DNA of 64,000 nt from Anatilimnocola aggregata (lineage in GTDB: Bacteria; Planctomycetota; Planctomycetia; Pirellulales; Pirellulaceae), in the NCBI RefSeq assembly GCF_007747655.1, contig NZ_CP036274.1, forward strand, positions 1,736,001 through 1,800,000, read 5' to 3'. Made by a program: the position numbers and the translations under genes. Under the pieces are notes generated by a model that was given only the letters and a program-made list of their open reading frames with translations, was not told where the DNA came from and did no database searches. This document shows, piece after piece, positions 1-64,000 of the stretch. Positions within the stretch are counted from its first letter, which is position 1. Each line of letters opens with the position of its first letter.

Positions 1-1
1 G

Positions 2-2098
2 GTCGATCATGCAGACGAAATTTGGAAGTCGTTCCGCACATCGCTACAACGTTTAGCCCGCCCGATTCCGGGAAGTGACCAACCACAAACGCCCCGGGTC
101 ATTGTCGTGGCCGGTTCGGGCGGCGGTACCGGCAGCGGCATGGTCATCGATATTGTCGTTGGGCTGCAGCAGTTGTTCGACGAATTAAAACTCAATGCCA
201 GTGACCTGAGTGTAGTCTTGGCCCACACCACGCCGCGCACCGCCGCGGGAGTGCAATTGGCCACGGCCAACACCTGCGCCTTGCTCGCCGAATGGCAGCA
301 TCAACTTCGCGCGGGTGGACAATTCCCCGGCGACCCGGCTTGCGGATTGACGCCGCGGACGATCGATCGTCCGCCGCGCACGCGCCTGATTCACATGGGA
401 GAAGAACTCTCCAACGAAGATTTCGACACGGCCTGCGATTCGTTAGCCGATCTGATTGCACTCGAAGTTTCGACTCCTGTCGATAACTTTTTCCGCGCGA
501 CCGCAGCTGCCGATCTCGTAAAGAGTTCCGCTTCGACCCAGGCACAATTTCGTACATCGGGACTGGTGCGAGTAGGTTTCACGCGCGATGACCTTGCCGC
601 CCGTGCGGTTCGCCACCTCTGCTTCTCGCTCGTCGAACGTTGGTTGGGAAAGCCGAAATCGCAAGAATCGATTCGTGCAAGCAGTGCCGCGAAATCGACG
701 AATATCTTGCCCTCGCGGCAGACGCAATCAGGCACCGATTGCCGTATGAAAGAGGCGTTTCTCGATCTACAAGCCCAGAAGCAGGCAACTGCCTGGGGAC
801 TAGATACCGAAACGCTGATTAAACAATTGATCGAGTTTGCCGGCAGCCAGTTGGGTGGTAACCCCGACAGCTTCTTTCAAGAGTTGACGCAAACGCTGGC
901 GAAAGAAGCAGGGACCGCCTCGCCCGTGCAACGCTGGCTGGCGACCACGACGGAACTGTTTGGCCCACGCACTTCGGAAGCAGTCGCCCCGGGACAAGAG
1001 AAAGGTGTTCCGGCCCTAGTGCAAGCCACCGAAGCTGCGTTGAAAGAACGAATCAACGCACTGAGCGCCACCCTTAAGGCTTGGCTGCTGCATTATCTGG
1101 ATGATCCCCAGCATCGCCTCTACGCCTCGCAAAAATCTCTTGGCTGGTTTCAAGCCCACTGCCGCAGCATGCTCGATCAGCTGCGCGATGTGCGCCGCCG
1201 CATCGCGCAGGAAACTGGCTCGCTTGAGCAGTACCTCGTCGCGCTGCCAACCGATTGGAAGAAGGCCAAGGCCAGCGTAAAAAAAGCTCAAGGGCCGGAT
1301 CCCGACCACGCTTTTCAACAGTTCTGCCGCCTTCGACTGCAAGACTTCGCTGCTCAACTGGCTGGTAAAATCGTTCAAGCGATGCAAGGGACGCTCAGCA
1401 GCGCCGGCGATCTGCTGGTCGATCTGCACCGCGAACTGCAGTTCCTCGCCTCCGTCTTCGATGACCAGGAAGAGTCCGGAGCAGTTCCTGCTACTCCCGC
1501 CTTACTCGGACAATTGCGCAAGCTGGTCTCCGATCAATTGAAAGCAGCCGATGCGGAACAATCGACAGCGCTCGACGATCAATTGACACGCACGGTATTG
1601 CTACCTGCCGGTGGCATGCTCTCTGCTTTAATTGGTGGTGGCGATGGCCGGACGCGATTACTCGCGCAGTTGGAACGCGACAGTCGCACGCTGGTGCTAC
1701 GACAACTCGAATCGCTCGATATCGCCGCGGTGCTTGCCGAAGGGGCCGCCATCGATCCGCAACTTGCAGCCGATTGGCGAACGCTCGTCGAACAAGCGCA
1801 GCCTCGTTGGCAAGGGACTGCGGCTGAACGTCGGTTCCTTTGCGTGTTACCCGAGCGCTCACAAGCCTCGCGCGATCCGCAGCTGTGGCAGAAGAGTCTG
1901 CAATCGACTTCGTTCCGCGAAGCACCTGCGCTTGTCGATGCACCGGGAGCCGATCTATTGTTGTGTTTCGATCTCGGTCCTCTTACCACCAACGATGTCC
2001 TCGCGCAGTTGTTGCTTGAACGTCCCGATCTGGGCGAAGTGGCGGGACGATTGCACACGCGGGCCGATGTCTCGTGGCCGGAAATTGTTCCTGCTTAG
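2..2098 (+). CDS. Tubulin/FtsZ-superfamily-like protein (5' end outside window)
   Basis: The frame is open from base 2, so the gene starts upstream of the window; 698 residues are visible. The segment V-I-V-V-A-G-S-G-G-G-T-G-S-G at 92-139 matches the tubulin signature loop (GGGTGS/TG) that binds GTP phosphates, after a beta-strand and before a helix (M-V-I-D-I-V-V-G). The rest is long, helical and charged, without signal peptide or membrane segment, so probably cytosolic. It resembles the loosely defined bacterial tubulin-like (Tubulin_2) proteins rather than FtsZ. GTP binding is inferred from the loop; polymerisation is not shown. A GTG at 107 lies inside the conserved strand and is not a credible start. 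Family call fairly sure, function unknown. Confidence 0.75.
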   Translation, partial: VDHADEIWKSFRTSLQRLARPIPGSDQPQTPRVIVVAGSGGGTGSGMVIDIVVGLQQLFDELKLNASDLSVVLAHTTPRTAAGVQLATANTCALLAEWQHQLRAGGQFPGDPACGLTPRTIDRPPRTRLIHMGEELSNEDFDTACDSLADLIALEVSTPVDNFFRATAAADLVKSSASTQAQFRTSGLVRVGFTRDDLAARAVRHLCFSLVERWLGKPKSQESIRASSAAKSTNILPSRQTQSGTDCRMKEAFLDLQAQKQATAWGLDTETLIKQLIEFAGSQLGGNPDSFFQELTQTLAKEAGTASPVQRWLATTTELFGPRTSEAVAPGQEKGVPALVQATEAALKERINALSATLKAWLLHYLDDPQHRLYASQKSLGWFQAHCRSMLDQLRDVRRRIAQETGSLEQYLVALPTDWKKAKASVKKAQGPDPDHAFQQFCRLRLQDFAAQLAGKIVQAMQGTLSSAGDLLVDLHRELQFLASVFDDQEESGAVPATPALLGQLRKLVSDQLKAADAEQSTALDDQLTRTVLLPAGGMLSALIGGGDGRTRLLAQLERDSRTLVLRQLESLDIAAVLAEGAAIDPQLAADWRTLVEQAQPRWQGTAAERRFLCVLPERSQASRDPQLWQKSLQSTSFREAPALVDAPGADLLLCFDLGPLTTNDVLAQLLLERPDLGEVAGRLHTRADVSWPEIVPA

Positions 2099-2147
2099 TT
2101 CGCTAGCGGTGCTACTGCGAACCACTGCTATGAACTTTCGACCGCCT

Positions 2148-2164
2148 TGCGTGCGCGGCACGCA
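2148..2164 (+). terminator. Hairpin downstream of tubulin-like gene
   Basis: TGCGTGC (2148-2154) and GCACGCA (2158-2164) form a perfect 7-bp stem with a 3-nt loop, 50 nt after the stop of the tubulin-like gene and 79 nt before the next start. There is no T-run, so it is a weak terminator candidate or an attenuating structure. Confidence 0.35.
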
Positions 2165-2242
2165 GCGATCACCATGCGTGATCTTGCGGCCAGCAGAGCT
2201 GGCTTGCGCGAAACTCTGCTAACGAATTCTCAGGAGACACGG

Positions 2243-3028
2243 ATGGCTGCCTCTCCGCTGCGCGTCACGATCTGGAACGAATATATTCACGAGTTGACCG
2301 TCGATCAGGTCAGAGCGATTTATCCGCATGGATTGCACGCGGTCATTGCCGATGCGCTCGACGCCCGCTTCGGCAGTTCGATGGAAGTGCGCGTTGCCAC
2401 GCTCGATGAACCGGAACATGGCCTGACTTACGCATCGCTGGCCGAAACCGACGTACTACTGTGGTGGGGACATGCCGCCCACGACCGCGTGAGCGACGAA
2501 GTAGTGCAGCGCGTGCACGATCGCGTCCTGCATGGCATGGGACTCATTGCCTTGCATTCAGCCCACGCGTCCAAGATTTTTCGCCGCTTGATGGGTACTA
2601 GTTGCATGCTCCGTTGGCGCGAAGCGGCGGAGAAAGAGCGGGTCTGGGTGATCGACCCTGGGCATCCCGTCGTCAGCGGCCTGCGCGACGAATGGTTCGA
2701 GCTATCGCAAAGCGAAATGTATGGCGAACATTTCGATATCCCTGCGCCCGATGAACTGTTTCTCGTCAGCTGGTTCGAAGGAGGCGAGGTCTTTCGCAGC
2801 GGTTGTGCCTGGCGGCGAGGTAAGGGCAAAGTGATCTACTTAAGTCCCGGTCACGAGACTTTTCCGATCTATCACAATCCCAATATTCAGCAGCTGATCG
2901 GCAACGCTGTTCAATACGCAGCACCCACCGGCAGCTTGTATCTCGGCCAAGGACGCAACATCGTTCCCTCGCTAAGCCCCATTGCCGCGAGGTACTTTGT
3001 CGACGAAGGTCTGCACCGATCCAAGTGA
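2243..3028 (+). CDS. ThuA-like domain protein
   Basis: A 261-residue protein of the trehalose-utilisation ThuA-like, glutamine-amidotransferase-fold family. Family features: the opening strand R-V-T-I-W-N-E-Y, the segment [11 protein letters not shown] followed by a helix, G-L-I-A-L-H-S-A-H, and the C-terminal [12 protein letters not shown] near residues 200-212. ATG 2243 is chosen because AGGAG lies at 2232-2236; an upstream in-frame start (2147) lacks such a site and the family starts near this point. No signal peptide. Proteins of this family in planctomycetes often accompany sugar or Gfo/Idh enzymes; the neighbours here are hydrolases. Substrate unknown. Confidence 0.85.
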
Positions 3029-3110
3029 GAACTCGCGGAGAATGGTAATCCTCCTGCCAATCGAGTAACGTAACCCTCGCTTCACTGCTGTTTCCTGGCG
3101 GAGGTCTCGC

Positions 3111-4511
3111 ATGAATTCATACTTCGATCGGCGATCTTTCCTGCAAGGCTCGGCCGCCGCACTCGCGGCGGGCGCAATGGGTTCGTACCCATCGCTCGGC
3201 GAAGCTCAAATCCCCGGCCAGCGGCCCAAGGTTGATGAGGGAGTTACAGTCCTCAATCCGCAGAACCGCGTTCCGGTCAGTTTCATCATTGACGACTCGA
3301 CCTGCCTGGTGAACGTCGCCCACTTCTGCATTCCGCAGTTTGCCGAAGTCTTCCCCGATCGCTACCTGCAAGACTGGCGCAAGCTTCCGCGCGAGATTCC
3401 CGATTCGTTCGTGCGCGAATTCGGCGAATGGTGCCACGACAAAGGGGTGAAAGGAAAGTACAGCATCGTTCCCTATCCTTGCTGCGTAGGTTGGGTCGAT
3501 CGCGAGATGCCGGGCTGGACAAAAAAGGAATTGCAAGACAGCCTCAAACTAGTGCGGGAGTTGATGGTCCCCGATTGGGACATTCATCCCGAGATGATCA
3601 CACACACCTGGGCAATCGACACCGCAACCGGTCGTCCCTATGAAGAGCGCAGCGAACGGACGATGGAGAACTGGGGCTTCTCCGTCGGCAAGAGCGTCGA
3701 TGAACTGGCCAATTATCTCAGCTACGCTCTCAAGGTTTTGAAGAACGCGGGGCTGCCCTGTGAAGGGATCACAACCCCCGGCGGCTTCGGGAACAAGGTG
3801 CTGCCGAATCTGTCGCAGGCCACGCTCGAAAGTTGCCGCGATGTCTTTCAAGCGGAGATTCCGCACTACTTCCGCCATCTGTACGACAAGGGAGACCGCA
3901 GCGTTGCCCCGCGGGTCGAATACGCCAGCGGACTCGACTCCAACAATCCGAAGTGCGCCGTTTCGATCATTGGTTGCACCGGCGACTGGTTCGGAGGCTG
4001 GGACGGCCTCACGCCGGGCAATGTGAATCAATTCATCTATCCTGACGGCAGCGGCGGTCGCCTGGTTGAAGTAATCGATCGTGGCGAACCGGCCATCATG
4101 GTCTGCCATTGGGCCGGCATCTATTTCAACGGTGAGCGGATTGGCTTCAACATCTTCAAAGAGATCGTCAAGCGACTCGAAGCCAAGTACGATCAGCAAA
4201 TCAAATGGATGAAGCTCAGCGAAATCGCTCGCTATTGGGCCGCGAAGGAACTGACGACCATCGAACGAGTCGAGAAGGGACTAAAGTTGCGAGCTCCCTT
4301 CGCGACCACGAATTTCACGGTACGCCTGCGCAGGGTCGAAGACGACTCTCGCATCTTGATCAATGTCGCCGATCGACGCATGGAACTGAAGCGAGCGAAA
4401 TCAGCCGAGTTTCTGGAGTCCGGTGAATACCACTCCGACGCCAGTTCTCTCACCGCCTGCTTCGATCTACCCAAAGGCGCAAGCCAACTCGAATTCGCTC
4501 CTCGCACTTAA
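3111..4511 (+). CDS. Tat-exported polysaccharide deacetylase-like protein
   Basis: A 466-residue protein with a twin-arginine signal at residues 7-30 (D-R-R-S-F-L-Q-G, then an Ala/Gly-rich hydrophobic stretch and a likely cut after G-E-A). The mature part begins P-V-S-F-I-I-D-D-S-T, which resembles the first NodB-homology metal motif; later H-P-E-M-I-T-H-T-W (about 162-170) would supply the histidines. This suggests a metal-dependent carbohydrate deacetylase-like barrel in the periplasm. The start follows GGAGG at 3100-3104. It lies 12 nt upstream of a predicted hydrolase, so the two are probably co-transcribed. The deacetylase call rests on motif resemblance and could be a related inactive barrel. 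Confidence 0.6.
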   Translation: MNSYFDRRSFLQGSAAALAAGAMGSYPSLGEAQIPGQRPKVDEGVTVLNPQNRVPVSFIIDDSTCLVNVAHFCIPQFAEVFPDRYLQDWRKLPREIPDSFVREFGEWCHDKGVKGKYSIVPYPCCVGWVDREMPGWTKKELQDSLKLVRELMVPDWDIHPEMITHTWAIDTATGRPYEERSERTMENWGFSVGKSVDELANYLSYALKVLKNAGLPCEGITTPGGFGNKVLPNLSQATLESCRDVFQAEIPHYFRHLYDKGDRSVAPRVEYASGLDSNNPKCAVSIIGCTGDWFGGWDGLTPGNVNQFIYPDGSGGRLVEVIDRGEPAIMVCHWAGIYFNGERIGFNIFKEIVKRLEAKYDQQIKWMKLSEIARYWAAKELTTIERVEKGLKLRAPFATTNFTVRLRRVEDDSRILINVADRRMELKRAKSAEFLESGEYHSDASSLTACFDLPKGASQLEFAPRT

Positions 4512-4523
4512 GATGCGTTCATC

Positions 4524-5456
4524 ATGAAACCCACTGCCGACTTCAAAGACCGCTTACTCACGTGCCTTGGTGGACCGTGGCCGGATGCACCAGCGCTCGA
4601 AGCCAAGATTCTCTCGACCGAGCAACTTGATGGTGTGAAGCGATTGAAAGTTTCGTACCAGACCGAACCAGGCGAAGTCGTGACCTCATGGTTGCTGGTT
4701 CCTGACACGGCGAATCAAGCCAAACCGGCTGCCGGTATTTGCCTCTGGCATCAACACAATGGCGCGTGGCATCTGGGTGCTTCTGAGCCCGCAGGGCTCG
4801 CCGGTCTGCCCATGCACCATACGGGGCTGGCGCTCGCCCGTGAAGGTTATGTGGTGCTTTGTCCTGATGCCCTCGGGTTTGGTGAACGGGAAAAGGGATA
4901 CAAGCAGAAAGGTGGCGCGCTCGAACGGTTCCTGTTCCTAAAATATGTGGTCGAAGGGAAGTGCCTCGCCTGGAAGCACATTCTCGATATGCGCAGGGCT
5001 GTCGACTATCTCGTGTCGCTCCCCGAGGTCGATGCCGAGCGCCTGGGCTGCTATGGCCACTCCATGGGATCGACGCACACCTGGCTGGTTGGTCCGTGGG
5101 AGCCACGGTTGAAAGCCCTCGTTGGCAACTGCTGCCTGCCGACGTATTCGGCCATTCATCGCAAGCAGATGCTGCACTGCTTTCCCAACTTCATTCCCGG
5201 GCTCTATCAATACGGCGATACGCCCGACATCGCCGCGCTGATCGCGCCTCGCGCGCTTCATTTGAATCTGGGCGATCAAGACAACGGTAGCCCGATTGAA
5301 GAATGCCGCGAAGGAATCGCCCGCATCGAGAAAGCCTACCAAGCAGCTCACGCCGAGAAGAACTTCTCATACTTCATCGAAGAGAACACCGGCCACGTCC
5401 TGAGCCCAGCGATGTGGGAAAAGGTGAAGGGCTTCTTTGCGAAGCATTTGAGCTAA
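4524..5456 (+). CDS. Alpha/beta hydrolase, dienelactone-hydrolase-like
   Basis: A 310-residue alpha/beta hydrolase. The nucleophile elbow is G-H-S-M-G near residue 177; an acid D in L-N-L-G-D-Q-D-N and a histidine in E-E-N-T-G-H-V-L near residue 293 complete a plausible Ser-Asp-His triad. The N-terminal half contains G-I-C-L-W-H-Q-H-N-G as the oxyanion-hole region. No signal peptide is visible, so it is probably cytoplasmic, unlike its upstream neighbour. It begins 12 nt after the Tat-exported protein, suggesting one transcript. The substrate is unknown; esters of plant-type carbohydrates are a common role for this group in planctomycetes, but that is inference. Confidence 0.8.
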   Translation: MKPTADFKDRLLTCLGGPWPDAPALEAKILSTEQLDGVKRLKVSYQTEPGEVVTSWLLVPDTANQAKPAAGICLWHQHNGAWHLGASEPAGLAGLPMHHTGLALAREGYVVLCPDALGFGEREKGYKQKGGALERFLFLKYVVEGKCLAWKHILDMRRAVDYLVSLPEVDAERLGCYGHSMGSTHTWLVGPWEPRLKALVGNCCLPTYSAIHRKQMLHCFPNFIPGLYQYGDTPDIAALIAPRALHLNLGDQDNGSPIEECREGIARIEKAYQAAHAEKNFSYFIEENTGHVLSPAMWEKVKGFFAKHLS

Positions 5457-5495
5457 CTACATCAATTCAAAGATCTATTTTTCGGAGCAGTTTTT

Positions 5496-6707
5496 ATGGC
5501 ACTTGTTCAGCAGCGTATTTTCCTCGTTAGCCTGAGCTTGGGCATCGGCCTTATTCTCAGTGGATCATTTGCTCACGCTCAAAAATCAAACGAAAGCGCG
5601 AGCAAGCTGACCGCGGCAATGCAGCCGTTTGTGGAGCAAGGCGAAGTCGCGGGGCTAGTGGCGGTTGTCGGTAATGCCGAGGGAATTCAATCGACGTCGG
5701 TGCTGGGCTGGCAGAATATCGAAGCCAAGCAGCCGATGAAGCAGGATGCTCTCTTTCGCATTGCTTCCATGACCAAGCCCATCGTGGCCATCGGCATCAT
5801 GATCCTGCAGGACGAAGGGAAGTTGTCGGTCGATGACGACGTGGCCAAGCACTTGCCAGAGTTTCAAGGCCAACAATTGGTGGTTAAGGAGGACGGAAAA
5901 GACTCGCTCCGCAATCCAACTCGGCCGATCAAGATTCGCGATCTACTCACTCACACGTCGGGACTTCCGGGCGCTTATCCGGGCGATCTGAAAAGTCTCT
6001 ACTTCGACCGCAAGCACACGCTGGCCGAAGCAACGGAGGTTGCGGCCAAACAGGCTTTGCAATTCGAGCCAGGCACGAAGTGGGCTTACTGCAACGCGGG
6101 CATCGACGCGCTCGGGCGCATTATCGAAGTGAAGTCGGGCAAGTCATTCGAAGACTTCCTGGCAGAGCGAATCTTCAAGCCTTTGAAAATGGTCGATACC
6201 ACACCCTATCCCAGCGAAGAACAATTGCAGCGGCTCGCTGGTTTGTATGACCGCAAAGAAGACAAACTTGTGTTCGCGAATTATGTGTTGCTTGGCCCTA
6301 CCAAAAACGCGAAACATCCGATTCCCGCCGGTGGTCTTTATTCCACTGCAGCCGATCTCGCCCGCCTCTATCAAATGATGCTCCACCAGGGAGAACTCGA
6401 CGGCCAGCGCGTTCTGTCGAAGGCAGCCGTTAAGCAAATGACCACCGTGCAAACGGGCGAGATTAAGACCGGCTTCACCGAAGGAATGGGCTTTGGTTTT
6501 GGCTGGGCCGTGGTGCGTCAGCCGACCGGCGTTCACGCCATGATGTCCCCCGGCACTTATGGCCACGGCGGTGCGTTTGGTACTCAAGGCTGGATTGATC
6601 CGGAGAGAAAACTCTTCGTCATTCTGCTCATCCAGCGCATTGGAATGCAAAACGCTGACGGCTCTAAACTGCGACAGGCATTACAGGAAGCCGCTGTGGG
6701 GAAGTAG
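5496..6707 (+). CDS. Exported class C beta-lactamase-family serine hydrolase
   Basis: A 403-residue protein with a Sec signal peptide (residues 1-28, cut after A-H-A). The serine hydrolase motifs are intact: S91-M-T-K94 (SxxK), Y198-C-N200 (YxN) and H357-G-G (the KTG-equivalent). This fold covers class C beta-lactamases, penicillin-binding proteins and esterases such as EstB; the HGG third box favours an esterase or D-aminopeptidase-like enzyme over a true beta-lactamase. Expected in the periplasm. A GGAG sequence sits about 10 nt before the ATG. It follows the hydrolase gene by 39 nt on the same strand. Confidence 0.85.
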   Translation: MALVQQRIFLVSLSLGIGLILSGSFAHAQKSNESASKLTAAMQPFVEQGEVAGLVAVVGNAEGIQSTSVLGWQNIEAKQPMKQDALFRIASMTKPIVAIGIMILQDEGKLSVDDDVAKHLPEFQGQQLVVKEDGKDSLRNPTRPIKIRDLLTHTSGLPGAYPGDLKSLYFDRKHTLAEATEVAAKQALQFEPGTKWAYCNAGIDALGRIIEVKSGKSFEDFLAERIFKPLKMVDTTPYPSEEQLQRLAGLYDRKEDKLVFANYVLLGPTKNAKHPIPAGGLYSTAADLARLYQMMLHQGELDGQRVLSKAAVKQMTTVQTGEIKTGFTEGMGFGFGWAVVRQPTGVHAMMSPGTYGHGGAFGTQGWIDPERKLFVILLIQRIGMQNADGSKLRQALQEAAVGK

Positions 6708-6840
6708 GGAGGAAGGGATGAAGCGAGGAAGGGGTGAAGAGGACAGGGATGCAACGCATGTTTCCCTTTAACCCTTCCCCTCTTTATTCCTTTAACCCCA
6801 CCGGTCTCTCTTCCTCCCCGCTCTGCTACCGAATACCATC
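6705..6840. repeat. Purine-rich then pyrimidine-rich intergenic tract
   Basis: Immediately after the serine hydrolase stop the top strand is almost pure A/G with repeated GAGGAAGGGG-type words (6708-6745), then switches to a C/T-rich stretch (6771-6822, repeated CCCTTTAACCC and TTCCTCCCC words). The two halves are imperfectly complementary, so the region could fold into a long imperfect hairpin. No gene is seen. It may act as a terminator before the sigma factor gene or be a degraded repeat. Confidence 0.4.
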
Positions 6841-6882
6841 TCTGAGGGGAGATTGTTCGGTGGCGTACGAGATGCTTACTTC

Positions 6883-7479
6883 ATGAAGCTGGAAAACCAT
6901 CCCAGAACGGGCGAAGTAACATCTGCCAGCCTGCTCGTTGAACTGCGCGAGCAGAATGAAGCGGCCTGGTCTCAATTCGTCGAGATCTACGCGCCCCTGA
7001 TTTACACCTGGTGCCGCCGAGCAGGCTGTACTCCGGACGACGCCGGCGACATGCTGCAGACCATCTTGGTGAAAGTCTGGTCCGGCCTGCGGACTTATCG
7101 CGAGTCGCATCCCAGCGGTTCGTTTCGCGCTTGGCTGGCAACAGTCACCCGGAACGCACTCACCGATGTCGCCCGCCGCGGAGATGAAAAGGCCGAAGGT
7201 GGAACACAGGCTCTGCAGCGGCTGCAGGTCATTCCAGAAGTCACTGAGCACAGCACCGTGGTGCTCGATTCCGACCTGCGCGACTTGGCCAAGCGGGCCG
7301 CGGCGATCGTACATCAGTCGCTCCCCGCCGAGAGCCAACGGCTGATCGAGCTGGCGATTTTTCAGGATTTGCCGGCTCCCGAAGTGGCCGCGATTTTGAA
7401 TTGCTCCCCCGCCGCGGTGCGGAAGGCTAAATCCAGGCTGCTCCAGAAGTTGCGAGACATGCTGGGCGAATTCGATTAG
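6883..7479 (+). CDS. RNA polymerase sigma factor, ECF subfamily
   Basis: A 198-residue ECF sigma factor. Region 2 covers W-S-Q-F-V-E-I-Y-A-P-L-I-Y through D-A-G-D-M-L-Q-T-I-L-V-K-V-W; region 4 is the C-terminal helix-turn-helix L-P-A-P-E-V-A-A-I-L-N-C-S-P-A-A-V-R-K-A-K-S-R-L-L. ATG 6883 is preferred; an in-frame TTG at 6853 has a purine-rich stretch directly against it with no spacing. The gene is followed 64 nt later by a Ser/Thr kinase that has an anti-sigma-type zinc motif at its N-terminus. ECF groups linked to Ser/Thr kinases are known from planctomycetes, so the pair probably forms one signalling unit. Confidence 0.88.
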   Translation: MKLENHPRTGEVTSASLLVELREQNEAAWSQFVEIYAPLIYTWCRRAGCTPDDAGDMLQTILVKVWSGLRTYRESHPSGSFRAWLATVTRNALTDVARRGDEKAEGGTQALQRLQVIPEVTEHSTVVLDSDLRDLAKRAAAIVHQSLPAESQRLIELAIFQDLPAPEVAAILNCSPAAVRKAKSRLLQKLRDMLGEFD

Positions 7480-7543
7480 CGGCTGTCACACCTGTTCGTA
7501 CTTGATTCTAAGGACATCGCCCTCCCTTCCGCGGATTTTTCTC

Positions 7544-10500
7544 ATGAGTGACCCGAACTGCCCGTCGGTCGAGCAACTTTCCAACTACTGCTTGGGAAAG
7601 GTGAGCGCCAGCGAATTGGAGTCGCTCGAACAACACGTCGACACCTGCCACACCTGCCAGGAGACTGTCGAGCAGCTCGATCGCAGCGTCGATACTTTCC
7701 TCGTCAAGCTGCGCAGCCCGGCGGTCGCGAATCCGCATCAGAACGAAGCTCCGCTCAGGTCCGCGATGGCAGCTGTTCGCAACCCGGAGGAGAAATCGTT
7801 ACCGAGAAAGCCGTCGACCGATACGATCTCGAGCGCCGGTGAAACCGGCGCGCATGCCACGCTCTCGCTCGCCGACTTCATGCAGCGGCTGGTTGCCAGT
7901 CAACTCATGACGATGGATGTCGCTCAGCGAGCTCTGGACGAACTTCCTGCTGAAAAACGCCCCGCCGATGGTAAGGCTGCCGCAGTCGCGCTCGCGAAGG
8001 CCGGCAAGTTAACTTCGTTTCAGGCGCAGGCCATCTATCAGGGCAAGCATAAACAACTCGTGGTGGCCGAGCGCGAAATTCTGGACCTGCTCGGCAAAGG
8101 GGGCATGGGAAACGTCTATCGCACGCGTCATCGCCGGCTCGACCGCATCGAAGCGCTCAAGCTGATTGCCCCAAAGGCCCTCGCTTCACCCGAAGCCAAG
8201 CAACGTTTTGAGCGTGAAGCGCGCGCCGCTGCGCGATTGAATCATCCGAATGTGGTGACGACGTACGACGCGGGCGAAGCGAACGGCCAGCATTTTCTGG
8301 CGATGGAGTTCATTAACGGCAGCGACCTGGCCCGCATCGTTAAAGAGAGCGGCCCTCTCTCCATCGAACAAGCAGTCAGCTGCATCAAGCAAGCCGCGGC
8401 CGGTTTGCAAGCGGCGCACGATGTAGGCATCGTGCATCGCGATATCAAGCCGCACAACTTGCTGCTGGAAGGGAACGGACGCGTCAAGATTTTGGATATG
8501 GGGCTGGCGCGCATTAACGACCAGGCCGAAACGCAGCGGCGCGATGGCCTGACGCAGTCGGGCCAGATGATGGGGACCATCGACTTCATGAGTCCCGAGC
8601 AGACGCTCGATGTCCACACCGTGACCGCGGCCAGCGATATCTACAGCCTAGGCTGCACGCTCTATTACTTGCTCAGCGGCAAAGCACCCTTCGCATCCGA
8701 TTCGCTAGGGGCGACGATGATGGCCCACCATCAACAAGCGCCGCCGTCGCTCACTTCGATCCGGCCCGAAGTCCCCGCCAGCCTGGAGGCCAGCTATCTA
8801 AAGATGATGGCCAAGAAGCCCGAAGACCGGTTTGCCTCGATGCGCGAGATTGTGGACGAACTCGACCAACTGCATCTGGCTACAAAATCTGGCTCCTTCC
8901 CAGCTATCAGCGGTCATCAGGCCACGGGAACTTCATTTTCGCAAAACACAGTCGCCCTTACTCAACCATCGCGACCAGGCAAGCAGCAACCGGTTGCCTC
9001 ATCGAGCAAGTCTTCCTCACGCCGCAATTGGCTCGCTGTCGCGCTCGTCGGCCTCGCGATACTGGGCGTGGTTGCCGCGGGCGTGACGTTTTCGATCCGC
9101 ACACCGGAAGGTGAACTCGAAGTTGTCCTGGCCGATGGCGTTGCCGACGACGTCAAGCTCACCGTGAGTCAAGCCGGCAAGCAAACCGAAATCTCCAAAG
9201 CCAACGACTGGAAAATCACCCTCACCGACGGCAAATACGCTGTAGAACTCGCCCAGCCCGACGAGCAGCAACTAACCATCGACAAACGGACAGTAACGAT
9301 CTCGAAGGACAAGAGGGAGATCGTGCGCGTTTCGCTGAAGACCACGCCCCCGGTCGTCAAAGTGCCGGAGACAACCTCGCCGCAGATTATTCCTGCAGAA
9401 CCTCCTCTCCCAACGACACCTGTAACGAACAGTCCCTCAACCCCCTGGGCACTAAAGTTTGATGGCGAAGACTACGTTCAAATCCCTAACCTGATCCTTG
9501 AAGACTCGAAGCCCTTCACCTTTGAGGCGCGCTTGGCAGATGGCGCGATCCAAAAAGGAAATCACGCAGCCATTTTCCATTCTTATAGTGTGACCGAAAA
9601 TGCTCCGTCCCAAGTCATGATCGGCCTTGTTAGTTGGGACGTTGATTTATCGAAGCGAAACAACGCGATTCACGTAACAACATCCGCAAAGCCAGGGATT
9701 GTCTTTCCGACAGGAACGCCGCCTAGGCGAGAAGAACTTGCCCATATCGCTGTGGTGATCGATCATGGTGAATGCGAAATCTATCTGAACGGCACACGAT
9801 CTACGAACGACGGCTTCAAATTCGGTAACGCGGGCACGAAGGAATACAGTCAAACAACGCGAATTGGTGCTCGAATCGACAAAAATGTCGGCAGCGGAGA
9901 CGGCTATCGCGGCTTCATTCAACAAGTTCGAATTTCGAACTCCGTTCGCTACAAGGGCACGTTTGTCCCGCCAGCGACGCTCGAAGCCGATGGCGACACA
10001 AAGCTTCTCTACAAAATGGATGAAGGCACTGGCAAAGTGCTTCAGGACTCATCGGGGAACAACTTGCACGGCGAGATCGTAGGTGCGGAGTGGACGCGAG
10101 AGCTTCCTCAACCGCCACCGCTCGCCCCTGGAGTCAAAGAACTGGCAAAGGGTGAGTGGCACGAGATGCTGCCTCATATCAACCTTCAATGGGACGGGGT
10201 TCGTGGTACTTGGGAAAAGGTTGAAAGCGGATTAAAGGGGACTGGCAATGGTTCTGCCCTGGTAATTCCTGCAGAGATTGCACCTGGCGAGTCCTACGAA
10301 GCGCGCCTGCGGTTCAAGGTTTTAGAAGATCGTCACGAAATCGGCTTGATTTGCCCCAGTGGTGTTGCGACACGCTTTAAAGTGATGTGCCGCTCAAGTA
10401 AATCCAACTTCAGCGGGTTGGATCTCATCAATGGCAAATGGCCCGGTGAGCCGGAGAACGACTCCAGCGTGCCAACTCCTCCATTAGCTCTCGACAAGAT

Positions 10501-12013
10501 TCACGAACTGCACGTTTCGGTAATGAATCAAACCAACACCTGCTCCGTTCAAACGATGCTGAATGGGAAAGAGTTCATTAACTGGTCAGGCCCCCATAGC
10601 GCTATCTCTATATTCAGCAATGGCAAGTTCGGCCCGACACGATGTCTAGGTGTGGCCATCGGAGACGGGACGAATCCGACTATTGAAGTAGAGTCATTTG
10701 AACTCCGTTGCGATAGCGCACCACTCCGGTTGCTACCAAGCGAACCCACAACCGCTGAGCACAAAGCGGCCGAGCATTTCCAAAATCTTGGAGCCAAGCT
10801 GACGCTTCTGATGGAAGACGGGTCAATGCCCTATAACCTGAAGGCCCTGCCCTTTCGCAAGCCCTTTAAGGTGCTATACCTCGATGCTGGCGGCACAAAA
10901 GTGACCGACGACGACCTCAAGCAGCATCTCGCTGCTCTGCAGAATTTAAAGCTAATTCTCTTGTGGGGTACTCGAATCACCGATGCAGGATTCGAACAAC
11001 TCGCAGCGCTGCCACAACTCGAAAGCATCGAGTCTTGTCCGCCGGGACTTACCGACCAGGGACTCGTCGCGTTGCAACCGATCGCAGCGAATCTAAAACA
11101 CATCAATCTAGGATTCGCGGGTGGGATTTCGGGGAAGGGACTCTCGGCCCTCGGGCCATTGCCGAAGCTGCGATATGTATCACTCGCGAAAGCCAACTTT
11201 GACGAGCCGATGTTTGACTGGCTAGCGAGTTGCCCGCTGCTTTCTGGCGTCTCTCTCGAGTTTGTCAAGATGACGCGGCCGTTAGGTGAAAAGTTGGCCA
11301 CCTGTAAGCAACTGCGTTCCGTTAACTTGCAGCAAGCCGTTATTTCGCCCGAGGATCGGGCTTATCTCTACGAAAAATTGCCGGGATGCCTCTTCAAATG
11401 GAACAAGGAAGTGTACTTCTCACCGATGCTCCTGCCAGGTAAGGACGTCCTCGCCGCGATCGACATTGCACAATCACCATTGAGCGACCAATGGACGCCG
11501 CACGCAGAACTGCGTAGCAAGGGTGTGCGCTCGCAAGTTGAATTGTCGCGGGATCTTCCGGAAGAATACGACTTGCATCTAGTCATTTCTCGTGACTATC
11601 GTCACGGTTGGAAGGTATTTGTTCCCGTTACCGGCAATCGCACAGTTGAACTCGTGATGGACCTGCTGACTGGCAAAATGGGTTCAAATGGATTGCTACA
11701 AGGAAGAGAGCACAAGATCATGGGAATTACGGGGAATAAGCTCAATGGCAGAGTATTCAGCGATGAGACCTTCGCGGAGGGAACCCCCGCCGTCGTCACC
11801 ATTCAAGTGCGGAAAAACGACGTGCGCGTCCGGCGCGAGGGCGAACTGATAATGCAGCTCAATGGCGACCTGAGCACGCTAGTTCCACTCATTGACAAAG
11901 AGGTCGCACCTGGTGCGATTGTGCTCCGCTGCTTTGGAGGGAACGACACTTACTTCAATCTGCATCAATCGCACTTGGAAACGAATGTTCAACCGCTACC
12001 AAAATTGCCATAG
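7544..12013 (+). CDS. Ser/Thr kinase with zinc anti-sigma-like N-terminus and LamG/LRR-like sensor part
   Basis: A 1489-residue membrane kinase. Order: H31-x3-C35-x2-C38, the zinc anti-sigma (ZAS) motif; a linker; a protein kinase domain (about 180-450) with G-K-G-G-M-G-N-V-Y, lysine in E-A-L-K, H-R-D-I-K-P-H-N near 297 and D-M-G in place of DFG; a Ser/Gln-rich linker; one transmembrane helix near 500-516; an extracytoplasmic LamG-like beta-sandwich (about 635-815); a second sandwich resembling DUF1080-type domains (about 866-1065); leucine-rich-like repeats with V-T-D-D-D-L / I-T-D-A-G-F steps (about 1100-1275); and a last beta-rich domain. ATG 7544 is preferred over TTG 7502. It probably senses a ligand outside and signals to the adjacent ECF sigma factor. 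Confidence 0.85.
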   Translation: MSDPNCPSVEQLSNYCLGKVSASELESLEQHVDTCHTCQETVEQLDRSVDTFLVKLRSPAVANPHQNEAPLRSAMAAVRNPEEKSLPRKPSTDTISSAGETGAHATLSLADFMQRLVASQLMTMDVAQRALDELPAEKRPADGKAAAVALAKAGKLTSFQAQAIYQGKHKQLVVAEREILDLLGKGGMGNVYRTRHRRLDRIEALKLIAPKALASPEAKQRFEREARAAARLNHPNVVTTYDAGEANGQHFLAMEFINGSDLARIVKESGPLSIEQAVSCIKQAAAGLQAAHDVGIVHRDIKPHNLLLEGNGRVKILDMGLARINDQAETQRRDGLTQSGQMMGTIDFMSPEQTLDVHTVTAASDIYSLGCTLYYLLSGKAPFASDSLGATMMAHHQQAPPSLTSIRPEVPASLEASYLKMMAKKPEDRFASMREIVDELDQLHLATKSGSFPAISGHQATGTSFSQNTVALTQPSRPGKQQPVASSSKSSSRRNWLAVALVGLAILGVVAAGVTFSIRTPEGELEVVLADGVADDVKLTVSQAGKQTEISKANDWKITLTDGKYAVELAQPDEQQLTIDKRTVTISKDKREIVRVSLKTTPPVVKVPETTSPQIIPAEPPLPTTPVTNSPSTPWALKFDGEDYVQIPNLILEDSKPFTFEARLADGAIQKGNHAAIFHSYSVTENAPSQVMIGLVSWDVDLSKRNNAIHVTTSAKPGIVFPTGTPPRREELAHIAVVIDHGECEIYLNGTRSTNDGFKFGNAGTKEYSQTTRIGARIDKNVGSGDGYRGFIQQVRISNSVRYKGTFVPPATLEADGDTKLLYKMDEGTGKVLQDSSGNNLHGEIVGAEWTRELPQPPPLAPGVKELAKGEWHEMLPHINLQWDGVRGTWEKVESGLKGTGNGSALVIPAEIAPGESYEARLRFKVLEDRHEIGLICPSGVATRFKVMCRSSKSNFSGLDLINGKWPGEPENDSSVPTPPLALDKIHELHVSVMNQTNTCSVQTMLNGKEFINWSGPHSAISIFSNGKFGPTRCLGVAIGDGTNPTIEVESFELRCDSAPLRLLPSEPTTAEHKAAEHFQNLGAKLTLLMEDGSMPYNLKALPFRKPFKVLYLDAGGTKVTDDDLKQHLAALQNLKLILLWGTRITDAGFEQLAALPQLESIESCPPGLTDQGLVALQPIAANLKHINLGFAGGISGKGLSALGPLPKLRYVSLAKANFDEPMFDWLASCPLLSGVSLEFVKMTRPLGEKLATCKQLRSVNLQQAVISPEDRAYLYEKLPGCLFKWNKEVYFSPMLLPGKDVLAAIDIAQSPLSDQWTPHAELRSKGVRSQVELSRDLPEEYDLHLVISRDYRHGWKVFVPVTGNRTVELVMDLLTGKMGSNGLLQGREHKIMGITGNKLNGRVFSDETFAEGTPAVVTIQVRKNDVRVRREGELIMQLNGDLSTLVPLIDKEVAPGAIVLRCFGGNDTYFNLHQSHLETNVQPLPKLP

Positions 12014-12023
12014 CTAGTCTTGA

Positions 12024-12581
12024 TTACCCCGGTTTTTCCCAAGGAATCTCTGCTTCTCCCGCAAGCACATTCGCGGCGCGGGCGGCGACGAAGAGATAGT
12101 CGCCGAGGCGGTTGAGGTAGCGGATGAGTTGAGCGGAGACGGTAACGCCAGCGAGGTCGGCGAGGGTGACGACGCAGCGTTCGGCGCGGCGGCAGACGCC
12201 GCGGGCGACGTGAATGGTGCAAGCGCCGCGATTGCCGGCTGGCAAGATGAACTTCTTGAGCGGGGGCAGGCGATCGTCGAAGGCGTCGATGGCCTGTTCG
12301 AGATGCGCGATTTGCGAGTCGCCGATCCAGGCGGTTCCCATCGCTTGAGGATCGGGCGAGGCAAGTTCAGCGCCGACGGCAAACAGGTCGTTCTGCACGC
12401 GGGCCAGGGTTGCTTCAATTTCGAGCGGCAAGACTTCGCAGCGGGCGAGTCCGAGGAGCGCATTCAGTTCGTCGACAGTGCCGTAGGCTTCGATCCGCGG
12501 ATCGTCCTTGCGAACGCGCGGGCCACCGAACAGGCCAGTTTCGCCGTCGTCACCCGTCTTGGTATAAATCTTCATAGTCAT
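12024..12581 (-). CDS. Cob(I)yrinic acid a,c-diamide adenosyltransferase, PduO type
   Basis: A 185-residue ATP:cob(I)alamin adenosyltransferase, which transfers the adenosyl group of ATP to cobalamin. The family N-terminus is clear: K-I-Y-T-K-T-G-D-D-G-E-T-G-L-F-G-G (the ATP-binding loop), then Y-G-T-V-D-E-L-N-A-L-L-G. Later motifs include F-I-L-P-A-G-N-R-G-A and a helix with R-R-A-E-R. Length is normal for the PduO group. Two ATGs (12581 and 12575) are possible; the second fits the family start better. It is convergent with the kinase gene with a 10-nt gap and divergent from the TolB-like gene. No corrinoid genes lie nearby. Confidence 0.92.
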   Translation of the reverse strand: MTMKIYTKTGDDGETGLFGGPRVRKDDPRIEAYGTVDELNALLGLARCEVLPLEIEATLARVQNDLFAVGAELASPDPQAMGTAWIGDSQIAHLEQAIDAFDDRLPPLKKFILPAGNRGACTIHVARGVCRRAERCVVTLADLAGVTVSAQLIRYLNRLGDYLFVAARAANVLAGEAEIPWEKPG

Positions 12582-12615
12582 TTGTGCTCAATCGACGCTT
12601 GGCAGGACAACTTTC

Positions 12616-13710
12616 ATGCAACGCGCTTATTGGTTTGCTTCGTTGGCCTTCACGGTCGGATTCGCGTCCGCACTCCTCGCTCAGCCGCCAGGAGCGGGCA
12701 AGCCCACTGCGGGAAAGCCCGCTGATCTGGCGAATTCGATTGAGAAGAACTTTCTTTCGAACACGCGCCAGCTAACCAGCGGCATGACGAAGGCCGGCGA
12801 AGGCTACTTCTCGCCCGACGGCCAGACGATTGTCTACCAGGCTCAGCCTCTCGACTATCCGTTCTACCAGATTTTCACGCAGCCTCTCGCCGGCGGGCGG
12901 CCGACACGCATCAGCACGGGCCGCGGCCGCACTACGTGTGCGTACTTCACCCCCGATGGCAAGAAGATCTTGTTTGCTTCGAGCCATCTCGATCCGAACA
13001 TCACCAAGACCGAGGACGACGAACGGGCCCAGCAAGAGGCCGATAAGAAAGCTGGTGTGCGCCGGCGCTACAAGTGGGACTTCGATCCTCATACCGAAAT
13101 GTTCGAAGCTGACCTGCAAGGCAATATCCTCAAACAGCTGACCAGCACCAAGGGCTATGATGCTGAAGGTGCGTATTCGAAAGACGGCAAGCTGATAGCC
13201 TTTTGCAGCGATCGTGATGGCGACGCTGATATTTATGTGATGAACTCCGATGGCAGCGACGTCAAACAACTGACCGATGCTCCGGGCTACGACGGCGGGC
13301 CGTTCATTTCGCCCGATGGCAAGTGGGTAATCTTTCGCAGCGATCGCAAGCAGGCCGAGCATTTGCAACTGTATGTGATCGGCATCGATGGCAAGAACGA
13401 AACGGCACTTACCGACACGAACGGTGTGAATTGGGGCCCCTATTGGCACCCGAGCGAACCCTACATCATCTGGTCGGGGGCCGATCACTCCGACCCCACT
13501 GCCCGCCCCAACTACGACCTCTGGCTGGCCAAGTACGAAATCAAAGACGGCAAGTTCTCGCTCGGCGCGCCGACGCGCATCACCGATTTCGCCGGCGCTG
13601 ACGTGCTGCCGGTCTTCTCGCCCGATGGCAAGCAATTGATGTGGACCAGCACTCGCAGCGAAGACCACAGCAGTCAGCTCTACATCGCCGATTTTAAGTT
13701 ACCGAAGTAA
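12616..13710 (+). CDS. Exported TolB-like beta-propeller (WD40/PD40 repeats)
   Basis: A 364-residue protein with a signal peptide (residues 1-22, cut after L-L-A). It contains repeated blades with the PD40 signature, for example Y-F-S-P-D-G-Q-T-I-V-Y, Y-F-T-P-D-G-K-K-I-L-F-A, F-I-S-P-D-G-K-W-V-I-F and V-F-S-P-D-G-K-Q-L-M-W. This predicts a six-bladed propeller in the periplasm. It lacks the N-terminal domain of genuine TolB and has no tol-pal neighbours, so a TolB role is unlikely; it is probably a binding or scaffold protein. A GGACAACTTTC stretch precedes the ATG. Confidence 0.8.
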   Translation: MQRAYWFASLAFTVGFASALLAQPPGAGKPTAGKPADLANSIEKNFLSNTRQLTSGMTKAGEGYFSPDGQTIVYQAQPLDYPFYQIFTQPLAGGRPTRISTGRGRTTCAYFTPDGKKILFASSHLDPNITKTEDDERAQQEADKKAGVRRRYKWDFDPHTEMFEADLQGNILKQLTSTKGYDAEGAYSKDGKLIAFCSDRDGDADIYVMNSDGSDVKQLTDAPGYDGGPFISPDGKWVIFRSDRKQAEHLQLYVIGIDGKNETALTDTNGVNWGPYWHPSEPYIIWSGADHSDPTARPNYDLWLAKYEIKDGKFSLGAPTRITDFAGADVLPVFSPDGKQLMWTSTRSEDHSSQLYIADFKLPK

Positions 13711-14058
13711 GCATGTCCGTGGCAGTCGTTTCGCAGGCACCTCCATCGCGTGCCACGTGCCATTACTTGAATCCGTTCGTTGCATTGGTCTTAACGTGCG
13801 AGCAGTTCGCGCTGGGTACCCGCTATCGAAAAGCGGTAATCTGCCCGAGAAACGACCGCCGAGGACGAAGAACTGGTAGTGCTGCCCCCCGCCCGGAAGC
13901 AGATTCGCTTCTAGAATTGATGTCCGCTGCTACCGCACGACTTGCGGCAGCCCGCGGCATGGGAATTGCTTATTTTGGGGGCTGATCGTGGTGGCCGTCG
14001 ATTTCGACAGTTGCCAGGCAGAATAACCCAAACTTTGCGGAGAAAAAGGCCTAAGCCT
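13711..14058. other. Intergenic region with no convincing gene
   Basis: 348 bases between the TolB-like gene and the zinc peptidase. Two overlapping short open frames exist but have atypical composition and resemble no family. The 3' end supplies the purine-rich ribosome-binding site (GCGGAGAAAAAGG, 14037-14049) for the peptidase. I see no RNA gene or clear promoter here. Confidence 0.6.
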
Positions 14059-14748
14059 ATGTTCGGATTTACTCAAATTGAGCTGTTGTTGTGGACCTTG
14101 CCGGCCATTGGTCTGGCCCTGCTCGCGCAGGCTTGGGTCAGCTCGGCTTATTCCAAAGGACAGCAGTTTAGCACCGGGATGACCGGTTTTGCTGCAGCCC
14201 GCCATATTCTGGATGGTGCCGGTTTGCACCAGGTGGCCATTGAGCCTGTCTCGGGGCATATGAGCGACCATTATGACCCGCGCGATAAAGTCCTGCGCCT
14301 CAGTAGCGACGTGTTCCACGGTCGTACGTTGACGGCGGTGGGTATCGCCGCGCACGAAGCGGGGCACGCCATTCAAGATGCCGTCGGCTATGTGCCGCTG
14401 GTGATTCGTAACATCGCGGTGCCGGCCGCAGGCTTTGGCAGCAATGCTGGCGCTATGTTGATGCTGCTTGGTGTGATTTTCAACTTCAAGATGCTGCTCC
14501 TCGCAGGCATTGTCCTGTTCAGTGGGCTCGTGTTCTTTCAGCTGATCAACCTGCCCGTGGAATTCAATGCCAGCACACGCGCCAAACGCTTGCTCGTTAG
14601 CGAAGGGGTCGTACACCCGAACGACATGGGTCCCGTAAACAACGTGCTCAATGCGGCGGCACTTACCTACGTCGCCGCCACCTTGCAGTCCGTCCTTACG
14701 CTGTTGTTCTATGTGATGCGTTACTCAAGCGAACGATCGCGCGGGTAG
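14059..14748 (+). CDS. Membrane zinc metallopeptidase, YugP family
   Basis: A 229-residue integral membrane protein of the YugP-like neutral zinc metallopeptidase family. Zinc motif H99-E-A-G-H103 follows the family segment Y-D-P-R-D-K-V-L-R-L-S. Hydrophobic segments: residues 6-24, about 125-165 (one or two helices) and 205-220. The family start M-x-x-F lies at 14059, behind a strong purine-rich site at 14037-14049; an upstream in-frame ATG at 13942 would add an unrelated 39-residue leader. The family is widespread and its substrate is unknown. A stable hairpin lies 38 nt after the stop. Confidence 0.9.
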   Translation: MFGFTQIELLLWTLPAIGLALLAQAWVSSAYSKGQQFSTGMTGFAAARHILDGAGLHQVAIEPVSGHMSDHYDPRDKVLRLSSDVFHGRTLTAVGIAAHEAGHAIQDAVGYVPLVIRNIAVPAAGFGSNAGAMLMLLGVIFNFKMLLLAGIVLFSGLVFFQLINLPVEFNASTRAKRLLVSEGVVHPNDMGPVNNVLNAAALTYVAATLQSVLTLLFYVMRYSSERSRG

Positions 14749-14785
14749 CTTTTGAACGCGCAATGAGAGCGATCGACCCTTGTGT

Positions 14786-14808
14786 GGCACTGCTGCTTCA
14801 GCAGTGCC
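14786..14808. terminator. Perfect 10-bp hairpin between convergent genes
   Basis: GGCACTGCTG (14786-14795) pairs perfectly with CAGCAGTGCC (14799-14808) around a 3-nt loop. It lies 38 nt after the zinc peptidase stop, in the gap before the convergent HEAT-like gene. An outer stem (CGACCCTT / AAGGGTCG) may extend it. No T-run; position supports a terminator on either strand. The rest of this 248-base gap shows nothing else. Confidence 0.55.
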
Positions 14809-14996
14809 AGCCTGAGATGGCGGGAAGGGTCGCGCTTTACGCTTGAGTTTTTGGGGTGACCGCTGGTAACGCAAACGGCGAGAGTAGCGACGATGGATCA
14901 GCCACCTCGTCTACGCTAGTAGTCAATCGCCGCGGCTGGTTCGCCTGGCAGAAACCGAAGAAGTGTTCGTGTTGCGACGAGTTCCAGTCGCGTCCC

Positions 14997-16649
14997 TTAC
15001 TTCTTCCCTGGCGCAGCACCACCGAGCAAGTCTTCGTCGCCAGCAGCGGGTTTCACAGTTGGTGCCACTCCCATGGGTGCAGGCTGACCGGGAGCACCGG
15101 GGTTTGCCGGCGCTGCCGCTGGTGCGGGAATAGCGCGGGCGATCGCTCCTGCGAGCGATTTCGACTCGGCCCGCATATCGTTCTCGAGCTGCCAAAGGTC
15201 GATCTTGTTCTTCTCGACGAGATCGGCCAGCCGATTCACGCCCGCCAGCATTTCTTCAGCTGTTTTACGTTCCGCCGGGACTGTAGCCAGGCGTTGTACA
15301 CCCTTGCGATTCGCCGGATTGGGTGGCGTCCCTGCTTTATCGAGCGGATGTCCCAGCCCGGTCTGTACGCAATAAAGATGATAACGCAGGCGTTTGCGAA
15401 CCGCGTCCAAACGATAGGCTTTGGGATCTTCACCCTGGAATTGTCCGGCCCCGCCGAAGCCACCATCAACTCCTGGAACTTGACCACCACCTACGCCGCC
15501 ACCATAACCTTCACCGCCACCGCCAATTCCGGTACCAAGTCGCGCGTAAACGGCTTGATGCTCTTTCTCGATCGAATCCATTTTGGCGAGGCGGTCGAAT
15601 TCGCCCACGACCGACGAAGTCGCCAACTGAGCCAGAATGCGCGCGAGTTCGTTTGCATCGATCTTATGATTGGCCGGCACATTCATGCGGCCCAAAGCGA
15701 GGGCGGCTGCGCAGCGGACACTCGTTGGCTCGGAAGTATCTTTCAGCACCTTCTCAATGGTCGCAATGGCGTTGGGCTGAGCGGTCACTGCGCCCGCCAG
15801 GCCGAGCGCTTCGATAGCTCGGCGGCGTAACCATTGTTGACCCACGACCGTCCGTCCCGCTGGTGGATCCTTCGTTTCGGCCAACTTGATGAGCGTGCTG
15901 AGCATCGTGGTTCGCGTGCCAGCTGGAATTGGCTTTTCCGGAGCGCGGAACGGCTCCCATTCCAGGTGGCGAATGAGGCCAACGAGCGCGGCAATCCGCA
16001 CTGGGTCGGGTGTTTTCGGGTCGCTAATCCGGTCGACCATAAACGGAATCGCGGCCGCATACGGTTCGGGCAGCAGCGGAGTCGCACCGACTCGCAGCAC
16101 TTCCTGCTCGTTCAAGTCACCGATCATGATCATGGCGTTGTACCGTACGACCGGATGAAAGTTATTCATCGCAATCTGCTGCATCATGGCGAATGTCAGC
16201 TTGATCATCTCCTGATGCGTCTCTTGGTTCTTGCATACGAAGATGTAGTACTTGAAGAAATCGAAGCGGGCCTTGGGAAGTGCTTCGAGAGCTTCGGGAG
16301 TCGACTGCGTGAGTGTGCGGAATTCAAAATTGTTGAAGTAGCGATCGACCAGCAGCAGATTTTCGCCCAGCGGCAACTCGGCCCGCAGCGCGTTCATTAC
16401 CTTGGTCTTGACCTGGTTCTTGCGCGATTCGAACGCGCCCAGCGTTTCGCCCGGTCCCGGCTTGGGCAAGGGCAACACCAGATAGCCGTTTGCATCTGGT
16501 TCAGCGGCTGCAATCAGCGCATTCGGCGCAGGAGGAGCCTCTTGAGCGGGTGCCGACGTTGCCCACAGGCAAACGCCCAGGCAAGTGAGCAAATAAGCGG
16601 CCGGTCGCATCAGCCCGCGGGCTGATGGGTCGTTGCAAAACGCCTGCAT
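14997..16649 (-). CDS. Exported HEAT-like repeat protein, function unknown
   Basis: A 550-residue protein with a signal peptide (hydrophobic stretch Y-L-L-T-C-L-G-V-C-L-W-A, cut after A-P-A). The ATG at 16649 is preferred because AAGAGGAA precedes it; an upstream in-frame start at 16760 adds 37 unlikely residues. The middle (about 190-370) consists of paired helices such as R-I-A-A-L-V-G-L-I-R-H-L and V-R-C-A-A-A-L-A-L-G-R-M, typical of HEAT/armadillo repeats. A glycine-rich patch (G-G-G-G-E-G-Y-G-G-G-V-G-G-G) interrupts the C-terminal half, and the tail is Ala/Pro-rich ending in G-K-K. Probably a periplasmic scaffold; no catalytic motif seen. Confidence 0.7.
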   Translation of the reverse strand: MQAFCNDPSARGLMRPAAYLLTCLGVCLWATSAPAQEAPPAPNALIAAAEPDANGYLVLPLPKPGPGETLGAFESRKNQVKTKVMNALRAELPLGENLLLVDRYFNNFEFRTLTQSTPEALEALPKARFDFFKYYIFVCKNQETHQEMIKLTFAMMQQIAMNNFHPVVRYNAMIMIGDLNEQEVLRVGATPLLPEPYAAAIPFMVDRISDPKTPDPVRIAALVGLIRHLEWEPFRAPEKPIPAGTRTTMLSTLIKLAETKDPPAGRTVVGQQWLRRRAIEALGLAGAVTAQPNAIATIEKVLKDTSEPTSVRCAAALALGRMNVPANHKIDANELARILAQLATSSVVGEFDRLAKMDSIEKEHQAVYARLGTGIGGGGEGYGGGVGGGQVPGVDGGFGGAGQFQGEDPKAYRLDAVRKRLRYHLYCVQTGLGHPLDKAGTPPNPANRKGVQRLATVPAERKTAEEMLAGVNRLADLVEKNKIDLWQLENDMRAESKSLAGAIARAIPAPAAAPANPGAPGQPAPMGVAPTVKPAAGDEDLLGGAAPGKK

Positions 16650-16924
16650 GATTCTGTTCCTCTTGCTGTGGGTGACCGCTGCCGGAATCGGCTGTGGCTG
16701 CTGCCTCTGGGCAAGCCCCGTTTGTCGATGGAGATAAGACGACAAACCAGCTTGCTGCAACCGGGACCAACATCCCTTGACTGGCCCCTCGCTGTCACCC
16801 TGCTGACAAAGCCCCTACAGATAAATTAGTCGCTGCAAATCGGCGGTGTCAATCAACATTGGCCGATTCGGCGGGCAATCGGGCAGGTTGAGCCGCTTTG
16901 GCGGGTTGCAAGGGAGGTTTGGGC

Positions 16925-17278
16925 TCACTGCAGCGGGCAGGAAAAAAAGACCGCCAACCAAATTGTATTATCGGTGGGATGCGTCCATTCGACGCGGTGC
17001 CGCTGGTGGGCGGGAATGTGCAAATAGTCGCCGGGCTGCAGTTCCTGGTCCCGCTCGGCACCGTCTGCATTCACAATTCGCAATCTGGCAGCCCCTTGCA
17101 AGAGGAGCACCCATTCGTGCTCGGGCTGGTCGTACCAGAAGCCGGGGGGCGATGCCTGCCCGCGCGAGACGATTCGCTCGACCCGCAGTCCGGGTGCCGC
17201 GAGCAACACGTCGGTCAGTTCCTGCGGTAGTTCGGCCGGTAAGCCGGAGAACAAATTCTGCCCGTAAGTTTGTGTCAT
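16925..17278 (-). CDS. Small cupin-domain protein
   Basis: A 117-residue single-cupin protein. The cupin core shows H-E-W-V-L-L-L-Q-G-A-A-R-L, then L-Q-P-G-D-Y-L-H-I-P-A-H-Q-R-H-R-V, which supply the metal-binding histidines and the conserved G-D-x-x-x-I-P turn. No signal peptide. Single-domain cupins of this type range from isomerases to sugar or metal sensors, so the substrate cannot be given. It is 24 nt downstream of the threonine synthase-like gene on the same strand and probably co-transcribed. Confidence 0.85.
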   Translation of the reverse strand: MTQTYGQNLFSGLPAELPQELTDVLLAAPGLRVERIVSRGQASPPGFWYDQPEHEWVLLLQGAARLRIVNADGAERDQELQPGDYLHIPAHQRHRVEWTHPTDNTIWLAVFFSCPLQ

Positions 17279-17302
17279 TCGTGCCGGACCTTCCGGTTTT
17301 CT

Positions 17303-18388
17303 TTAGCGAGCGCGGGAGACTTCGCGAAACTCATCCAAGCTGATTAGCGGGCATGATGTCCCAGCGAGCATCCGCTCGACCGATGGCGGATCTTTGAAGC
17401 CGGAACCAGTAACGCAACAGACAATGGTTGCTGCGGGATCCAACAGCCCTTCGCGAGCCGCCTGAATCAGGCCGGTGACTGAAGTGGCACCTGCTGGTTC
17501 GCAGAAGATTCCCTCTTCGCGCGCCAGTCGCGCTTGCGTTTCCCACACTGCTTCGTCACTCACAGCGTGACCAGTGCCACCGCAGGCTCGGCATTCGGTG
17601 ACAACCAGGTCGCCGTCCATCACGTTCGGAACCTGCAACCCGCTAACGCGCGACGTGCAACTGACTTCGCGCGCGGTCGCATCGCCGCGCCGCAGCGGAG
17701 TAGCAATTGTGTCGTTACCTGCGGGCTGAACGACTTCGACGCGCGGACTCCGAGCGATTTTTCCCAACTGCACGAGATCGGCAAAGCCGCGGGCGACAGC
17801 CAGCGCCATGCCGCCACCACCGGCGGGGCAAAAGACGTGATCGATCTTCTCCGCCTGTTCGGCCAACTCATAGCTGAGCGATTTGACGCCCGACATGCCG
17901 AGGGGACTCACGGTGTACGAACTGACCTGAGTCGCCGAGCCGGGTTGAGCGCCCAGTTCTTTCACCGTCGTAAAGGCGTCTTTCGTCAATTGCGGATCGA
18001 GACCAAAGCCCCGAATTCTAAACAGCTTCGCACCATAGGCGAGCATTTGCTGCAACTTGCCAAGGGGGGCACCTTCGACAATCGCAATCAGGCATTCAAT
18101 CTGCGCGAGCGCGCAGTAGGCCGCCAATGACGAACCCGTGTTGCCGCTCGAAGTGGCCACGCAGCGCGTCTGACCCGCGGCCACCATGTGCGAAATGGCC
18201 GCCGCGGCAAAGCGATCTTTGTACGAAGCGGTGGGATTCGAAATTTCGAGCTTAAAGAACAGATTCGACAAGCCGAGACTCGGGCCCAAGCGCGTCGAGC
18301 GAACCAGCGGCGTGTTCCCTTCGCCCAACGTAAGGCGCGCTGCAGGTGCAATGGGTTCGAGCCGGTCAGCAAATCGCCAAATAGTCAT
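17303..18388 (-). CDS. Threonine synthase or related PLP-dependent lyase
   Basis: A 361-residue fold-type II PLP enzyme. PLP lysine K57 lies in T-A-S-Y-K-D-R; the cofactor-binding segment is S-S-G-N-T-G-S-S, and the phosphate-cradle glycine loop is P-A-G-G-G-G-M-A. Together with L-G-E-G-N-T-P-L-V at residues 21-29 this matches threonine synthase, which converts O-phosphohomoserine to threonine. It is shorter than the longer bacterial ThrC form and resembles the archaeal/plant-type group. Related threonine dehydratases or other members of the fold cannot be fully excluded. Divergently placed from the SDR gene. Confidence 0.8.
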   Translation of the reverse strand: MTIWRFADRLEPIAPAARLTLGEGNTPLVRSTRLGPSLGLSNLFFKLEISNPTASYKDRFAAAAISHMVAAGQTRCVATSSGNTGSSLAAYCALAQIECLIAIVEGAPLGKLQQMLAYGAKLFRIRGFGLDPQLTKDAFTTVKELGAQPGSATQVSSYTVSPLGMSGVKSLSYELAEQAEKIDHVFCPAGGGGMALAVARGFADLVQLGKIARSPRVEVVQPAGNDTIATPLRRGDATAREVSCTSRVSGLQVPNVMDGDLVVTECRACGGTGHAVSDEAVWETQARLAREEGIFCEPAGATSVTGLIQAAREGLLDPAATIVCCVTGSGFKDPPSVERMLAGTSCPLISLDEFREVSRAR

Positions 18389-18509
18389 GGGCGGGATCCT
18401 TCAAGGCAGGTGTTTGTGCCCGGCATTGTAGCGTGAGCAGTTTGCATCTGCGGGTGCTGGCGGCTAGAGTATCGCCGACATCGTACTCCCCGCCGCTTGG
18501 ACCCGCCTT

Positions 18510-19295
18510 ATGAACCTCCTTGGCCGCAAAGCACTTGTCACCGGAGCGGCGCGCGGCATTGGCCGCGGCTGTGCGCTCGAATTGGCTCGCGCCGGCGCCG
18601 ATGTGGCGATTAACGACCGCGCGGCAAGTGCCGAAGCGGAGTCGCTTGTGGCCGAGATTCAAGCGCTCGGCAGGCACGCGGCGCTGATCGACGGCGATGC
18701 CTTCGCTCGCGCGTCTTGCCAGGAGATTGTCGCCCGCGCCATTCAAGCACTGGGGCGGATCGATATTCTCGTCAGCAATCCAGCTTTTTCACGGCGCGGC
18801 GATTACCTCGACTACGATCCCGATCTGTTCGAGAAAACGTTGCAAGGGACGCTCACGGCTGGCTTTCACATGAGCCAGTTTGTGGCCCGGCACATGGTCC
18901 AGCGGCAGCAGCGCGGCAAGATCGTCTTCATCTCGAGTGTGCATGCGCGCATTCCCTTTGCGCGGGCTGCTGCGTATAACGCGGCGAAAGCGGGGCTGAA
19001 TCACTTGGCCAAGACCTTGGCCGCCGAGTTACTCCCCCAGCGAATCAACGTGAATGTGATCGAACCGGGCTGGATCGATACGCCCGGCGAGCATGCCACC
19101 TTCGGCAGCGATAAGATTGCCGAGGCAGCTCCTTCGTTGCCCTGGGGCCGCTTGGGACAGCCAGAAGAGATTGGCAAAGCGGCTGCGTTTTTATGCTCGG
19201 ACGATGCCGACTACATTACGGGCACGTCGTTGCTCGTCGATGGCGGGCTGGCCTTGCGGGCTGCGATTCCCGCCGCCGAACCACCCCGAACCTGA
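18510..19295 (+). CDS. Short-chain dehydrogenase/reductase (SDR)
   Basis: A 261-residue classical SDR. NAD(P)-binding motif T11-G-A-A-R-G-I-G18; catalytic Y156-x3-K160 in A-A-Y-N-A-A-K; serines in F-I-S-S-V precede it. The usual N-N-A-G is replaced by S-N-P-A (residues 89-92), a modest deviation. The C-terminus has the family D-D-A-D-Y-I-T-G-T-S-L-L-V-D-G-G-L. It is the first gene of a rightward run with a sodium symporter, a PhyH dioxygenase and a MarR regulator, suggesting oxidation of an imported solute. Substrate unknown. Confidence 0.88.
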   Translation: MNLLGRKALVTGAARGIGRGCALELARAGADVAINDRAASAEAESLVAEIQALGRHAALIDGDAFARASCQEIVARAIQALGRIDILVSNPAFSRRGDYLDYDPDLFEKTLQGTLTAGFHMSQFVARHMVQRQQRGKIVFISSVHARIPFARAAAYNAAKAGLNHLAKTLAAELLPQRINVNVIEPGWIDTPGEHATFGSDKIAEAAPSLPWGRLGQPEEIGKAAAFLCSDDADYITGTSLLVDGGLALRAAIPAAEPPRT

Positions 19296-19317
19296 TTTTC
19301 GTGAGAGGATTGGTCCG

Positions 19318-20943
19318 TTGGACGAAACGCTCCAGATACAGCCCGAACTTGTGCAACGAGGACTCGATCCGCTCGACTACGCGGCGGTCGTCTTCTATTT
19401 ATTGCTCACGTTCGGCATTGCGGTTTGGTTTGGACGCAAGCAAAAAGATACCGAAGACTTTTTCGTCGGCGGGCGGCGCATGCCGTGGCTGATCGTCGGC
19501 CTCAGCATTCTCGCCACGCTCTTTTCCACCCTGTCATACATCGGTGTGCCAGGCGAAATGATCAAGCGCGGGTCGGCCCTCTTTCTCGGCTATCTCGCGC
19601 TGCCGTTCACGTTTCTGGTCATCACGTTTCTCTGGATTCCTTTCTTCATGCGGCTGAAGCTAACCAGCGCGTATGAATACCTCGAACGTCGCTTCAGCTA
19701 TGTGGTTCGCCTGTTCGCCGCGGTGCTGTTTGTCTGCCTGCGACTCGGCTGGATGGGAATGGTCGTCTATGCAGCCTCAATGGCGCTCGACATGGTCAAA
19801 GGGGGCGATACGACGATGCTCCCCGGCCCCGATCTTTATTGGTGGATCGGCTCGATCGGCATTATTGCGGCCGTTTATACCGCGATTGGCGGCATTCAAG
19901 CGATGCTGTGGGTCGACGTGCTGCAATGCATTCTGCTTTTGACCGGCGTGCTACTGACGATTGGCTTCGTCGTTGTTTCCGATGGTACCGGCCCGCTCGA
20001 TTGGATGCGCACAGCAGCATCTAACTCGTCCGACCACAAGTGGCCGCCGGTCTTCACGTTCGATGTCACCGTCCGCAATACGATTGTCTGGACGATGATC
20101 AACTCGTTCTTCTGGCACATCTGCACGCACGGCTCCGATCAGGTAGTGCTGCAACGTTACTTCTCGACCCCTTCGCTGCAAGCGGCAAGGCGCAGTTACT
20201 TCACCAACGTGATCGTCGATTTTTCGATGGCGGGACTCCTCTCGCTCGCCGGTCTCGCGCTCCTCGCTTATTTCGTCAAGCATCCTGCCTTGTTACCCGG
20301 CGGCAAGACGGCGCCCGAAATGGCCGACAAGTTGTTTCCGTTCTTTCTCGGCAATCAACTGCCGGCGGGCTGCGCGGGGCTCGTGATTTCGGCATTTCTG
20401 TGCGATGCAATTCAAACGCTCGAATCGGGCGTGAACGCGATCACTGCTGTTGCGACGAAAGACCTGATTCCGCGCAAAGGGCTGGCGAAAGAAACCGACT
20501 CCCAGCAATTAAGCTTAGCCCGCGTGCTGACGGTGTTCATTTCGCTGTTCGTGACTGGGGCCGCTTATGGCATCGCCTATCTGCAAGTCGTCTACAACCT
20601 GACGCTGGTCGACATGATGCCCAAGTTCTTCAACATGTTCGTCGGCCCACTGGCTGCGATGTTCTTCACAGGTATGTTCGTGCCGCGGGCCACCACGCGT
20701 TCGATTCTGCCAGCTGCCATTTTTGGGCTGGCACTCTCGATTGTCTGGAGTTGGTGGGAAGCCATCTTTCAAACCAGCTGGCGGCCGACCATCTTCCTGT
20801 CGATTGCTGTGCCCTGTCTGTCCACCGTCCTGATGGCCGCAATTCTCAGTTTTATTGTCGAGCGCGGCGGCAAGCACTCTGGCTCGGGCTTCACCTGGTG
20901 GGCCATTGTTTACGGCAAGAACGACGTGCAAGAAATGGAATGA
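19318..20943 (+). CDS. Sodium:solute symporter (SSS family)
   Basis: A 541-residue integral membrane symporter with about 13 hydrophobic segments. Family features include D-Y-A-A-V-V-F-Y-L-L-L-T-F-G-I-A-V-W at the first helix, the segment T-E-D-F-F-V-G-G-R-R-M-P-W, then L-S-I-L-A-T-L-F-S-T-L-S-Y-I-G-V-P-G. The start is taken as TTG 19318, with AGAGGA 8 nt upstream (19304-19309); a more upstream frame start would overlap the SDR gene by over 200 nt. It sits 22 nt after the SDR gene and 15 nt before the PhyH gene, so likely one operon. Solute unknown. Confidence 0.88.
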   Translation: MDETLQIQPELVQRGLDPLDYAAVVFYLLLTFGIAVWFGRKQKDTEDFFVGGRRMPWLIVGLSILATLFSTLSYIGVPGEMIKRGSALFLGYLALPFTFLVITFLWIPFFMRLKLTSAYEYLERRFSYVVRLFAAVLFVCLRLGWMGMVVYAASMALDMVKGGDTTMLPGPDLYWWIGSIGIIAAVYTAIGGIQAMLWVDVLQCILLLTGVLLTIGFVVVSDGTGPLDWMRTAASNSSDHKWPPVFTFDVTVRNTIVWTMINSFFWHICTHGSDQVVLQRYFSTPSLQAARRSYFTNVIVDFSMAGLLSLAGLALLAYFVKHPALLPGGKTAPEMADKLFPFFLGNQLPAGCAGLVISAFLCDAIQTLESGVNAITAVATKDLIPRKGLAKETDSQQLSLARVLTVFISLFVTGAAYGIAYLQVVYNLTLVDMMPKFFNMFVGPLAAMFFTGMFVPRATTRSILPAAIFGLALSIVWSWWEAIFQTSWRPTIFLSIAVPCLSTVLMAAILSFIVERGGKHSGSGFTWWAIVYGKNDVQEME

Positions 20944-20958
20944 GCAAGGGAGCCGATC

Positions 20959-21711
20959 GTGGACTATCGCTCGTGCAAACCGGCTTTCGATCGTGATGGC
21001 TACGTCATCGTGCGGCAGTTTTTGTCCGCTGACGAGCTAACCGAACTCAAGGGCGAGTTGGCGCGCTACATTCGCGAAGTCGTGCCCACGCTTCCCGCCG
21101 CGAATGCCTTTTACGAAGACAAGTCTCGCCCGGAGACTTTGAAGCAACTGCAGAACATGGAACTCGATTCCTACTTTGAGCAGTACCAGCAGCATCCGCG
21201 CTGGCGGCTGCTGGCCGAAACACTCGTAGACGAACCAGCGACCGCGCTCGCTCCCGAGTGGTTCAACAAGCCGCGAGGGACGAACCACGTTACGCCGCCG
21301 CATCAAGACAACTACTACTTCTGCCTGCGACCGCCGCACGTCGTCACGCTTTGGCTCGCGCTCGATGTGGTCGATGAAGCCAACGGCTGCTTGCGATATC
21401 TTCCTGGTTCGCACCTGACCGGTATTCGTCCGCATGGCCGCTCGAACGTGCTGGGGTTTTCGCAGGGAATTACCGACTACGGCGACGAGGACCGCGCGGC
21501 CGAAGTGCAGATTCACTTGCAGCCCGGCGATGTGGTAGCGCATCACGGCAATCTGGTTCACCGGGCTGAAGCGAACCACTCACCCGACCGCGAGCGGCGG
21601 GCCTTCGCCCTCGTCTATCGTGGCCAGAGTTGCCAGCGCGATGACGAGGCCTTTGACCGCTATCAGGCCGCGCTGCGCACGCAACATCAGCAGTTGGGCT
21701 TAGCTAACTAA
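20959..21711 (+). CDS. Phytanoyl-CoA dioxygenase (PhyH) family oxygenase
   Basis: A 250-residue Fe(II)/2-oxoglutarate oxygenase. Iron ligands: H115-Q-D117 in T-P-P-H-Q-D-N-Y-Y and a distal histidine, probably H201, in H-G-N-L-V-H-R-A. The 2-oxoglutarate-binding arginine lies in E-R-R-A-F-A-L-V-Y. Bacterial PhyH proteins hydroxylate many substrates besides phytanoyl-CoA, so the name gives only the fold. GTG start at 20959 with AAGGGAG about 8 nt upstream. Placed 15 nt after the symporter, which suggests it acts on the imported compound. Confidence 0.88.
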   Translation: MDYRSCKPAFDRDGYVIVRQFLSADELTELKGELARYIREVVPTLPAANAFYEDKSRPETLKQLQNMELDSYFEQYQQHPRWRLLAETLVDEPATALAPEWFNKPRGTNHVTPPHQDNYYFCLRPPHVVTLWLALDVVDEANGCLRYLPGSHLTGIRPHGRSNVLGFSQGITDYGDEDRAAEVQIHLQPGDVVAHHGNLVHRAEANHSPDRERRAFALVYRGQSCQRDDEAFDRYQAALRTQHQQLGLAN

Positions 21712-21771
21712 GTAATCGAAGCGCAGCGCCACCACTGGCCCCGCGCGCGGCGCGTGGGTAATCTGCAAGGG

Positions 21772-22275
21772 ATGACCACGCCCCAATCCATGCCGCCCAG
21801 TTCCGACAAGCCAGCTGCCAAGCGGTTCGATTCGCCCGAGCAGGAAGCCTATCTGCATCTGTGGCGAACGTACGACCGCTTGAAGGCGCTCGAAGAGCGG
21901 CTGTTTCAGCAATACGACCTGTCGCCGCAGCAATACAACGCCCTGCGACTCTTACGCGCGGCCCAGCCCGATACCATTCCCACGCTAGCCCTCGGTGCGC
22001 GGTTAATCTCTCGCGCGCCGGACATGACCCGCCTGCTCGATCGCCTCGAAGAGCGCCAGCTTGTCGAACGGCAGCGGCGACCGGAGAATCGCCGCGTGGT
22101 GGAGGTGGGCATTACCGCGACTGGCATTGAACTGCTCGACAAGCTCGACGAGCAGGTTCGTCAATGCAATCACGAACAGCTGGGACATCTCTCGAAACAG
22201 TCCCTCGCGCAGCTCGTGGCCCTGCTGGCCGAAGCGCGCCAGCCGCACGAAACGCCCGACCAGCCGTGGCCGTAA
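21772..22275 (+). CDS. MarR-family transcriptional regulator
   Basis: A 167-residue winged-helix protein of the MarR group. Helices L-S-P-Q-Q-Y-N-A-L-R-L-L-R-A-A and the recognition region G-A-R-L-I-S-R-A-P-D-M-T-R-L-L-D-R-L-E precede the wing Q-R-R-P-E-N-R-R-V-V-E-V-G-I-T-A-T-G. C-terminal helices dimerise. The ATG at 21772 follows CAAGGG; an in-frame GTG at 21754 is possible. It lies 60 nt after the PhyH gene and probably controls the SDR, symporter and PhyH genes in response to a small molecule. Confidence 0.88.
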   Translation: MTTPQSMPPSSDKPAAKRFDSPEQEAYLHLWRTYDRLKALEERLFQQYDLSPQQYNALRLLRAAQPDTIPTLALGARLISRAPDMTRLLDRLEERQLVERQRRPENRRVVEVGITATGIELLDKLDEQVRQCNHEQLGHLSKQSLAQLVALLAEARQPHETPDQPWP

Positions 22276-22316
22276 GGTGATCTTTTTAAGATCGCCTCGT
22301 CTTCAAGTAGCCTGAC

Positions 22317-22449
22317 GCGCTCGCGCGGGGAAATTCCCACTCGCGCTCACGACGAGCAGCGATGGACTTCGCGTCAGAAACTGATATCCGGCGACAAAGC
22401 TGAAGGTGAACCCGCGTCAGGATTTCTCCTCGCTGACGCGTCGGGCTAC
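22317..22449. repeat. GTAG-ended inverted repeat (REP/MITE-like)
   Basis: The left end GTAGCCTGACGCG (22317-22329) is the reverse complement, with one mismatch, of the right end CGCGTCGGGCTAC (22437-22449). Two internal words, CGCGTCAG (about 22374-22381) and CCGCGTCAGG (about 22412-22421), allow a hairpin next to each end. It fills the gap between the convergent MarR and mscL genes. The GTAG tip followed by a hairpin is the layout of REP sequences. No transposase is encoded. Confidence 0.6.
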
Positions 22450-22464
22450 CTAAGAACAGGCTTG

Positions 22465-22899
22465 TTACTTCGCGGCAAGCAGATCGCGAATCTCGGTCAA
22501 CAATTTGATATCGGCTGGCGCTTCGGCGGGCTTTTCGATCTTTTGTTCTTCGAAGCGTTTACGGGCCGTGTTCATAATTTTGATGACGAGAAACAGGCAA
22601 ATGGCCACGATGGTGAAGTCGACAATCGATTGAAATAGTGAGCCGTACTTGAGGACGACGGCCTCGGTGACTTGTGACTCGACGCCATCTTTCGTAATGG
22701 TTTTGGTAACAGTGCCGATTGTGCGGCCCATTTTCGAGAAATCTGCTCCCTGCTGCCACAGGGCGATGGGGGGCATCATCACGTCATTTACCAGCGACGT
22801 CACAATCCTGCCAAAGGCCCCGCCGATGATGACACCCACGGCCATATCGACGACGTTTCCCCGCATCGCAAAGTCGCGGAACTCTTTTAACAAACCCAT
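22465..22899 (-). CDS. mscL: Large-conductance mechanosensitive channel MscL
   Basis: A 144-residue inner-membrane channel that opens under hypo-osmotic stress. The hallmark N-terminus is present: M-G-L-L-K-E-F-R-D-F-A-M-R-G-N-V-V-D-M-A-V-G-V-I-I-G-G-A-F-G is seen as residues 1-30 in two blocks (amphipathic helix, first pore helix), followed by a periplasmic loop and the second helix near F-T-I-V-A-I-C-L-F-L-V-I. The C-terminal helix ends in L-T-E-I-R-D-L-L-A. ATG 22899 has GGGAGA upstream; a longer frame to 22968 is not supported. Confidence 0.96.
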   Translation of the reverse strand: MGLLKEFRDFAMRGNVVDMAVGVIIGGAFGRIVTSLVNDVMMPPIALWQQGADFSKMGRTIGTVTKTITKDGVESQVTEAVVLKYGSLFQSIVDFTIVAICLFLVIKIMNTARKRFEEQKIEKPAEAPADIKLLTEIRDLLAAK

Positions 22900-22932
22900 G
22901 GCAGTCTCTCCCTGATGAATGGCAAGTATGTG

Positions 22933-22957
22933 AGCCCGCTGGTTCGTCCGGCGGGCT
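22933..22957. other. GC-rich hairpin between divergent mscL and rplU
   Basis: AGCCCGCTGG (22933-22942) pairs with CCGGCGGGCT (22948-22957), one G-T wobble, 5-nt loop. It lies 33 nt upstream of the mscL start, inside its probable leader. It may be an operator or leader structure, or a remnant repeat. The remaining 230 bases to rplU show no gene. Confidence 0.35.
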
Positions 22958-23188
22958 GCTGCTGGCATGATACTTCCGAAGCAAGTCCGTTGGCTATTTC
23001 ACTTTCTGTTCATTCTTTGCACTGCCCGGCGGTCACCCGCTCAACGTCCAACTTCCGCTTTTTTCGGGAAACGCCTCTCGACGACCCGCTGGCCGAACGA
23101 TAAACTCTTGAATTCCCTCGGACTCAACCGGTCGCAGCAGTTTTGTGGCGGCTGGCAACATTCACGGTTTTGCAGGTAAGTGACGAGT

Positions 23189-23506
23189 ATGTACGCGATC
23201 ATTGCCGACGGCGGCCGCCAATACAAAGTGGAAGAAGGCCAGGTCCTCTCGATTGACCTTCGAGACGGCATAAGTGAAGGTGCCGCAATCACTTTCGATA
23301 AGGTTCTGGCTGTCTCTGGCAACGGTGCCATTAAGATCGGCAAGCCGCTGGTCGCTGGTGCCACGGTCCAGGCCGAAGTGCTGGTCGCCCTCGAAAAAGG
23401 TGAGAAGATCTACATCCAAAAGTTCCGTCGCCGCAAGAACTATCGCAAGCGGACCGGTCACCGCCAGAAGTACACGCAAGTCAAAATCAGCAAGATCCTG
23501 GCCTAA
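23189..23506 (+). CDS. rplU: 50S ribosomal protein L21
   Basis: A 105-residue L21. Typical segments: M-Y-A-I-I-A-D-G-G-R-Q-Y-K-V-E-E-G, F-D-K-V-L-A-V, and the basic C-terminal signature I-Y-I-Q-K-F-R-R-R-K-N-Y-R-K-R-T-G-H-R-Q, which binds 23S rRNA. Family alignment favours the ATG at 23189; an in-frame GTG at 23180 would add M-T-S. In many bacteria rplU is followed by rpmA (L27); here the next gene is convergent and unrelated, so rplU stands alone. Confidence 0.95.
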   Translation: MYAIIADGGRQYKVEEGQVLSIDLRDGISEGAAITFDKVLAVSGNGAIKIGKPLVAGATVQAEVLVALEKGEKIYIQKFRRRKNYRKRTGHRQKYTQVKISKILA

Positions 23507-23512
23507 CCAGTC

Positions 23513-23576
23513 GTGGCATAGGCTTCCAGCCTGTGAGCTTCTGCATAACACACGACAGGCAAGATGCCTGTCCCAC
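23513..23576. repeat. Palindromic intergenic repeat, copy 1
   Basis: The left arm GTGGCATAGGCTTCCAGCCT (from 23513) is partly complementary to the right arm ending GCCTGTCCCAC (to 23576). The right arm is itself a hairpin: GACAGGC, 5-nt loop, GCCTGTC. The element begins 7 nt after the rplU stop and lies before the convergent fusion gene. Two further copies are at 37060 and 59935, in the same kind of gap. Confidence 0.75.
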
Positions 23577-23620
23577 GTTTGAGCCAGCCCCGTGCTGGCT
23601 CTTTTCATGCGCCGATCGCA

Positions 23621-26272
23621 TCAGGGCACGTGACGCAACACTTTTCCTGGCATCGCGCCGGTGTGTTGGCCCCGGTCGAGAACGACCTGGCCGTTGACGA
23701 TCACATATTCGATCCCCTCGTTGTAGGCGAAGGGTTCCGTGTAGGTCGACTTGTCGAGCACGCGGTCAGCAGCGAACAGCGTCAGGTCGGCGAAGTAGCC
23801 GGCCTTCAATTCACCCCGTTCGCGCAGGCCGATCTTGGCCGCGTTGAGCGAAGTCATCTTCCGCACGGCATCTTCCAGCGTCAGGAGCTTGGCTTCGCGC
23901 ACATAAACGCCGAGCACGCGCGGAAAGGTGCCGAAATTGCGCGGATGCGGATTGCCGCGCCGCAGTGGACCTGCCGTCGAGTAGGCAGAACCATCGGAGC
24001 CGATGGAGCACCAGGGCTGTGCTAGCGCCAGGTTCATGTCAGCTTCGGTGTGATGAGCATAGACGGTGGGAATTGAACCTCCCTCTTCGATTAGCAAGTC
24101 GAAGAGAATATCGAGAGGTTCCGGCGGTGGAGTCTTCCCTTCGGCCTTCATTGCTTGCACTCGATTCATGGTCAACCCTTGATAGGCCCCACCACCACTA
24201 ATGAGCATGCGGCCCCAATCGCCGCCGACCGCAGTGAAGTGGTTGTACCAACCGGGCAAACCACTGTTGATTTCTCGCTTCAGCCGCTCGCGGTCTTTAT
24301 CGCTCTTTAATCGCGCGAGCAACTGCGCGCGGCCCCCTTCGTGCGCCCAAGGAGGAATGATGCTGGCCAGATTGTTGTTGCCACGCGTGTACGGATAGAC
24401 ATTGGCCTGCACGTTAACGCCCCGAGCTCGGGCCTCGTCAATCAGTTGGACGATCTCTTTCATCCGTCCCCAGTATTCCTGGTCGGCAATCTTCAGGTGG
24501 ATGATGTCGACCGGAATCTTCGCCCCTTCGCCAATCGCAATTGCCTCCTTGATGGCCGCGAAAACTTCCGTACCTTCGTTGCGATTGTGAGTCGAATAGA
24601 TCCCGCCTTTCGCGGCCACGACTTTCGCAAGGTCGATTAAATCGTCGGTCTTGGCCAGCGAACCAGGAGGCATGGCGAGCATGGTCGAAACGCCAACAGC
24701 GCCGTCGTCCATCGCGTGACCGAGCAACTGTTTCATTTCGGCAAATTGTTCCGGCGTGGGGCGATCGAACGACTTGCCCATCATCGACTGCCAGACATTA
24801 TCGAGGCCGACATACGAGGCCACATTCACTGCCGTCTGACCCTCCTCCAGCGCGCGGAAGTAATCGGCCAGCGTGCGACAACTTCGCTCTTCACCGCCGA
24901 CTTTCACCTTCAGTGGATCGAGCTTACCGAGATAAGGACCAGACGAAGAACCTTCGCCGAGAACTTCCGTGGTCACTCCTTGGCGGATCTTGCTTTGGGC
25001 GTGGCCATCTTCCAGCAGCAGCGTATCGGAATGCGAGTGCATGTCGATAAAGCCTGGCGCAACAACAAGTCCTTGCGCAGCGATCTCGCGTTTTCCCTTG
25101 CCGGCGAGTGACCGCGCGATGGCGACAATCTTCTGTTCGCGCAGGGCAACATCGCCGGTGTACCACGGGTTCCCCGTCCCATCGACAATTCGCCCACCTC
25201 GAATCACCAGGTCGAACTCCGGCTCAGGTGGTTCCACTGCGGGGAGTGCGAGCAGCAGGGCGATCGTTGCCCAGCCACCGGCGGCAATGGAGATGAATTG
25301 ATCCTTGCCGTGCGGATAGCCCGATTCGAAGTAAGGCTGAAACGGCTTGCTGCGCGACTTCACATGCCACGAGCCGTCGCTCTGTTGCTCCTTGAGCAAG
25401 AAGCGGAGGCCGCGTTGATAAGCCTCGTCGCTGGTGGACAGATTGGCACTTTCGTGCAGGGCAACCAAGGCCGAGCCCGTGGCATAAGGGTCGCTGGCAA
25501 GGTCCGCCAGTTGAGCCCAGCCCCCATCGTCGCGCTGCAACTTGAGGAGAGCAGTCTGCGCGCGGGTAACTTCTTTTGCCGGGGCATCGACCAGCGCCAG
25601 GGCACGCAAGCGAAAGACGTGATCCTCGGTATCTTTCGCTTCAGTCTGCAGCAGCCACTCGCGAACCTGGTCACGCCGCGCAGCGATGCGCGGCTGTTGC
25701 TCGGTGGTGCCATAGGCCTGTAAACCGTAGAGCGAAACATAGGTCGCGGTGAAGGGGCTCGCTTCACTCGGGGGACGATTCGAAACCGAGCGCCAGTGGT
25801 CGCTGTCCTTTTGGAAGAGCAGAAAGTACTCGGCGACGGCGGTTGTCACTTCGTCGCTGGGCCAAGCGCCGCTGGAGAGGGTCCACAGGGCATAGCCGGC
25901 CATGTCGGCCTGTCCCCCTTGACCCTTCCCTTCGAGATACCGGGCTTTGTTCTTTTCCAGGAACGCTGCGGTGTGCTTAAGTTGGGCTTGCAGGTGCTCT
26001 TCATCAATCGAGTAACCCCGCGTCTTGGCCGTTGTCAGGGCAAAGATGGGAAGCCCTTGGTTGTGGCAAGTAAAGCACTGCTTGCGTTGCTCGAGCGAAC
26101 CCTTCGCCCCCGCCACCAACAGAGGCAGCGACTTATCGACCGCTGCTTTGATTTCGGCGCTGGCTAATAGTGCTGCGGCTTCATTCGCGCAGGCAATCGT
26201 GGCCGAGAAACAGTAGCTGACCAGCAGCGCGAAGAACATCGCCAGTACGATCGACGGCAATTTGCGATTCAT
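23621..26272 (-). CDS. Exported CxxCH, terpenoid-cyclase-toroid and D-aminoacylase-like fusion
   Basis: An 883-residue exported protein (signal peptide about 1-29). Residues 66-70 are C-F-T-C-H, a haem-c-type motif, within R-K-Q-C-F-T-C-H-N-Q-G. Residues about 80-345 are paired helices with Q-R-D-D-G-G-W-A-Q and Q-Q-S-D-G-S-W-H, the QW-type repeats of squalene/hopene cyclase-like toroids. From about 350 on it is an amidohydrolase of the N-acyl-D-amino-acid deacylase group, with G-F-I-D-M-H-S-H-S-D for the metal site and a late S-D-G-S-A segment. The domain start is G-G-R-I-V-D-G-T-G-N. The open frame is continuous, so the fusion looks real. Confidence 0.8.
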   Translation of the reverse strand: MNRKLPSIVLAMFFALLVSYCFSATIACANEAAALLASAEIKAAVDKSLPLLVAGAKGSLEQRKQCFTCHNQGLPIFALTTAKTRGYSIDEEHLQAQLKHTAAFLEKNKARYLEGKGQGGQADMAGYALWTLSSGAWPSDEVTTAVAEYFLLFQKDSDHWRSVSNRPPSEASPFTATYVSLYGLQAYGTTEQQPRIAARRDQVREWLLQTEAKDTEDHVFRLRALALVDAPAKEVTRAQTALLKLQRDDGGWAQLADLASDPYATGSALVALHESANLSTSDEAYQRGLRFLLKEQQSDGSWHVKSRSKPFQPYFESGYPHGKDQFISIAAGGWATIALLLALPAVEPPEPEFDLVIRGGRIVDGTGNPWYTGDVALREQKIVAIARSLAGKGKREIAAQGLVVAPGFIDMHSHSDTLLLEDGHAQSKIRQGVTTEVLGEGSSSGPYLGKLDPLKVKVGGEERSCRTLADYFRALEEGQTAVNVASYVGLDNVWQSMMGKSFDRPTPEQFAEMKQLLGHAMDDGAVGVSTMLAMPPGSLAKTDDLIDLAKVVAAKGGIYSTHNRNEGTEVFAAIKEAIAIGEGAKIPVDIIHLKIADQEYWGRMKEIVQLIDEARARGVNVQANVYPYTRGNNNLASIIPPWAHEGGRAQLLARLKSDKDRERLKREINSGLPGWYNHFTAVGGDWGRMLISGGGAYQGLTMNRVQAMKAEGKTPPPEPLDILFDLLIEEGGSIPTVYAHHTEADMNLALAQPWCSIGSDGSAYSTAGPLRRGNPHPRNFGTFPRVLGVYVREAKLLTLEDAVRKMTSLNAAKIGLRERGELKAGYFADLTLFAADRVLDKSTYTEPFAYNEGIEYVIVNGQVVLDRGQHTGAMPGKVLRHVP

Positions 26273-26430
26273 AGTTCTTACGCCGCGAGAAACCAGCCGG
26301 AGGGAAGACTTGCAATGTAGCGGAATTCACGGGCAGCTACAAAAGTTGGGATTGCGGGTAATGGTTTACTTGGAAAATTCGGTGACTCGCAGTGAAGGTG
26401 AGAATTCTTGGCGGGAGAAGTGGATAGCTA

Positions 26431-26661
26431 CTAAAATTTGCCCCCCAGGTCCCACGACTCCGGTCGCAACTTTCGGTCAATCTGCTCTAGCGGCCAGAAC
26501 ACACGGGAACACAGTTTGTTCTGCCAGCGGTAGTGTTCTTCAAATATCGCCTTGTAACCGTGAATGCCCCTGGGCACGACCAGTGCGAAATAGCTCCCTA
26601 CGTACAGCACCGGCACGAGCAGCAAGACGATAGCGACGATGAGGGGTGCGCGGTTGGTCAT
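26431..26661 (-). CDS. Small membrane protein, planctomycete type
   Basis: A 76-residue protein with one N-terminal hydrophobic helix (residues 7-27, I-V-A-I-V-L-L-L-V-P-V-L-Y-V-G-S-Y-F-A-L-V), then V-P-R-G-I-H-G-Y and a basic, aromatic tail. The L-Y-V-G-S-Y-F-A-L-V segment recurs in small planctomycete membrane proteins. It starts 4 nt after the stop of a 43-residue membrane protein, so translation is probably coupled. Function unknown. Confidence 0.65.
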   Translation of the reverse strand: MTNRAPLIVAIVLLLVPVLYVGSYFALVVPRGIHGYKAIFEEHYRWQNKLCSRVFWPLEQIDRKLRPESWDLGGKF

Positions 26662-26665
26662 CGTG

Positions 26666-26797
26666 TTAGTTGCGAATTATCACGTTGCCACTGCGAATAA
26701 TCTTCCAGGCACGGGGGTGTGGAATATTTACCCATAACGCACAAAGCACGGCCGCAGTGAAAATGAGCCAACAGAGATGGCGAATTGAGAACTGCAT
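26666..26797 (-). CDS. 43-residue membrane microprotein
   Basis: A short open frame beginning M-Q-F-S-I-R-H-L-C-W-L-I-F-T-A-A-V-L and ending in I-I-R-N. The opening F-S-I-R-x-L-x-W-L followed by a hydrophobic helix matches a leader-like motif common in small planctomycete membrane proteins. It ends 4 nt before the next start on the same strand, an operon-like arrangement. The ribosome-binding site is weak. Function unknown; the pair with the downstream 76-residue protein is the main support. Confidence 0.6.
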   Translation of the reverse strand: MQFSIRHLCWLIFTAAVLCALWVNIPHPRAWKIIRSGNVIIRN

Positions 26798-27312
26798 CGC
26801 CCCATTCTACCCGCGCACGAAAAAGCCCTGTTAGATTTGCGCGGCCGATACACCTAGTCCGGAGTGCTTCGGTTGGAGCGACTTCGAGAATGGGTGAACC
26901 TTAAGTAACGGCTTGAATCGCAAGCCACCAAAGCGGGGGGCGTTCAACTATCGTGTCCATATTTGAACAGTGATGTGCGCAACTCTCGGGTTTGCGAGCG
27001 ATTGGTGTTCAATTATCAAGGTGATAGTTGAACATGTAGGATGTAATTAGGCGCGGAGATCTCGCGGCGGTCGTGGTTGCCTGAGATGCTTGCTTGGTTC
27101 GATCACAGGCCCGCCCCATGAGCAGTTGGGGCACGCAAATTGGCCCACTACCGATTGCCTGCCTAGCTTTTCGCCCGCGGTTGGGGGCCGTAGACTTGAG
27201 TTGTCGAGGTTTGCCTGCCTGCTAGCTCTCATCCAGCAGGTATTGAAGCTCGGCTCTCATCCAATTCATCACGGGCCTGCGCCAGCTTCTCGCTGCCGGC
27301 AGGCGGCGGAAA
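26798..27312. other. Divergent intergenic region holding structured element A
   Basis: 515 bases between the two small membrane protein genes (leftward) and the lipoprotein gene (rightward). Bases 26872-27050 hold copy A of the paired-dyad element, listed separately. The stretch 27051-27312 has no supported gene; the word GCTCTCATCCA occurs twice (27223-27233 and 27254-27264), flanking 20 bases. A GGCGGAA before 27313 is the likely ribosome-binding site of the lipoprotein. Confidence 0.6.
26872..27050 (+). repeat. Paired-dyad structured element, copy A
   Basis: Three dyads in order. First, GGCTTG / CAAGCC at 26910-26926. Second, a 27-nt dyad at 26942-26968, arms GTTCAACTAT and ATATTTGAAC. 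Third, a 27-nt dyad at 27007-27033, arms GTTCAATTATC and GATAGTTGAAC (one G-U if RNA). The 38-nt core between the last two contains AACTCTCGGGTTTG. A second copy, with compensatory changes in the arms, lies at 47640-47816. No open frame explains the conservation. Confidence 0.8.
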
Positions 27313-30072
27313 ATGCGTATGCGGCTTTTGGACTCGCCAGCGGAACCAACCTATATCGCTCCGACCCAGCACGCTTCTGCAGCGACCGCCCGTCAGCAGG
27401 CATTGCTCGTTTGGCTCCTGGTCACGCTGTTATTGTTGCCACTCGCCGGGTGCCAGGGGTGTTGGTCGTCGACGGCCAGCAACAAAAAGTTGACTGAGGA
27501 AGAAGAGCAAGCCGAGAACGAAAAGAAGAAAAAGAAGCTCGCCGAGAAGCCCAAGCTCGACTTTGAAATTCCTCCCACGATCATCCTGCCCAATGAATCG
27601 GGGCAGGAGCTTGACGAGAATCCCGACAACACTAAGCCCAACTCGCCGAAGGTCGTGTTTTTTACCAAGCCCGGGCATTGGATCGCCGGGGCTCAATTGG
27701 CCAAGGCCAACAACTTCGATTTTCAAGGCGAGCTGCGATCGTTCCCCATGGATCAGGCCGAGCAGCCCTTGGATGTTGAACATACCGATTTTCGCCTGAG
27801 CATCTCGCGGCCAGCGTCGTTGCCCAAGGGGCAACAGAAGCGCTTCGAGACGATGTTCTATCTTCCTAAGCGCGGCAACCTGCTCAGCAAGTCGTATTCG
27901 CTGCGGACCGAACTGCGGGCCACGCGCACCTCGCGCCTGCCCGAGATCGTCAACGTGGCTGGCAATTCGATGTTGGAGCACGAGTATTACCTGGTCGTGC
28001 TCGCCAAGAACAATTCGGCCTACGTCGATCTCACCAAGCTCGACTCGGTGCAACTTCACGGCAGCGAACTGAGCGGCAGTATCGGTTCGTTGGAGGATCG
28101 GCGCGTCGGCAAGTTCTATCAAGTGGTTCTTCCCCGCGTCGATAAGAGCGTGCCGCTGCCGAGTCATCCGTTGGCCTGGACGATGATCAGTTACATCATC
28201 TGGGACGATCTCGATCCCACGGTGCTAACCGGTGAGCAGCAGGCAGCACTTCTCGATTGGCTTCACTGGGGCGGGCAATTGATTATCAGTGGCCCGAACT
28301 CGCTCGATCGATTGAAGCAAACATTTCTCGCGCCTTACCTGCCCGCCGAGAGTGGCACCGCGCTCGAGATCGACAACGACAAGCTGCAGGAGATCAACGA
28401 GCATTGGTCGGTCGAGGCCAAAATGCCTTTGAAGAAGCCGGCCACCATGCAAGTGCCACCCGATAAGCCGCTGGTCGGCGTGCAATTGGTAAAACACGCC
28501 GAAGCTGAATGGTTGCCGAATACGGGCAGGCTGGTGCTTGAGCGCCGACTTGGCCAGGGCCGAATCGTGGTGACGGCGTTTCCGCTCTCCGCGTTTCCGT
28601 TTCGCTATTGGGCCAGTCGCGATAACTTCTTCAACGCTTGTTTGCTCCGCCGACCAGCCCGCTCGTTTTCGAATCCCAATGACGAACTCATCATGCGTTG
28701 GAGCGGCAAGATGGCCGCGGCTCGTGCCGACGATCCGCGGCTAGCCACCACACTGCGGTACTTCAGTCGCGATATCGGCCGCTGGCAGGCGCCAAAGAGC
28801 GAAGAGCGTGTCAGGCCGTTTCAATCGCCGGCCGTTGCGCCTCCCGTGTCGACCGATATCGATCCCACGGGTTTGATCACCGAGCAATCACCACGGCTGG
28901 AAGACCTCAATCGCACGGTGCGCGACACTTGGAGTTCCACAGCCATCAGCAGTGCGCCGGGTGGAATTGTCGATTATCGCTTCGCTGGCTATCAAACCGA
29001 TCAACTCTCCGGTGTCGGCGGTTGGAACGATTTCAGCGGCGCTGCAGAAGCTTCAGTGGCCGCGCTTAACGATGCTTCGGGCATCAAGATTCCCCGCTCC
29101 GAGTTCGTGGTGAAGACACTGGCGGTCTATCTGTTCGTGCTGGTGCCGCTAAATTGGTTCTTCTTCTGGATGATCGGCCGCGTGGAGTATGCGTGGGTTG
29201 CCGCACCAATTATTTCGGTCATCGGTGCGGTCTCGGTCGTTCGCCTGGCCCAACTCGATATCGGCTTTGCCCGTAGTCGTACCGAGATTGCCTTGCTCGA
29301 ATCGCACGCGGGCTATCCGCGCGCGCACGTCACGCGCTTTACCGCGCTCTATACGTCTCTCTCGACCAGCTACGACTTGCGCTTCGATGACCCGGCTGCT
29401 CTCGCCTTACCTTTAGCCTTATCGGCCGACCATCAGCGACGCCTCACTCGTACGGCCAGCGATGTGGCGCTAACCCAAAACGAAACGATCGAACTGAGTG
29501 ACGTCTATGTCAATTCGAACTCGACCGGCAAGGTGCATGTCGAGCAGATGATTTCGCTCGACGGCACGTTTGAAGTGACCGGCGATGAGGACAAAGGCTG
29601 GCAGCTTGAGAATGGGAGCCAGTTTCTGCTGCGTCACGCCGGCATCTTACGCGCCCGAGAAGATGGCGAGATCGAAGCTGCTTACTTTCCCGATGTGCAA
29701 CCCGGAGCGACCGTGCGGCTGAACTTCTCGAAGCAGAAAGAGCCATGGGTGCCGCAGTGGAACAACTCGGCCATGATGTCGTCGACGGCCCCCACCGATG
29801 ACGAGAATCGGGTCCGTTTGCACCGCTTGTCGGAACTGGCTGCCCGGCAGTTGAAGTTGCTTCCGGGCGATATGCGGCTGATCGCTTGGACCGACGACAG
29901 CATTCCCGGTTTGCAGATTCGTCCGTCATCGGCCCAAAGCAGCACGTTCACGCTCGTGCTCGTTCATCTAAAACGAGCCGCTCTTCCGGAACCCGAGCCT
30001 GATACGAATTTGCGGGTCGAAGTGCGACAGGATGAGGTCCTCTCTGAAGATGAGAAGGAAGTCGGACAGTAA
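27313..30072 (+). CDS. Large lipoprotein with C-terminal membrane helices, ABC-associated
   Basis: A 919-residue protein. An N-terminal hydrophobic stretch ends in the lipobox L-P-L-A-G-C (about residues 43-48), followed by a highly charged E/K-rich linker (about 58-80). The large middle is beta-rich with no catalytic motif. Two hydrophobic helices lie near residues 597-640 (V-K-T-L-A-V-Y-L-F-V-L-V-P-L and A-A-P-I-I-S-V-I-G-A-V-S-V-V). The gene ends 42 nt before an ABC ATPase and may be its membrane partner, similar in layout to auxiliary proteins of gliding-type ABC systems. Function unknown. A weak GGCGGAA precedes the ATG. Confidence 0.6.
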   Translation: MRMRLLDSPAEPTYIAPTQHASAATARQQALLVWLLVTLLLLPLAGCQGCWSSTASNKKLTEEEEQAENEKKKKKLAEKPKLDFEIPPTIILPNESGQELDENPDNTKPNSPKVVFFTKPGHWIAGAQLAKANNFDFQGELRSFPMDQAEQPLDVEHTDFRLSISRPASLPKGQQKRFETMFYLPKRGNLLSKSYSLRTELRATRTSRLPEIVNVAGNSMLEHEYYLVVLAKNNSAYVDLTKLDSVQLHGSELSGSIGSLEDRRVGKFYQVVLPRVDKSVPLPSHPLAWTMISYIIWDDLDPTVLTGEQQAALLDWLHWGGQLIISGPNSLDRLKQTFLAPYLPAESGTALEIDNDKLQEINEHWSVEAKMPLKKPATMQVPPDKPLVGVQLVKHAEAEWLPNTGRLVLERRLGQGRIVVTAFPLSAFPFRYWASRDNFFNACLLRRPARSFSNPNDELIMRWSGKMAAARADDPRLATTLRYFSRDIGRWQAPKSEERVRPFQSPAVAPPVSTDIDPTGLITEQSPRLEDLNRTVRDTWSSTAISSAPGGIVDYRFAGYQTDQLSGVGGWNDFSGAAEASVAALNDASGIKIPRSEFVVKTLAVYLFVLVPLNWFFFWMIGRVEYAWVAAPIISVIGAVSVVRLAQLDIGFARSRTEIALLESHAGYPRAHVTRFTALYTSLSTSYDLRFDDPAALALPLALSADHQRRLTRTASDVALTQNETIELSDVYVNSNSTGKVHVEQMISLDGTFEVTGDEDKGWQLENGSQFLLRHAGILRAREDGEIEAAYFPDVQPGATVRLNFSKQKEPWVPQWNNSAMMSSTAPTDDENRVRLHRLSELAARQLKLLPGDMRLIAWTDDSIPGLQIRPSSAQSSTFTLVLVHLKRAALPEPEPDTNLRVEVRQDEVLSEDEKEVGQ

Positions 30073-30114
30073 TCGAGACGTTGCAACTTTCACTTGGAAC
30101 GATATACCTAAACC

Positions 30115-31041
30115 ATGATCGAACTGATCGACTTCGGCAAAGACTACGGCGACTTCCGCGCGGTCGAGTGCCTGAACTTGAAGATCGAAGCGGGCGAGAT
30201 GTTCGGCTTCATCGGCCCGAACGGCGCCGGCAAAAGCACATCGATTCGTTTTCTCGCCACGCTGCTTAAAGCGACGCGCGGCGAGGGAATCGTCAATGGC
30301 CACAGCGTGACGCAGGACCCCATGGGAGTGCGCCAGAGCGTGGGTTACATGCCCGATAACTTCGGCGTGTACGACGGCATGAAAGTGTGGGAATTCCTCG
30401 ATTTTTACGCAGTCGCTTATCGCCTGCCCAAGAGCAAACGTAAGCAAGTCATTGGCGACGTGCTGGAGTTGCTTGACCTGGGGCACAAGCGGGACGATTA
30501 CGTCAACGGCCTGTCGAAAGGGATGAAGCAGCGGCTCTGCATGGCCAAGACGCTGGTACACGATCCGCCGGTGCTGATTCTCGACGAACCGACGAGCGGT
30601 CTCGACCCGCGTGCGCGCGTGGAAGTAAAGGCGCTCTTCAAAGAGTTGCGCAAGATGGGAAAAACGATTCTCATCTCCAGCCACATTCTGTCGGAACTGG
30701 CCGACTGCTGCACGAGCATTGGCATCATCGAGCGCGGTCAACTGCTGATGCACGGACCCATCGAAGATGTTTACAAGCGAATTCGCGGCAACCGCACCGT
30801 CGAAGTCCGTTTCGTGAATAATTCCGACGTTGGTATGTCGGTGATTCGTTCCAGTCCCTACACGCGCCGCGTCGCAGCGGATGTGAATAGTTGTGTTGTG
30901 GAACTGGAAACCGACGACCGCGGTGTTGCCGAGTTGTTGCAGCAGTTGATTCACAACAAGGTCGAGGTTCGCAGTTTTGCCGAGAAAGACCCTTCGCTAG
31001 AGGATGTCTTTATGATGGTAACCAAGGGGCTGGTTACTTAG
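30115..31041 (+). CDS. ABC transporter ATP-binding protein
   Basis: A 308-residue ABC ATPase. Walker A is G34-P-N-G-A-G-K-S41; signature L-S-K-G-M-K-Q-R replaces the canonical LSGGQ; Walker B is L-I-L-D-E-P, followed by T-S-G-L-D-P and the switch histidine in I-S-S-H-I-L-S-E. A C-terminal extension of about 90 residues resembles that of drug-, copper- or gliding-type ATPases. No separate permease is in the window; the upstream lipoprotein with two helices is the closest candidate partner. Confidence 0.92.
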   Translation: MIELIDFGKDYGDFRAVECLNLKIEAGEMFGFIGPNGAGKSTSIRFLATLLKATRGEGIVNGHSVTQDPMGVRQSVGYMPDNFGVYDGMKVWEFLDFYAVAYRLPKSKRKQVIGDVLELLDLGHKRDDYVNGLSKGMKQRLCMAKTLVHDPPVLILDEPTSGLDPRARVEVKALFKELRKMGKTILISSHILSELADCCTSIGIIERGQLLMHGPIEDVYKRIRGNRTVEVRFVNNSDVGMSVIRSSPYTRRVAADVNSCVVELETDDRGVAELLQQLIHNKVEVRSFAEKDPSLEDVFMMVTKGLVT

Positions 31042-31079
31042 GCGATTTCGCCGCTGCCTGCAGTGAGAGAAGCATAGCC

Positions 31080-31730
31080 ATGACTGTCGACGATCCAAAA
31101 TATCAGCCGGGCGAGCCGCCGGCTCCTCCAGCCGATGCCATCATCAGCCCGGATACGCGCCGCGATAATCGCATTCCGCCGGGGCAATCGCGCACACCCA
31201 AATGGCCGGTGCTCGATGCTTTTGGTACGCCGCGACTTCCCCCGGCAGACCGCTGGAAGTTGAAAATCTTTGGCCTCGTCGAGCGGCCGTACGATTTATC
31301 ACTGGCAGAGTTTCAAGCGCTGCCGCGGGTGAAGGTGTTCGCCGATTTTCACTGCGTGACGCGCTGGTCGCGCTTGAGCAATGTGTGGGAAGGCGTTTCG
31401 ACCAGGTATCTGCTCGAACGCGCGGGCATCCTGCCGCAGGCGAAGTACGTCGTCTGTCATGGCTACGACAACGGCTGGACGACCAATCTGCCGCTGAGCG
31501 ATTTTCTTGCCGAAGACGCGTTGCTTACCGACTTGCACGACGGTCAGCCCATCGCGCCCGATCATGGCGGCCCGGTTCGCGGCATGGTTCCGCAATTGTA
31601 CGCTTGGAAGAGTGCGAAATGGATCTGTGGCATTGAACTCTTGCCGCACGATCAGGCCGGCTATTGGGAGCGCGGCGGCTACCACATGCGCGGCGACCCG
31701 TGGGTCGAAGAACGCTTTCGCGATGATTAA
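31080..31730 (+). CDS. Molybdopterin-dependent oxidoreductase, sulfite-oxidase fold
   Basis: A 216-residue protein of the small sulfite-oxidase/YuiH-like family. Conserved features: D-R-W-K-L-K-I-F-G-L-V-E-R-P-Y, then V-F-A-D-F-H-C-V-T-R-W-S containing the cysteine expected to bind molybdenum, Y-D-N-G-W-T-T-N-L-P-L, and D-H-G-G-P-V-R-G-M-V-P-Q-L-Y-A-W-K-S-A-K-W-I. No signal peptide and no haem domain. ATG 31080 follows GTGAGAGAAGC. It is 38 nt after the ABC ATPase. The substrate is unknown; Mo-cofactor maturation genes (xdhC, mocA) lie about 29 kb away. Confidence 0.9.
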   Translation: MTVDDPKYQPGEPPAPPADAIISPDTRRDNRIPPGQSRTPKWPVLDAFGTPRLPPADRWKLKIFGLVERPYDLSLAEFQALPRVKVFADFHCVTRWSRLSNVWEGVSTRYLLERAGILPQAKYVVCHGYDNGWTTNLPLSDFLAEDALLTDLHDGQPIAPDHGGPVRGMVPQLYAWKSAKWICGIELLPHDQAGYWERGGYHMRGDPWVEERFRDD

Positions 31731-31962
31731 GCGGCTCTATACCGGTGCCCGTCGCATTGAACAGATTGAGCCAGCAACATCGTTGCACTCGCCTTTCACC
31801 AATGGTGATTCAAACGGCAGCAATGCATAGCCGGTACGCGAGCTCAAGGCGAAAGGTTTGTTAGCGAGACTAGCACTTCCTTCGGTGTGTTAAATCTCAA
31901 AGACTTCAAGGGAATATCGTTGAGTCGAACCGCCGTGTCTATTGGGGATAGGTGGCGCACGG

Positions 31963-32337
31963 TTAACCAAGTTTGGCTCGGAGAACTAAATCATTCAACG
32001 AGGTGGTGACCGCAGGATTCAAGGGCTTCGAGAAGTGGCATTGCCCGCAGTTTGGCTGGAGTATCCGCTGGAAAATCTGGCCAACTTCGTCGTTTTCGAG
32101 ATCTGCCTGCAAGCATTCGAGGAACCGCTCGACGAATAGCTGATCGTTGGTGATGCCTCGCGCAGGCATCAAAACTGAATAGAGCGATTTCGTGTTCGCG
32201 ACAATCAGGTACTGCTTTCGCTCCGCAGTGAACAGATGCGCCGACCAATCGGCAAATCGATTCTCAGCTAAGGGCAGCACTTGGGTAGGTGCCACGGCCA
32301 GCTTATCGCCCAGTTTTACAGTAACGCGAAAGATCAT
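31963..32337 (-). CDS. DUF6933-like protein
   Basis: A 124-residue protein whose segments F-R-V-T-V-K-L-G-D-K-L, D-W-S-A-H-L-F-T-A-E-R-K-Q-Y-L-I-V-A-N-T-K-S and L-Y-S-V-L-M-P-A-R-G-I resemble the DUF6933 family. The ATG at 32337 is chosen; an in-frame GTG lies three codons upstream. It starts 35 nt after the pRiA4b-type gene and is probably co-transcribed with it. No function is known. The 232 bases from 31731 to 31962 contain no supported gene. Confidence 0.65.
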   Translation of the reverse strand: MIFRVTVKLGDKLAVAPTQVLPLAENRFADWSAHLFTAERKQYLIVANTKSLYSVLMPARGITNDQLFVERFLECLQADLENDEVGQIFQRILQPNCGQCHFSKPLNPAVTTSLNDLVLRAKLG

Positions 32338-32372
32338 GGCGGGCACCGATTATTGGTTGCTCACCCGAACGG

Positions 32373-33035
32373 TCACATGATTCGCCACTCCGGATAACTC
32401 TGGTTCATTCTCTGGGTTGCAGTCGCGGCATCAAAAATCTCGGGCGAATATTCCTGACCATACCAATCCATCATCTCCTCGTGCTCTTCATGCTTGGGAT
32501 CCGCCCTGGCAGCAAGGAAATTCTGATAGCCCCAAATACCGCCCACATCTTCGGGCGGACAAGCCCGCTCTCCTGCCAGGCAAACGGGATACTTGTTGGC
32601 TGCTTCGGCCAGAACCGAACCTTCGTACAAGATTTCATGCTCCCAACCGTCGCCGAAGTCATATTCGTATTTGAAAGCGAACTTTTTCTTTGTCGGCGGC
32701 AGAATTTGGCTAATCAACGTCTGCGTAGAATCGAGGAAATCGAGTTCCTCGAAAAGGTCTTCCAGCAGGTCTGGGTCGCCGCAGTATCGGCCTGCGATTT
32801 CGAACTGATGCAAATGCGAGTTCGTCCAGCCCATGGCCATCTGGATATGCTCGTGCAATCTTTCGAGCGTGCAATTCTCCACTTGGATCCGCCGCCAGAT
32901 GGCCGGTTTGATACCGCGTAGCGTGATCTTGAATTGATATACCGTCTTACCGGCCGGTTCGTCGCCACTCGCCGGCAATTTCTTTCTTTGCGTCCGAGAT
33001 GTAACGCGGGACTTCGTCGATTTCTTTTTCTCCAT
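32373..33035 (-). CDS. Plasmid pRiA4b ORF-3-like family protein
   Basis: A 220-residue protein with the family pattern: Y-Q-F-K-I-T-L-R-G-I-K-P-A-I-W-R-R-I-Q-V, H-L-H-Q-F-E-I, Y-E-Y-D-F-G-D-G-W-E-H-E-I, C-P-P-E-D-V-G-G-I-W-G-Y and E-E-M-M-D-W. A basic Lys/Thr/Ser-rich tail occupies the first 30 residues. The family is widespread, often near mobile or plasmid genes, but its biochemical role is not established. A GGAGGATC sequence lies about 8 nt before the ATG. Confidence 0.88.
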   Translation of the reverse strand: MEKKKSTKSRVTSRTQRKKLPASGDEPAGKTVYQFKITLRGIKPAIWRRIQVENCTLERLHEHIQMAMGWTNSHLHQFEIAGRYCGDPDLLEDLFEELDFLDSTQTLISQILPPTKKKFAFKYEYDFGDGWEHEILYEGSVLAEAANKYPVCLAGERACPPEDVGGIWGYQNFLAARADPKHEEHEEMMDWYGQEYSPEIFDAATATQRMNQSYPEWRIM

Positions 33036-33226
33036 GTGATCCTCCGTGTGACGTTGACGGCGTCACTTTACCGCAGGCCAAGGTCTCCTTCGATATTTTG
33101 TTGCCGTCTGTAACGAATATTCCGGTCAGCGGGGCTGAAGTTTGACGGACCCCGTTCCGTGACCAAAACTTCGGCATTCTCCCTGGAAGCACGGGTTCCC
33201 GTGGAAATCGTCCTGCCGAGATATGT

Positions 33227-35296
33227 ATGTCGCCCATCGCAAAGTTTGCCGCCACTCGCTTGAGCTGGCAAACTGCGCGCCGAGCGATCGTGACCGGCCT
33301 GCTTGCGCTGCATTTCGCCGTGGCAGTGGGGAGCATCAGCAACAAGTCGATCACTTACGACGAGATTGCGCACGTCACGGCGGGCTGTGCGTACTGGCAA
33401 TATAACGATTACCGCCTGCAACCCGAGAATGGCAACTTGCCGCAACGCTGGTGTGCGTTGCCCATTGTCTTGACCGGCCGCGCGAACTTGCCAAACGTAG
33501 ATCATGCCGGCTGGAAAACGGCCGATGTCTGGACACTGGGCGATGCGTTTCTCTTTCGTTTGGGAAACGATGCGCGCCAGATCATTTTTCTAGGCCGATG
33601 CTTTGCCGCGCTCTGGGGCGTCGGCATTTGTTTGATTGTGTATTGTTGGTCGCGAAGTCTCTTCGGCGATGCCGGGGGACTGCTCTCGCTCGTCTCGTGC
33701 GCTTGGTGCCCGACCTTGCTGGCCAATGCCCCACTGATGACTTCGGACGCGTGCTTGACGTTTTTCCTCACCTGGTGCGTCTGGCTGGTGTGGCAGTTAT
33801 TGCACGAAGTCACCAGAACCCGCGTGGCCCTCGCGAGCCTCGCGATCGGCGGACTCTTCCTGGCCAAACTATCAGCAGTCTTGATCCTGCCGATCGCGGC
33901 CATTCTGGTTGTAGCCCGCTGTTTTCAGGCAATGCCGCTGGCAGTGGGGACCGGACCCAACCAACGGCTGCTAACTAAGTTCGCCGATAAGGCAAAAGCG
34001 ATTGCGGGCGTCACTGGCGTATGTACTCTCGTGGCCTTCGTCGTGGTTTGGATTGCTTACGGCGCTCGTTACGACGCTTTCAATCCGAGCCAGTTACCCT
34101 CCGGCAGTTACTACAAGCTGAAATCACTAGAGACGGCCACGAAGTTCATTCCGCCCAGACCGCGAAGCATCATCCAAACCCTCGCCGCGCACGAAGTGCT
34201 GCCGGAGCCATATCTTTACGGCGCTGCGTTCGTTGTTGCTCATCGCGAGCGCTACTCGTTCTTTCAAGGTGAGTATTCGCTCAAAGGCTGGAAGAGCTTC
34301 TTTCCCTTTTGCCTGCTGGTGAAGACTCCGCTGCCGATGTTCGGGCTACTGGCGTTAGCGATGGCGGCACTCCTGCTCAAGAAGCCACCTGTTACAACTG
34401 CCGCTACCGAAAGCCAGCGACTGGCTGATCCGAATTGTCAGCCTGCCAACTGGGCCTATCGCTTGTTGCCGGTGCTGGTGTTGCTCGGCGTTTATTGGGT
34501 GGTTTCGCTTTGGAGTTCGCTCAACATTGGCCACCGTCATTTGCTGCCGACGTATCCGGCAATGCACATTCTGGTCGGCGCGGCTGCATTGTGGTTGACC
34601 AGGCCCGTCGGCAAGTTCCTGGTCTGGTCGCTGGTCGCCTGGCTGGGAATCGAAAGCGCGCTCGTATTTCCGCACTATCTGGCCTATTTCAATCCGCTGG
34701 TCGATCGTCAGGCTGCCCATCAACACCTGGTCGATAGTAGTCTCGATTGGGGGCAAGATCTGCCGGGCCTGCAACAGTGGCTATCAACGCATAACGCCGC
34801 CGGCGAAACGCAACAGCCGGTGTACCTTGCCTATTTCGGCACGGGAAGTCCCAAGTACTACGGCATTCAGGGCCGCGCGCTCAATCGCATCGGCAGGAGC
34901 GATATCGATTACCTCCCCGGCATCTACTGCGTGAGCGCAACCACGCTGCAAGCCATTTACGAAGCACAGCCCGGCCGCTGGAATCATGAATATGAAAGTC
35001 GCTACCAGGATTTGAAGCAACGCCTTGCGAGTGATGCCGAAGCGAAGCAAGAGGCACCCGTTACGCCTGAAACCCTTGGCCCGACCAAGGCCAACGACAA
35101 AGAACAAAACAAACTCAGCTACAGCCGCTACCTGCGAATGCTCGCGTACCTGCGGCACCGCCAGCCCGACGATCACGTCGGGCACTCCATTTTGATCTTT
35201 CGGCTTACGGAAAAAGACATTCATGCGGCGCTCGACGGGCCTCCGCCCGAACTCGACGATCGCCCCTCGCTTACTCGCGGAGCACCCCAGCGATGA
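33227..35296 (+). CDS. Membrane glycosyltransferase, GT39/PMT-like
   Basis: A 689-residue polytopic membrane protein with about ten or more hydrophobic segments. The first periplasmic loop shows S-I-T-Y-D-E-I-A-H, carrying the acidic pair typical of GT39/ArnT-like enzymes that use polyprenyl-phosphate sugars. The C-terminal third is soluble and polar. Its stop overlaps the start of the GT2 gene by 4 nt (ATGA), so the two are translationally coupled. Together with GT2 and the methyltransferase it probably decorates a lipid or protein with sugar at the cell surface; acceptor unknown. Confidence 0.82.
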   Translation: MSPIAKFAATRLSWQTARRAIVTGLLALHFAVAVGSISNKSITYDEIAHVTAGCAYWQYNDYRLQPENGNLPQRWCALPIVLTGRANLPNVDHAGWKTADVWTLGDAFLFRLGNDARQIIFLGRCFAALWGVGICLIVYCWSRSLFGDAGGLLSLVSCAWCPTLLANAPLMTSDACLTFFLTWCVWLVWQLLHEVTRTRVALASLAIGGLFLAKLSAVLILPIAAILVVARCFQAMPLAVGTGPNQRLLTKFADKAKAIAGVTGVCTLVAFVVVWIAYGARYDAFNPSQLPSGSYYKLKSLETATKFIPPRPRSIIQTLAAHEVLPEPYLYGAAFVVAHRERYSFFQGEYSLKGWKSFFPFCLLVKTPLPMFGLLALAMAALLLKKPPVTTAATESQRLADPNCQPANWAYRLLPVLVLLGVYWVVSLWSSLNIGHRHLLPTYPAMHILVGAAALWLTRPVGKFLVWSLVAWLGIESALVFPHYLAYFNPLVDRQAAHQHLVDSSLDWGQDLPGLQQWLSTHNAAGETQQPVYLAYFGTGSPKYYGIQGRALNRIGRSDIDYLPGIYCVSATTLQAIYEAQPGRWNHEYESRYQDLKQRLASDAEAKQEAPVTPETLGPTKANDKEQNKLSYSRYLRMLAYLRHRQPDDHVGHSILIFRLTEKDIHAALDGPPPELDDRPSLTRGAPQR

Positions 35297-36318
35297 TCGC
35301 CACGTGGCAACTCGAGCGCAACACAGCGCTACTTACTCCTGATCCGCAAGCCGACGAGCCGCTGCTGATTTTGATACCGGTCTTTAACGACTGGAGTGTC
35401 GTCAGCTTGCTCTTGCCAAAGATTGATGCCGCCCTGCAGGCAGCCCAGCGGACGTGCGAAGTGCTGCTGGTCGACGATGGTTCGACCCTGCCCGCCGAAG
35501 GTGCGCTGAATCTGCCCGATTTCGAAGCGATTCAAACGGTCGATATTCTGGAACTCGCGCGGAACCTGGGGCATCAACGGGCAATTGCGATTGGCCTGAC
35601 GTGGATACGCGATCATCGGCCGACGCGCACCGTCGTGGTGACCGATGGCGACGGTGAGGATAATCCCGCCGATATTCCCCGCTTGCTCGAAAGGTTCGAT
35701 GAAACGGGCAAACGCAAGATCGTGTTTGGCGCTCGCACCCGCCGCAGCGAACACTGGACCTTTCAGGTCGGTTATCGCAGCTATCAGTTGCTCCACCTGG
35801 TTCTCACCGGCCAGCGCGTGCGAGTGGGCAACTTCAGCGTGATTCCGCCGCGGGCTGTCGCGCGGCTCGCGGTCATTAGCGAAGTCTGGAATCACTACGC
35901 GGCGGCGGTATTTAACTCGCGCATCGAGTACGACATGGTGCCCAGTGCGCGCTGCAAGCGCTTGGGTGGCGCGTCAAAAATGAACTTCATTTCGCTGGTG
36001 GTGCACGGCCTGAGTGCGCTGTCGATCTTCAGTCACGTGATCGGTGTGCGACTGCTCATTGCCACGATGGTTCTGATCTGCGGTACGCTCGTCGGGTTTG
36101 GACTGGCGGCCGGAATGAGCGCGATCGAAGGGCAATCAATGCCAGCGTGGATTCCGCTGCTGATGATCCTCATGCTCGCGATTCTCGCGCAGCAAGCGTT
36201 TCTCGCAGTGGCCTTCATCCTGCAGGTTCTCAGCAGTCGTCAGGGAACAAGCTTTGTTCCGCTCCGCGACTATCACTGCTTTGTCGCGCAACTTCACTCC
36301 GTTTATCGCCGGTCGTAA
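35293..36318 (+). CDS. GT2 family glycosyltransferase, DPM1/GtrB-like
   Basis: A 341-residue membrane-anchored GT2 enzyme. The GT-A core has I-L-I-P-V-F-N-D-W, V-L-L-V-D-D-G-S-T and V-V-V-T-D-G-D-G-E-D-N-P (the DxD-type metal site is D-G-D/D-G-E-D-N). Two C-terminal helices near residues 250-275 and 290-320 anchor it. Such enzymes load a sugar onto undecaprenyl or dolichyl phosphate. That product is the donor used by GT39 proteins, which matches the coupled upstream gene. ATGA overlap with the GT39 stop. Confidence 0.85.
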   Translation: MIATWQLERNTALLTPDPQADEPLLILIPVFNDWSVVSLLLPKIDAALQAAQRTCEVLLVDDGSTLPAEGALNLPDFEAIQTVDILELARNLGHQRAIAIGLTWIRDHRPTRTVVVTDGDGEDNPADIPRLLERFDETGKRKIVFGARTRRSEHWTFQVGYRSYQLLHLVLTGQRVRVGNFSVIPPRAVARLAVISEVWNHYAAAVFNSRIEYDMVPSARCKRLGGASKMNFISLVVHGLSALSIFSHVIGVRLLIATMVLICGTLVGFGLAAGMSAIEGQSMPAWIPLLMILMLAILAQQAFLAVAFILQVLSSRQGTSFVPLRDYHCFVAQLHSVYRRS

Positions 36319-36320
36319 TC

Positions 36321-37058
36321 ATGACAACCATTTACACGGTCGCACCGGCCAGCAATGAACCCTATGTGGGTACCGAGTTGGAACTCTTCTCGCGCGCGGT
36401 GAATTGGAAGGCTTACGTTCATCGGCAAATAGCGCCCTATCTCGGTTCGCGCGTGCTCGAAGTGGGCGCGGGTATCGGCACCACCACCTTGGCTCAATGC
36501 CGCAAGCCGCACACTGCCTGGCTCTGCCTGGAACCAGACCGCGGACAAGTGGCGCAGATTGACGGACTGATCGAGCGGCGCGAATTGCCGGCCTGTTGCA
36601 CCACGTTCGCTGGTTTCATCGCCGATTTGCCTGCCAGCGAGCTTTACGATTCCATCCTGTATATGGACGTGCTCGAGCATATCGAACATGATGCCGCCGA
36701 AGCCGCGCGGGCAGCGGAGCACTTGTTGCCCGGCGGGTACCTGATCGCGCTCTGCCCAGCACATCAGTCGTTGTATTCACCCTTCGATCGAGCGATTGGT
36801 CACTATCGCCGCTACTCACGTCGCTCATTAGCGGCAGCGATTCCGAGTTCGCTGCAACGAGTATCGCTGCGTTATCTCGATAGCGTCGGTCTGTGCGCTT
36901 CGTTTGCTAATCGCCTCTTGCTGAAGCAAAGCATGCCGACACCGCGGCAGATTGCTGTGTGGGATTCGTACTTTGTGCGCACCTCGCGCTGGCTCGATCC
37001 GCTCCTTTGCTATTCGCTCGGCAAGAGCGTGCTCGGGATCTGGCAAAAACCGGCCTAA
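36321..37058 (+). CDS. Class I SAM-dependent methyltransferase
   Basis: A 245-residue methyltransferase of the class I fold. SAM-binding motif I is V-L-E-V-G-A-G-I-G-T-T-T, motif II is L-E-P-D, and the fourth strand is I-L-Y-M-D-V-L-E-H-I-E-H-D, typical of Methyltransf_11/23 proteins. Starts 2 nt after the GT2 stop. A histidine-rich segment Y-S-P-F-D-R-A-I-G-H-Y-R-R-Y-S lies in the cap region. Likely third gene of the glycosyltransferase operon; the methyl acceptor may be the sugar or lipid carrier. Confidence 0.85.
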   Translation: MTTIYTVAPASNEPYVGTELELFSRAVNWKAYVHRQIAPYLGSRVLEVGAGIGTTTLAQCRKPHTAWLCLEPDRGQVAQIDGLIERRELPACCTTFAGFIADLPASELYDSILYMDVLEHIEHDAAEAARAAEHLLPGGYLIALCPAHQSLYSPFDRAIGHYRRYSRRSLAAAIPSSLQRVSLRYLDSVGLCASFANRLLLKQSMPTPRQIAVWDSYFVRTSRWLDPLLCYSLGKSVLGIWQKPA

Positions 37059-37059
37059 A

Positions 37060-37116
37060 GTGGCGTAGGCTTCCAGCCTGTGTGAAGTGGAATGACAGGC
37101 AGGATGCCTATCCCAC
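37060..37116. repeat. Palindromic intergenic repeat, copy 2
   Basis: Left arm GTGGCGTAGGCTTCCAGCCT (from 37060), right arm GACAGGCAGGATGCCTATCC, ending in CCAC (37094-37116), which pairs with AGTGG at the left. It starts 2 nt after the methyltransferase stop codon and ends directly before the stop of the convergent endonuclease-fold gene (37117). Compare copies at 23513 and 59935. Confidence 0.75.
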
Positions 37117-37992
37117 TTATTTCAAATCAAACACCGCCAATTGCGGCAAGTGATCGCTGAGGGCGAAGGAGTTTTCATCGGCGTTGTTCACGCGGAATGC
37201 TCCTTCAAACAGCGGCCGCGCTTCGACGATCTGCTTGGCGATGGGCCCGAAGGCCAGGATGTAGTCGAGCAACTTGTCAGGCGTGTCGGAGCGAAAGGTC
37301 AGGCCATCTCCCTTGCCAACTTGTTTGAAGGTGTCGATCCAACCCGCCTTCTGCCACAGCGGATATTCCGGCGGCGTGGGTTGATGGTTCAGATCGCCGA
37401 TGATGAGCATCGAGCGGCCCGCCTTTTGGTCGGCGGCCATTGTTTTCAGCATCGCCGGAATTTCCTGCAGCCGAACATCGGACTCCGGAAATGGATTCAA
37501 GTGCGCGGAGTGAACCACGAGATCGCCGGTTGGTAATTTGATCACCGCGCGCCCCCAATGCCGCGTGAACAGCTCCTTCGGCCGTTCGAAACCGAGCGGC
37601 ACATTTTGCGATTCGGTAATCTCGTACCTGCTGAGCAATGTCCCCGGCCACTTGCCGCCACTGGGAAAGCGAACATGGTGCATCTTCAACTGCTCGGCGA
37701 TCGCCTTCGTCACCGACTCGCCCGGCGATTCCGAAAAGTTGATGATGTCGGGCTCATACAGGGCCAACTCTTGCGCGAACCGCGTGGGCATCTGTCCCAG
37801 GGCCGTCGCCTTCTTGCCCTGCGCTCGTTCCTTCGGCCAACCCGTGCATTCGTACACGTTGTAAGCAATGACGCGAAGAGTTTGCTGCTTCGTCTCGTTA
37901 GCTGCTAGGAGCTGTGCGCACGAGTGTTCATCCGCGAGTACTGCAGCGCTTAGCAGGCCGGCTTGCAGCGCCTCGCGACGATTGAGTGACAT
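37117..37992 (-). CDS. Tat-exported endonuclease/exonuclease/phosphatase-fold protein
   Basis: A 291-residue protein with a Tat-like signal (M-S-L-N-R-R-E-A-L-Q-A-G-L-L-S-A-A-V, start at 37992; 38004 is an alternative start). The fold motifs are L-R-V-I-A-Y-N-V-Y, I-I-N-F-S-E-S (glutamate ligand), H-S-A-H-L-N-P, I-I-G-D-L-N-H-Q-P and the terminal S-D-H-L-P-Q. These give the metal-dependent phosphodiesterase active site. Substrate may be phospholipid, sugar phosphate or nucleic acid; export outside the cytoplasm favours the first two. Probably one transcription unit with the esterase on the same strand. Confidence 0.85.
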   Translation of the reverse strand: MSLNRREALQAGLLSAAVLADEHSCAQLLAANETKQQTLRVIAYNVYECTGWPKERAQGKKATALGQMPTRFAQELALYEPDIINFSESPGESVTKAIAEQLKMHHVRFPSGGKWPGTLLSRYEITESQNVPLGFERPKELFTRHWGRAVIKLPTGDLVVHSAHLNPFPESDVRLQEIPAMLKTMAADQKAGRSMLIIGDLNHQPTPPEYPLWQKAGWIDTFKQVGKGDGLTFRSDTPDKLLDYILAFGPIAKQIVEARPLFEGAFRVNNADENSFALSDHLPQLAVFDLK

Positions 37993-38032
37993 GCAATTTG
38001 ACATTGGGTTCTCAGGTGTTGGAGATTGCCGG

Positions 38033-38857
38033 TTACTTCTGCTTCACAAATTCCCACAGCGCTTTTGTCGGCGCATCGTCGGGTTGACCGAGTTCGGCGT
38101 TGATGGTGGTGTGGTTCTTGTCTTTCGCGGCAAAGGCTTGGGCCGGAACGCCTGCTTTTTGCAACGCTTCGGCCAGCTTGATCGCCTGCATCTTCACTTC
38201 TGGATGGTCAGCCACGTGCAGCAGCAGGAAAGGAGGAATGTGCTTGCCCTTGGCGACGTGCGTGAGCGGGGACAAATCGCGCTGGCTGGCTTCGTTGCCA
38301 AACTTGTTCTTGTAGATGTTGGCCCGCCGCTCTTCGACGGTCGCAATTTGCAGCGGTACGTCGTAGGTATCTCCATCGACTGGCACGCAGCCTCGAATGA
38401 TCTCTAGCGACAGCCCTTCTTTCTTCAGCAGGCGGTCGTCGGTGCAAACTAACGCTGCCAATTGCGCGCCGGCAGAATGTCCCATCACATAGATCTTGTT
38501 GCCATTCCCGCCCAGTTCCGCTGCGTGATCGTGAGTCCAGCGAATTCCCTGGGCAATGTCCGCAGCCATCTCTTCGATCTTCACCGTGGGCCACAGTCGA
38601 TAGTTGGTCGAGACAAACACAAAGCCCGCATCGGCAAACGCCTGCGGCTTCAGTTGCACCTGGCTCTTATCGCCCGCCTGCCAGCCGCCGCCATGAATCC
38701 AAAACACAATCGGCAAATTCTTCGCGCCGGATGGTGCGTACACATCGAGCACATGCCGCTCGTGCTGCGAATTTGTGTAGCGGACATCCTTCTTCACGAC
38801 GGGCTCCGCCGCGAGCGTGGATGAAGCGAGTAACAAAGCCACCAGCGCGGTCTTCAT
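38033..38857 (-). CDS. Exported alpha/beta hydrolase (carboxylesterase-like)
   Basis: A 274-residue exported esterase/lipase-fold protein. Signal peptide residues 1-17 (cut after L-A-A). H-G-G-G is the oxyanion-hole motif, G-H-S-A-G the nucleophile elbow; an acid near V-A-D-H-P-E and the histidine in K-N-H-T-T-I-N complete the site. The group covers acetyl-xylan-type and short-ester hydrolases. The ATG at 38857 fits the signal peptide; a longer frame to 39043 does not. Confidence 0.85.
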   Translation of the reverse strand: MKTALVALLLASSTLAAEPVVKKDVRYTNSQHERHVLDVYAPSGAKNLPIVFWIHGGGWQAGDKSQVQLKPQAFADAGFVFVSTNYRLWPTVKIEEMAADIAQGIRWTHDHAAELGGNGNKIYVMGHSAGAQLAALVCTDDRLLKKEGLSLEIIRGCVPVDGDTYDVPLQIATVEERRANIYKNKFGNEASQRDLSPLTHVAKGKHIPPFLLLHVADHPEVKMQAIKLAEALQKAGVPAQAFAAKDKNHTTINAELGQPDDAPTKALWEFVKQK

Positions 38858-39043
38858 GGCAGGAAACTCCGGCAGTCGAGTAAAATGGAAGGCAGCGAGG
38901 GGCGACGCATCGCCACATCGCAGCCCAGAGTCTAACGCGTTCGGCCATAGCGAGCCAGCAACTGCGCCGCGGTGCCCAAGCTGGCAGCCAATGGCTAGAA
39001 TGGCCCGATCATTCTTCGAGTTCGAAAGAACGGAGTCCTGCAC

Positions 39044-39478
39044 TTGAAGCTGCTATTTCTGTGTACGGGCAACTACTACCGCAGTCGCTATGCCGAGATT
39101 CTGTTCAATGCTCAGGCCGAGAGACTGGGACTTCCCTGGCGAGCGGAGTCGCGCGGGCTGGCACTTGATCCGCGGAATCCGGGGCCAATGTCACGGCACA
39201 CGATGGCTGCCCTACGCGAGGAGGCTATTCAGTTCGAGGAGCATTTGCGTTTGCCTTTGCCAGTAACCGCGGGCGACTTTGCCGCTGCCGATAAAGTAGT
39301 GGCCGTGAAGGAAGCCGAACATCGCCAACTGATCGAGAGTCAATTTGCCGAATGGCTGCCGCGAGTCGAGTTCTGGCACGTACACGATGTTGACTACTGT
39401 GGTCCGGAAGAAGCGTTGCCGCACTTGCAGCGCGAAGTCGCTTCGCTCGTCGAAAGACTGCGCAGTGACCAGACCTAG
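39044..39478 (+). CDS. Low-molecular-weight protein tyrosine phosphatase-like
   Basis: A 144-residue protein with the LMW-PTP loop C7-T-G-N-Y-Y-R13-S near the N-terminus (CX5R). A late acidic residue, in V-H-D-V-D-Y-C, is a candidate general acid. Start is TTG at 39044 with GGAG at 39032. Such enzymes dephosphorylate tyrosine in kinase-regulated proteins or arsenate; no partner kinase or arsenic gene is nearby. Its last 4 bases overlap the 3' end of the convergent Cys-rich lipoprotein gene. Confidence 0.82.
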   Translation: MKLLFLCTGNYYRSRYAEILFNAQAERLGLPWRAESRGLALDPRNPGPMSRHTMAALREEAIQFEEHLRLPLPVTAGDFAAADKVVAVKEAEHRQLIESQFAEWLPRVEFWHVHDVDYCGPEEALPHLQREVASLVERLRSDQT

Positions 39479-39825
39479 TGAGCGAACGTTGGTCCCGTGG
39501 GCACAGCCGAGTAATCGGCGGGCGGAATCTCGAAGACGGGTCGCGCGGGAACTGGGTGAAAGTGCGGCACGGGCGGAGTGATCGGGGCGGGGCGCGGTGG
39601 TTGCTTCCAATAGTTCCAGTGATGATGCAACGCGCCATGCAAACGACACCCGACGCCGCCTCGGCAACCTGCATGCTGGCAGCCTTGACCGCAGGATTCA
39701 GGGGGGCAAACAGCTGGCTGACAAACGCCGGGCTGGCACATGGGGCGCGGCGCGCAGCAAGGGTGACAGCAGCCCGAGAGAGCGGCGATCAACACGAGCG
39801 CGATGCTGGCGAAGCGGTTGTGCAT
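39475..39825 (-). CDS. Cysteine-rich putative lipoprotein
   Basis: A 116-residue protein with an N-terminal hydrophobic stretch (S-I-A-L-V-L-I-A-A-L) and a lipobox-like L-S-G-C-C. The next 45 residues are cysteine-rich, with C-C, C-x4-C, C-x5-C and C-x3-C spacing (about 11 cysteines in 46 residues) and several histidines. The tail is Pro-rich (P-R-P-A-P-I-T-P-P-V-P). It could bind metal or be a surface cross-linked protein; no family recognised. It overlaps the phosphatase gene by 4 nt at the 3' end. Confidence 0.65.
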   Translation of the reverse strand: MHNRFASIALVLIAALSGCCHPCCAPRPMCQPGVCQPAVCPPESCGQGCQHAGCRGGVGCRLHGALHHHWNYWKQPPRPAPITPPVPHFHPVPARPVFEIPPADYSAVPTGPTFAH

Positions 39826-39970
39826 GGTCGAAAAGCGGTAGTTGTCCGTACATCAACGCCAAACGCGGCGCGGTACCTACCAAGCAAGCATCGGCAAAAA
39901 TGGCCGCAGAATTGATTTAATCCGCACAGCTTGCCGGCTCGAAGTGCTAGCGAGTATGTGGAGCAGCCGA

Positions 39971-41164
39971 TTAGACAGGTTTTTTCTCGTCGCTCTTTGC
40001 CGGCGGCTTCTCAATCACCATTTGCAAAAACTGCATCACCAAAAAGATGGCGAGCGGAATGACGAGCCCCAGCGGCCACAGTCGCCAGACGGCCCAGTTG
40101 CGTAGCGGCAGTTGCAGCCCTTCGACCAGACTGACGACGAACACGGTAAACAGAATCATCATCAACAGCACGCAGCCGCCACTGGCCATGACCCCTTTGA
40201 AGTTGTTCTCCTCCGATTGCTCAACCTGCGACAGCTCGATAGTGCGTCCCCGCTGCAGACTTTTCTCTATCGCGGCCACTGCTTCCAAGCTGCTGGCCGC
40301 AATGATCCAACCAAGATCGCTATCCTTATCGTCTGGGTGTTCCAGTCGCCTCAATAACCCAGTCAGATCTGCGGACTCGCTGTTCGCGTTACAGATGAAC
40401 TTAGCCGTATCGCCTGCCCGTTGAACTTGCACGCGGCAATCCGCGGTGGCATCGGCTTCCTTGGTATCGCGGCGAGCTATTTCCCAGCGGATGGTGATGC
40501 CCCGGTCAGTTTCGATTTGCACCGAGAACCGTGACCAGGCCGACGAATTGAGTTCATCGCGGGGCGTTCCTGAGGGTGGTCCACCGAGCGCATTCACATG
40601 CCTGATGTTTCCCACAAAGGTCGTAATCAAGTGACAATCGCGAGCGAGCGCGGCCAACACGTTCGGCCTGCTTCGAATCGGAACCTCTCTCGACCAGATG
40701 ACTTGCTCTACGTCTGCACTCTTATCCCGCAAGTTACTCGACAATTCGTGCCACACCGGCAGATACAAACCCGGGAACCAGACCGAAATCAAGCCTTTCC
40801 CCTCGCGCCGCAACATTTCGATTTCGTAGCCATCGAGCAGGTCAGCAGCTGGATGCGAGACGAGAAGATTCACGCCAGCCTGCGCGAGCTTCTTCAATTG
40901 ATCGACACGGCGGACTTGCGGATCGAGGCCATCGGCTGCCATGTGCAAATTGCGAGGACTGGCGGCGATGACCCAATCGATGTCGTCGCGCACGAGGAGC
41001 GATTCCCAGTTGTCGCTCCGCTCAACGCTGGGCAGCAGGGCATTCAAGGGGAGGCGGCGCTCGTCGGCGTCATAGGCCGCGACGATGGTATGCCCGGAAT
41101 CGGCAGGGAGTTCCCGCAGTAGTGCCTTGAGCTCGTCGTCGCTACCTAACAGGGCCAGTCGCAT
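39971..41164 (-). CDS. Gfo/Idh-like Rossmann protein with C-terminal membrane helices
   Basis: A 397-residue protein. The N-terminus M-R-L-A-L-L-G-S-D-D-E-L and V-I-A-A-S-P-R-N-L-H-M resemble the Gfo/Idh/MocA nucleotide-binding domain, with L-V-S-H-P-A-A near the usual catalytic E-K-P position, but the E-K-P is absent. The middle has no recognised motif. Two transmembrane helices lie near residues 325-345 and 358-380, with a charged C-terminus K-S-D-E-K-K. This is an atypical membrane-anchored version, so dehydrogenase activity is doubtful. Confidence 0.6.
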   Translation of the reverse strand: MRLALLGSDDELKALLRELPADSGHTIVAAYDADERRLPLNALLPSVERSDNWESLLVRDDIDWVIAASPRNLHMAADGLDPQVRRVDQLKKLAQAGVNLLVSHPAADLLDGYEIEMLRREGKGLISVWFPGLYLPVWHELSSNLRDKSADVEQVIWSREVPIRSRPNVLAALARDCHLITTFVGNIRHVNALGGPPSGTPRDELNSSAWSRFSVQIETDRGITIRWEIARRDTKEADATADCRVQVQRAGDTAKFICNANSESADLTGLLRRLEHPDDKDSDLGWIIAASSLEAVAAIEKSLQRGRTIELSQVEQSEENNFKGVMASGGCVLLMMILFTVFVVSLVEGLQLPLRNWAVWRLWPLGLVIPLAIFLVMQFLQMVIEKPPAKSDEKKPV

Positions 41165-41209
41165 GGGTGATTTGCAGAGTTGTGAAGGAGCCAGTTCATT
41201 TAGCAGAGC

Positions 41210-42004
41210 CTACAACCGTCGAATGTGAAAGCCGCCATCGATGTGAATTCGTTCGCCCGTGCTAAAGGGCAACGTGCCTCCGGCGAGCATGCTGACCGCA
41301 GCCGCGACATCGCCGGGCTGCCCCCAGCGACGAATGGGGGACATGCCGTCGGCAATCAGTTTGTCGTACTTTTCCTGTACGGGAGCGGTCATGTCGCTGG
41401 CGATCACGCCAGGGCAAACTTCGTAGACGCGAATTTGGTCGTCGGCCAGGCGAGTGGCGAGCAACCAGGTCATCATTTGCATGGCCGCTTTTGCCATGCA
41501 GTAATCGGCGCGATTGGTCGACACGGCAAACGCCGAGATCGATGAAATGTTGATAATCGTCGCGCGCTCGATCGTGGCCGCTTGCACCAGGCGAACCATC
41601 TCGCGCGCAGCACCTTGCGCGAGAAAGAAAGGCCCTTTGAGATTGGTCGCGAAGACCTGGTCCCAACTCTCTTCCGTCGCTTCGAGCAGATCCTTGCGCC
41701 CCGGTGACGTGATGCCCGCGTTATTCACCAGCGCATCAAGCCGGCCGAAGTGCTGCAGCGTTTCGGCGACCAGGCGCTGGCGATCTGCGGTGACGCCGAT
41801 ATCGGCCTGCACGACAAAGGCGTCACCCCCGGTGGATTGGATGGCCGCCGCCACTTCGTCCGCAGCATCGCGACGACTGAAATAGTTAATAACCACCGCG
41901 AAGCCGTCGGCAGCAAGCCGCTCGGCAATCGAGCGGCCAATGCCACGACTGCCACCGGTGACGATGGCGACGGGACGAGAAGAAACAGTGCTGACAGCAG
42001 ACAT
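41210..42004 (-). CDS. SDR family oxidoreductase, 3-ketoacyl-ACP-reductase-like
   Basis: A 264-residue SDR. T-G-G-S-R-G-I-G near residue 16, N-N-A-G-I near 95, catalytic S in I-N-I-S-S-I-S and Y-C-M-A-K; C-terminal G-E-R-I-H-I-D-G-G. All classical residues are present, so it is active-looking. Start at 42004 (M-S-A-V-S) chosen over an upstream frame to 42019. The leftward run continues with the membrane-anchored Gfo/Idh-like gene. Substrate unknown. Confidence 0.9.
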   Translation of the reverse strand: MSAVSTVSSRPVAIVTGGSRGIGRSIAERLAADGFAVVINYFSRRDAADEVAAAIQSTGGDAFVVQADIGVTADRQRLVAETLQHFGRLDALVNNAGITSPGRKDLLEATEESWDQVFATNLKGPFFLAQGAAREMVRLVQAATIERATIINISSISAFAVSTNRADYCMAKAAMQMMTWLLATRLADDQIRVYEVCPGVIASDMTAPVQEKYDKLIADGMSPIRRWGQPGDVAAAVSMLAGGTLPFSTGERIHIDGGFHIRRL

Positions 42005-42193
42005 GATGCCCAATCGCAAAAGGAGCTAGGAAGAATCAGGCTCATCATCATAACGAAGTCGTCAACCCGCGTCGGCAGGCCGAGCGACGACTCCTACACC
42101 AGGTTGCTCTCCTTGCCGATCCGGCTGCGCTGCGATTAAGTTTGGGGGAATGTCAGCGGAATTGCCGCCGACTCAGCTGGCGCTAGTATCAAC

Positions 42194-43516
42194 ATGAAAC
42201 AATCCAATCCCGATGCATCGCCCATCGCGGTCAATGAACCTTTGCCAGTTCCAGCGACACCCGGCGGCTATTTTTCTGCGATGATCGTGGTCTGCGCGGC
42301 TGCCCTGGTGATGGCGGCTACGATTCCCGGTCGTACGCAGGGTCTGGCGCTGATTACGAATCGCCTGCTCTCCGATTTTCCGCAGCTGACCGATGACCAG
42401 TTCTCGTGGATCAATTTTTGGGCCACGATCATCGGCGGTCTCTTTTGCGTCCCGTGCGGCTGGCTGCTCGATCGCGTTGCTCCCAAGTACATTGTGCTGG
42501 CGACGATGGGAACGCTCGCGCTGGTGACAATCGGCATGTCGACGGCAACGGATGCTCGAACGCTCGGCATCTACATCACCCTCACTCGCGGGCTGGGGCA
42601 GAGCATGCTCTCGGTGGTCAGCATCACGCTGATGGCCAAGTGGTTTCGCAAGGACTCGTCGGTCGCCATGGGCAGCTATGCCGTTGTGATGACCATGCTG
42701 ATGGTGGTGGGCTTTGGACTGCTGCAAGGCAAGGTCGTGACTGCAGGCTGGCGGCCCATGTGGGCCTCGCTCGGCTGGGCGCTACTCATGATGACGCCCA
42801 TCGCGGCGCTGTTCAGTTGGCCAGTCACGGCGGGTCGTCAAGCTGCTGATGCCGCGGCAGTTCCCTCCGGCAGCGCGTCGCTGCGCAAGGCGCTGGGCAC
42901 GAGTTGCTTCTGGGTCTTCTCGCTCAGCATCTCGCTGTTCGGACTGGTGAGTTCCGGAGTCTCGCTCTACCAAGTCAAAATCTTTGATTCGATTGGTCTC
43001 GACGAAAAAGTGTTTCACGTCTGCCAGTTGATTGGTCTCGGAATCGGCTTGCTCTCGAATTTCATCACCGGCTGGCTGGCACGGAAAACCTCCCTGTCGT
43101 TCCTGCTCGGACTGGCGATGGCGGTGTTCGCTGCGTCACTGATTACGTTGCCCCTCCTCCGTACTCCGGGCCAAGCCTACACGCAGGCCGTAGTGCATGC
43201 CTTTTCTGGCGGCGCGATTGTGGTGCTGTTTTACATGATTTGGGTCCATTCCTTCGGCCCGAAGTACGTGGGCGAAATCCAAGGGGCCGTGCAGTGGATG
43301 ACTGTGATTGCCTCAGCCTTCGGGCCGCCCGTCATCACGGAAGGGCGCGACCTGCTGGGGAGTTATCAGGCGATCATCTGGCTGCTCAGCGCATTGGCCG
43401 GAGCACTTGCCTTGGCAGCGTTTGTCACTCACGTTCCGGTGGCGAAACGGGGTGACTGGTCGGTGCTCGATCCAATGCCGACCAAGGGCTATGGGCTGTC
43501 GCAGGAGGCGAATTGA
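42194..43516 (+). CDS. MFS transporter
   Basis: A 440-residue major facilitator with twelve predicted hydrophobic segments. The loop between helices 2 and 3 reads G-W-L-L-D-R-V-A-P-K-Y, a form of the MFS motif G-x-x-x-D-R. The rest resembles monocarboxylate/oxalate-formate antiporter-like members. The substrate cannot be told. The gene stands alone between a leftward SDR and a rightward hypothetical. Confidence 0.85.
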   Translation: MKQSNPDASPIAVNEPLPVPATPGGYFSAMIVVCAAALVMAATIPGRTQGLALITNRLLSDFPQLTDDQFSWINFWATIIGGLFCVPCGWLLDRVAPKYIVLATMGTLALVTIGMSTATDARTLGIYITLTRGLGQSMLSVVSITLMAKWFRKDSSVAMGSYAVVMTMLMVVGFGLLQGKVVTAGWRPMWASLGWALLMMTPIAALFSWPVTAGRQAADAAAVPSGSASLRKALGTSCFWVFSLSISLFGLVSSGVSLYQVKIFDSIGLDEKVFHVCQLIGLGIGLLSNFITGWLARKTSLSFLLGLAMAVFAASLITLPLLRTPGQAYTQAVVHAFSGGAIVVLFYMIWVHSFGPKYVGEIQGAVQWMTVIASAFGPPVITEGRDLLGSYQAIIWLLSALAGALALAAFVTHVPVAKRGDWSVLDPMPTKGYGLSQEAN

Positions 43517-43600
43517 ATTGCTGTGATTCAGCAAGTGAGTGGCTGGGCAGTGGGCAACTTCAGCCCGGTTCTAAAAGCAAATGGGCGATTGAGAAAAGCT

Positions 43601-44413
43601 ATGAGCGACAACAAAATCCGAATCCTAGTCACCTTCATCGACGATTCCGATGATGAGCCACTAGGCGAAGTCAAACTTCCGCCCGAGCAACTGCCCGAAT
43701 CGTTTGCGGAAGAGACGACGCTTCATCTAGACGATGACGACTGGCTGGTCGTCGCGGCCGATCCGCTCACGCGCGCGGAGTTCACCCAAACCAAAAAGCT
43801 GACGCTCCGCCTCAGCCGCGTCGAGAAGATCGATCCTGCGACAATTCTCTACAGCCTCCCGTCGATCACCAACGAACTTCCCGCTTGTGGCGACCGCCCC
43901 CTCACCGGCCACGAGTTGGCAATGCTCGATGATAACTGGCGGCAGTTCGAACTGGTCTCGCAATGTTTCTCGGCTCAGATCGATGAAGAACTGGCTGCCA
44001 TCCAAGCGATTCACGAACAGGAATCAACCGGCGCGGGCTGGCGCAAGGTTCATGTTCGCAAGCATCCCGAGACACCGATTGACGGTTTTCTATCGCTTAG
44101 CGACTTACTCGCTGCATTTGCCATTGCCAGTCCCGAGGGGCTGACGTTTCACGGGGCCGCGACCCGCGTCGAAGCGGGCTTTGCATTCACGGCCAGCGAT
44201 GGTCAGGCCTGCTATGGCCTCGCTCCCGGCGGGATGGTCACGGTGCTGGGTATTGCGCAAACTTCGTTGCCGACATTGCCGGAGGAGTCGATCACCAGGT
44301 TGGCTGCGGTGGCTGAGAAGTTCGATCTCGAACTCGTGCAATGGTGCCGCTGTGCGCGGGCCACTGCCGACCAACCTCTCTTTCGCCAACTCCTCACGGA
44401 AAATGCGGAGTAG
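43601..44413 (+). CDS. Conserved hypothetical protein
   Basis: A 270-residue acidic protein starting M-S-D-N-K-I-R-I-L-V-T-F-I-D-D-S-D-D-E-P. ATG 43601 follows GAGAAAAGCT; a longer frame from 43523 is less likely. It has an N-terminal beta-like half and a C-terminal domain with F-H-G-A-A-T-R-V-E-A-G-F-A-F and G-L-A-P-G-G-M-V-T-V-L-G. No signal peptide or membrane segment, no catalytic motif recognised. It precedes the GNAT gene by 7 nt, suggesting co-transcription. Confidence 0.65.
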   Translation: MSDNKIRILVTFIDDSDDEPLGEVKLPPEQLPESFAEETTLHLDDDDWLVVAADPLTRAEFTQTKKLTLRLSRVEKIDPATILYSLPSITNELPACGDRPLTGHELAMLDDNWRQFELVSQCFSAQIDEELAAIQAIHEQESTGAGWRKVHVRKHPETPIDGFLSLSDLLAAFAIASPEGLTFHGAATRVEAGFAFTASDGQACYGLAPGGMVTVLGIAQTSLPTLPEESITRLAAVAEKFDLELVQWCRCARATADQPLFRQLLTENAE

Positions 44414-44420
44414 GTACACG

Positions 44421-45406
44421 ATGACCATCGTCCTCCGCGAGTACACTGCCGACGATTGGCCAGCTGTTTGCCAAGTGCACGACGCGGCTCGGGTGCAGGA
44501 ACTGGCTGCGGGGGGGTTGACCCGCGAGCTTTCCGCCCCATGCTGGAAGTTGCCGAAGCGGACGAGTTCTTTGTTTCCGAAACGCTGGTCGCGTGTATCG
44601 CCGAGGTCGTCGTCGGCTTCGTCTCGTGGAACGAGCCGTACATCACCTGGCTTTATGTCGATCCGCGGCAACAGCGCTGCGGCATCGGTCGCCAATTGCT
44701 GCAGGCTGCGCTCCAGCGCATCGGGGGCGAAGCCTGGACCACAACCATTGCCGGTAACGAACCGGCACAAGCGCTGTATCTCTCGCTGGGCATGAAAGTT
44801 GTCAAAACCATGCCGAGTGAAATCGAAGGTTATCCTTGCATAGGCGTCCGCCTCGCCCTCCCCACAAGCCGCATGCGCGATCACGCGGCGCGACGAAAGC
44901 CCGACGCCGTCGATCCTGAACGGATCGCCAATCGGCAAATCGACGAGGTGCGCATTGCGGGATTAATCCGTGCCGCATTCCATGGCGTCACACTCGGCAA
45001 CGGCATCGGCCTGTGGGAAGCCCAAGGGATCGATGATTATGCCGACGATAAGCAGGTCGCAGCCTATCGCGCGCAGGACGAAAAGGAGGATTGGTCGCGA
45101 ATTTCCGTAGCAGACCTCAATCGCTGTTACAGCAGCTTGAGTTTCTTCGATGCAATTGGGATGCGTTTTCATCTCCCTGCGTTCTTGCTTGCGGACCTAT
45201 CCGGCACGTTCACGAGTATGGATATTCTGTTTACGCTGACCAACCGCGATGCTTACACAACTTCACGTTTCGTCGAGCTATCGCCGCAGCAACGAGAAGC
45301 CGTGCGGCAGTTTCTCCTTCTGCGGTTGGCCGACCCAAGGCAGTGGTTTAACCACAAATCGCTTGAGGATGCGCTGGAGCGCTACTGGGCAAAGTCGGAT
45401 TGCTGA
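44421..45406 (+). CDS. GNAT acetyltransferase fused to DUF6714-like domain, broken by G7 frameshift
   Basis: The gene begins at ATG 44421 (M-T-I-V-L-R-E-Y-T-A-D-D-W-P-A-V-C) but continues in the -1 frame from a run of seven G (44510-44516). If the shift is corrected by one G, the protein is about 328 residues: a GNAT domain with A-C-I-A-E-V-V-V-G-F-V, W-L-Y-V-D-P and the acetyl-CoA loop Q-R-C-G-I-G-R-Q-L-L, then a C-terminal part (about 150-328) resembling DUF6714 (W-E-A-Q-G-I-D-D-Y-A-D, A-Q-D-E-K-E-D-W-S). The in-phase heptamer G-GGG-GGG fits a slippery site. The frame could also be a sequencing error or true decay. Confidence 0.7.
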
Positions 45407-45495
45407 GTTTCCAACGACTACGCGACTTCAAGCTCGCCAGAGGCATAGCTGCTTCGCAATTCATGGCCGAGTAGTAGGCCTACACTGAGTAATGG

Positions 45496-45744
45496 TTATG
45501 CGCCGCTGTTGGCAACGACTTCGAGATGCCTTAGCTCTCCGAACCAATCGATCTGGCAAGCATAGGTCTTAATCGCAATCTGAGAGCCATCCGCCAGGAT
45601 CGCTTTGACAGTTCCCGAATTCGGAAGTTTCAATTCCTCAATCAACTGCTGCGGCAACACTAAGTCGCCATTGAACCCGGTGTCGATCCAAACTTGGATT
45701 TCTCGTGAATCAACCGTGCCGACGGGCCGTACTGAAACAGTCAC
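45496..45744 (-). CDS. Clan AA (retropepsin-like) aspartic protease
   Basis: An 82-residue reading from GTG 45744, with the catalytic motif D-T-G-F-N-G-D-L-V-L-P. Coding continues upstream without a stop: codons at 45780-45745 read I-I-G-A-V-D-D-F-G-R-A-L, which matches the family N-terminal strand, so the true start may be a non-standard ATA/ATT overlapping the stop of the upstream gene. Small proteins of this type have one catalytic D and would dimerise. It follows a conserved small protein in an apparent two-gene unit. Confidence 0.7.
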   Translation of the reverse strand: MTVSVRPVGTVDSREIQVWIDTGFNGDLVLPQQLIEELKLPNSGTVKAILADGSQIAIKTYACQIDWFGELRHLEVVANSGA

Positions 45745-45776
45745 CAGTGCTCGGCCAAAATCATCGACGGCGCCAA

Positions 45777-46028
45777 TTATTGAACACGCATTCCAAAATG
45801 CAACGCCGCCTTATGCCCCACGCGCATTGCATGGGCTAACCGATCGGGATAGGAGCGGCGAGCGGCACCGATCGCTTCGCTGATGGTCTTGCCCAGGAAG
45901 TAATCGCCAGAATCTGGCTCGATCGCAACAACCTCGTTCGCATGATCGGGCTCGAGAATTGACCTCAGCCGCGTGTCGTACAGTTCCTCCGCCCTTTGGA
46001 CGAAGGCCTCGAAATCAGCTTCTGGCAT
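45777..46028 (-). CDS. Small protein paired with aspartic protease
   Basis: An 83-residue protein starting M-P-E-A-D-F-E-A-F-V-Q-R-A-E-E-L-Y, with D-Y-F-L-G-K-T-I-S-E-A-I-G-A-A-R and R-V-G-H-K-A-A-L-H-F-G-M. Proteins with this pattern commonly precede clan AA proteases. ATG 46028 has a strong GGAGGAG site; the frame continues upstream without support. Its stop abuts the likely start of the protease. Possibly a partner or regulator of the protease; no toxin-antitoxin evidence beyond the pairing. Confidence 0.65.
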   Translation of the reverse strand: MPEADFEAFVQRAEELYDTRLRSILEPDHANEVVAIEPDSGDYFLGKTISEAIGAARRSYPDRLAHAMRVGHKAALHFGMRVQ

Positions 46029-46089
46029 CACGTGTCTCCTCCCGATCAACTTAGTCGGCACACGCCTGGGCGCTCAATCGGTGCCACAC

Positions 46090-47466
46090 TCACTTCGCCA
46101 GCGACACGCACACAATCTCTTCATCGTTCCGCGCGTAAACACTGCGGTTGGCGAATGCGGGATGGCTCCAGACCACTTCGCGGCCAAAGGCTTCGGAGGT
46201 GGGCTTTAAGACGTGAAATCGGCTGATCTCTTCATAAGCTTCGCGATTGAGGTTCGCGAGAATCAGGTCACCTGTTTCGCTGAAGAGAAAGAACTTCTCT
46301 CCGTTCTTCACGACGAAGGCAGTGCCGTGGCTAGCGCGGCGGTCGCCGGTCGTGGGCTTAAAGGTTTCCCACAAGCGCTTGCCCGTTTCCAGATCGACGG
46401 CCCGGAATTGCCCGCCGCGGCAGTCAGAACCGAAGACCACGCCTTTGTCGACGTGTACGGTGCTGTTGCACACGTAGACCGCCGTCTTATTGTCGCCGAT
46501 CCAAACTTCCTGCACTGCAGGTTTCGTCTGATCGAGTTTCCAGACGCCGCCGATATCGCCAATGCTGCTGGCGTAGAGGTAGTCTCCCGACTTGACCGGT
46601 GCTGCGACCGACATGCCGTACTGCGGCGCCAGCGGTTCGCTCCAATAAACATCGCCATTCTCCGGATTCAAACTGTTGAGCGACTCGGGATGCCAAATGA
46701 GCAATTGCTTAGTTCCCCCTGCAGTGATCATCGTCGGCGGGCAATAGCCGGCATCGGGCGCGGAGAGCGCCTTCCACAATTCCTTGCCGCTGTCCTTATC
46801 GAAAGCAACAACCGTTGAACCGGGGCCACCCACGAGACAGAACAGTTTGTTGCCGTCGACCAGCGGATGGCTGGTGAAGCCCCAGATCGGCGTTGGGGCC
46901 TGGTAATCCACCTTGAATTCCTTCGACCAGACTACTTTGCCGGTGGCTGCTTCCAGGCAGAAAAGATTCCCCTCGGCACCGAGCGTGTAAACCTTATCGC
47001 CATGCACGGTCGGCGTGCAGCGCGGGCCGTTGGCATACGAAATGGCATACGGGCATTCGTATTCGTGCTTCCACAGCAGGCTGCCATCATTTGCGCTCAG
47101 GCACAGGACCCGCTCGGTTCCCTTCAACTCGTTACGCGTCCCTGGATCGTTCTGTAGGGCCCCTTCCTTCCGCTGATAATCCATCACATACACGCGGTCC
47201 CCCACAACCGCAGGCCCCGCGTAGCCGCCACCAATCTTGGTGCGCCAGACCACGGGCAAGCCACTCTCGGGAAACTTCTCCACGATGCCGGTCTCGTCCC
47301 ACACATCGTTCCGCTGCGGGCCCATCCACTGCGGCCAATCTTTCGCCGGAGCACTGGCGGCCACGAAGGTGGTCGGAACGGCCGGCGACTGAGCGACCGA
47401 TGCGCTGGGCACCGAAACCGAAGTGCCGCAACCGGCCAGGCAGACGAGGGGCAAAAGCCAACGCAT
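46090..47466 (-). CDS. PQQ-type beta-propeller lipoprotein
   Basis: A 458-residue protein with a lipobox (L-V-C-L-A-G-C at about residues 7-13), an Ala/Ser/Pro linker, then W-P-Q-W-M-G-P-Q-R-N-D-V-W and repeated propeller blades such as G-S-L-L-W-K-H-E-Y, G-K-V-V-W-S-K-E-F and G-K-R-L-W-E-T-F-K. This is the PQQ-like repeat family (outer membrane protein-like, not shown to bind PQQ). ATG 47466 has GGAG about 10 nt upstream. Lies divergently from fhcB, with element B between them. Confidence 0.85.
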   Translation of the reverse strand: MRWLLPLVCLAGCGTSVSVPSASVAQSPAVPTTFVAASAPAKDWPQWMGPQRNDVWDETGIVEKFPESGLPVVWRTKIGGGYAGPAVVGDRVYVMDYQRKEGALQNDPGTRNELKGTERVLCLSANDGSLLWKHEYECPYAISYANGPRCTPTVHGDKVYTLGAEGNLFCLEAATGKVVWSKEFKVDYQAPTPIWGFTSHPLVDGNKLFCLVGGPGSTVVAFDKDSGKELWKALSAPDAGYCPPTMITAGGTKQLLIWHPESLNSLNPENGDVYWSEPLAPQYGMSVAAPVKSGDYLYASSIGDIGGVWKLDQTKPAVQEVWIGDNKTAVYVCNSTVHVDKGVVFGSDCRGGQFRAVDLETGKRLWETFKPTTGDRRASHGTAFVVKNGEKFFLFSETGDLILANLNREAYEEISRFHVLKPTSEAFGREVVWSHPAFANRSVYARNDEEIVCVSLAK

Positions 47467-47903
47467 GGTGAACAACTCCGCTGAGTTCGAGAGGTCAAGA
47501 GAAGGGGGCTACTGCGAACGCCGGCGACAGGCACCAACTTTTCAGTAGTTTCCTCATTATACGGGGCTAATGTTTTCCGGCGGGGCGCCAGCTGGCATTT
47601 TCAAGTTACCTCTTTCGCTCTGCCATAACTGCGGGCTGAGTTGAACGACTTCGAGAACGAGCTACCTGCTTGTGACTGCTTTGTGTGCAAACCGCTAAAG
47701 GGGGGTGTCCAACAATGGGGTCGATTGTTGGACAGTGGATCGCATAACTCTCGGGTTTGGCTGGGTATTGCTGTCCAACAATAGAGGTAAAAGTTGGACG
47801 TTTACGATGAAACTGAGAGTGAGATTGCGGCGCTGGACATTCAGGTGAGCCCACAATCTGTGCCGGAGGTTCTGCCAGCACGCGGAGCGTGAGGAGTACT
47901 ATA
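47467..47903. other. Divergent intergenic region holding structured element B
   Basis: 437 bases between the PQQ-propeller gene and fhcB. The stretch 47640-47816 is copy B of the paired-dyad element. The 170 bases upstream of it have no supported gene; an AT-rich run near 47548-47574 could hold a promoter. The 3' end has GAGGAG (47891-47896), the ribosome-binding site of fhcB. Confidence 0.6.
47640..47816 (+). repeat. Paired-dyad structured element, copy B
   Basis: Second copy of the element at 26872. Dyad 1 at 47707-47733 has arms GTCCAACAAT and ATTGTTGGAC (10-bp perfect, 7-nt loop). Dyad 2 at 47773-47799 has arms GTCCAAC and GTTGGAC. The 39-nt core contains AACTCTCGGGTTTG, as in copy A. 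Relative to copy A, T to C in the left arms is matched by A to G in the right arms of both dyads. The upstream flank shares GACTTCGAGAA and a poly-G run. Confidence 0.8.
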
Positions 47904-49262
47904 ATGGTCCTCGCCCCCAGGAATCGAACAACGATGGTGCCCACTCCAGCTACTGCGTCTGAATTGCCGAACATCGTGCCCGATGTTACCTGCACCGCAT
48001 GCGGCTGCCTGTGCGACGATATTGAACTGACCATTGAAGGCCAGCGGATTACCGCAGCCAAACAAGCATGCGCGCTGGGCAAATCGCGGTTCCTCAGTTT
48101 TCGAAATGAACCTCGCCCAACTTGTTTCCTTCAAGGACAGCCAGCCACGTTGGCCGCGGGCATCGAACGGGCCGCTCAGTTGCTGACAGCGGCTAAGTAT
48201 CCACTGGTCTTCGGCTTGACCGAAACCACCATCGCCGCCCAGCGCGCGGCAGTGGCGATTGCCGATTGGCTGGGCGCTGTTGTCGACGCCACCGCTGGCG
48301 ATTATCACGGAGCGAGTGGGCTGGCCTTTCCCAAGGTCGGCGAATCGACCTGCTCGCTGGGCGAAGTAAAGAACCGCGGCGACCTCATTCTTTTCTGGGG
48401 AACCGATCCCGCCGAAAGCCATCCCCGGCACTTCGAGCGTTACAGCTTGCAACCAGCAGGCCTGTTCGTGCCGCGGGGAAGAGCGGACCGGACTTGTGTC
48501 GTGATCGATGTGCGGCAGAACAAAACCGCTGAGCAGGCCGACCAGTTGATCGCTGTGAAGCCCGGCAGCGATTTCGAAGCGATTTGGACGTTGCGGGCTT
48601 TGCTCGCCGGGATTGAAGTCGATCCAGAGCAAGTCGCCACGACTACAGGCCAATCGCTTGACGTTTGGAAACAACTTCTCGCGCAGCTGAAGCGTGCCAA
48701 GTACGGTGTGATCTTCTTCGGGGCAGGCATAACTCAAACGCGCGGCCAGCATGCCAATGGCGATGCGCTGCGCGCGTTGACGCGCGACTTGAATCGGCAT
48801 ACGCGTTTCGTCTGCCGGTTGAATCGCGCTGAGTGCAATAGCTCGGGAGCAGATAACGTGGCTGCCTGGCAAACCGGATACGCGCTGGGCGTGAATCTCG
48901 CCCAGGGTTATCCACGCTTTAGTCCCGGTGAGTATACAGCTGCCGCAGTGCTCACCCGCCAAGAAGCGGATGCGGCGCTGATCGTCTCTGGCAATCCACT
49001 CGCGCAGTTGCCCTCGCCCGCGAAAGCTCACCTGGCCACAATTCCGCTGATCGCACTTCATTCCCAGTTTAATTCGACGACGCCAGCCGCAGACGTGGTC
49101 TTTAACGTTGCCACCAGCGGCATTGAAATCCCCGGCACCATGTACCGGTTCGATGACGTTCCCGTTCCTCTGCACAGCGTCTTCACCGCGACTCAGCCCA
49201 GCGATCATGAAGTGCTGCTGGCCATCGAGCAGCGCGTGAAAGAATTGAAGAAGTCAAAGTAA
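47904..49262 (+). CDS. fhcB: Formylmethanofuran dehydrogenase/formyltransferase-hydrolase subunit B
   Basis: A 452-residue protein of the molybdopterin-oxidoreductase-like FwdB/FmdB/FhcB family. The N-terminus has C30-T-A-C33-G-C35-L-C37-D-D, the conserved family cysteine cluster, then A-C-A-L-G-K-S-R-F. In bacteria, FhcB is part of the tetrahydromethanopterin C1 oxidation route at the formyl-transfer step. Planctomycetes are one bacterial group that carries these genes. ATG 47904 is preferred, with GAGGAG 8 nt upstream; 47934 is an alternative. The other fhc subunits are not in the window. Confidence 0.85.
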   Translation: MVLAPRNRTTMVPTPATASELPNIVPDVTCTACGCLCDDIELTIEGQRITAAKQACALGKSRFLSFRNEPRPTCFLQGQPATLAAGIERAAQLLTAAKYPLVFGLTETTIAAQRAAVAIADWLGAVVDATAGDYHGASGLAFPKVGESTCSLGEVKNRGDLILFWGTDPAESHPRHFERYSLQPAGLFVPRGRADRTCVVIDVRQNKTAEQADQLIAVKPGSDFEAIWTLRALLAGIEVDPEQVATTTGQSLDVWKQLLAQLKRAKYGVIFFGAGITQTRGQHANGDALRALTRDLNRHTRFVCRLNRAECNSSGADNVAAWQTGYALGVNLAQGYPRFSPGEYTAAAVLTRQEADAALIVSGNPLAQLPSPAKAHLATIPLIALHSQFNSTTPAADVVFNVATSGIEIPGTMYRFDDVPVPLHSVFTATQPSDHEVLLAIEQRVKELKKSK

Positions 49263-49274
49263 GCCGTGAACACG

Positions 49275-49292
49275 CGCCGCGCAGGTGCGGCG
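49275..49292. terminator. Hairpin between convergent fhcB and nrdR
   Basis: CGCCGC (49275-49280) and GCGGCG (49287-49292) form a 6-bp GC stem with a 6-nt loop, 13 nt after fhcB and 5 nt before the nrdR stop. No T-run. Position suggests a bidirectional terminator. Confidence 0.4.
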
Positions 49293-49296
49293 TACT

Positions 49297-49764
49297 TTAT
49301 GAGCCCTTGGCATTCTTCTTGAGAATGGGCTGCAGTTCGTCGACGAAGTCGCGAATGTCTTGAAAACGTCGATAGACGCTGGCGAAGCGGACGAAGGCCA
49401 CCTGGTCGACCGCGGCGAGCCGGGCCATGACCATTTCGCCGAGCAGATGACTATCGATTTCCGTCTCGCCGGTGGCGTAAACGTCGCTCTCGATCAGCGA
49501 CACGATCTGCTCGATCTGTTCGTCGCTGACCGGGCGTTTCCAGCAAGCTTTAGCCAGTCCCGAGCGGATTTTCTCGCGATCGAAAGGCTCGCGCACATTG
49601 TTCTTCTTCACCACCTTGATGCCCATTTCTTCCAGGCGTTCGTAGGTGGTGAAGCGTCGCTTGCAATGCAGGCATTCCCGCCGTCGGCGAATGGCAAAGC
49701 CATCCTGGCTCACGCGTGAATCGATCACGCGGTCGTTATCGACGCGGCAAAACGGACAACGCAT
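49297..49764 (-). CDS. nrdR: Transcriptional repressor NrdR
   Basis: A 155-residue NrdR, the repressor of ribonucleotide reductase genes that senses ATP/dATP. Zinc ribbon cysteines C3-x2-C6 and C31-x2-C34 with D-S-R-V-S-Q-D-G and R-R-R-R-E-C; then the ATP-cone domain (I-K-V-V-K-K-N-N-V-R-E-P-F-D-R-E-K). The C-terminus V-A-F-V-R-F-A-S-V-Y-R-R-F-Q-D is typical. Start at 49764; a longer frame to 49878 is not family-like. No nrd gene lies beside it. Confidence 0.96.
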   Translation of the reverse strand: MRCPFCRVDNDRVIDSRVSQDGFAIRRRRECLHCKRRFTTYERLEEMGIKVVKKNNVREPFDREKIRSGLAKACWKRPVSDEQIEQIVSLIESDVYATGETEIDSHLLGEMVMARLAAVDQVAFVRFASVYRRFQDIRDFVDELQPILKKNAKGS

Positions 49765-50119
49765 GTGTCGAGCGGTTCTCCGGCCAATCGTGCCGGAATC
49801 GAGGAGAAGAACACCATCTTGGTATAGCGCCAATATAGCGTGAGGCAGTGCTCCGGTCCTAGTGCTCGCTGCTGGCAACCAAGGTCGTATTGCGACATTC
49901 CATCATCGGCCGATCTTTCGCTACGTGCTAGCAAGAGTGCTGTTATTGGCCATGACCGCTTGGTTACAAGCCGCTAGAATTGGGGGACGACGATCTTCTA
50001 TCAGCGACTCGCGCTACTCTCGGTTACGTCAGCTCCAGCAAACTCTTGACTGCAATGCAATTGTAAATGGCTGGGCCGGAGCATGAGGCTCTCGTTAAGC
50101 TCGTCACGGAGGGGAACTC
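49765..50119. other. Divergent intergenic region
   Basis: 355 bases between nrdR and the CheB-CheR gene. No gene is supported. A repeated word TATAGCG (twice within 20 bases, about 49822-49842) lies about 60 nt upstream of nrdR and does not match the NrdR-box pattern well. GGAGGGG at 50108-50114 is the ribosome-binding site of the CheB-CheR gene. Confidence 0.5.
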
Positions 50120-53098
50120 ATGGCCAAACGCCAGCAGGAAAAAGAACCGGTTCCCAAGACAGGGAAAACTCCTGCCGAACAGGCTCCTGCGCGGCTAACA
50201 ATGACCGCTTCGCATGAACCCGCGTTTTATACGGTTGGGATGGGTGGCTCCGCTGGCGGACTGGAGGCCTTCGGGCAGTTCTTTGCCCACTTGCCACCCA
50301 ACACGGGCATGGCTTTTGTGCTTGTCTCGCATCTCGACCCTACCCACAAGGCTTTGCTCGCGGAGTTGCTGCAGCATTCGACGCAGATGAAGGTGACGGA
50401 AGCCGAAGACGGCATGGTCGTACGACCAAACGCCGTGTATGTCATTCCGCCCAACACTGATTTGTCGATTAAGAACGGCCGGTTGCATCTGCTCGAACCT
50501 TCGGCCCCGCGCGGCCTGCGAATGCCGATCGACTTCTTTTTTCGCCAATTGGCTGCCGATCAGCACGACAAGGCAATTGCCATCGTCCTGTCGGGGATGG
50601 GCTCGGATGGCACCTTGGGAATCAAGGCGATCAAGGAAAACTCCGGCCTGGTGCTGGTTCAAGATCCAGCTTCGGCCAAATTCGCAGCCATGCCCGAGAG
50701 TGCCCGGAACAGCGGGCGGGTCGATGTGATGGCCTCGGCTGAGGAACTTCCTGTTCGGTTGCTGCAATTCCTCGCGCGTGCTCCGGTCCCCGTGCCTGTC
50801 TCCACAGTTGTTGACGACGAGTCAAATACCGCGCTGCCGAATGTCTTTACCCTGCTGCGGTTGCAAACCGGCAACGACTTCTCGAACTACAAACCAACCA
50901 CCATTCTCCGCCGCATCGAGCGTCGGATGAACGTCCACCAACTCGATTCTCAAGCCGCCTACGTACGCTATCTGCGCGATCATCCACAGGAGGTAGACCT
51001 GCTGTACAAAGAACTGCTGATTGGTGTGACGAGCTTCTTCCGAGATCGAGGGCTATTCGACTACCTTGGGCAAACCGCCATTCCCGCACTGCTTTCATCG
51101 CGCGCCGACGATCGTCCGCTGCGCGTTTGGGTGCCGGCCTGTTCGACAGGCGAAGAAGCCTATTCGATAGCCATCACCATCAAGGAGTCGCTCGCCCGGT
51201 CGAACCTTGCGCGGCAGCCCAAGGTACAGATCTTCGCCACCGATATCGACAGCGATTCGATCTCGAAAGCCCGCCAGGGATTGTTCTCGGCCAGCATTGC
51301 CGCGGATGTCTCACCGCAGCGTCTCGAGCGCTACTTCGTCCGCGACGGGGACGGCTATCGAGTCGGCAAAGAGATTCGCGAGTTAGTGGTGTTTGCCCCG
51401 CAAAACCTGCTGGGCGATCCACCCTTCACCAAACTGGAAATAGTCTGTTGCCGGAACTTTTTCATTTATGTGAATAGCGAAATGCAGCAGAAGTTGCTCT
51501 CGCTGATGCACTACTCCCTGATTCCCCGTGGCCTGTTGATTTTGGGATCGGCCGAGAGCATCGGCAACCTTGGTCACCTGTTTGCACCGCTCGACAAAAA
51601 GTGGAAGGTCTTTCAACGTCAGGAAACTGCGCGACGGCCGATCCTCGAAATGTCTCCACTCCACGTTCCCCGGGAACCAAGCCCTGTGCCACCTGCCGAA
51701 AAGTCGCTCCCCACCTCCACCGACATTCCTTATGCGGCCCAGCGTGCGCTGCTCGACTTCTATGCGCCGCCATCGGTGGTGGTGAATTCGGAAGGCGATA
51801 TCGTCTACGTGAACGGCCGTACCGGCAGGTATCTCGAACCTTCGTCGGGCAAGGTCAACATCAACATCTTTGCCATGGCTCGTGACGGCCTGCGGGAGGA
51901 ATTAGTTCCCGCGTTTCGCAAGGCGAAAAAAGACAAAGCGACTGTTGTCGTCAGCGGCATTCAGGTGAATTGCAATGGCAGCCACATCAGTGTGAATCTG
52001 ACCATCCAGCCGTTCGTCGAACCGGCCAACTTACTTGGCACTTACTTGCTGATCTTCGAAGAGCAAGCCCCTACACCGGAGCAAAATCAAGCGCGCAAGA
52101 AGAAAGCTACTACAAAGCGTTCGACTGCAAGTGCCACCGAGTTGGAAGACCGCTTGCGGGCCACTCAAGAGTTGCTGCAAGCGACGATGGAAGAGAAAGA
52201 AGCCAATCAAGAAGAGCTGCGTTCGCTTAACGAGGAACTGCAATCGAATAACGAGGAACTGCAAAGCACCAACGAAGAGTTAACCACTTCCAAGGAAGAA
52301 CTGCAGTCCCTGAATGAAGAGATGCAATCGGTCAATGCCGAACTGCGAGACAAACTCGACGAGCAGTCGCAAACCAACAACGATATGGCGAACCTGCTCA
52401 ATGGCATTGAGATCGCCACGATCTTTCTCGACAGCCACTTGTGCGTAAAACGTTTCACGCCGAAGGCGACGCGAATCGTCAACTTCATAGCCGGTGACTT
52501 AGGACGCCCACTGCACGACCTGGTCACCAAGTTGAAGTACAACCGTCTGGTTGAGGATGCCCGCCAAGTTCTAGAAACACTGATTCCTCAAGAGGCCCAA
52601 TTGCAGGATCTCGATGGCCATTGGTACCAAATTCGAGTCCTGCCCTACCGCACGACCGACAACAAGATCGACGGTGTGGTATGCACCTTTACCGAAATTA
52701 CCACCCTCAAGCAAGCTGAGGCCGAACTTCAGGCCGCCCGGGCGCTCGCCGAAAACGTGATCGCCACGATTCGCGAACCGCTACTCATACTGGATGCCAA
52801 TCTGCGTGTGGTTTCGGCCAGTCGCTCGTTCTACTCCATTTTTCAACAGAACCGCACCGCCACCGAAGGCCGCCTGATCTTCGATTTGGGTGACCGGCAG
52901 TGGGATATTCCCGAATTAAGAAAGCTGCTGGAAACCATCCTGCCCGAGAACACCACGTTCGACGACTTTTGGGTCGAGCATGACTTTCCGCGACTGGGAC
53001 CGAGGGTCTTGCTCCTTAACGCGCGGCGCGTACTCGGCAACGACAATCAATCCGGTCTTATCCTGCTAGCCATCGAAGATGTGACCAAACCAACTTAA
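50120..53098 (+). CDS. CheB-CheR-PAS hybrid sensory protein
   Basis: A 992-residue protein. Domains: CheB methylesterase (residues about 36-220, nucleophile S44 in G-M-G-G-S-A-G-G, histidine in S-H-L-D-P-T-H, D in G-M-G-S-D-G-T-L-G), lacking a receiver domain; CheR methyltransferase (about 240-500; G-V-T-S-F-F-R-D, V-P-A-C-S-T-G-E-E-A-Y); PAS-like region (about 550-650); a heptad coiled coil rich in E-E-L-x-S-x-N-E-E-L (about 670-760); two further PAS domains (about 755-990). No kinase domain. It ends 26 nt before a PAS histidine kinase, so the pair likely works as one split receptor system; no chemoreceptors are adjacent. Confidence 0.9.
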   Translation: MAKRQQEKEPVPKTGKTPAEQAPARLTMTASHEPAFYTVGMGGSAGGLEAFGQFFAHLPPNTGMAFVLVSHLDPTHKALLAELLQHSTQMKVTEAEDGMVVRPNAVYVIPPNTDLSIKNGRLHLLEPSAPRGLRMPIDFFFRQLAADQHDKAIAIVLSGMGSDGTLGIKAIKENSGLVLVQDPASAKFAAMPESARNSGRVDVMASAEELPVRLLQFLARAPVPVPVSTVVDDESNTALPNVFTLLRLQTGNDFSNYKPTTILRRIERRMNVHQLDSQAAYVRYLRDHPQEVDLLYKELLIGVTSFFRDRGLFDYLGQTAIPALLSSRADDRPLRVWVPACSTGEEAYSIAITIKESLARSNLARQPKVQIFATDIDSDSISKARQGLFSASIAADVSPQRLERYFVRDGDGYRVGKEIRELVVFAPQNLLGDPPFTKLEIVCCRNFFIYVNSEMQQKLLSLMHYSLIPRGLLILGSAESIGNLGHLFAPLDKKWKVFQRQETARRPILEMSPLHVPREPSPVPPAEKSLPTSTDIPYAAQRALLDFYAPPSVVVNSEGDIVYVNGRTGRYLEPSSGKVNINIFAMARDGLREELVPAFRKAKKDKATVVVSGIQVNCNGSHISVNLTIQPFVEPANLLGTYLLIFEEQAPTPEQNQARKKKATTKRSTASATELEDRLRATQELLQATMEEKEANQEELRSLNEELQSNNEELQSTNEELTTSKEELQSLNEEMQSVNAELRDKLDEQSQTNNDMANLLNGIEIATIFLDSHLCVKRFTPKATRIVNFIAGDLGRPLHDLVTKLKYNRLVEDARQVLETLIPQEAQLQDLDGHWYQIRVLPYRTTDNKIDGVVCTFTEITTLKQAEAELQAARALAENVIATIREPLLILDANLRVVSASRSFYSIFQQNRTATEGRLIFDLGDRQWDIPELRKLLETILPENTTFDDFWVEHDFPRLGPRVLLLNARRVLGNDNQSGLILLAIEDVTKPT

Positions 53099-53124
53099 GG
53101 GCGTGCCCAGGCAACGGACAAACC

Positions 53125-54867
53125 ATGAAGCGCAACGATCAGGTAAGCGGCAAGCGCAATTCAATGGCGGACCTGCGCGATCAGGGGGAAAAGCGTTTGG
53201 TTGGCCAACCGGCCAAATCAATCGACGCCTTGAACGAAGTCGACGTGCGGGCGCTCGTCCACGAACTGCAAGTTCATCAGATCGAACTGGAAATGCAGAA
53301 CGAGGAGTTGGTGCAGGCGCAACTGGTCGCTGACGAAGCGTCGCGCCGCTACGCTGACCTTTTCGATTTCGCCCCCACGGCCTATTTTCTCTGGGACCAG
53401 CGGGGCACAATCCATGAACTAAATTTCGCGGGTGCATCCTTGTTACGGCTGGAACGGAGTGCGGCCATTGGACTGCGCTTCGGTCAGTTTGTCTGCTTGC
53501 GGAATCGTGCAGCCTTTACCAACTTCTGCCGTCATGCGATCGATGCCGAACTGAAGCAGACGTGCAACGTCGGTTTGCTGCTGGGAGAAGAAGTGTTGAT
53601 TGAGGGTCTGGCCGCGCACCCCGCGCACGGATCGGGTCCCTCATTCAGTGGCGATAATTCTGCGTCCGCGCGGCTCTGCCGCGCAACGGTAATCGATCTC
53701 AGCGAGCGGCGGGCTGCGGAAGAAACGCTCCGAGAAAGCGAGGCTCGTCACCGCCTACTTGTCGATCATTCTTCGGATTTAATCAGTCGCTTCGCGCTGA
53801 ATGGGCAGTGGCTCTACTTGTCGCCTTCCTGTCATGCGCTCTTAGGGTATGCGGCCCAAGAGTTGGTCGGTCAGTATCCATTCACCTATATTCATCGCGA
53901 CGATCACGGGCGTTGCCAGTTGTTCTTCGCCGAAATGATCCGCACCGGACAGTTGCAGACTGCCACGTTCCGCATGCGCCGGGCCGATGGACGATACATC
54001 TGGTTCGAAACTCACGGGCGAGTAGTGAAAGAACGTGCCGCCGAACCAGAAATGGTCTGCACGGCGCGCGATGTTACCCAGCGTCTTGAGGCCAGTCGTA
54101 AGCTTCGCCAGCGTGAGGCAGAACTAGCTCAGTCCGAACGGCTCAATACCATGGGCCAAATGACCGCGGAGTTGGCTCACGAATTGAATCAACCATTGTG
54201 CGCCATCGCAAATTTTGCAGACGCCTCGCTGCACCGGATGAAAAATGGTGCGATCGCCGGTGCCGAGGAGGCCGACGTACGCGTCTGGGTGTCGCACATT
54301 TCGCAGCAGGCGCATCGCGCGGGGAATGTAATCAAACGATTGATGCAGTTTGTCCGCACCGGCGAACTGGAGCGTCAGCGACTTTGCCTGAACGACCTGA
54401 TCCGTGGTGTTGAAGTGCTGCTGGAGTTTGGCGTGCGCAGTAAAGGAACACATGTCGAGTATCAATTGGCTCCGCAACTCCCCCCGGTGCTCGCCGACCG
54501 GTTGCTGATCGAACAAGTCGTGCTAAATCTGGTCCGCAATGCGGCTGAAGCGATGGAAGAAACGCCCAGCGAGCAGCGGCGCTTGATCGTGCGCACCTTT
54601 CACGAAGCGAGTTACGTTGGCGTCGCGATTCAAGACTCCGGTCGCGGTCTGCCGCCGGAGACGAGCCACCTGCTGTTCGAACCCTATTTCACCACCAAGC
54701 CAGCAGGTAGCGGCTTGGGTCTGGTGATCAGTCGAAACACCACCACCGCGCACGAGGGAAGGATTTGGGGAGAGAACAACCCGGACTGCGGAGCTACGTT
54801 TCAGTTCCTGTTGCCGGTCGCTCCCGTGTTTTCACTAGGTCCGAACCAGGTCAGGCACGTCGCCTGA
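53125..54867 (+). CDS. PAS-domain sensor histidine kinase
   Basis: A 580-residue soluble histidine kinase. Residues about 35-70 form a helical/coil region, then two PAS domains (about 73-190 and 210-325; second with Y-L-S-P-S-C-H-A-L-L-G-Y). The H-box is E-L-A-H-E-L-N-Q-P with the phospho-histidine near 352; the N-box is L-N-L-V-R-N-A-A-E-A-M and the G-boxes are D-S-G-R-G-L-P and G-S-G-L-G-L-V-I. It resembles the FixL-type kinase group. No membrane segments. No receiver gene follows in the window. Confidence 0.9.
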   Translation: MKRNDQVSGKRNSMADLRDQGEKRLVGQPAKSIDALNEVDVRALVHELQVHQIELEMQNEELVQAQLVADEASRRYADLFDFAPTAYFLWDQRGTIHELNFAGASLLRLERSAAIGLRFGQFVCLRNRAAFTNFCRHAIDAELKQTCNVGLLLGEEVLIEGLAAHPAHGSGPSFSGDNSASARLCRATVIDLSERRAAEETLRESEARHRLLVDHSSDLISRFALNGQWLYLSPSCHALLGYAAQELVGQYPFTYIHRDDHGRCQLFFAEMIRTGQLQTATFRMRRADGRYIWFETHGRVVKERAAEPEMVCTARDVTQRLEASRKLRQREAELAQSERLNTMGQMTAELAHELNQPLCAIANFADASLHRMKNGAIAGAEEADVRVWVSHISQQAHRAGNVIKRLMQFVRTGELERQRLCLNDLIRGVEVLLEFGVRSKGTHVEYQLAPQLPPVLADRLLIEQVVLNLVRNAAEAMEETPSEQRRLIVRTFHEASYVGVAIQDSGRGLPPETSHLLFEPYFTTKPAGSGLGLVISRNTTTAHEGRIWGENNPDCGATFQFLLPVAPVFSLGPNQVRHVA

Positions 54868-54877
54868 CATGATTCGT

Positions 54878-55378
54878 TTATGCGTACTTCACCGTGAACA
54901 CGACCGCTTCCAGGTTCTCCGCGGCGGCGTCGAAGAAGACACGCATCTTCTGCACGGCCAGCCAGAGTTCTGCGAATTCTTTATCGCCACGCGGTTTGGT
55001 GTACGAAGCAGGGAGCGCATCGAATTTCGCGCGGACTTCAATCTGTTTTAGTCCATTCAGCGCTTCGGAAACGAAGCCCACCATGTCGGGGCGAATCAAG
55101 ATCGAGCTGAAGTCGCTGCCGTGATGGAGTTGGCGTCCACCGAGGACGATGTGGCTTTCGGGAAAGTCGCCGCCGCTGGGGTCGAGTTCGCCATCGGTCA
55201 TGATGCGATGCAGCGGATCCCACACGCTGCCGATATCGAGAACCCGATCGCTCTTCTTCATTTCGGGAGCCGTTTTCAACTCGTCCATGAAGGCCGCCAG
55301 TTCGGCGTCCTCCTTCATACCGAACAATCGCTTCGCATGTTCGCGAGCCAGCGCGAGGTAGTAGCCTCGTCCTAACAC
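54878..55378 (-). CDS. DUF1877 family protein
   Basis: A 166-residue protein with the DUF1877/YfbM-type pattern: G-R-G-Y-Y-L-A-L near the start, D-I-G-S-V-W-D-P-L-H-R-I-M-T-D-G, then V-L-G-G-R-Q-L and a C-terminal helix pair with R-A-K-F-D. GTG 55378 aligns with the family start (M-L-G-R-G-Y-Y); TTG 55408 is an alternative. No function is known. It is 80 nt downstream of ispD on the same strand. Confidence 0.8.
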   Translation of the reverse strand: MLGRGYYLALAREHAKRLFGMKEDAELAAFMDELKTAPEMKKSDRVLDIGSVWDPLHRIMTDGELDPSGGDFPESHIVLGGRQLHHGSDFSSILIRPDMVGFVSEALNGLKQIEVRAKFDALPASYTKPRGDKEFAELWLAVQKMRVFFDAAAENLEAVVFTVKYA

Positions 55379-55458
55379 GGCAGCACCTGTAAGTAAGAGC
55401 GGAAACAAACGGGGTGAATAAACTTGGGAGGGTCAGCAGTTCGGAGCACGCACATGGT

Positions 55459-56199
55459 TCACCGCCAAAGATGATCGTCGGCGAACGGATGCGGGGCACT
55501 CAGCAGCGTAGGCTTGGGGAGGACTTTCAAAATGGCGGCTGCCAGGCGAAGGTCGTCTTTCGACGTGATTTTTAAATTCATGGCAGAGCACGGCACCACG
55601 GTCACCGGGTGCGGCAACCGCTCGACCAGTTGAGCGTCGTCGGTCGCCAGTTCAGTGCCGCGCCGCGCGTAAGCGTCGAGCAACAATTGCCGACGAAAAA
55701 CTTGCGGCGTCTGCGCTTCCCACAACGTTTCGCGGGGGACCGTCTCGCGAATGATTTTGTCGTTACCGACTCGCTTAAGAGTGGCAGTCACCGGCGCGGC
55801 CAACAGCGCGGCACCTGTTTGTTCGGCAGCGGCAAAGACGCGGTCGATCCACTCTTCGGCCACACAAGGACGAGCTGCATCATGCACGGCGACAAAGTCG
55901 ATGTCGTCGCGAACTCGCGAAAGGGCAGCTTGGACAGAATCGCTGCGCTCTGTACCACCGACCACAACTTCGATTCCCATCATCGCGGCATTGCCGCCAA
56001 ACTTTTCGTCGAAGTCGTCCTTATCTTCGGGCGAGATCACAATCAGCAGTTGCTTGACCTCGGGGCGATTCGAAAACTTCTCCGCGGCATGCATCCAGAC
56101 TGGACGATTCTCCAGCGGAGCGAACGGCTTCTTATAGAATGCGTCACCAAACCGGCTGCTTTTGCCGGCCGCAGGTAAGATGACAGCGAACGTAGCCAC
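55459..56199 (-). CDS. ispD: 2-C-methyl-D-erythritol 4-phosphate cytidylyltransferase
   Basis: A 246-residue IspD, which makes CDP-methylerythritol from CTP and MEP in the non-mevalonate isoprenoid pathway. CTP-binding loop F-A-V-I-L-P-A-A-G-K-S-S-R-F-G; later H-D-A-A-R-P-C-V, P-V-T-A-T-L-K-R and E-A-Q-T-P-Q-V-F. The GTG at 56199 is preferred since the family starts a few residues before the loop; an upstream frame to 56367 adds unrelated residues. It is separate from ispF. Confidence 0.92.
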   Translation of the reverse strand: MATFAVILPAAGKSSRFGDAFYKKPFAPLENRPVWMHAAEKFSNRPEVKQLLIVISPEDKDDFDEKFGGNAAMMGIEVVVGGTERSDSVQAALSRVRDDIDFVAVHDAARPCVAEEWIDRVFAAAEQTGAALLAAPVTATLKRVGNDKIIRETVPRETLWEAQTPQVFRRQLLLDAYARRGTELATDDAQLVERLPHPVTVVPCSAMNLKITSKDDLRLAAAILKVLPKPTLLSAPHPFADDHLWR

Positions 56200-56430
56200 A
56201 AATGCGAATCCGACGGATCGCCAATCCGAGTAAAGGTAAAAGGGAAGCGACGGGCGCATTTTTGTTCGTTTTCTGCGGTGCGTCAAGCTTGATCCCTCGG
56301 TTTCGGCAATCCCGCGGTAAGTGGCCCTCGTCTGCTGGCCCAACAGCGGTGTGTGAAGGATTGCCAAAACGAGCCACTATTTTTACTCACAGGAACCGTT
56401 TGCTTCCCGTCACCCGACGTTTTGCCCCCT

Positions 56431-56439
56431 TGTTACAAT
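56431..56439 (+). promoter_or_regulatory. Candidate extended -10 promoter for lutABC
   Basis: TGTTACAAT at 56431-56439 has the TG-n-TAnnnT form of an extended -10 box, 41 nt before the lutA start. No clear -35 is present at the right distance. Low confidence; planctomycete promoters are poorly defined. Confidence 0.3.
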
Positions 56440-56480
56440 AGAACGACTAACTTCGCCTATGCTCCCCGCGTTTTCCTTCC

Positions 56481-57227
56481 ATGCCCACCATCGGCCTGTT
56501 CATTCCCTGTTACGTCGACCAGCTGTTTCCCAAAGTGGGTCTGGCCACGCTCGATTTGCTGGAGAGCCTAGGGCAAACCGTTGAGTTTCCCGCGGCGCAA
56601 ACGTGCTGTGGCCAGCCGATGGCAAACACGGGTTGCGTGAACGATGCCCGCCCGTTGGCCAGGCGATTCTTGGAAATCTTTCAGCCCTACGATTATGTGG
56701 TGGCGCCGTCTGGCAGCTGTGTCGCTATGGTCCGGCATCATTACGAAGAACTGTTGCACGGCGAACCGGGCTTCGAAGAACTAAAGGCCAAGACCTTCGA
56801 GCTGTGCGAGTTTCTGACCGACGTGCTGAAGATCGAGAAGTTGCCGGGGCGATTTCCACATCGCGTGGGGCTGCATCAAAGTTGTCACGGCCTGCGCGAG
56901 TTGCGACTCGGCAGCTGCAGCGAAGTAATGGGCCCGCAATTCAGCAAAGTGAAGCAAGTCTTGCAAATGATCGAAGGAATCGAGTTCGTTCCTTTGACTC
57001 GCCCCGACGAATGCTGCGGCTTCGGCGGCACTTTCGCCGTGAGCGAGGAGGCTGTGTCTTGCCTGATGGGCGAAGACCGCGTGGCCGATCATGAGCAGGC
57101 CGGTGCAGAAGTTCTCACCGCCAACGACATGTCGTGCTTAATGCATCTTGACGGTATTATTCGCCGTCAGAAGAAGCCGATTCGTGTGCTGCACGTCGCC
57201 GAGATTCTGTCGGGGAGTGCCACATGA
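56481..57227 (+). CDS. lutA: L-lactate utilisation iron-sulfur protein LutA
   Basis: A 248-residue protein of the LutA/YkgE (CCG-domain) family, one of three parts of an L-lactate-oxidising iron-sulfur complex. Two CCG domains: T-C-C-G-Q-P near residue 42 and E-C-C-G-F-G-G near 178, with further cysteine-containing segments S-G-S-C-V and H-Q-S-C-H-G. ATG 56481. Stop overlaps the lutB start by 4 nt (ATGA). Confidence 0.92.
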   Translation: MPTIGLFIPCYVDQLFPKVGLATLDLLESLGQTVEFPAAQTCCGQPMANTGCVNDARPLARRFLEIFQPYDYVVAPSGSCVAMVRHHYEELLHGEPGFEELKAKTFELCEFLTDVLKIEKLPGRFPHRVGLHQSCHGLRELRLGSCSEVMGPQFSKVKQVLQMIEGIEFVPLTRPDECCGFGGTFAVSEEAVSCLMGEDRVADHEQAGAEVLTANDMSCLMHLDGIIRRQKKPIRVLHVAEILSGSAT

Positions 57228-58639
57228 GCCCTTCGCATTCCACGCTGGCCGATGGCTTTATCAAAGACAAAGAACGGGCCCGCTGGCACGATCAGACCCT
57301 GTGGTTTGTCCGCCACAAGCGCGACCTGGCTGCAAAGTCCCTGCCAGAATGGGAAGATCTGCGGGTTGCTGCCTCGGCGATCAAAATGCATACGCAGCAG
57401 CAACTGGCCGACTATCTCGAACTGTTTGAGCGACAAGCGACCAAACTCGGCGCGAAAGTACATTGGGCTGCCGATGCCGCCGAACACAACCGCATTGTGC
57501 TCGAGATTCTGCAGAGCCACGGCGTCACACGGCTGGTGAAGAGCAAATCGATGCTCACCGAAGAGTGCCACCTCAATCCGCACCTAGAAAAACACGGCAT
57601 CGAAGTCATCGACAGCGACTTGGGCGAACGGATTGTACAGATGCAGGGCATGCCGCCGAGCCATATCGTGCTGCCGGCCATTCACCTGAAAAAGCAGGAT
57701 ATCGGCGAGTTGTTTCATCGCGAGTTGCATACCGAAGCCGGCGCATCTGACCCCAAGTACCTGGCAGAAGCAGCCCGGCAACATTTGCGCGATAAGTTCA
57801 TGCGGGCCCAGGCTGGGCTGACTGGCGTGAACTTTGGCATTGCCGAAACCGGCGGCATTGTCATCTGCACGAACGAAGGCAACGCGGACCTGGGCGTCTC
57901 ACTCCCCAAGTTGCACATCGCCTGCATGGGAATCGAAAAGTTGATTCCGCGTGCGAAGGATCTTGGTGTCTTCCTGCGGTTGCTCGCGCGCTCGGCCACA
58001 GGCCAGCCGATAACAACTTATTCCTCGCACTTTCATGGCCCGCGCGCTGGTGGGGAGTTGCACATCGTGCTGGTCGATAACGGCCGCTCGCAAATTCGCG
58101 CCTCAAGTGATTATCGCCGTTCGCTCAATTGCATTCGCTGCGGAGCATGCATGAATACCTGCCCGGTCTATCGTCGCAGCGGTGGCTATAGCTACAACAG
58201 CACCGTTCCCGGCCCGATCGGTTCGATCTTGTCCCCCGCGATGGACAGCGCCAAGCACTACAGCTTGCCGTTTGCTTGCAGTCTGTGCGGTTCGTGTACC
58301 GACGTCTGCCCGGTGAAAATCGACTTGCATCATCAACTCCTCACTTGGCGCGGCGAGATCGGCAAGCGAAATCAATTGCCACTCGATAAGAAGTACGGCA
58401 TGAAGCTCGCCCGCCTTGTGCTCGGCACTTCGTGGCTCTATCGCCTCTCGGGTTGGCTCGCGCGGAAGATTGTCCCGCGGCTGCCACGGTGGATGATCTA
58501 TAACCGACTCAATCCGTGGGGAAAGCAGCGCGAATTGCCAATGTTCCCGGCGCAAAGTTTTCGTGAACAACTCAAAGATCGCCAGCAGCACAAGCCACAA
58601 CCCAAGTCCCAGACGAGTAGCAGTCATGGCCAGTCGTGA
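57224..58639 (+). CDS. lutB: L-lactate utilisation iron-sulfur protein LutB
   Basis: A 471-residue protein of the LutB/YkgF family. The N-terminal part is the LUD-type domain (K-S-K-S-M-L-T-E-E); near residues 304-315 a cluster C-I-R-C-G-A-C-M-N-T-C-P is followed near 350 by C-S-L-C-G-S-C-T-D-V-C-P, two 4Fe-4S sites. Overlaps lutA by 4 nt and lutC by 14 nt, so all three are co-translated. Acts in lactate oxidation at the membrane face. Confidence 0.93.
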   Translation: MSPSHSTLADGFIKDKERARWHDQTLWFVRHKRDLAAKSLPEWEDLRVAASAIKMHTQQQLADYLELFERQATKLGAKVHWAADAAEHNRIVLEILQSHGVTRLVKSKSMLTEECHLNPHLEKHGIEVIDSDLGERIVQMQGMPPSHIVLPAIHLKKQDIGELFHRELHTEAGASDPKYLAEAARQHLRDKFMRAQAGLTGVNFGIAETGGIVICTNEGNADLGVSLPKLHIACMGIEKLIPRAKDLGVFLRLLARSATGQPITTYSSHFHGPRAGGELHIVLVDNGRSQIRASSDYRRSLNCIRCGACMNTCPVYRRSGGYSYNSTVPGPIGSILSPAMDSAKHYSLPFACSLCGSCTDVCPVKIDLHHQLLTWRGEIGKRNQLPLDKKYGMKLARLVLGTSWLYRLSGWLARKIVPRLPRWMIYNRLNPWGKQRELPMFPAQSFREQLKDRQQHKPQPKSQTSSSHGQS

Positions 58640-59222
58640 AGATATTCTCGCCCGACTGCGAGCCGATACGCTTCCCGCGCAGGACCTGCCCGATTTGGCC
58701 GGCCCGTGGATTCAATACGATAACGTGGCCGAGCAGTTCGCCAAGTCTCTGACCGGTATCGGCGGCAGCTGTCATTTTGTCGACTCGCTCGCCGCGGCGC
58801 GCGAACACTTATCGCAGCTGCCTGTCTTTCAAATCGCTAAGCAAGTTGCGTCACTGGTGCCGGAGATTACCATTGGCAACGTCGATGAGCAGGCCTGCGA
58901 CGATCCGCATCAGCTTGAAACGATCGACTTCGCCGTTGTTCGCGGCGAGTTTGGAGTCGCCGAGAACGGTGCCATTTGGCTGTGGGACACCGCGCTCCGC
59001 AATCGCGCGCTGCTGTTTATCACCCAGCACCTGGTCCTGGTGATTCCTGCCGAGCAAATCGTCGCGACCATGCACGCCGCGTACGAGCGACTGACATTCG
59101 ACGGCTCGCCGCGGTTCGGCACGTTCATTGCCGGCCCGTCGAAGACTGCCGACATCGAGCAATCCCTGGTCATCGGTGCCCACGGTCCGCGGTCCCTCAC
59201 GGTATATTGTGTGCAGTCGTAA
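58626..59222 (+). CDS. lutC: Lactate utilisation protein LutC (LUD domain)
   Basis: A 198-residue LUD-domain protein, third partner of LutABC. Segments: F-A-V-V-R-G-E-F-G-V-A-E-N-G-A-I-W-L-W and C-terminal F-I-A-G-P-S-K-T-A-D-I-E-Q-S-L-V-I-G-A-H-G-P. ATG 58626 lies inside the last codons of lutB. A hairpin follows 24 nt after the stop. Small enough to be typical of the family. Confidence 0.9.
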   Translation: MASREDILARLRADTLPAQDLPDLAGPWIQYDNVAEQFAKSLTGIGGSCHFVDSLAAAREHLSQLPVFQIAKQVASLVPEITIGNVDEQACDDPHQLETIDFAVVRGEFGVAENGAIWLWDTALRNRALLFITQHLVLVIPAEQIVATMHAAYERLTFDGSPRFGTFIAGPSKTADIEQSLVIGAHGPRSLTVYCVQS

Positions 59223-59246
59223 ATCTTATCCGTTGTAGATCATTCG

Positions 59247-59267
59247 CCCCCGCCCCTGCGGCGGGGG
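59247..59267 (+). terminator. GC-rich hairpin after lutC
   Basis: CCCCCGCC (59247-59254) and GGCGGGGG (59260-59267) form an 8-bp stem with a 5-nt loop, followed by TTTAG. A terminator-like hairpin for lutABC. The right arm can also pair further downstream (see the inverted repeat at 59263-59336). Confidence 0.55.
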
Positions 59268-59336
59268 TTTAGAGGCTTTTGCGCGATAGTTAGCGTATGG
59301 CTACTGCATCGTTAGCGCAAAAGCCAATGAACCCCC
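59263..59336. repeat. Long inverted repeat upstream of smpB
   Basis: The left arm GGGGGTTTAGAGGCTTTTGC (starting at 59263) and the right arm GCGCAAAAGCCAATGAACCC (starting at 59315) are complementary over about 22 bases with few mismatches (perfect core GGCTTTTGCGC / GCGCAAAAGCC). It ends 45 nt before the smpB start and shares GGGGG with the upstream hairpin, so the two folds exclude each other. Confidence 0.6.
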
Positions 59337-59380
59337 GAGGCAGGCCCGGCGGCGTTTAATTCCAAATAGCTAGTTGCATC

Positions 59381-59929
59381 ATGGGCAAAGGCCAAACCAA
59401 ACCGACGAAACCACCGCCGAACAAAGCTGCTGCCAATAAGCAGACCGGCAAGAAGGCCGTTGCGCCCAAAGAGCCCGAAGGGAAAATGGTTTCGGACAAT
59501 CGCAAGGCTCGGTTTCGCTTTGAAATTGTCGATGCACTCGAATGTGGCATCCAACTCCTGGGGAGTGAAGTCAAAAGCCTGCGGGATGGGAAACTCTCGC
59601 TAGACGAAGCGTATGCCCGCGTGAAGGATGGCGACGTTTGGATGGTCGGGGCCGACATTGCCGAGTACAAGCAGGCCACCATTTGGAACCACGCTCCCAA
59701 ACGGCCTCGCAAACTGCTGATGAAGAAGGTCGAGAAGGAAAAGTTCGCTGGACTGGCCCACGAAAAGGGGCTCACGCTAGTTCCGTTGAAGGTGTACTTC
59801 AACGCTCGCGGCATCGCCAAAGTGCTGCTCGGACTTTGTCGCGGCAAAAAACTGCACGACAAGCGCGAGACCTTGAAAAAGAACGACGCCAAACGCGATA
59901 TCGATCGGGCCATTCGCAAGCGGTCTTAG
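59381..59929 (+). CDS. smpB: SsrA-binding protein SmpB
   Basis: A 182-residue SmpB, which carries tmRNA to stalled ribosomes. The core has D-N-R-K-A-R-F-R-F-E-I-V-D-A-L-E-C-G-I-Q-L (residues about 39-59) and G-S-E-V-K-S-L-R-D-G-K, then W-N-H, the basic tail K-K-L-H-D-K-R-E-T-L-K-K. An extra 35-residue Lys/Pro/Ala-rich N-terminus precedes the family start. The tmRNA gene itself is not in the window. Confidence 0.95.
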   Translation: MGKGQTKPTKPPPNKAAANKQTGKKAVAPKEPEGKMVSDNRKARFRFEIVDALECGIQLLGSEVKSLRDGKLSLDEAYARVKDGDVWMVGADIAEYKQATIWNHAPKRPRKLLMKKVEKEKFAGLAHEKGLTLVPLKVYFNARGIAKVLLGLCRGKKLHDKRETLKKNDAKRDIDRAIRKRS

Positions 59930-59934
59930 ATTTC

Positions 59935-59999
59935 GTGGCATAGGCTTCCAGCCTGTGTCGCCCCGCAGAGATGGATGACAGGCTGGAAGCCTATCCCAC
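59935..59999. repeat. Palindromic intergenic repeat, copy 3
   Basis: The left arm GTGGCATAGGCTTCCAGCCT (from 59935) and right arm GACAGGCTGGAAGCCTATCC, ending in CCAC (to 59999), form a near-perfect stem of about 22 bp with one mismatch. It starts 5 nt after the smpB stop and ends 5 nt before the convergent mocA stop. This copy is the best-preserved of the three in the window. Confidence 0.8.
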
Positions 60000-60004
60000 G
60001 TGTG

Positions 60005-60637
60005 CTACTTGAAACGCTGGTAATCCGCCGGCGTATCGATATCGGCAAACGCTTGAGGACCTTGCGCGAGAAGATCGTCGCAGGGAATCTCGCGGACCGG
60101 GTTGCGAGTAAGGAGTGCTTTTACTCCCTCGTTAGTACCCAGTTGATGGACCTGAGCCGATAGCGGCCAGGGAAATAGCACCGGGTGCCCATGCTTACCA
60201 GCGATGGTAGGAACAAGAATCGAAGTGGAGTGACTGGCGACCGACTCGCAATGGAGTTGCAGTAATCGACCAATGATTGCCACCGATAATCGCGGCATAT
60301 CGGCGGGCGCAATCAGCCAACAATCGTGCTCACCGGGATGAAACTGCCCGTCGAGAAACTGAAGAGCCAGTTGCACCGAGACCTTCATTTCCGAAGGGGG
60401 TGCTTGCGGTTGTAATACGTCAGCCCCACGTTCACGGCAGACTTGCACCAGCGCTTCATCGTTGGGGCGAACTACCACCAGCGGCTTCAATCCGGCAGTT
60501 AACCACGCATCAATGGTGTGCGCGATGAGCGGTTTACTCTGCAACGGCAGAAGCAACTTCGGCTCGCCCATGCGGCGGCTTTCGCCCGCAGCAGGAATGA
60601 TGGCAAAAGCGCGCAGGTGATTCGGTTCCTCGCGCAC
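60005..60637 (-). CDS. mocA: MobA/MocA-like nucleotidyltransferase
   Basis: A 210-residue NTP transferase. The signature F-A-I-I-P-A-A-G-E-S-R-R-M-G-E-P-K-L-L-L-P matches MobA/MocA enzymes that attach CMP or GMP to molybdopterin. GTG start 60637, 3 nt after the xdhC stop. XdhC-linked members are usually the CTP-type MocA, which prepares the cofactor of xanthine-dehydrogenase-type enzymes. Symbol is therefore an inference from the neighbour. Confidence 0.75.
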   Translation of the reverse strand: MREEPNHLRAFAIIPAAGESRRMGEPKLLLPLQSKPLIAHTIDAWLTAGLKPLVVVRPNDEALVQVCRERGADVLQPQAPPSEMKVSVQLALQFLDGQFHPGEHDCWLIAPADMPRLSVAIIGRLLQLHCESVASHSTSILVPTIAGKHGHPVLFPWPLSAQVHQLGTNEGVKALLTRNPVREIPCDDLLAQGPQAFADIDTPADYQRFK

Positions 60638-60640
60638 GAT

Positions 60641-61717
60641 TCACTTCGCCATTTCGACCCGTGCAGGCCGGCCGGGAATAAAACCGTCTCGATTGCGGTG
60701 CGCGACCAGTTCCGCAGCAATGCTCACGGCAATCTCGGGAACCGTTTGCGACCCAATATCAATGCCCAGCGGAGCATGCACGCGCTCCAGCGCCTCGCGC
60801 GTGACACCCTGCTCGAGCAAGTCATCGTAGATGAGGCGGATTTTTCGCCGGCTGCCGATCAATCCAACATACCTCGCGCCGCGATTGACGACGTGAAACA
60901 GAGCCTCTTCATCGTGATTGTGCCCGCGCGTGACGATCAGGCAGTAAGTGTCGTGATCGATGGGGAGCGTCGGCAATACCTGATCGACCGCGCCGGCAAT
61001 TCGCCGGTCGGCATGCGGAAAACGAGCTTCGCTGACGACATCGGCCCGATCATCGACCACCCAAACTTCAAAATCGAGCGGCGTGGCAAGTTCCGCGACC
61101 GCCTGGCCGACGTGACCGCCCCCCACAATAATCAAGCGGCAGCGAGGAAGGACGGGCAAATACGAAATGCCTGCGGAAAGATAAGGCCGCGGACGAATTT
61201 CCAGCGGCTTGAGATCCTGCGCAATCGAGACGGGCAAATCGCTAGTGGGCGAATTTAACGTAGCGAGCAAAGTCCCTTGGCGATCGAGCAGGTAACTGGC
61301 CGGCGCTGGCAGACCCGAGGTACTGTCGTCGTAGACGATCGCTTCAGTTGCTCCTTGGCCTGCATCGATCATTTCGGCCAGGCGCCGAAAGTATGCGCCT
61401 GAGGCAGCTGTGATAGGCTGAATCAGCACCAACATCCGGCCGCCACAAATCAGTCCATCGTCCCAGCCGTAGTCGCTGTCGAGTTGAAACTTGCACAACT
61501 CGGCTCGCTCTTCGGCCAGCAGCGCGATCGCGCGGCGTTTCACTTCCGCCTCGACACAACCGCCGCCCAGCGTACCCGCTTGTGAACCATTGGCAAAAAC
61601 GAGCATCACCGCGCCAGCTTTTTGCGGCGTCGAGCCTCGCGTTTCGACGAGGCGGCAATAGGCGGCAGGCCTCCCCGCAGCAAGAGCGGTCAGGAGTTGA
61701 CGGACGACGTCGCGCAT
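60641..61717 (-). CDS. xdhC: XdhC/CoxI family molybdoenzyme maturation protein
   Basis: A 358-residue protein. N-terminal CoxI-type domain (T-R-G-S-T-P-Q-K-A-G-A and G-T-L-G-G-G-C-V-E-A), then a Rossmann domain with I-I-V-G-G-G-H-V-G-Q-A-V-A, and late T-R-G-H-N-H-D and V-G-L-I-G-S-R-R-K. XdhC binds the Mo cofactor and inserts it, with sulfuration, into xanthine-dehydrogenase-type enzymes. ATG 61717 is preferred over an upstream frame to 61849. No xdhAB is in the window. Confidence 0.88.
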   Translation of the reverse strand: MRDVVRQLLTALAAGRPAAYCRLVETRGSTPQKAGAVMLVFANGSQAGTLGGGCVEAEVKRRAIALLAEERAELCKFQLDSDYGWDDGLICGGRMLVLIQPITAASGAYFRRLAEMIDAGQGATEAIVYDDSTSGLPAPASYLLDRQGTLLATLNSPTSDLPVSIAQDLKPLEIRPRPYLSAGISYLPVLPRCRLIIVGGGHVGQAVAELATPLDFEVWVVDDRADVVSEARFPHADRRIAGAVDQVLPTLPIDHDTYCLIVTRGHNHDEEALFHVVNRGARYVGLIGSRRKIRLIYDDLLEQGVTREALERVHAPLGIDIGSQTVPEIAVSIAAELVAHRNRDGFIPGRPARVEMAK

Positions 61718-61731
61718 AGAATTGAAGGCAC

Positions 61732-62040
61732 TTAGGCTGGGCTGAGGATTTGCAGTGAGACGCTTTTGACGAAGTCTTTCACTCGCGGACGATAAGACAT
61801 CATGTGCGGCGCGATCAGGTGAGCTTCGAGGTGCTCGATGCTTTCCCACTTTTCGACAACCACTACCGTGTCTGCCCGCGCGGGAGATTGCGCGGGCAAG
61901 TTCGTGGCATGATCGGTGGCGGGAAAATACTCGATGCAGCCGCTTTCAGCACGCACGGGCGCGACGATCTTATGAAACTCGTCGAGGAAGTCGTTACGCT
62001 TGCCGGAATGCAACTCAATGGTGGCTAACACGACGATCAA
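61732..62040 (-). CDS. Antibiotic biosynthesis monooxygenase (ABM)-like protein
   Basis: A 102-residue ferredoxin-like-fold protein: V-V-L-A-T-I-E-L-H-S-G-K-R-N-D-F-L-D-E-F, E-S-G-C-I-E-Y and V-V-V-V-E-K-W-E-S-I-E-H-L-E-A-H. It matches the ABM/quinol monooxygenase family; substrate unknown. TTG start at 62040, with GAGGAG 9 nt upstream. It ends 14 nt before xdhC and probably belongs to the same leftward operon. Confidence 0.82.
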   Translation of the reverse strand: MIVVLATIELHSGKRNDFLDEFHKIVAPVRAESGCIEYFPATDHATNLPAQSPARADTVVVVEKWESIEHLEAHLIAPHMMSYRPRVKDFVKSVSLQILSPA

Positions 62041-62136
62041 CGGCGGACTCCTCAGGCAAAGGGTGGCAATCAGGCGGGGTGGATGCAAGAACCCTATTCT
62101 GCCCGCTCGCTCGCGCGGGAACAACCCACGGCGGAT

Positions 62137-62610
62137 TCACGTCAACTGTTGCTGCAAGAGCGAAGGGACATTTCTCAATTCATCGCCAACCGCCCTGATG
62201 TGAAACTCGCGGCTTGTTTCGCCAGTGACTTCGATGCGAATGAGCAAATACGAATCGGGAAGTGCGGGCTCGATCTTATCGGCCCATTCGATGATGGTCA
62301 AAGCTGGCTCATCATACAGTTCTTCGGTGCCTAGTTCGCGAAACTCGTCGACATCGTGCAAACGGTAGGCATCGAGATGATAGAGTCGCCGCTGGCCGTT
62401 GTATTGCTGACAAAGGACAAACGTCGGGCTGGTGACCGTCGCCGGATCAATTCCCGCCGCTGCAGCCAATCCCTGCACAAGTCGCGTCTTGCCGGCGCCT
62501 AGTGTTCCGCATAGCGCAATCGTCGCACGCTGCGGTAATACGGTAGCAAGCAACTGAGCAAGCAAGTCGGTATCAGCCAACGACTGCGCAGTGAAAACGA
62601 ACTCGTTCAA
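62137..62610 (-). CDS. tsaE: tRNA threonylcarbamoyladenosine biosynthesis protein TsaE
   Basis: A 157-residue P-loop ATPase needed with TsaB/TsaD for t6A in tRNAs. Walker A G35-T-L-G-A-G-K-T42; T-S-P-T-F-V-L (the switch region) and L-Y-H-L-D-A-Y-R-L, then I-I-E-W-A-D-K-I, all typical. It begins with a 4-nt overlap (ATGA) of the thiL stop, so the two are translationally coupled. Ends 96 nt before the monooxygenase-like gene. Confidence 0.93.
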   Translation of the reverse strand: MNEFVFTAQSLADTDLLAQLLATVLPQRATIALCGTLGAGKTRLVQGLAAAAGIDPATVTSPTFVLCQQYNGQRRLYHLDAYRLHDVDEFRELGTEELYDEPALTIIEWADKIEPALPDSYLLIRIEVTGETSREFHIRAVGDELRNVPSLLQQQLT

Positions 62611-63539
62611 TGTTCGTACCCCCGCGGCTGTAAGGTGAGGAGCTCACCGCTGGCCAACTGCTGCTGAAGTCCCTGCTCGGCAGTGAACCAGCCGATTTGC
62701 GTCAGCGGTACCGCGAGTGGTTGTTCACGCAAGAGCCGCGCTGCTTCGCCCGGGGGGACCGCCAGAATCAGTTCGAAGTCCTCGCCGTCGGCTAGCGCGT
62801 GATCGAGTGCCGTTTGCTGCGAATTACCTTTTTCAGCCAGTTCATGGGCTGCCGGTGACAAGGGGATCTTGGCTACTTCAATAATCGCGCCGCAACTACT
62901 GGCCGCGCAGATGCGCGACAGATCGAGCGATAAGCCGTCGCTCACATCGATGGCTGCGTGAACCTGCGCGTGATGCGATTGCAACAAGTGCGATTCTCGC
63001 AGTCGCGGTGAAAATGAAAGATGTCGGCCGAGGATGCTGCCGCCAAACGAACCGGTGACGAGGATCGCATCGCCGGGCTGAGCGCCGCTCCTTCGCCAGG
63101 CTTTGCCGTCTACAACCTCGCCGATCGCAGTCACACAGATGACCAATCGGCCGTGCCAACTGTTCGTGTCGCCACCCGCGATTGCACATTCAAACTCGGC
63201 GGCGAGAGGGAGCAGACCCTGCATCAACTGCTGGGCGAGGTTCAATGTTTCATCGTTGCCAGAGCCACGGGGAATGGCCAGCGAGATGAAGGCTGCGACG
63301 GGCTTGGCTCCCATGGCGGCCAAATCGCTGAGATTTACTGCCATCGCTTTGCGTCCCGCGGCAAAAGCTCCGCATTCGGAAAGCACAAAGTCGGTGCCGT
63401 CCATCAGCATGTCCGTGGTGACCACCGTCTGTTGACCGGTTTGCTGCGCGAGTAGAGCAGCGTCGTCGCCGATGCCGAGCGGTATCTTCGCCGAGTTCGG
63501 CATCTGCTCTTGCAGCCAGCGAAGAAAGTTGAGTTCCAT
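62607..63539 (-). CDS. thiL: Thiamine-monophosphate kinase ThiL
   Basis: A 310-residue ThiL, which makes thiamine diphosphate from thiamine monophosphate. G-I-G-D-D-A-A-L-L and T-T-D-M-L-M-D-G-T-D near the N-terminus, M-A-V-N-L-S-D-L-A-A-M-G-A-K-P, and I-D-V-S-D-G-L-S-L-D-L are the family metal/ATP motifs. ATG 63539 is used; a TTG one codon before is possible. Coupled to tsaE by ATGA overlap. Confidence 0.93.
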   Translation of the reverse strand: MELNFLRWLQEQMPNSAKIPLGIGDDAALLAQQTGQQTVVTTDMLMDGTDFVLSECGAFAAGRKAMAVNLSDLAAMGAKPVAAFISLAIPRGSGNDETLNLAQQLMQGLLPLAAEFECAIAGGDTNSWHGRLVICVTAIGEVVDGKAWRRSGAQPGDAILVTGSFGGSILGRHLSFSPRLRESHLLQSHHAQVHAAIDVSDGLSLDLSRICAASSCGAIIEVAKIPLSPAAHELAEKGNSQQTALDHALADGEDFELILAVPPGEAARLLREQPLAVPLTQIGWFTAEQGLQQQLASGELLTLQPRGYEH

Positions 63540-63594
63540 CAATGGCGATGTCCGGCGAATCTTTGAAGCTCGAACCGCATTCGGCTCGGCAGGA

Positions 63595-63612
63595 GCCTCG
63601 CCCTCCCGAGGC
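63595..63612. terminator. Hairpin between partial gene and thiL
   Basis: GCCTCG (63595-63600) and CGAGGC (63607-63612) form a perfect 6-bp stem with loop CCCTCC. It sits 13 nt after the stop of the leftward upstream gene (63626). The flanking bases GGCTCGGCAGGAG extend a repeat-like motif. A terminator or REP-type remnant. Confidence 0.45.
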
Positions 63613-63625
63613 GGGTAACAGCCAC

Positions 63626-64000
63626 TTAGTACTTAATCGTCGAGTCGCTGGTCTTACGATCGTGCTGCGTGCGGAGTTCGTTCATCAAGAACGTGATTGA
63701 CTTACACAACTGACGAACCGAATCGACCGGATTGGCCTGGCGCGCGGCCACCGACTTCCGTTGCAGTTCTCCGTACTCGGCCCAGTCGACGTTGTAGTTG
63801 CCATCGACGGCAACTTGTTTCAACTCGCCTGCTGTTTGTTCCAGCTTGGTAAAGAACGCCGGCGAAGGACCGCAGGGAGTGTTCGTGTATGGTCCTTTAC
63901 CGAGCCGGCGATTGCCAGCGAGTTGTGTCCCGCTGCTGTAACCACTATAGAGTTTTACCACGCCGACAATGGCAGCAATCACCGAGCAAACGGCAGCTAA
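63626..64000 (-). CDS. Membrane-anchored protein, partial at window end
   Basis: The frame is open to base 64000, so the N-terminus lies beyond the window; 124 residues are visible. It begins L-A-V-C-S-V-I-A-A-I-V-G-V-V-K-L-Y, a hydrophobic helix, followed by Y-S-G-Y-S-S-G-T-Q-L-A-G-N-R-R, then a helical part with F-F-T-K-L-E-Q-T-A-G-E-L-K-Q and M-N-E-L-R-T-Q-H-D. A GTG at 63982 lies within the helix and is not a convincing start. No family recognised. Confidence 0.6.
   Translation of the reverse strand, partial: LAAVCSVIAAIVGVVKLYSGYSSGTQLAGNRRLGKGPYTNTPCGPSPAFFTKLEQTAGELKQVAVDGNYNVDWAEYGELQRKSVAARQANPVDSVRQLCKSITFLMNELRTQHDRKTSDSTIKY

Follow-up and report, generated by a model that had tools for sequence, protein, structure and literature searches.

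Why two palindromes of equal length should lie a fixed distance apart in intergenic DNA of Anatilimnocola aggregata, and what kind of element such an arrangement represents, is the question raised by this locus. An earlier note, made from the letters of a 64,000 nt stretch of the chromosome (the window), recognised two copies of the arrangement, A (26872-27050) and B (47640-47816), proposed that selection acts on the pairing of their arms rather than on sequence, and suggested that the element could be a structured RNA, a mobile palindromic element or a recombination site.

Two paired dyads in intergenic DNA

In copy A, the 27 nt dyads occupy positions 26942-26968 and 27007-27033, exactly 38 nt apart, with AACTCTCGGGTTTG inside the spacer, just as first described. 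Copy B was said to share this spacing, which is true only to within a base: the alignment places one extra base in its core, giving a distance of 39 nt rather than 38 nt. The dyads are present in both copies, as is the reciprocal exchange of T for C and A for G in both dyads of copy B, although pairing is imperfect in both dyads of A and in dyad 2 of B.

An alignment of 41 rows, A1, comprising copy A, 39 other sequence matches and copy B, formed the basis of a covariance model, R1. On the forward strand, R1 matched copy A at 26933-27050 (120.5 bits); the conserved unit, approximately 130 nt long, spans 26921-27050, its left border being placed by conservation and its right border approximate. 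This unit contains a G-run at 26935-26940, evident as conserved columns in A1; dyad 1 (H1, 26942-26968), with 10 nt arms, a 7 nt loop and one C-A mismatch; the 38 nt core (26969-27006), read from the sequence; dyad 2 (H2, 27007-27033), with one T-G pair; and the right-end motif TAGGATG (27037-27043), in the columns following H2 in A1. Pairing counts support both dyads. A possible small central hairpin, CTCGGGTTTGCGAG, lies within the core at 26985-26998; as it is paired in 80.5% of cells in the 41 close copies and only 56.7% in a set of 30 diverse ones, it was rejected as a general feature. With borders set in the same way, the unit of copy B spans 47686-47816 on the forward strand (R1 match 47698-47816, 110.7 bits) and consists of a G-run at 47700-47705, visible in the sequence and in A1, dyad 1 at 47707-47733 and a 39 nt core with AACTCTCGGGTTTG at 47734-47772, both read from the sequence, and dyad 2 at 47773-47799, which pairs well over its outer 7 bases only.

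Both copies are intergenic by the gene positions given by our own hexamer-based predictor, which was trained on the window. Small minus-strand ORFs are predicted on one side of copy A, their end lying near 26735, and a gene begins on the other at 27313; copy B has on one side a minus-strand gene with its start at 47475 and on the other a gene that begins at 47904. The larger neighbouring genes are ordinary: near copy A, one for an amidohydrolase-like protein past the small ORFs and, after the copy, one weakly matching DUF4350; beside copy B, one for a PQQ beta-propeller protein and one weakly matching a molybdopterin oxidoreductase. The small minus-strand ORFs, at 26431-26850, one of them beginning MQFSIRHLCWL, belong to a multicopy small-protein family, the DNA of which recurs at about 40 places in the congener at 72-90% identity; another copy of the element (L086) also adjoins a stretch paralogous to it.

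A dispersed family in one genome

Far from being the only two copies, which the earlier note had held would count against it, A and B form part of a family dispersed through their own 9.0 Mb single-contig genome, where full-length copies occupy at least 113 places and further pairing changes are seen. As a sequence query, 26872-27050 gave at least 40 matches in this genome (the best 40 of 84 candidates), with E values from 4.7e-89 to 4.3e-10. Model R1 gave 139 matches at E <= 1 among 150 candidates scored, many representing the opposite strand of the same palindromes, and these reduced to 97 places, of which 94 have both dyads and three only a single one. A broader model, R3, was built from 30 rows picked for diversity (alignment A3: 29 from this genome and one from a congener) and added at least 19 places among the 150 matches listed, the full-length total being that of the union of R1 and R3.

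Members share a conserved unit of approximately 130 nt in which the G-run, dyad 1, an asymmetric core (CTCTCGGGTTT), dyad 2 and a TAGG-like end follow in that order. The modelled part is 117-119 nt long in 91 of 93 copies (118 nt in 68, 119 nt in 12 and 117 nt in 11; the remaining two measure 109 nt and 129 nt), and TAGG occurs within 13 nt after H2 in 43 of the 93. A few members (L120, L127, L130, L133, L183 and L207) have lost or altered inner arms. In five copies (L123, L129, L131, L132 and L135), judged by eye, the core is reverse-complemented, reading CCGAGAG in four and TCGAGAG in the fifth, with the G-run and right end unturned, and two loci (L136 and L137) are single-dyad relics; both kinds of product would be expected if the two dyads of a copy recombined with each other. 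At one locus (L117:2700-3200), two elements with different arm types stand about 245 bp apart, and the intervening stretch is a repeat of the 3' end of the adjoining gene. The family is named nowhere in the literature searched on such repeats.

Beyond this genome, the covariance search proposed in the earlier note found only a single further locus, in shallow scans of relatives. Within a first set consisting of this genome and 39 others, a congener was the only other genome to match (R1, 44.8 bits), and scanning it with R1 and R3 revealed one locus with the same geometry in other letters. This locus is itself a row of R3, which makes its R3 score true by construction, and was found first by R1. 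No paralogue of it was found in the congener by sequence. Colinearity between the two genomes stops just before the element, and there is no copy among the matches listed within 50 kb of that colinear end in A. aggregata. When the best 15 candidates per genome were scored across 241 genomes of the family, two matched, including A. aggregata itself; across 392 genomes of the phylum, with the best nine candidates scored in each, it was the only match. Viral contigs, plasmids and phages gave no match to the element, and a pattern search of named public genomes, which possibly left out A. aggregata, returned single palindromes only, in Spirochaetes, Treponema, Lysinibacillus and Breznakibacter records. 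Palindromes like GGGGTGTCCAATAAGT...ACTTATTGGACACCCC are repeated in the Spirochaetes MAG RA.bin110 (L160-L170), with similar single ones in Treponema, Breznakibacter and Lysinibacillus.

Placement and borders

Of the 97 places matched by R1, 93 lie outside predicted genes. The flanking genes fall almost evenly into the four orientation classes (26 ++, 24 -+, 23 -- and 20 +-), and a cis-regulatory leader or terminator was rejected on this ground. Copies are scattered at a median spacing of 54 kb, three neighbouring pairs being less than 3 kb apart against 4.2 expected at random, and both strands are occupied in each of nine 1 Mb bins. The absence of a strand preference counts against mobility, as a replication bias like that of IS608 would lead one to expect one.

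About 100 sites of this kind might alternatively be bound by a chromosomal protein of the nucleoid or partition type, and in the 41 close copies the half-sites G-T-Y-C-A-A and T-T-G-R-A-C are indeed nearly invariant and their spacing near-fixed. However, the occupation of both strands in every bin, the near absence from the congener and the existence of GTTGAA and GTTGAT types of half-site all argue against such a role, and a dimer site would not call for coordinated change at its variable positions; we regard it as very unlikely.

The unit is sharply bounded on the left and not on the right. Among the 30 closest pairs, the mean ungapped identity per 10 nt is 0.77-0.96 inside the unit, as opposed to 0.62 at -10 to -1, at most 0.37 beyond -20 and at most 0.43 beyond +120. 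In gapped alignments of the eight closest pairs, the left ends fall between -22 and +3, and in three of the eight the right flank is common beyond the unit, to +163, +196 and +213, or 45-95 nt past the right end. Similarly, 1937 of 2073 pairwise alignments over the unit are contained within -30 to +140, with 40 passing -40 and 43 passing +150, involving 21 copies on each side; copy A is one of the 21 with some alignment past +150, its homology with some copies extending further right. The copied segment may thus be larger than the unit, with faster-changing flanks. Blocks containing GGAAATTTCC, another repeat sometimes adjoining the element, occur 100-300 nt upstream of a few copies (L018, L019, L047 and L011).

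Across 118 nt, the median identity to the nearest neighbour is 0.81 and the highest value 0.94. With no near-identical pair to prove recent movement, either the family spread some time ago or its copies change quickly. No convincing empty site was found on comparing the flanks of 96 matches with about a tenth of the genome, the one candidate being an internal repeat of a single locus. Direct repeats of 4-8 nt at a fixed offset within 60 nt of either side, as a target duplication would leave, were no more frequent around 93 copies than in mispaired controls, although duplications at variable borders would escape this test.

Conservation of pairing

Pairing rather than exact sequence is kept across many copies, in agreement with the proposal made from A and B. 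In A1, standard pairs make up 88.8% of paired cells, compared with 83.1% after shuffling (none of 500 shuffles as high), and sliding one arm by 1-3 columns reduces them to 30-47%. Double-sided changes affect 76 cells against 37.5 in shuffled alignments (again 0 of 500 as high); the number of pairs with a double change (nine) and of further pair types (19) were unremarkable, being equalled in 64 and 91 of 500 shuffles, respectively. In A3, all five pairing measures were matched by at most two of 500 shuffles. There, 95.2% of the cells of dyad 1 are paired and seven of its 11 pairs show double changes; the figures for dyad 2 are 87.3% and eight of 11, its inner part being weak (60-73% paired at three inner pairs). 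Most rows of A3 were retrieved with a model in which the pairing was built in, hence its statistics lean towards structure; those of A1 lean less so, as 40 of its 41 rows come from sequence search and the other is copy B.

A tree of 68 copies, built from 86 non-arm columns, allowed changes in the arms to be counted as steps. Over the two dyads together, 0.47 of steps are common to both arms, as against 0.14-0.36 for slid partners. The arms of dyad 1 undergo 86 and 89 steps, 54 of them in common (0.63), whereas the proportion for dyad 2 (arms 3-4), 0.32, is not above that of comparisons between dyads (0.36-0.45, with 0.38 for arms 1-4 and 0.45 for arms 1-3). Part of the signal therefore reflects the four arms changing in concert, and only dyad 1 clearly fits the local-hairpin model. 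As whole hairpins may have been swapped between copies, these steps are not all independent events. Even dyad 1 is fully paired across 10 bp in just 38 of the 68 copies.

The excess of standard pairs and double changes over shuffles speaks in favour of a family of structured RNAs, such as small RNAs or processed hairpins, with the fold under selection in each copy. Further points on this side are the polarity of the non-standard pairs, as G-T(U) pairs outnumber A-C mismatches by 60 to 33 on the plus strand of the 68 copies, a modest hint, equally in line with a mobile element, that this is the folded strand, and the greater conservation of the unit than of its flanks even where the flanks are homologous, identity in the closest pair being 94% in the unit and 84% over 222 nt. 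Against it, a functional RNA would not usually have more than 100 paralogues in its own genome and a single locus in a congener, the core is reversed in some copies and gene orientation is random. There is also no Rfam match, either in the window at gathering scores or, up to E = 1, in 12 loci, ten of them from the sister family described below and two from the present one.

It is also conceivable that pairing is kept by mutation, through template switching or gene conversion of hairpins, rather than by selection, in which case the elements may be dead repeats. The concerted change of the four arms fits this, as does the recurrence of some arm types as blocks, one arm pair being carried by 13 of 68 copies and two others by six each. 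However, the 68 copies harbour 41 distinct arm pairs; a general correction should treat both dyads alike, yet in the diverse set H1 and inner H2 differ as described; and the fixed length and conserved unpaired core would need a separate reason. Such upkeep is considered unlikely, and pairing is likely to be maintained by selection. This falls short of proof, because both arms can also move together when whole hairpins are exchanged among copies or palindromes are corrected by template switching.

Alternative folds

Folding A and B as single-stranded DNA gives z-scores of -3.4 to -4.8 across the two strands. The long fold envisaged in the earlier note, with arms 1-4 and 2-3 paired, stands as a prediction: it is the minimum-energy form of 25 of 91 copies as plus-strand DNA and of 39 of 91 as RNA, the corresponding figures for two local hairpins being 50 and 33. 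A and B themselves take the long form as plus-strand DNA. Two folds, two local hairpins and one long interrupted hairpin, are thus predicted to compete. The mean predicted RNA energy is lower on the plus strand (-39.3 kcal/mol) than on the minus (-31.6 kcal/mol), a further point for the structured RNA reading. A general outer stem, P1, was considered but is not put forward for the whole family: in 93 copies, the left and right flanks pair at -25.4 kcal/mol against -24.8 kcal/mol for mispaired flanks (standard deviation of means 0.33), an advantage of just about 2 standard deviations.

The long fold had also prompted comparison with attC sites, whose consensus boxes are RYYYAAC and GTTRRRY. These boxes are fitted by GTYCAAC in arm 1 and GTTGRAC in arm 4, and arms 1-4 and 2-3 can pair, the long fold being the preferred plus-strand DNA form in the minority of copies just given. 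However, copies are scattered, at the median of 54 kb and with fewer close pairs than expected, and changes are more often shared by arms 1 and 2 than by arms 1 and 4. There is little in favour of recombination sites of an integron, a highly improbable identity for the family.

A sister repeat family

The end modules of the element, the G-run and AGGATGA, also form the ends of a second family, in permuted order. The sequence AAAGGGGGGTGTYSA is found at 79 exact places in the genome, its reversed control at none, and 40 of 48 examined places outside the first list have the layout GTTTATCAACA-AATAGGATGA ... GCAAAAGGGGGG-TGTTGATAAAC or one near it. This sister repeat (loci L171-L219; for example, L195:1488-1776 on the minus strand and L176:1257-1528 on the plus) is about 280 nt long, with 11-12 nt inverted ends GTTTATCAACA/TGTTGATAAAC. 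With one copy as the query, a shallow sequence search (best three candidates per genome) drew a blank in the congener, while two other genomes of the bacterial family gave just short matches of 30-35 nt, with E values of 4e-4 and 9e-4. A coding reading was rejected, the frame before GGATGA being open for at most 116 codons and mostly fewer than 60. Orientations of the neighbouring genes are mixed (11, 11, 8 and 7, plus two overlaps and one open end).

Boxes resembling TTGACA-N16-19-ATAAT lie upstream of 33 of 40 sister copies and at none of 40 for each of three control positions, and a block similar to TTGGCAACCTGGTGG (<=4 mismatches) is likewise upstream of 33 of the 40. A promoter-like start in the sister family lends something to the structured RNA reading of the focal one, but the focal family itself has no excess of promoters by a strict or a relaxed pattern: such pairs occur within 350 nt upstream of two of 93 copies, compared with 1, 1 and 0 of 93 in controls, and inside none, and one of the two copies follows a sister element. 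The strict pattern catches only five of the 40 sister copies, and the relaxed one was written after the sister sequences had been seen. Taking these points with those above, a family of structured RNAs is, on balance, unlikely.

A more speculative proposal is that the two families are states of one mobile system, in which a structured intermediate of about 280 nt, transcribed or single-stranded and with its own promoter, would spawn the short two-hairpin copies in a SINE-like spread independent of any REP transposase; we think this rather improbable.

Relationship to known repeats and a possible mode of spread

MITEs with terminal inverted repeats are small, non-coding and dispersed, and are moved in trans. 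The focal element is similar in size and dispersal. A motif of the ACTTACGTCG type (<=2 mismatches, a count made without a chance control) is found on at least one side of 25 of the 97 matches. In 14 of these the unit stands between the motif and its complement, an inverted pair that may have either orientation and is at near-identical positions in eight of the 14; further cases were seen outside this count. Unlike a MITE, the element is without target duplication, and the outer pair, which occurs in both orientations, was not detected at the other 83 matches by the same test.

By kind, its nearest kin appear to be REP dimers and REPINs. REPs with GTAG or CGTC tags are described, in extracts of PMC3733652, as short intergenic palindromes of high copy number, often arranged as dimers mostly 20-100 bp apart; some dimers have conserved spacers, they fold separately or as one large stem-loop, and some lie inside larger palindromes (PMC3733652). 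The focal family is likewise high-copy, extragenic and palindromic (at least 113 places; 93 of 97 outside predicted genes), and its ACTTACGTCG-flanked subset may be in the same situation as the dimers inserted in larger palindromes in those extracts (PMC3733652). It lacks the constant GTAG tag, however, which is found within 13 nt after H2 in six of 93 copies, and compared with the dimers as described there it has instead a G-run and TAGG motif at opposite ends and an asymmetric conserved core. According to extracts of PMC3116915, REPINs resemble it in being extragenic and of high copy number, in having two palindromic ends set a fixed distance apart and in showing compensatory changes on the two sides of the hairpin. 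The ends of a REPIN as described there are inverted copies of one 16-mer and its spacer is less conserved, whereas the ends of the focal element differ and its spacer is among its most conserved parts (PMC3116915).

The REP comparison extends to the mover. There are seven matches to PF01797 (Y1 transposase) in the genome, and none of the seven loci (3.2-3.4 kb each, a span in which a copy within approximately 1.5 kb would be seen) has an R1 match at E <= 1; four motifs searched with one mismatch are also absent. A Y1/RAYT link was thus rejected, and as the family has neither the constant tag nor a RAYT gene beside it, it is not filed as REP. Three of the Y1 loci (L051, L052 and L054) carry other short palindromic repeats on both sides, recurring in 1, 6 and 3 other loci examined, and are apparently RAYT-REP systems distinct from the focal family. 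Another dispersed repeat, a palindrome of about 75 nt at window positions 59934-60007, matches L049:3250-3322 on both strands; L049 also matches L139.

Of the three readings with which this analysis began, that of a mobile palindromic element fits best, in view of the high copy number, the bounded unit with its sharp left border, the intergenic and orientation-free placement and the near restriction to one genome. We consider it probable, if by no great measure, that A and B represent a family of small non-autonomous mobile palindromic elements with a REP-dimer-like layout of two palindromes at a fixed distance around a conserved spacer. Kept pairing and absent target duplication suggest recognition of a folded strand; single-strand transposition of the TnpA-REP or IS200-IS605 type, as presented in extracts of PMC8266576, would explain both, although the focal copies are without a linked gene of such a type. 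By analogy, an HUH-type single-strand transposase seems the likeliest class of mover. Under the favoured mobile-element reading, an enzyme acting in trans would copy the unit when a single strand of its DNA is exposed and has folded, recognising the two hairpins, or one long fold, together with the G-run on the left and the TAGG motif on the right, and insertion would proceed without duplication of the target. Changes in an arm would then survive mainly when the partner arm follows, and the reversed-core copies and single-dyad relics would be products of the recombination within a copy suggested above.

Implications

More than 100 natural variants that largely keep a two-hairpin fold amount to a ready-made mutational scan, showing which bases are kept as letters, namely the half-site ends and the CTCTCGGG core, and which mainly as pairs. 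For annotators, the family is a caution that covariation within one genome may stem from a repeat family rather than a functional RNA. The mover, if found, would test whether single-strand transposition beyond that of RAYT and IS200/IS605 spreads palindromes in bacteria.
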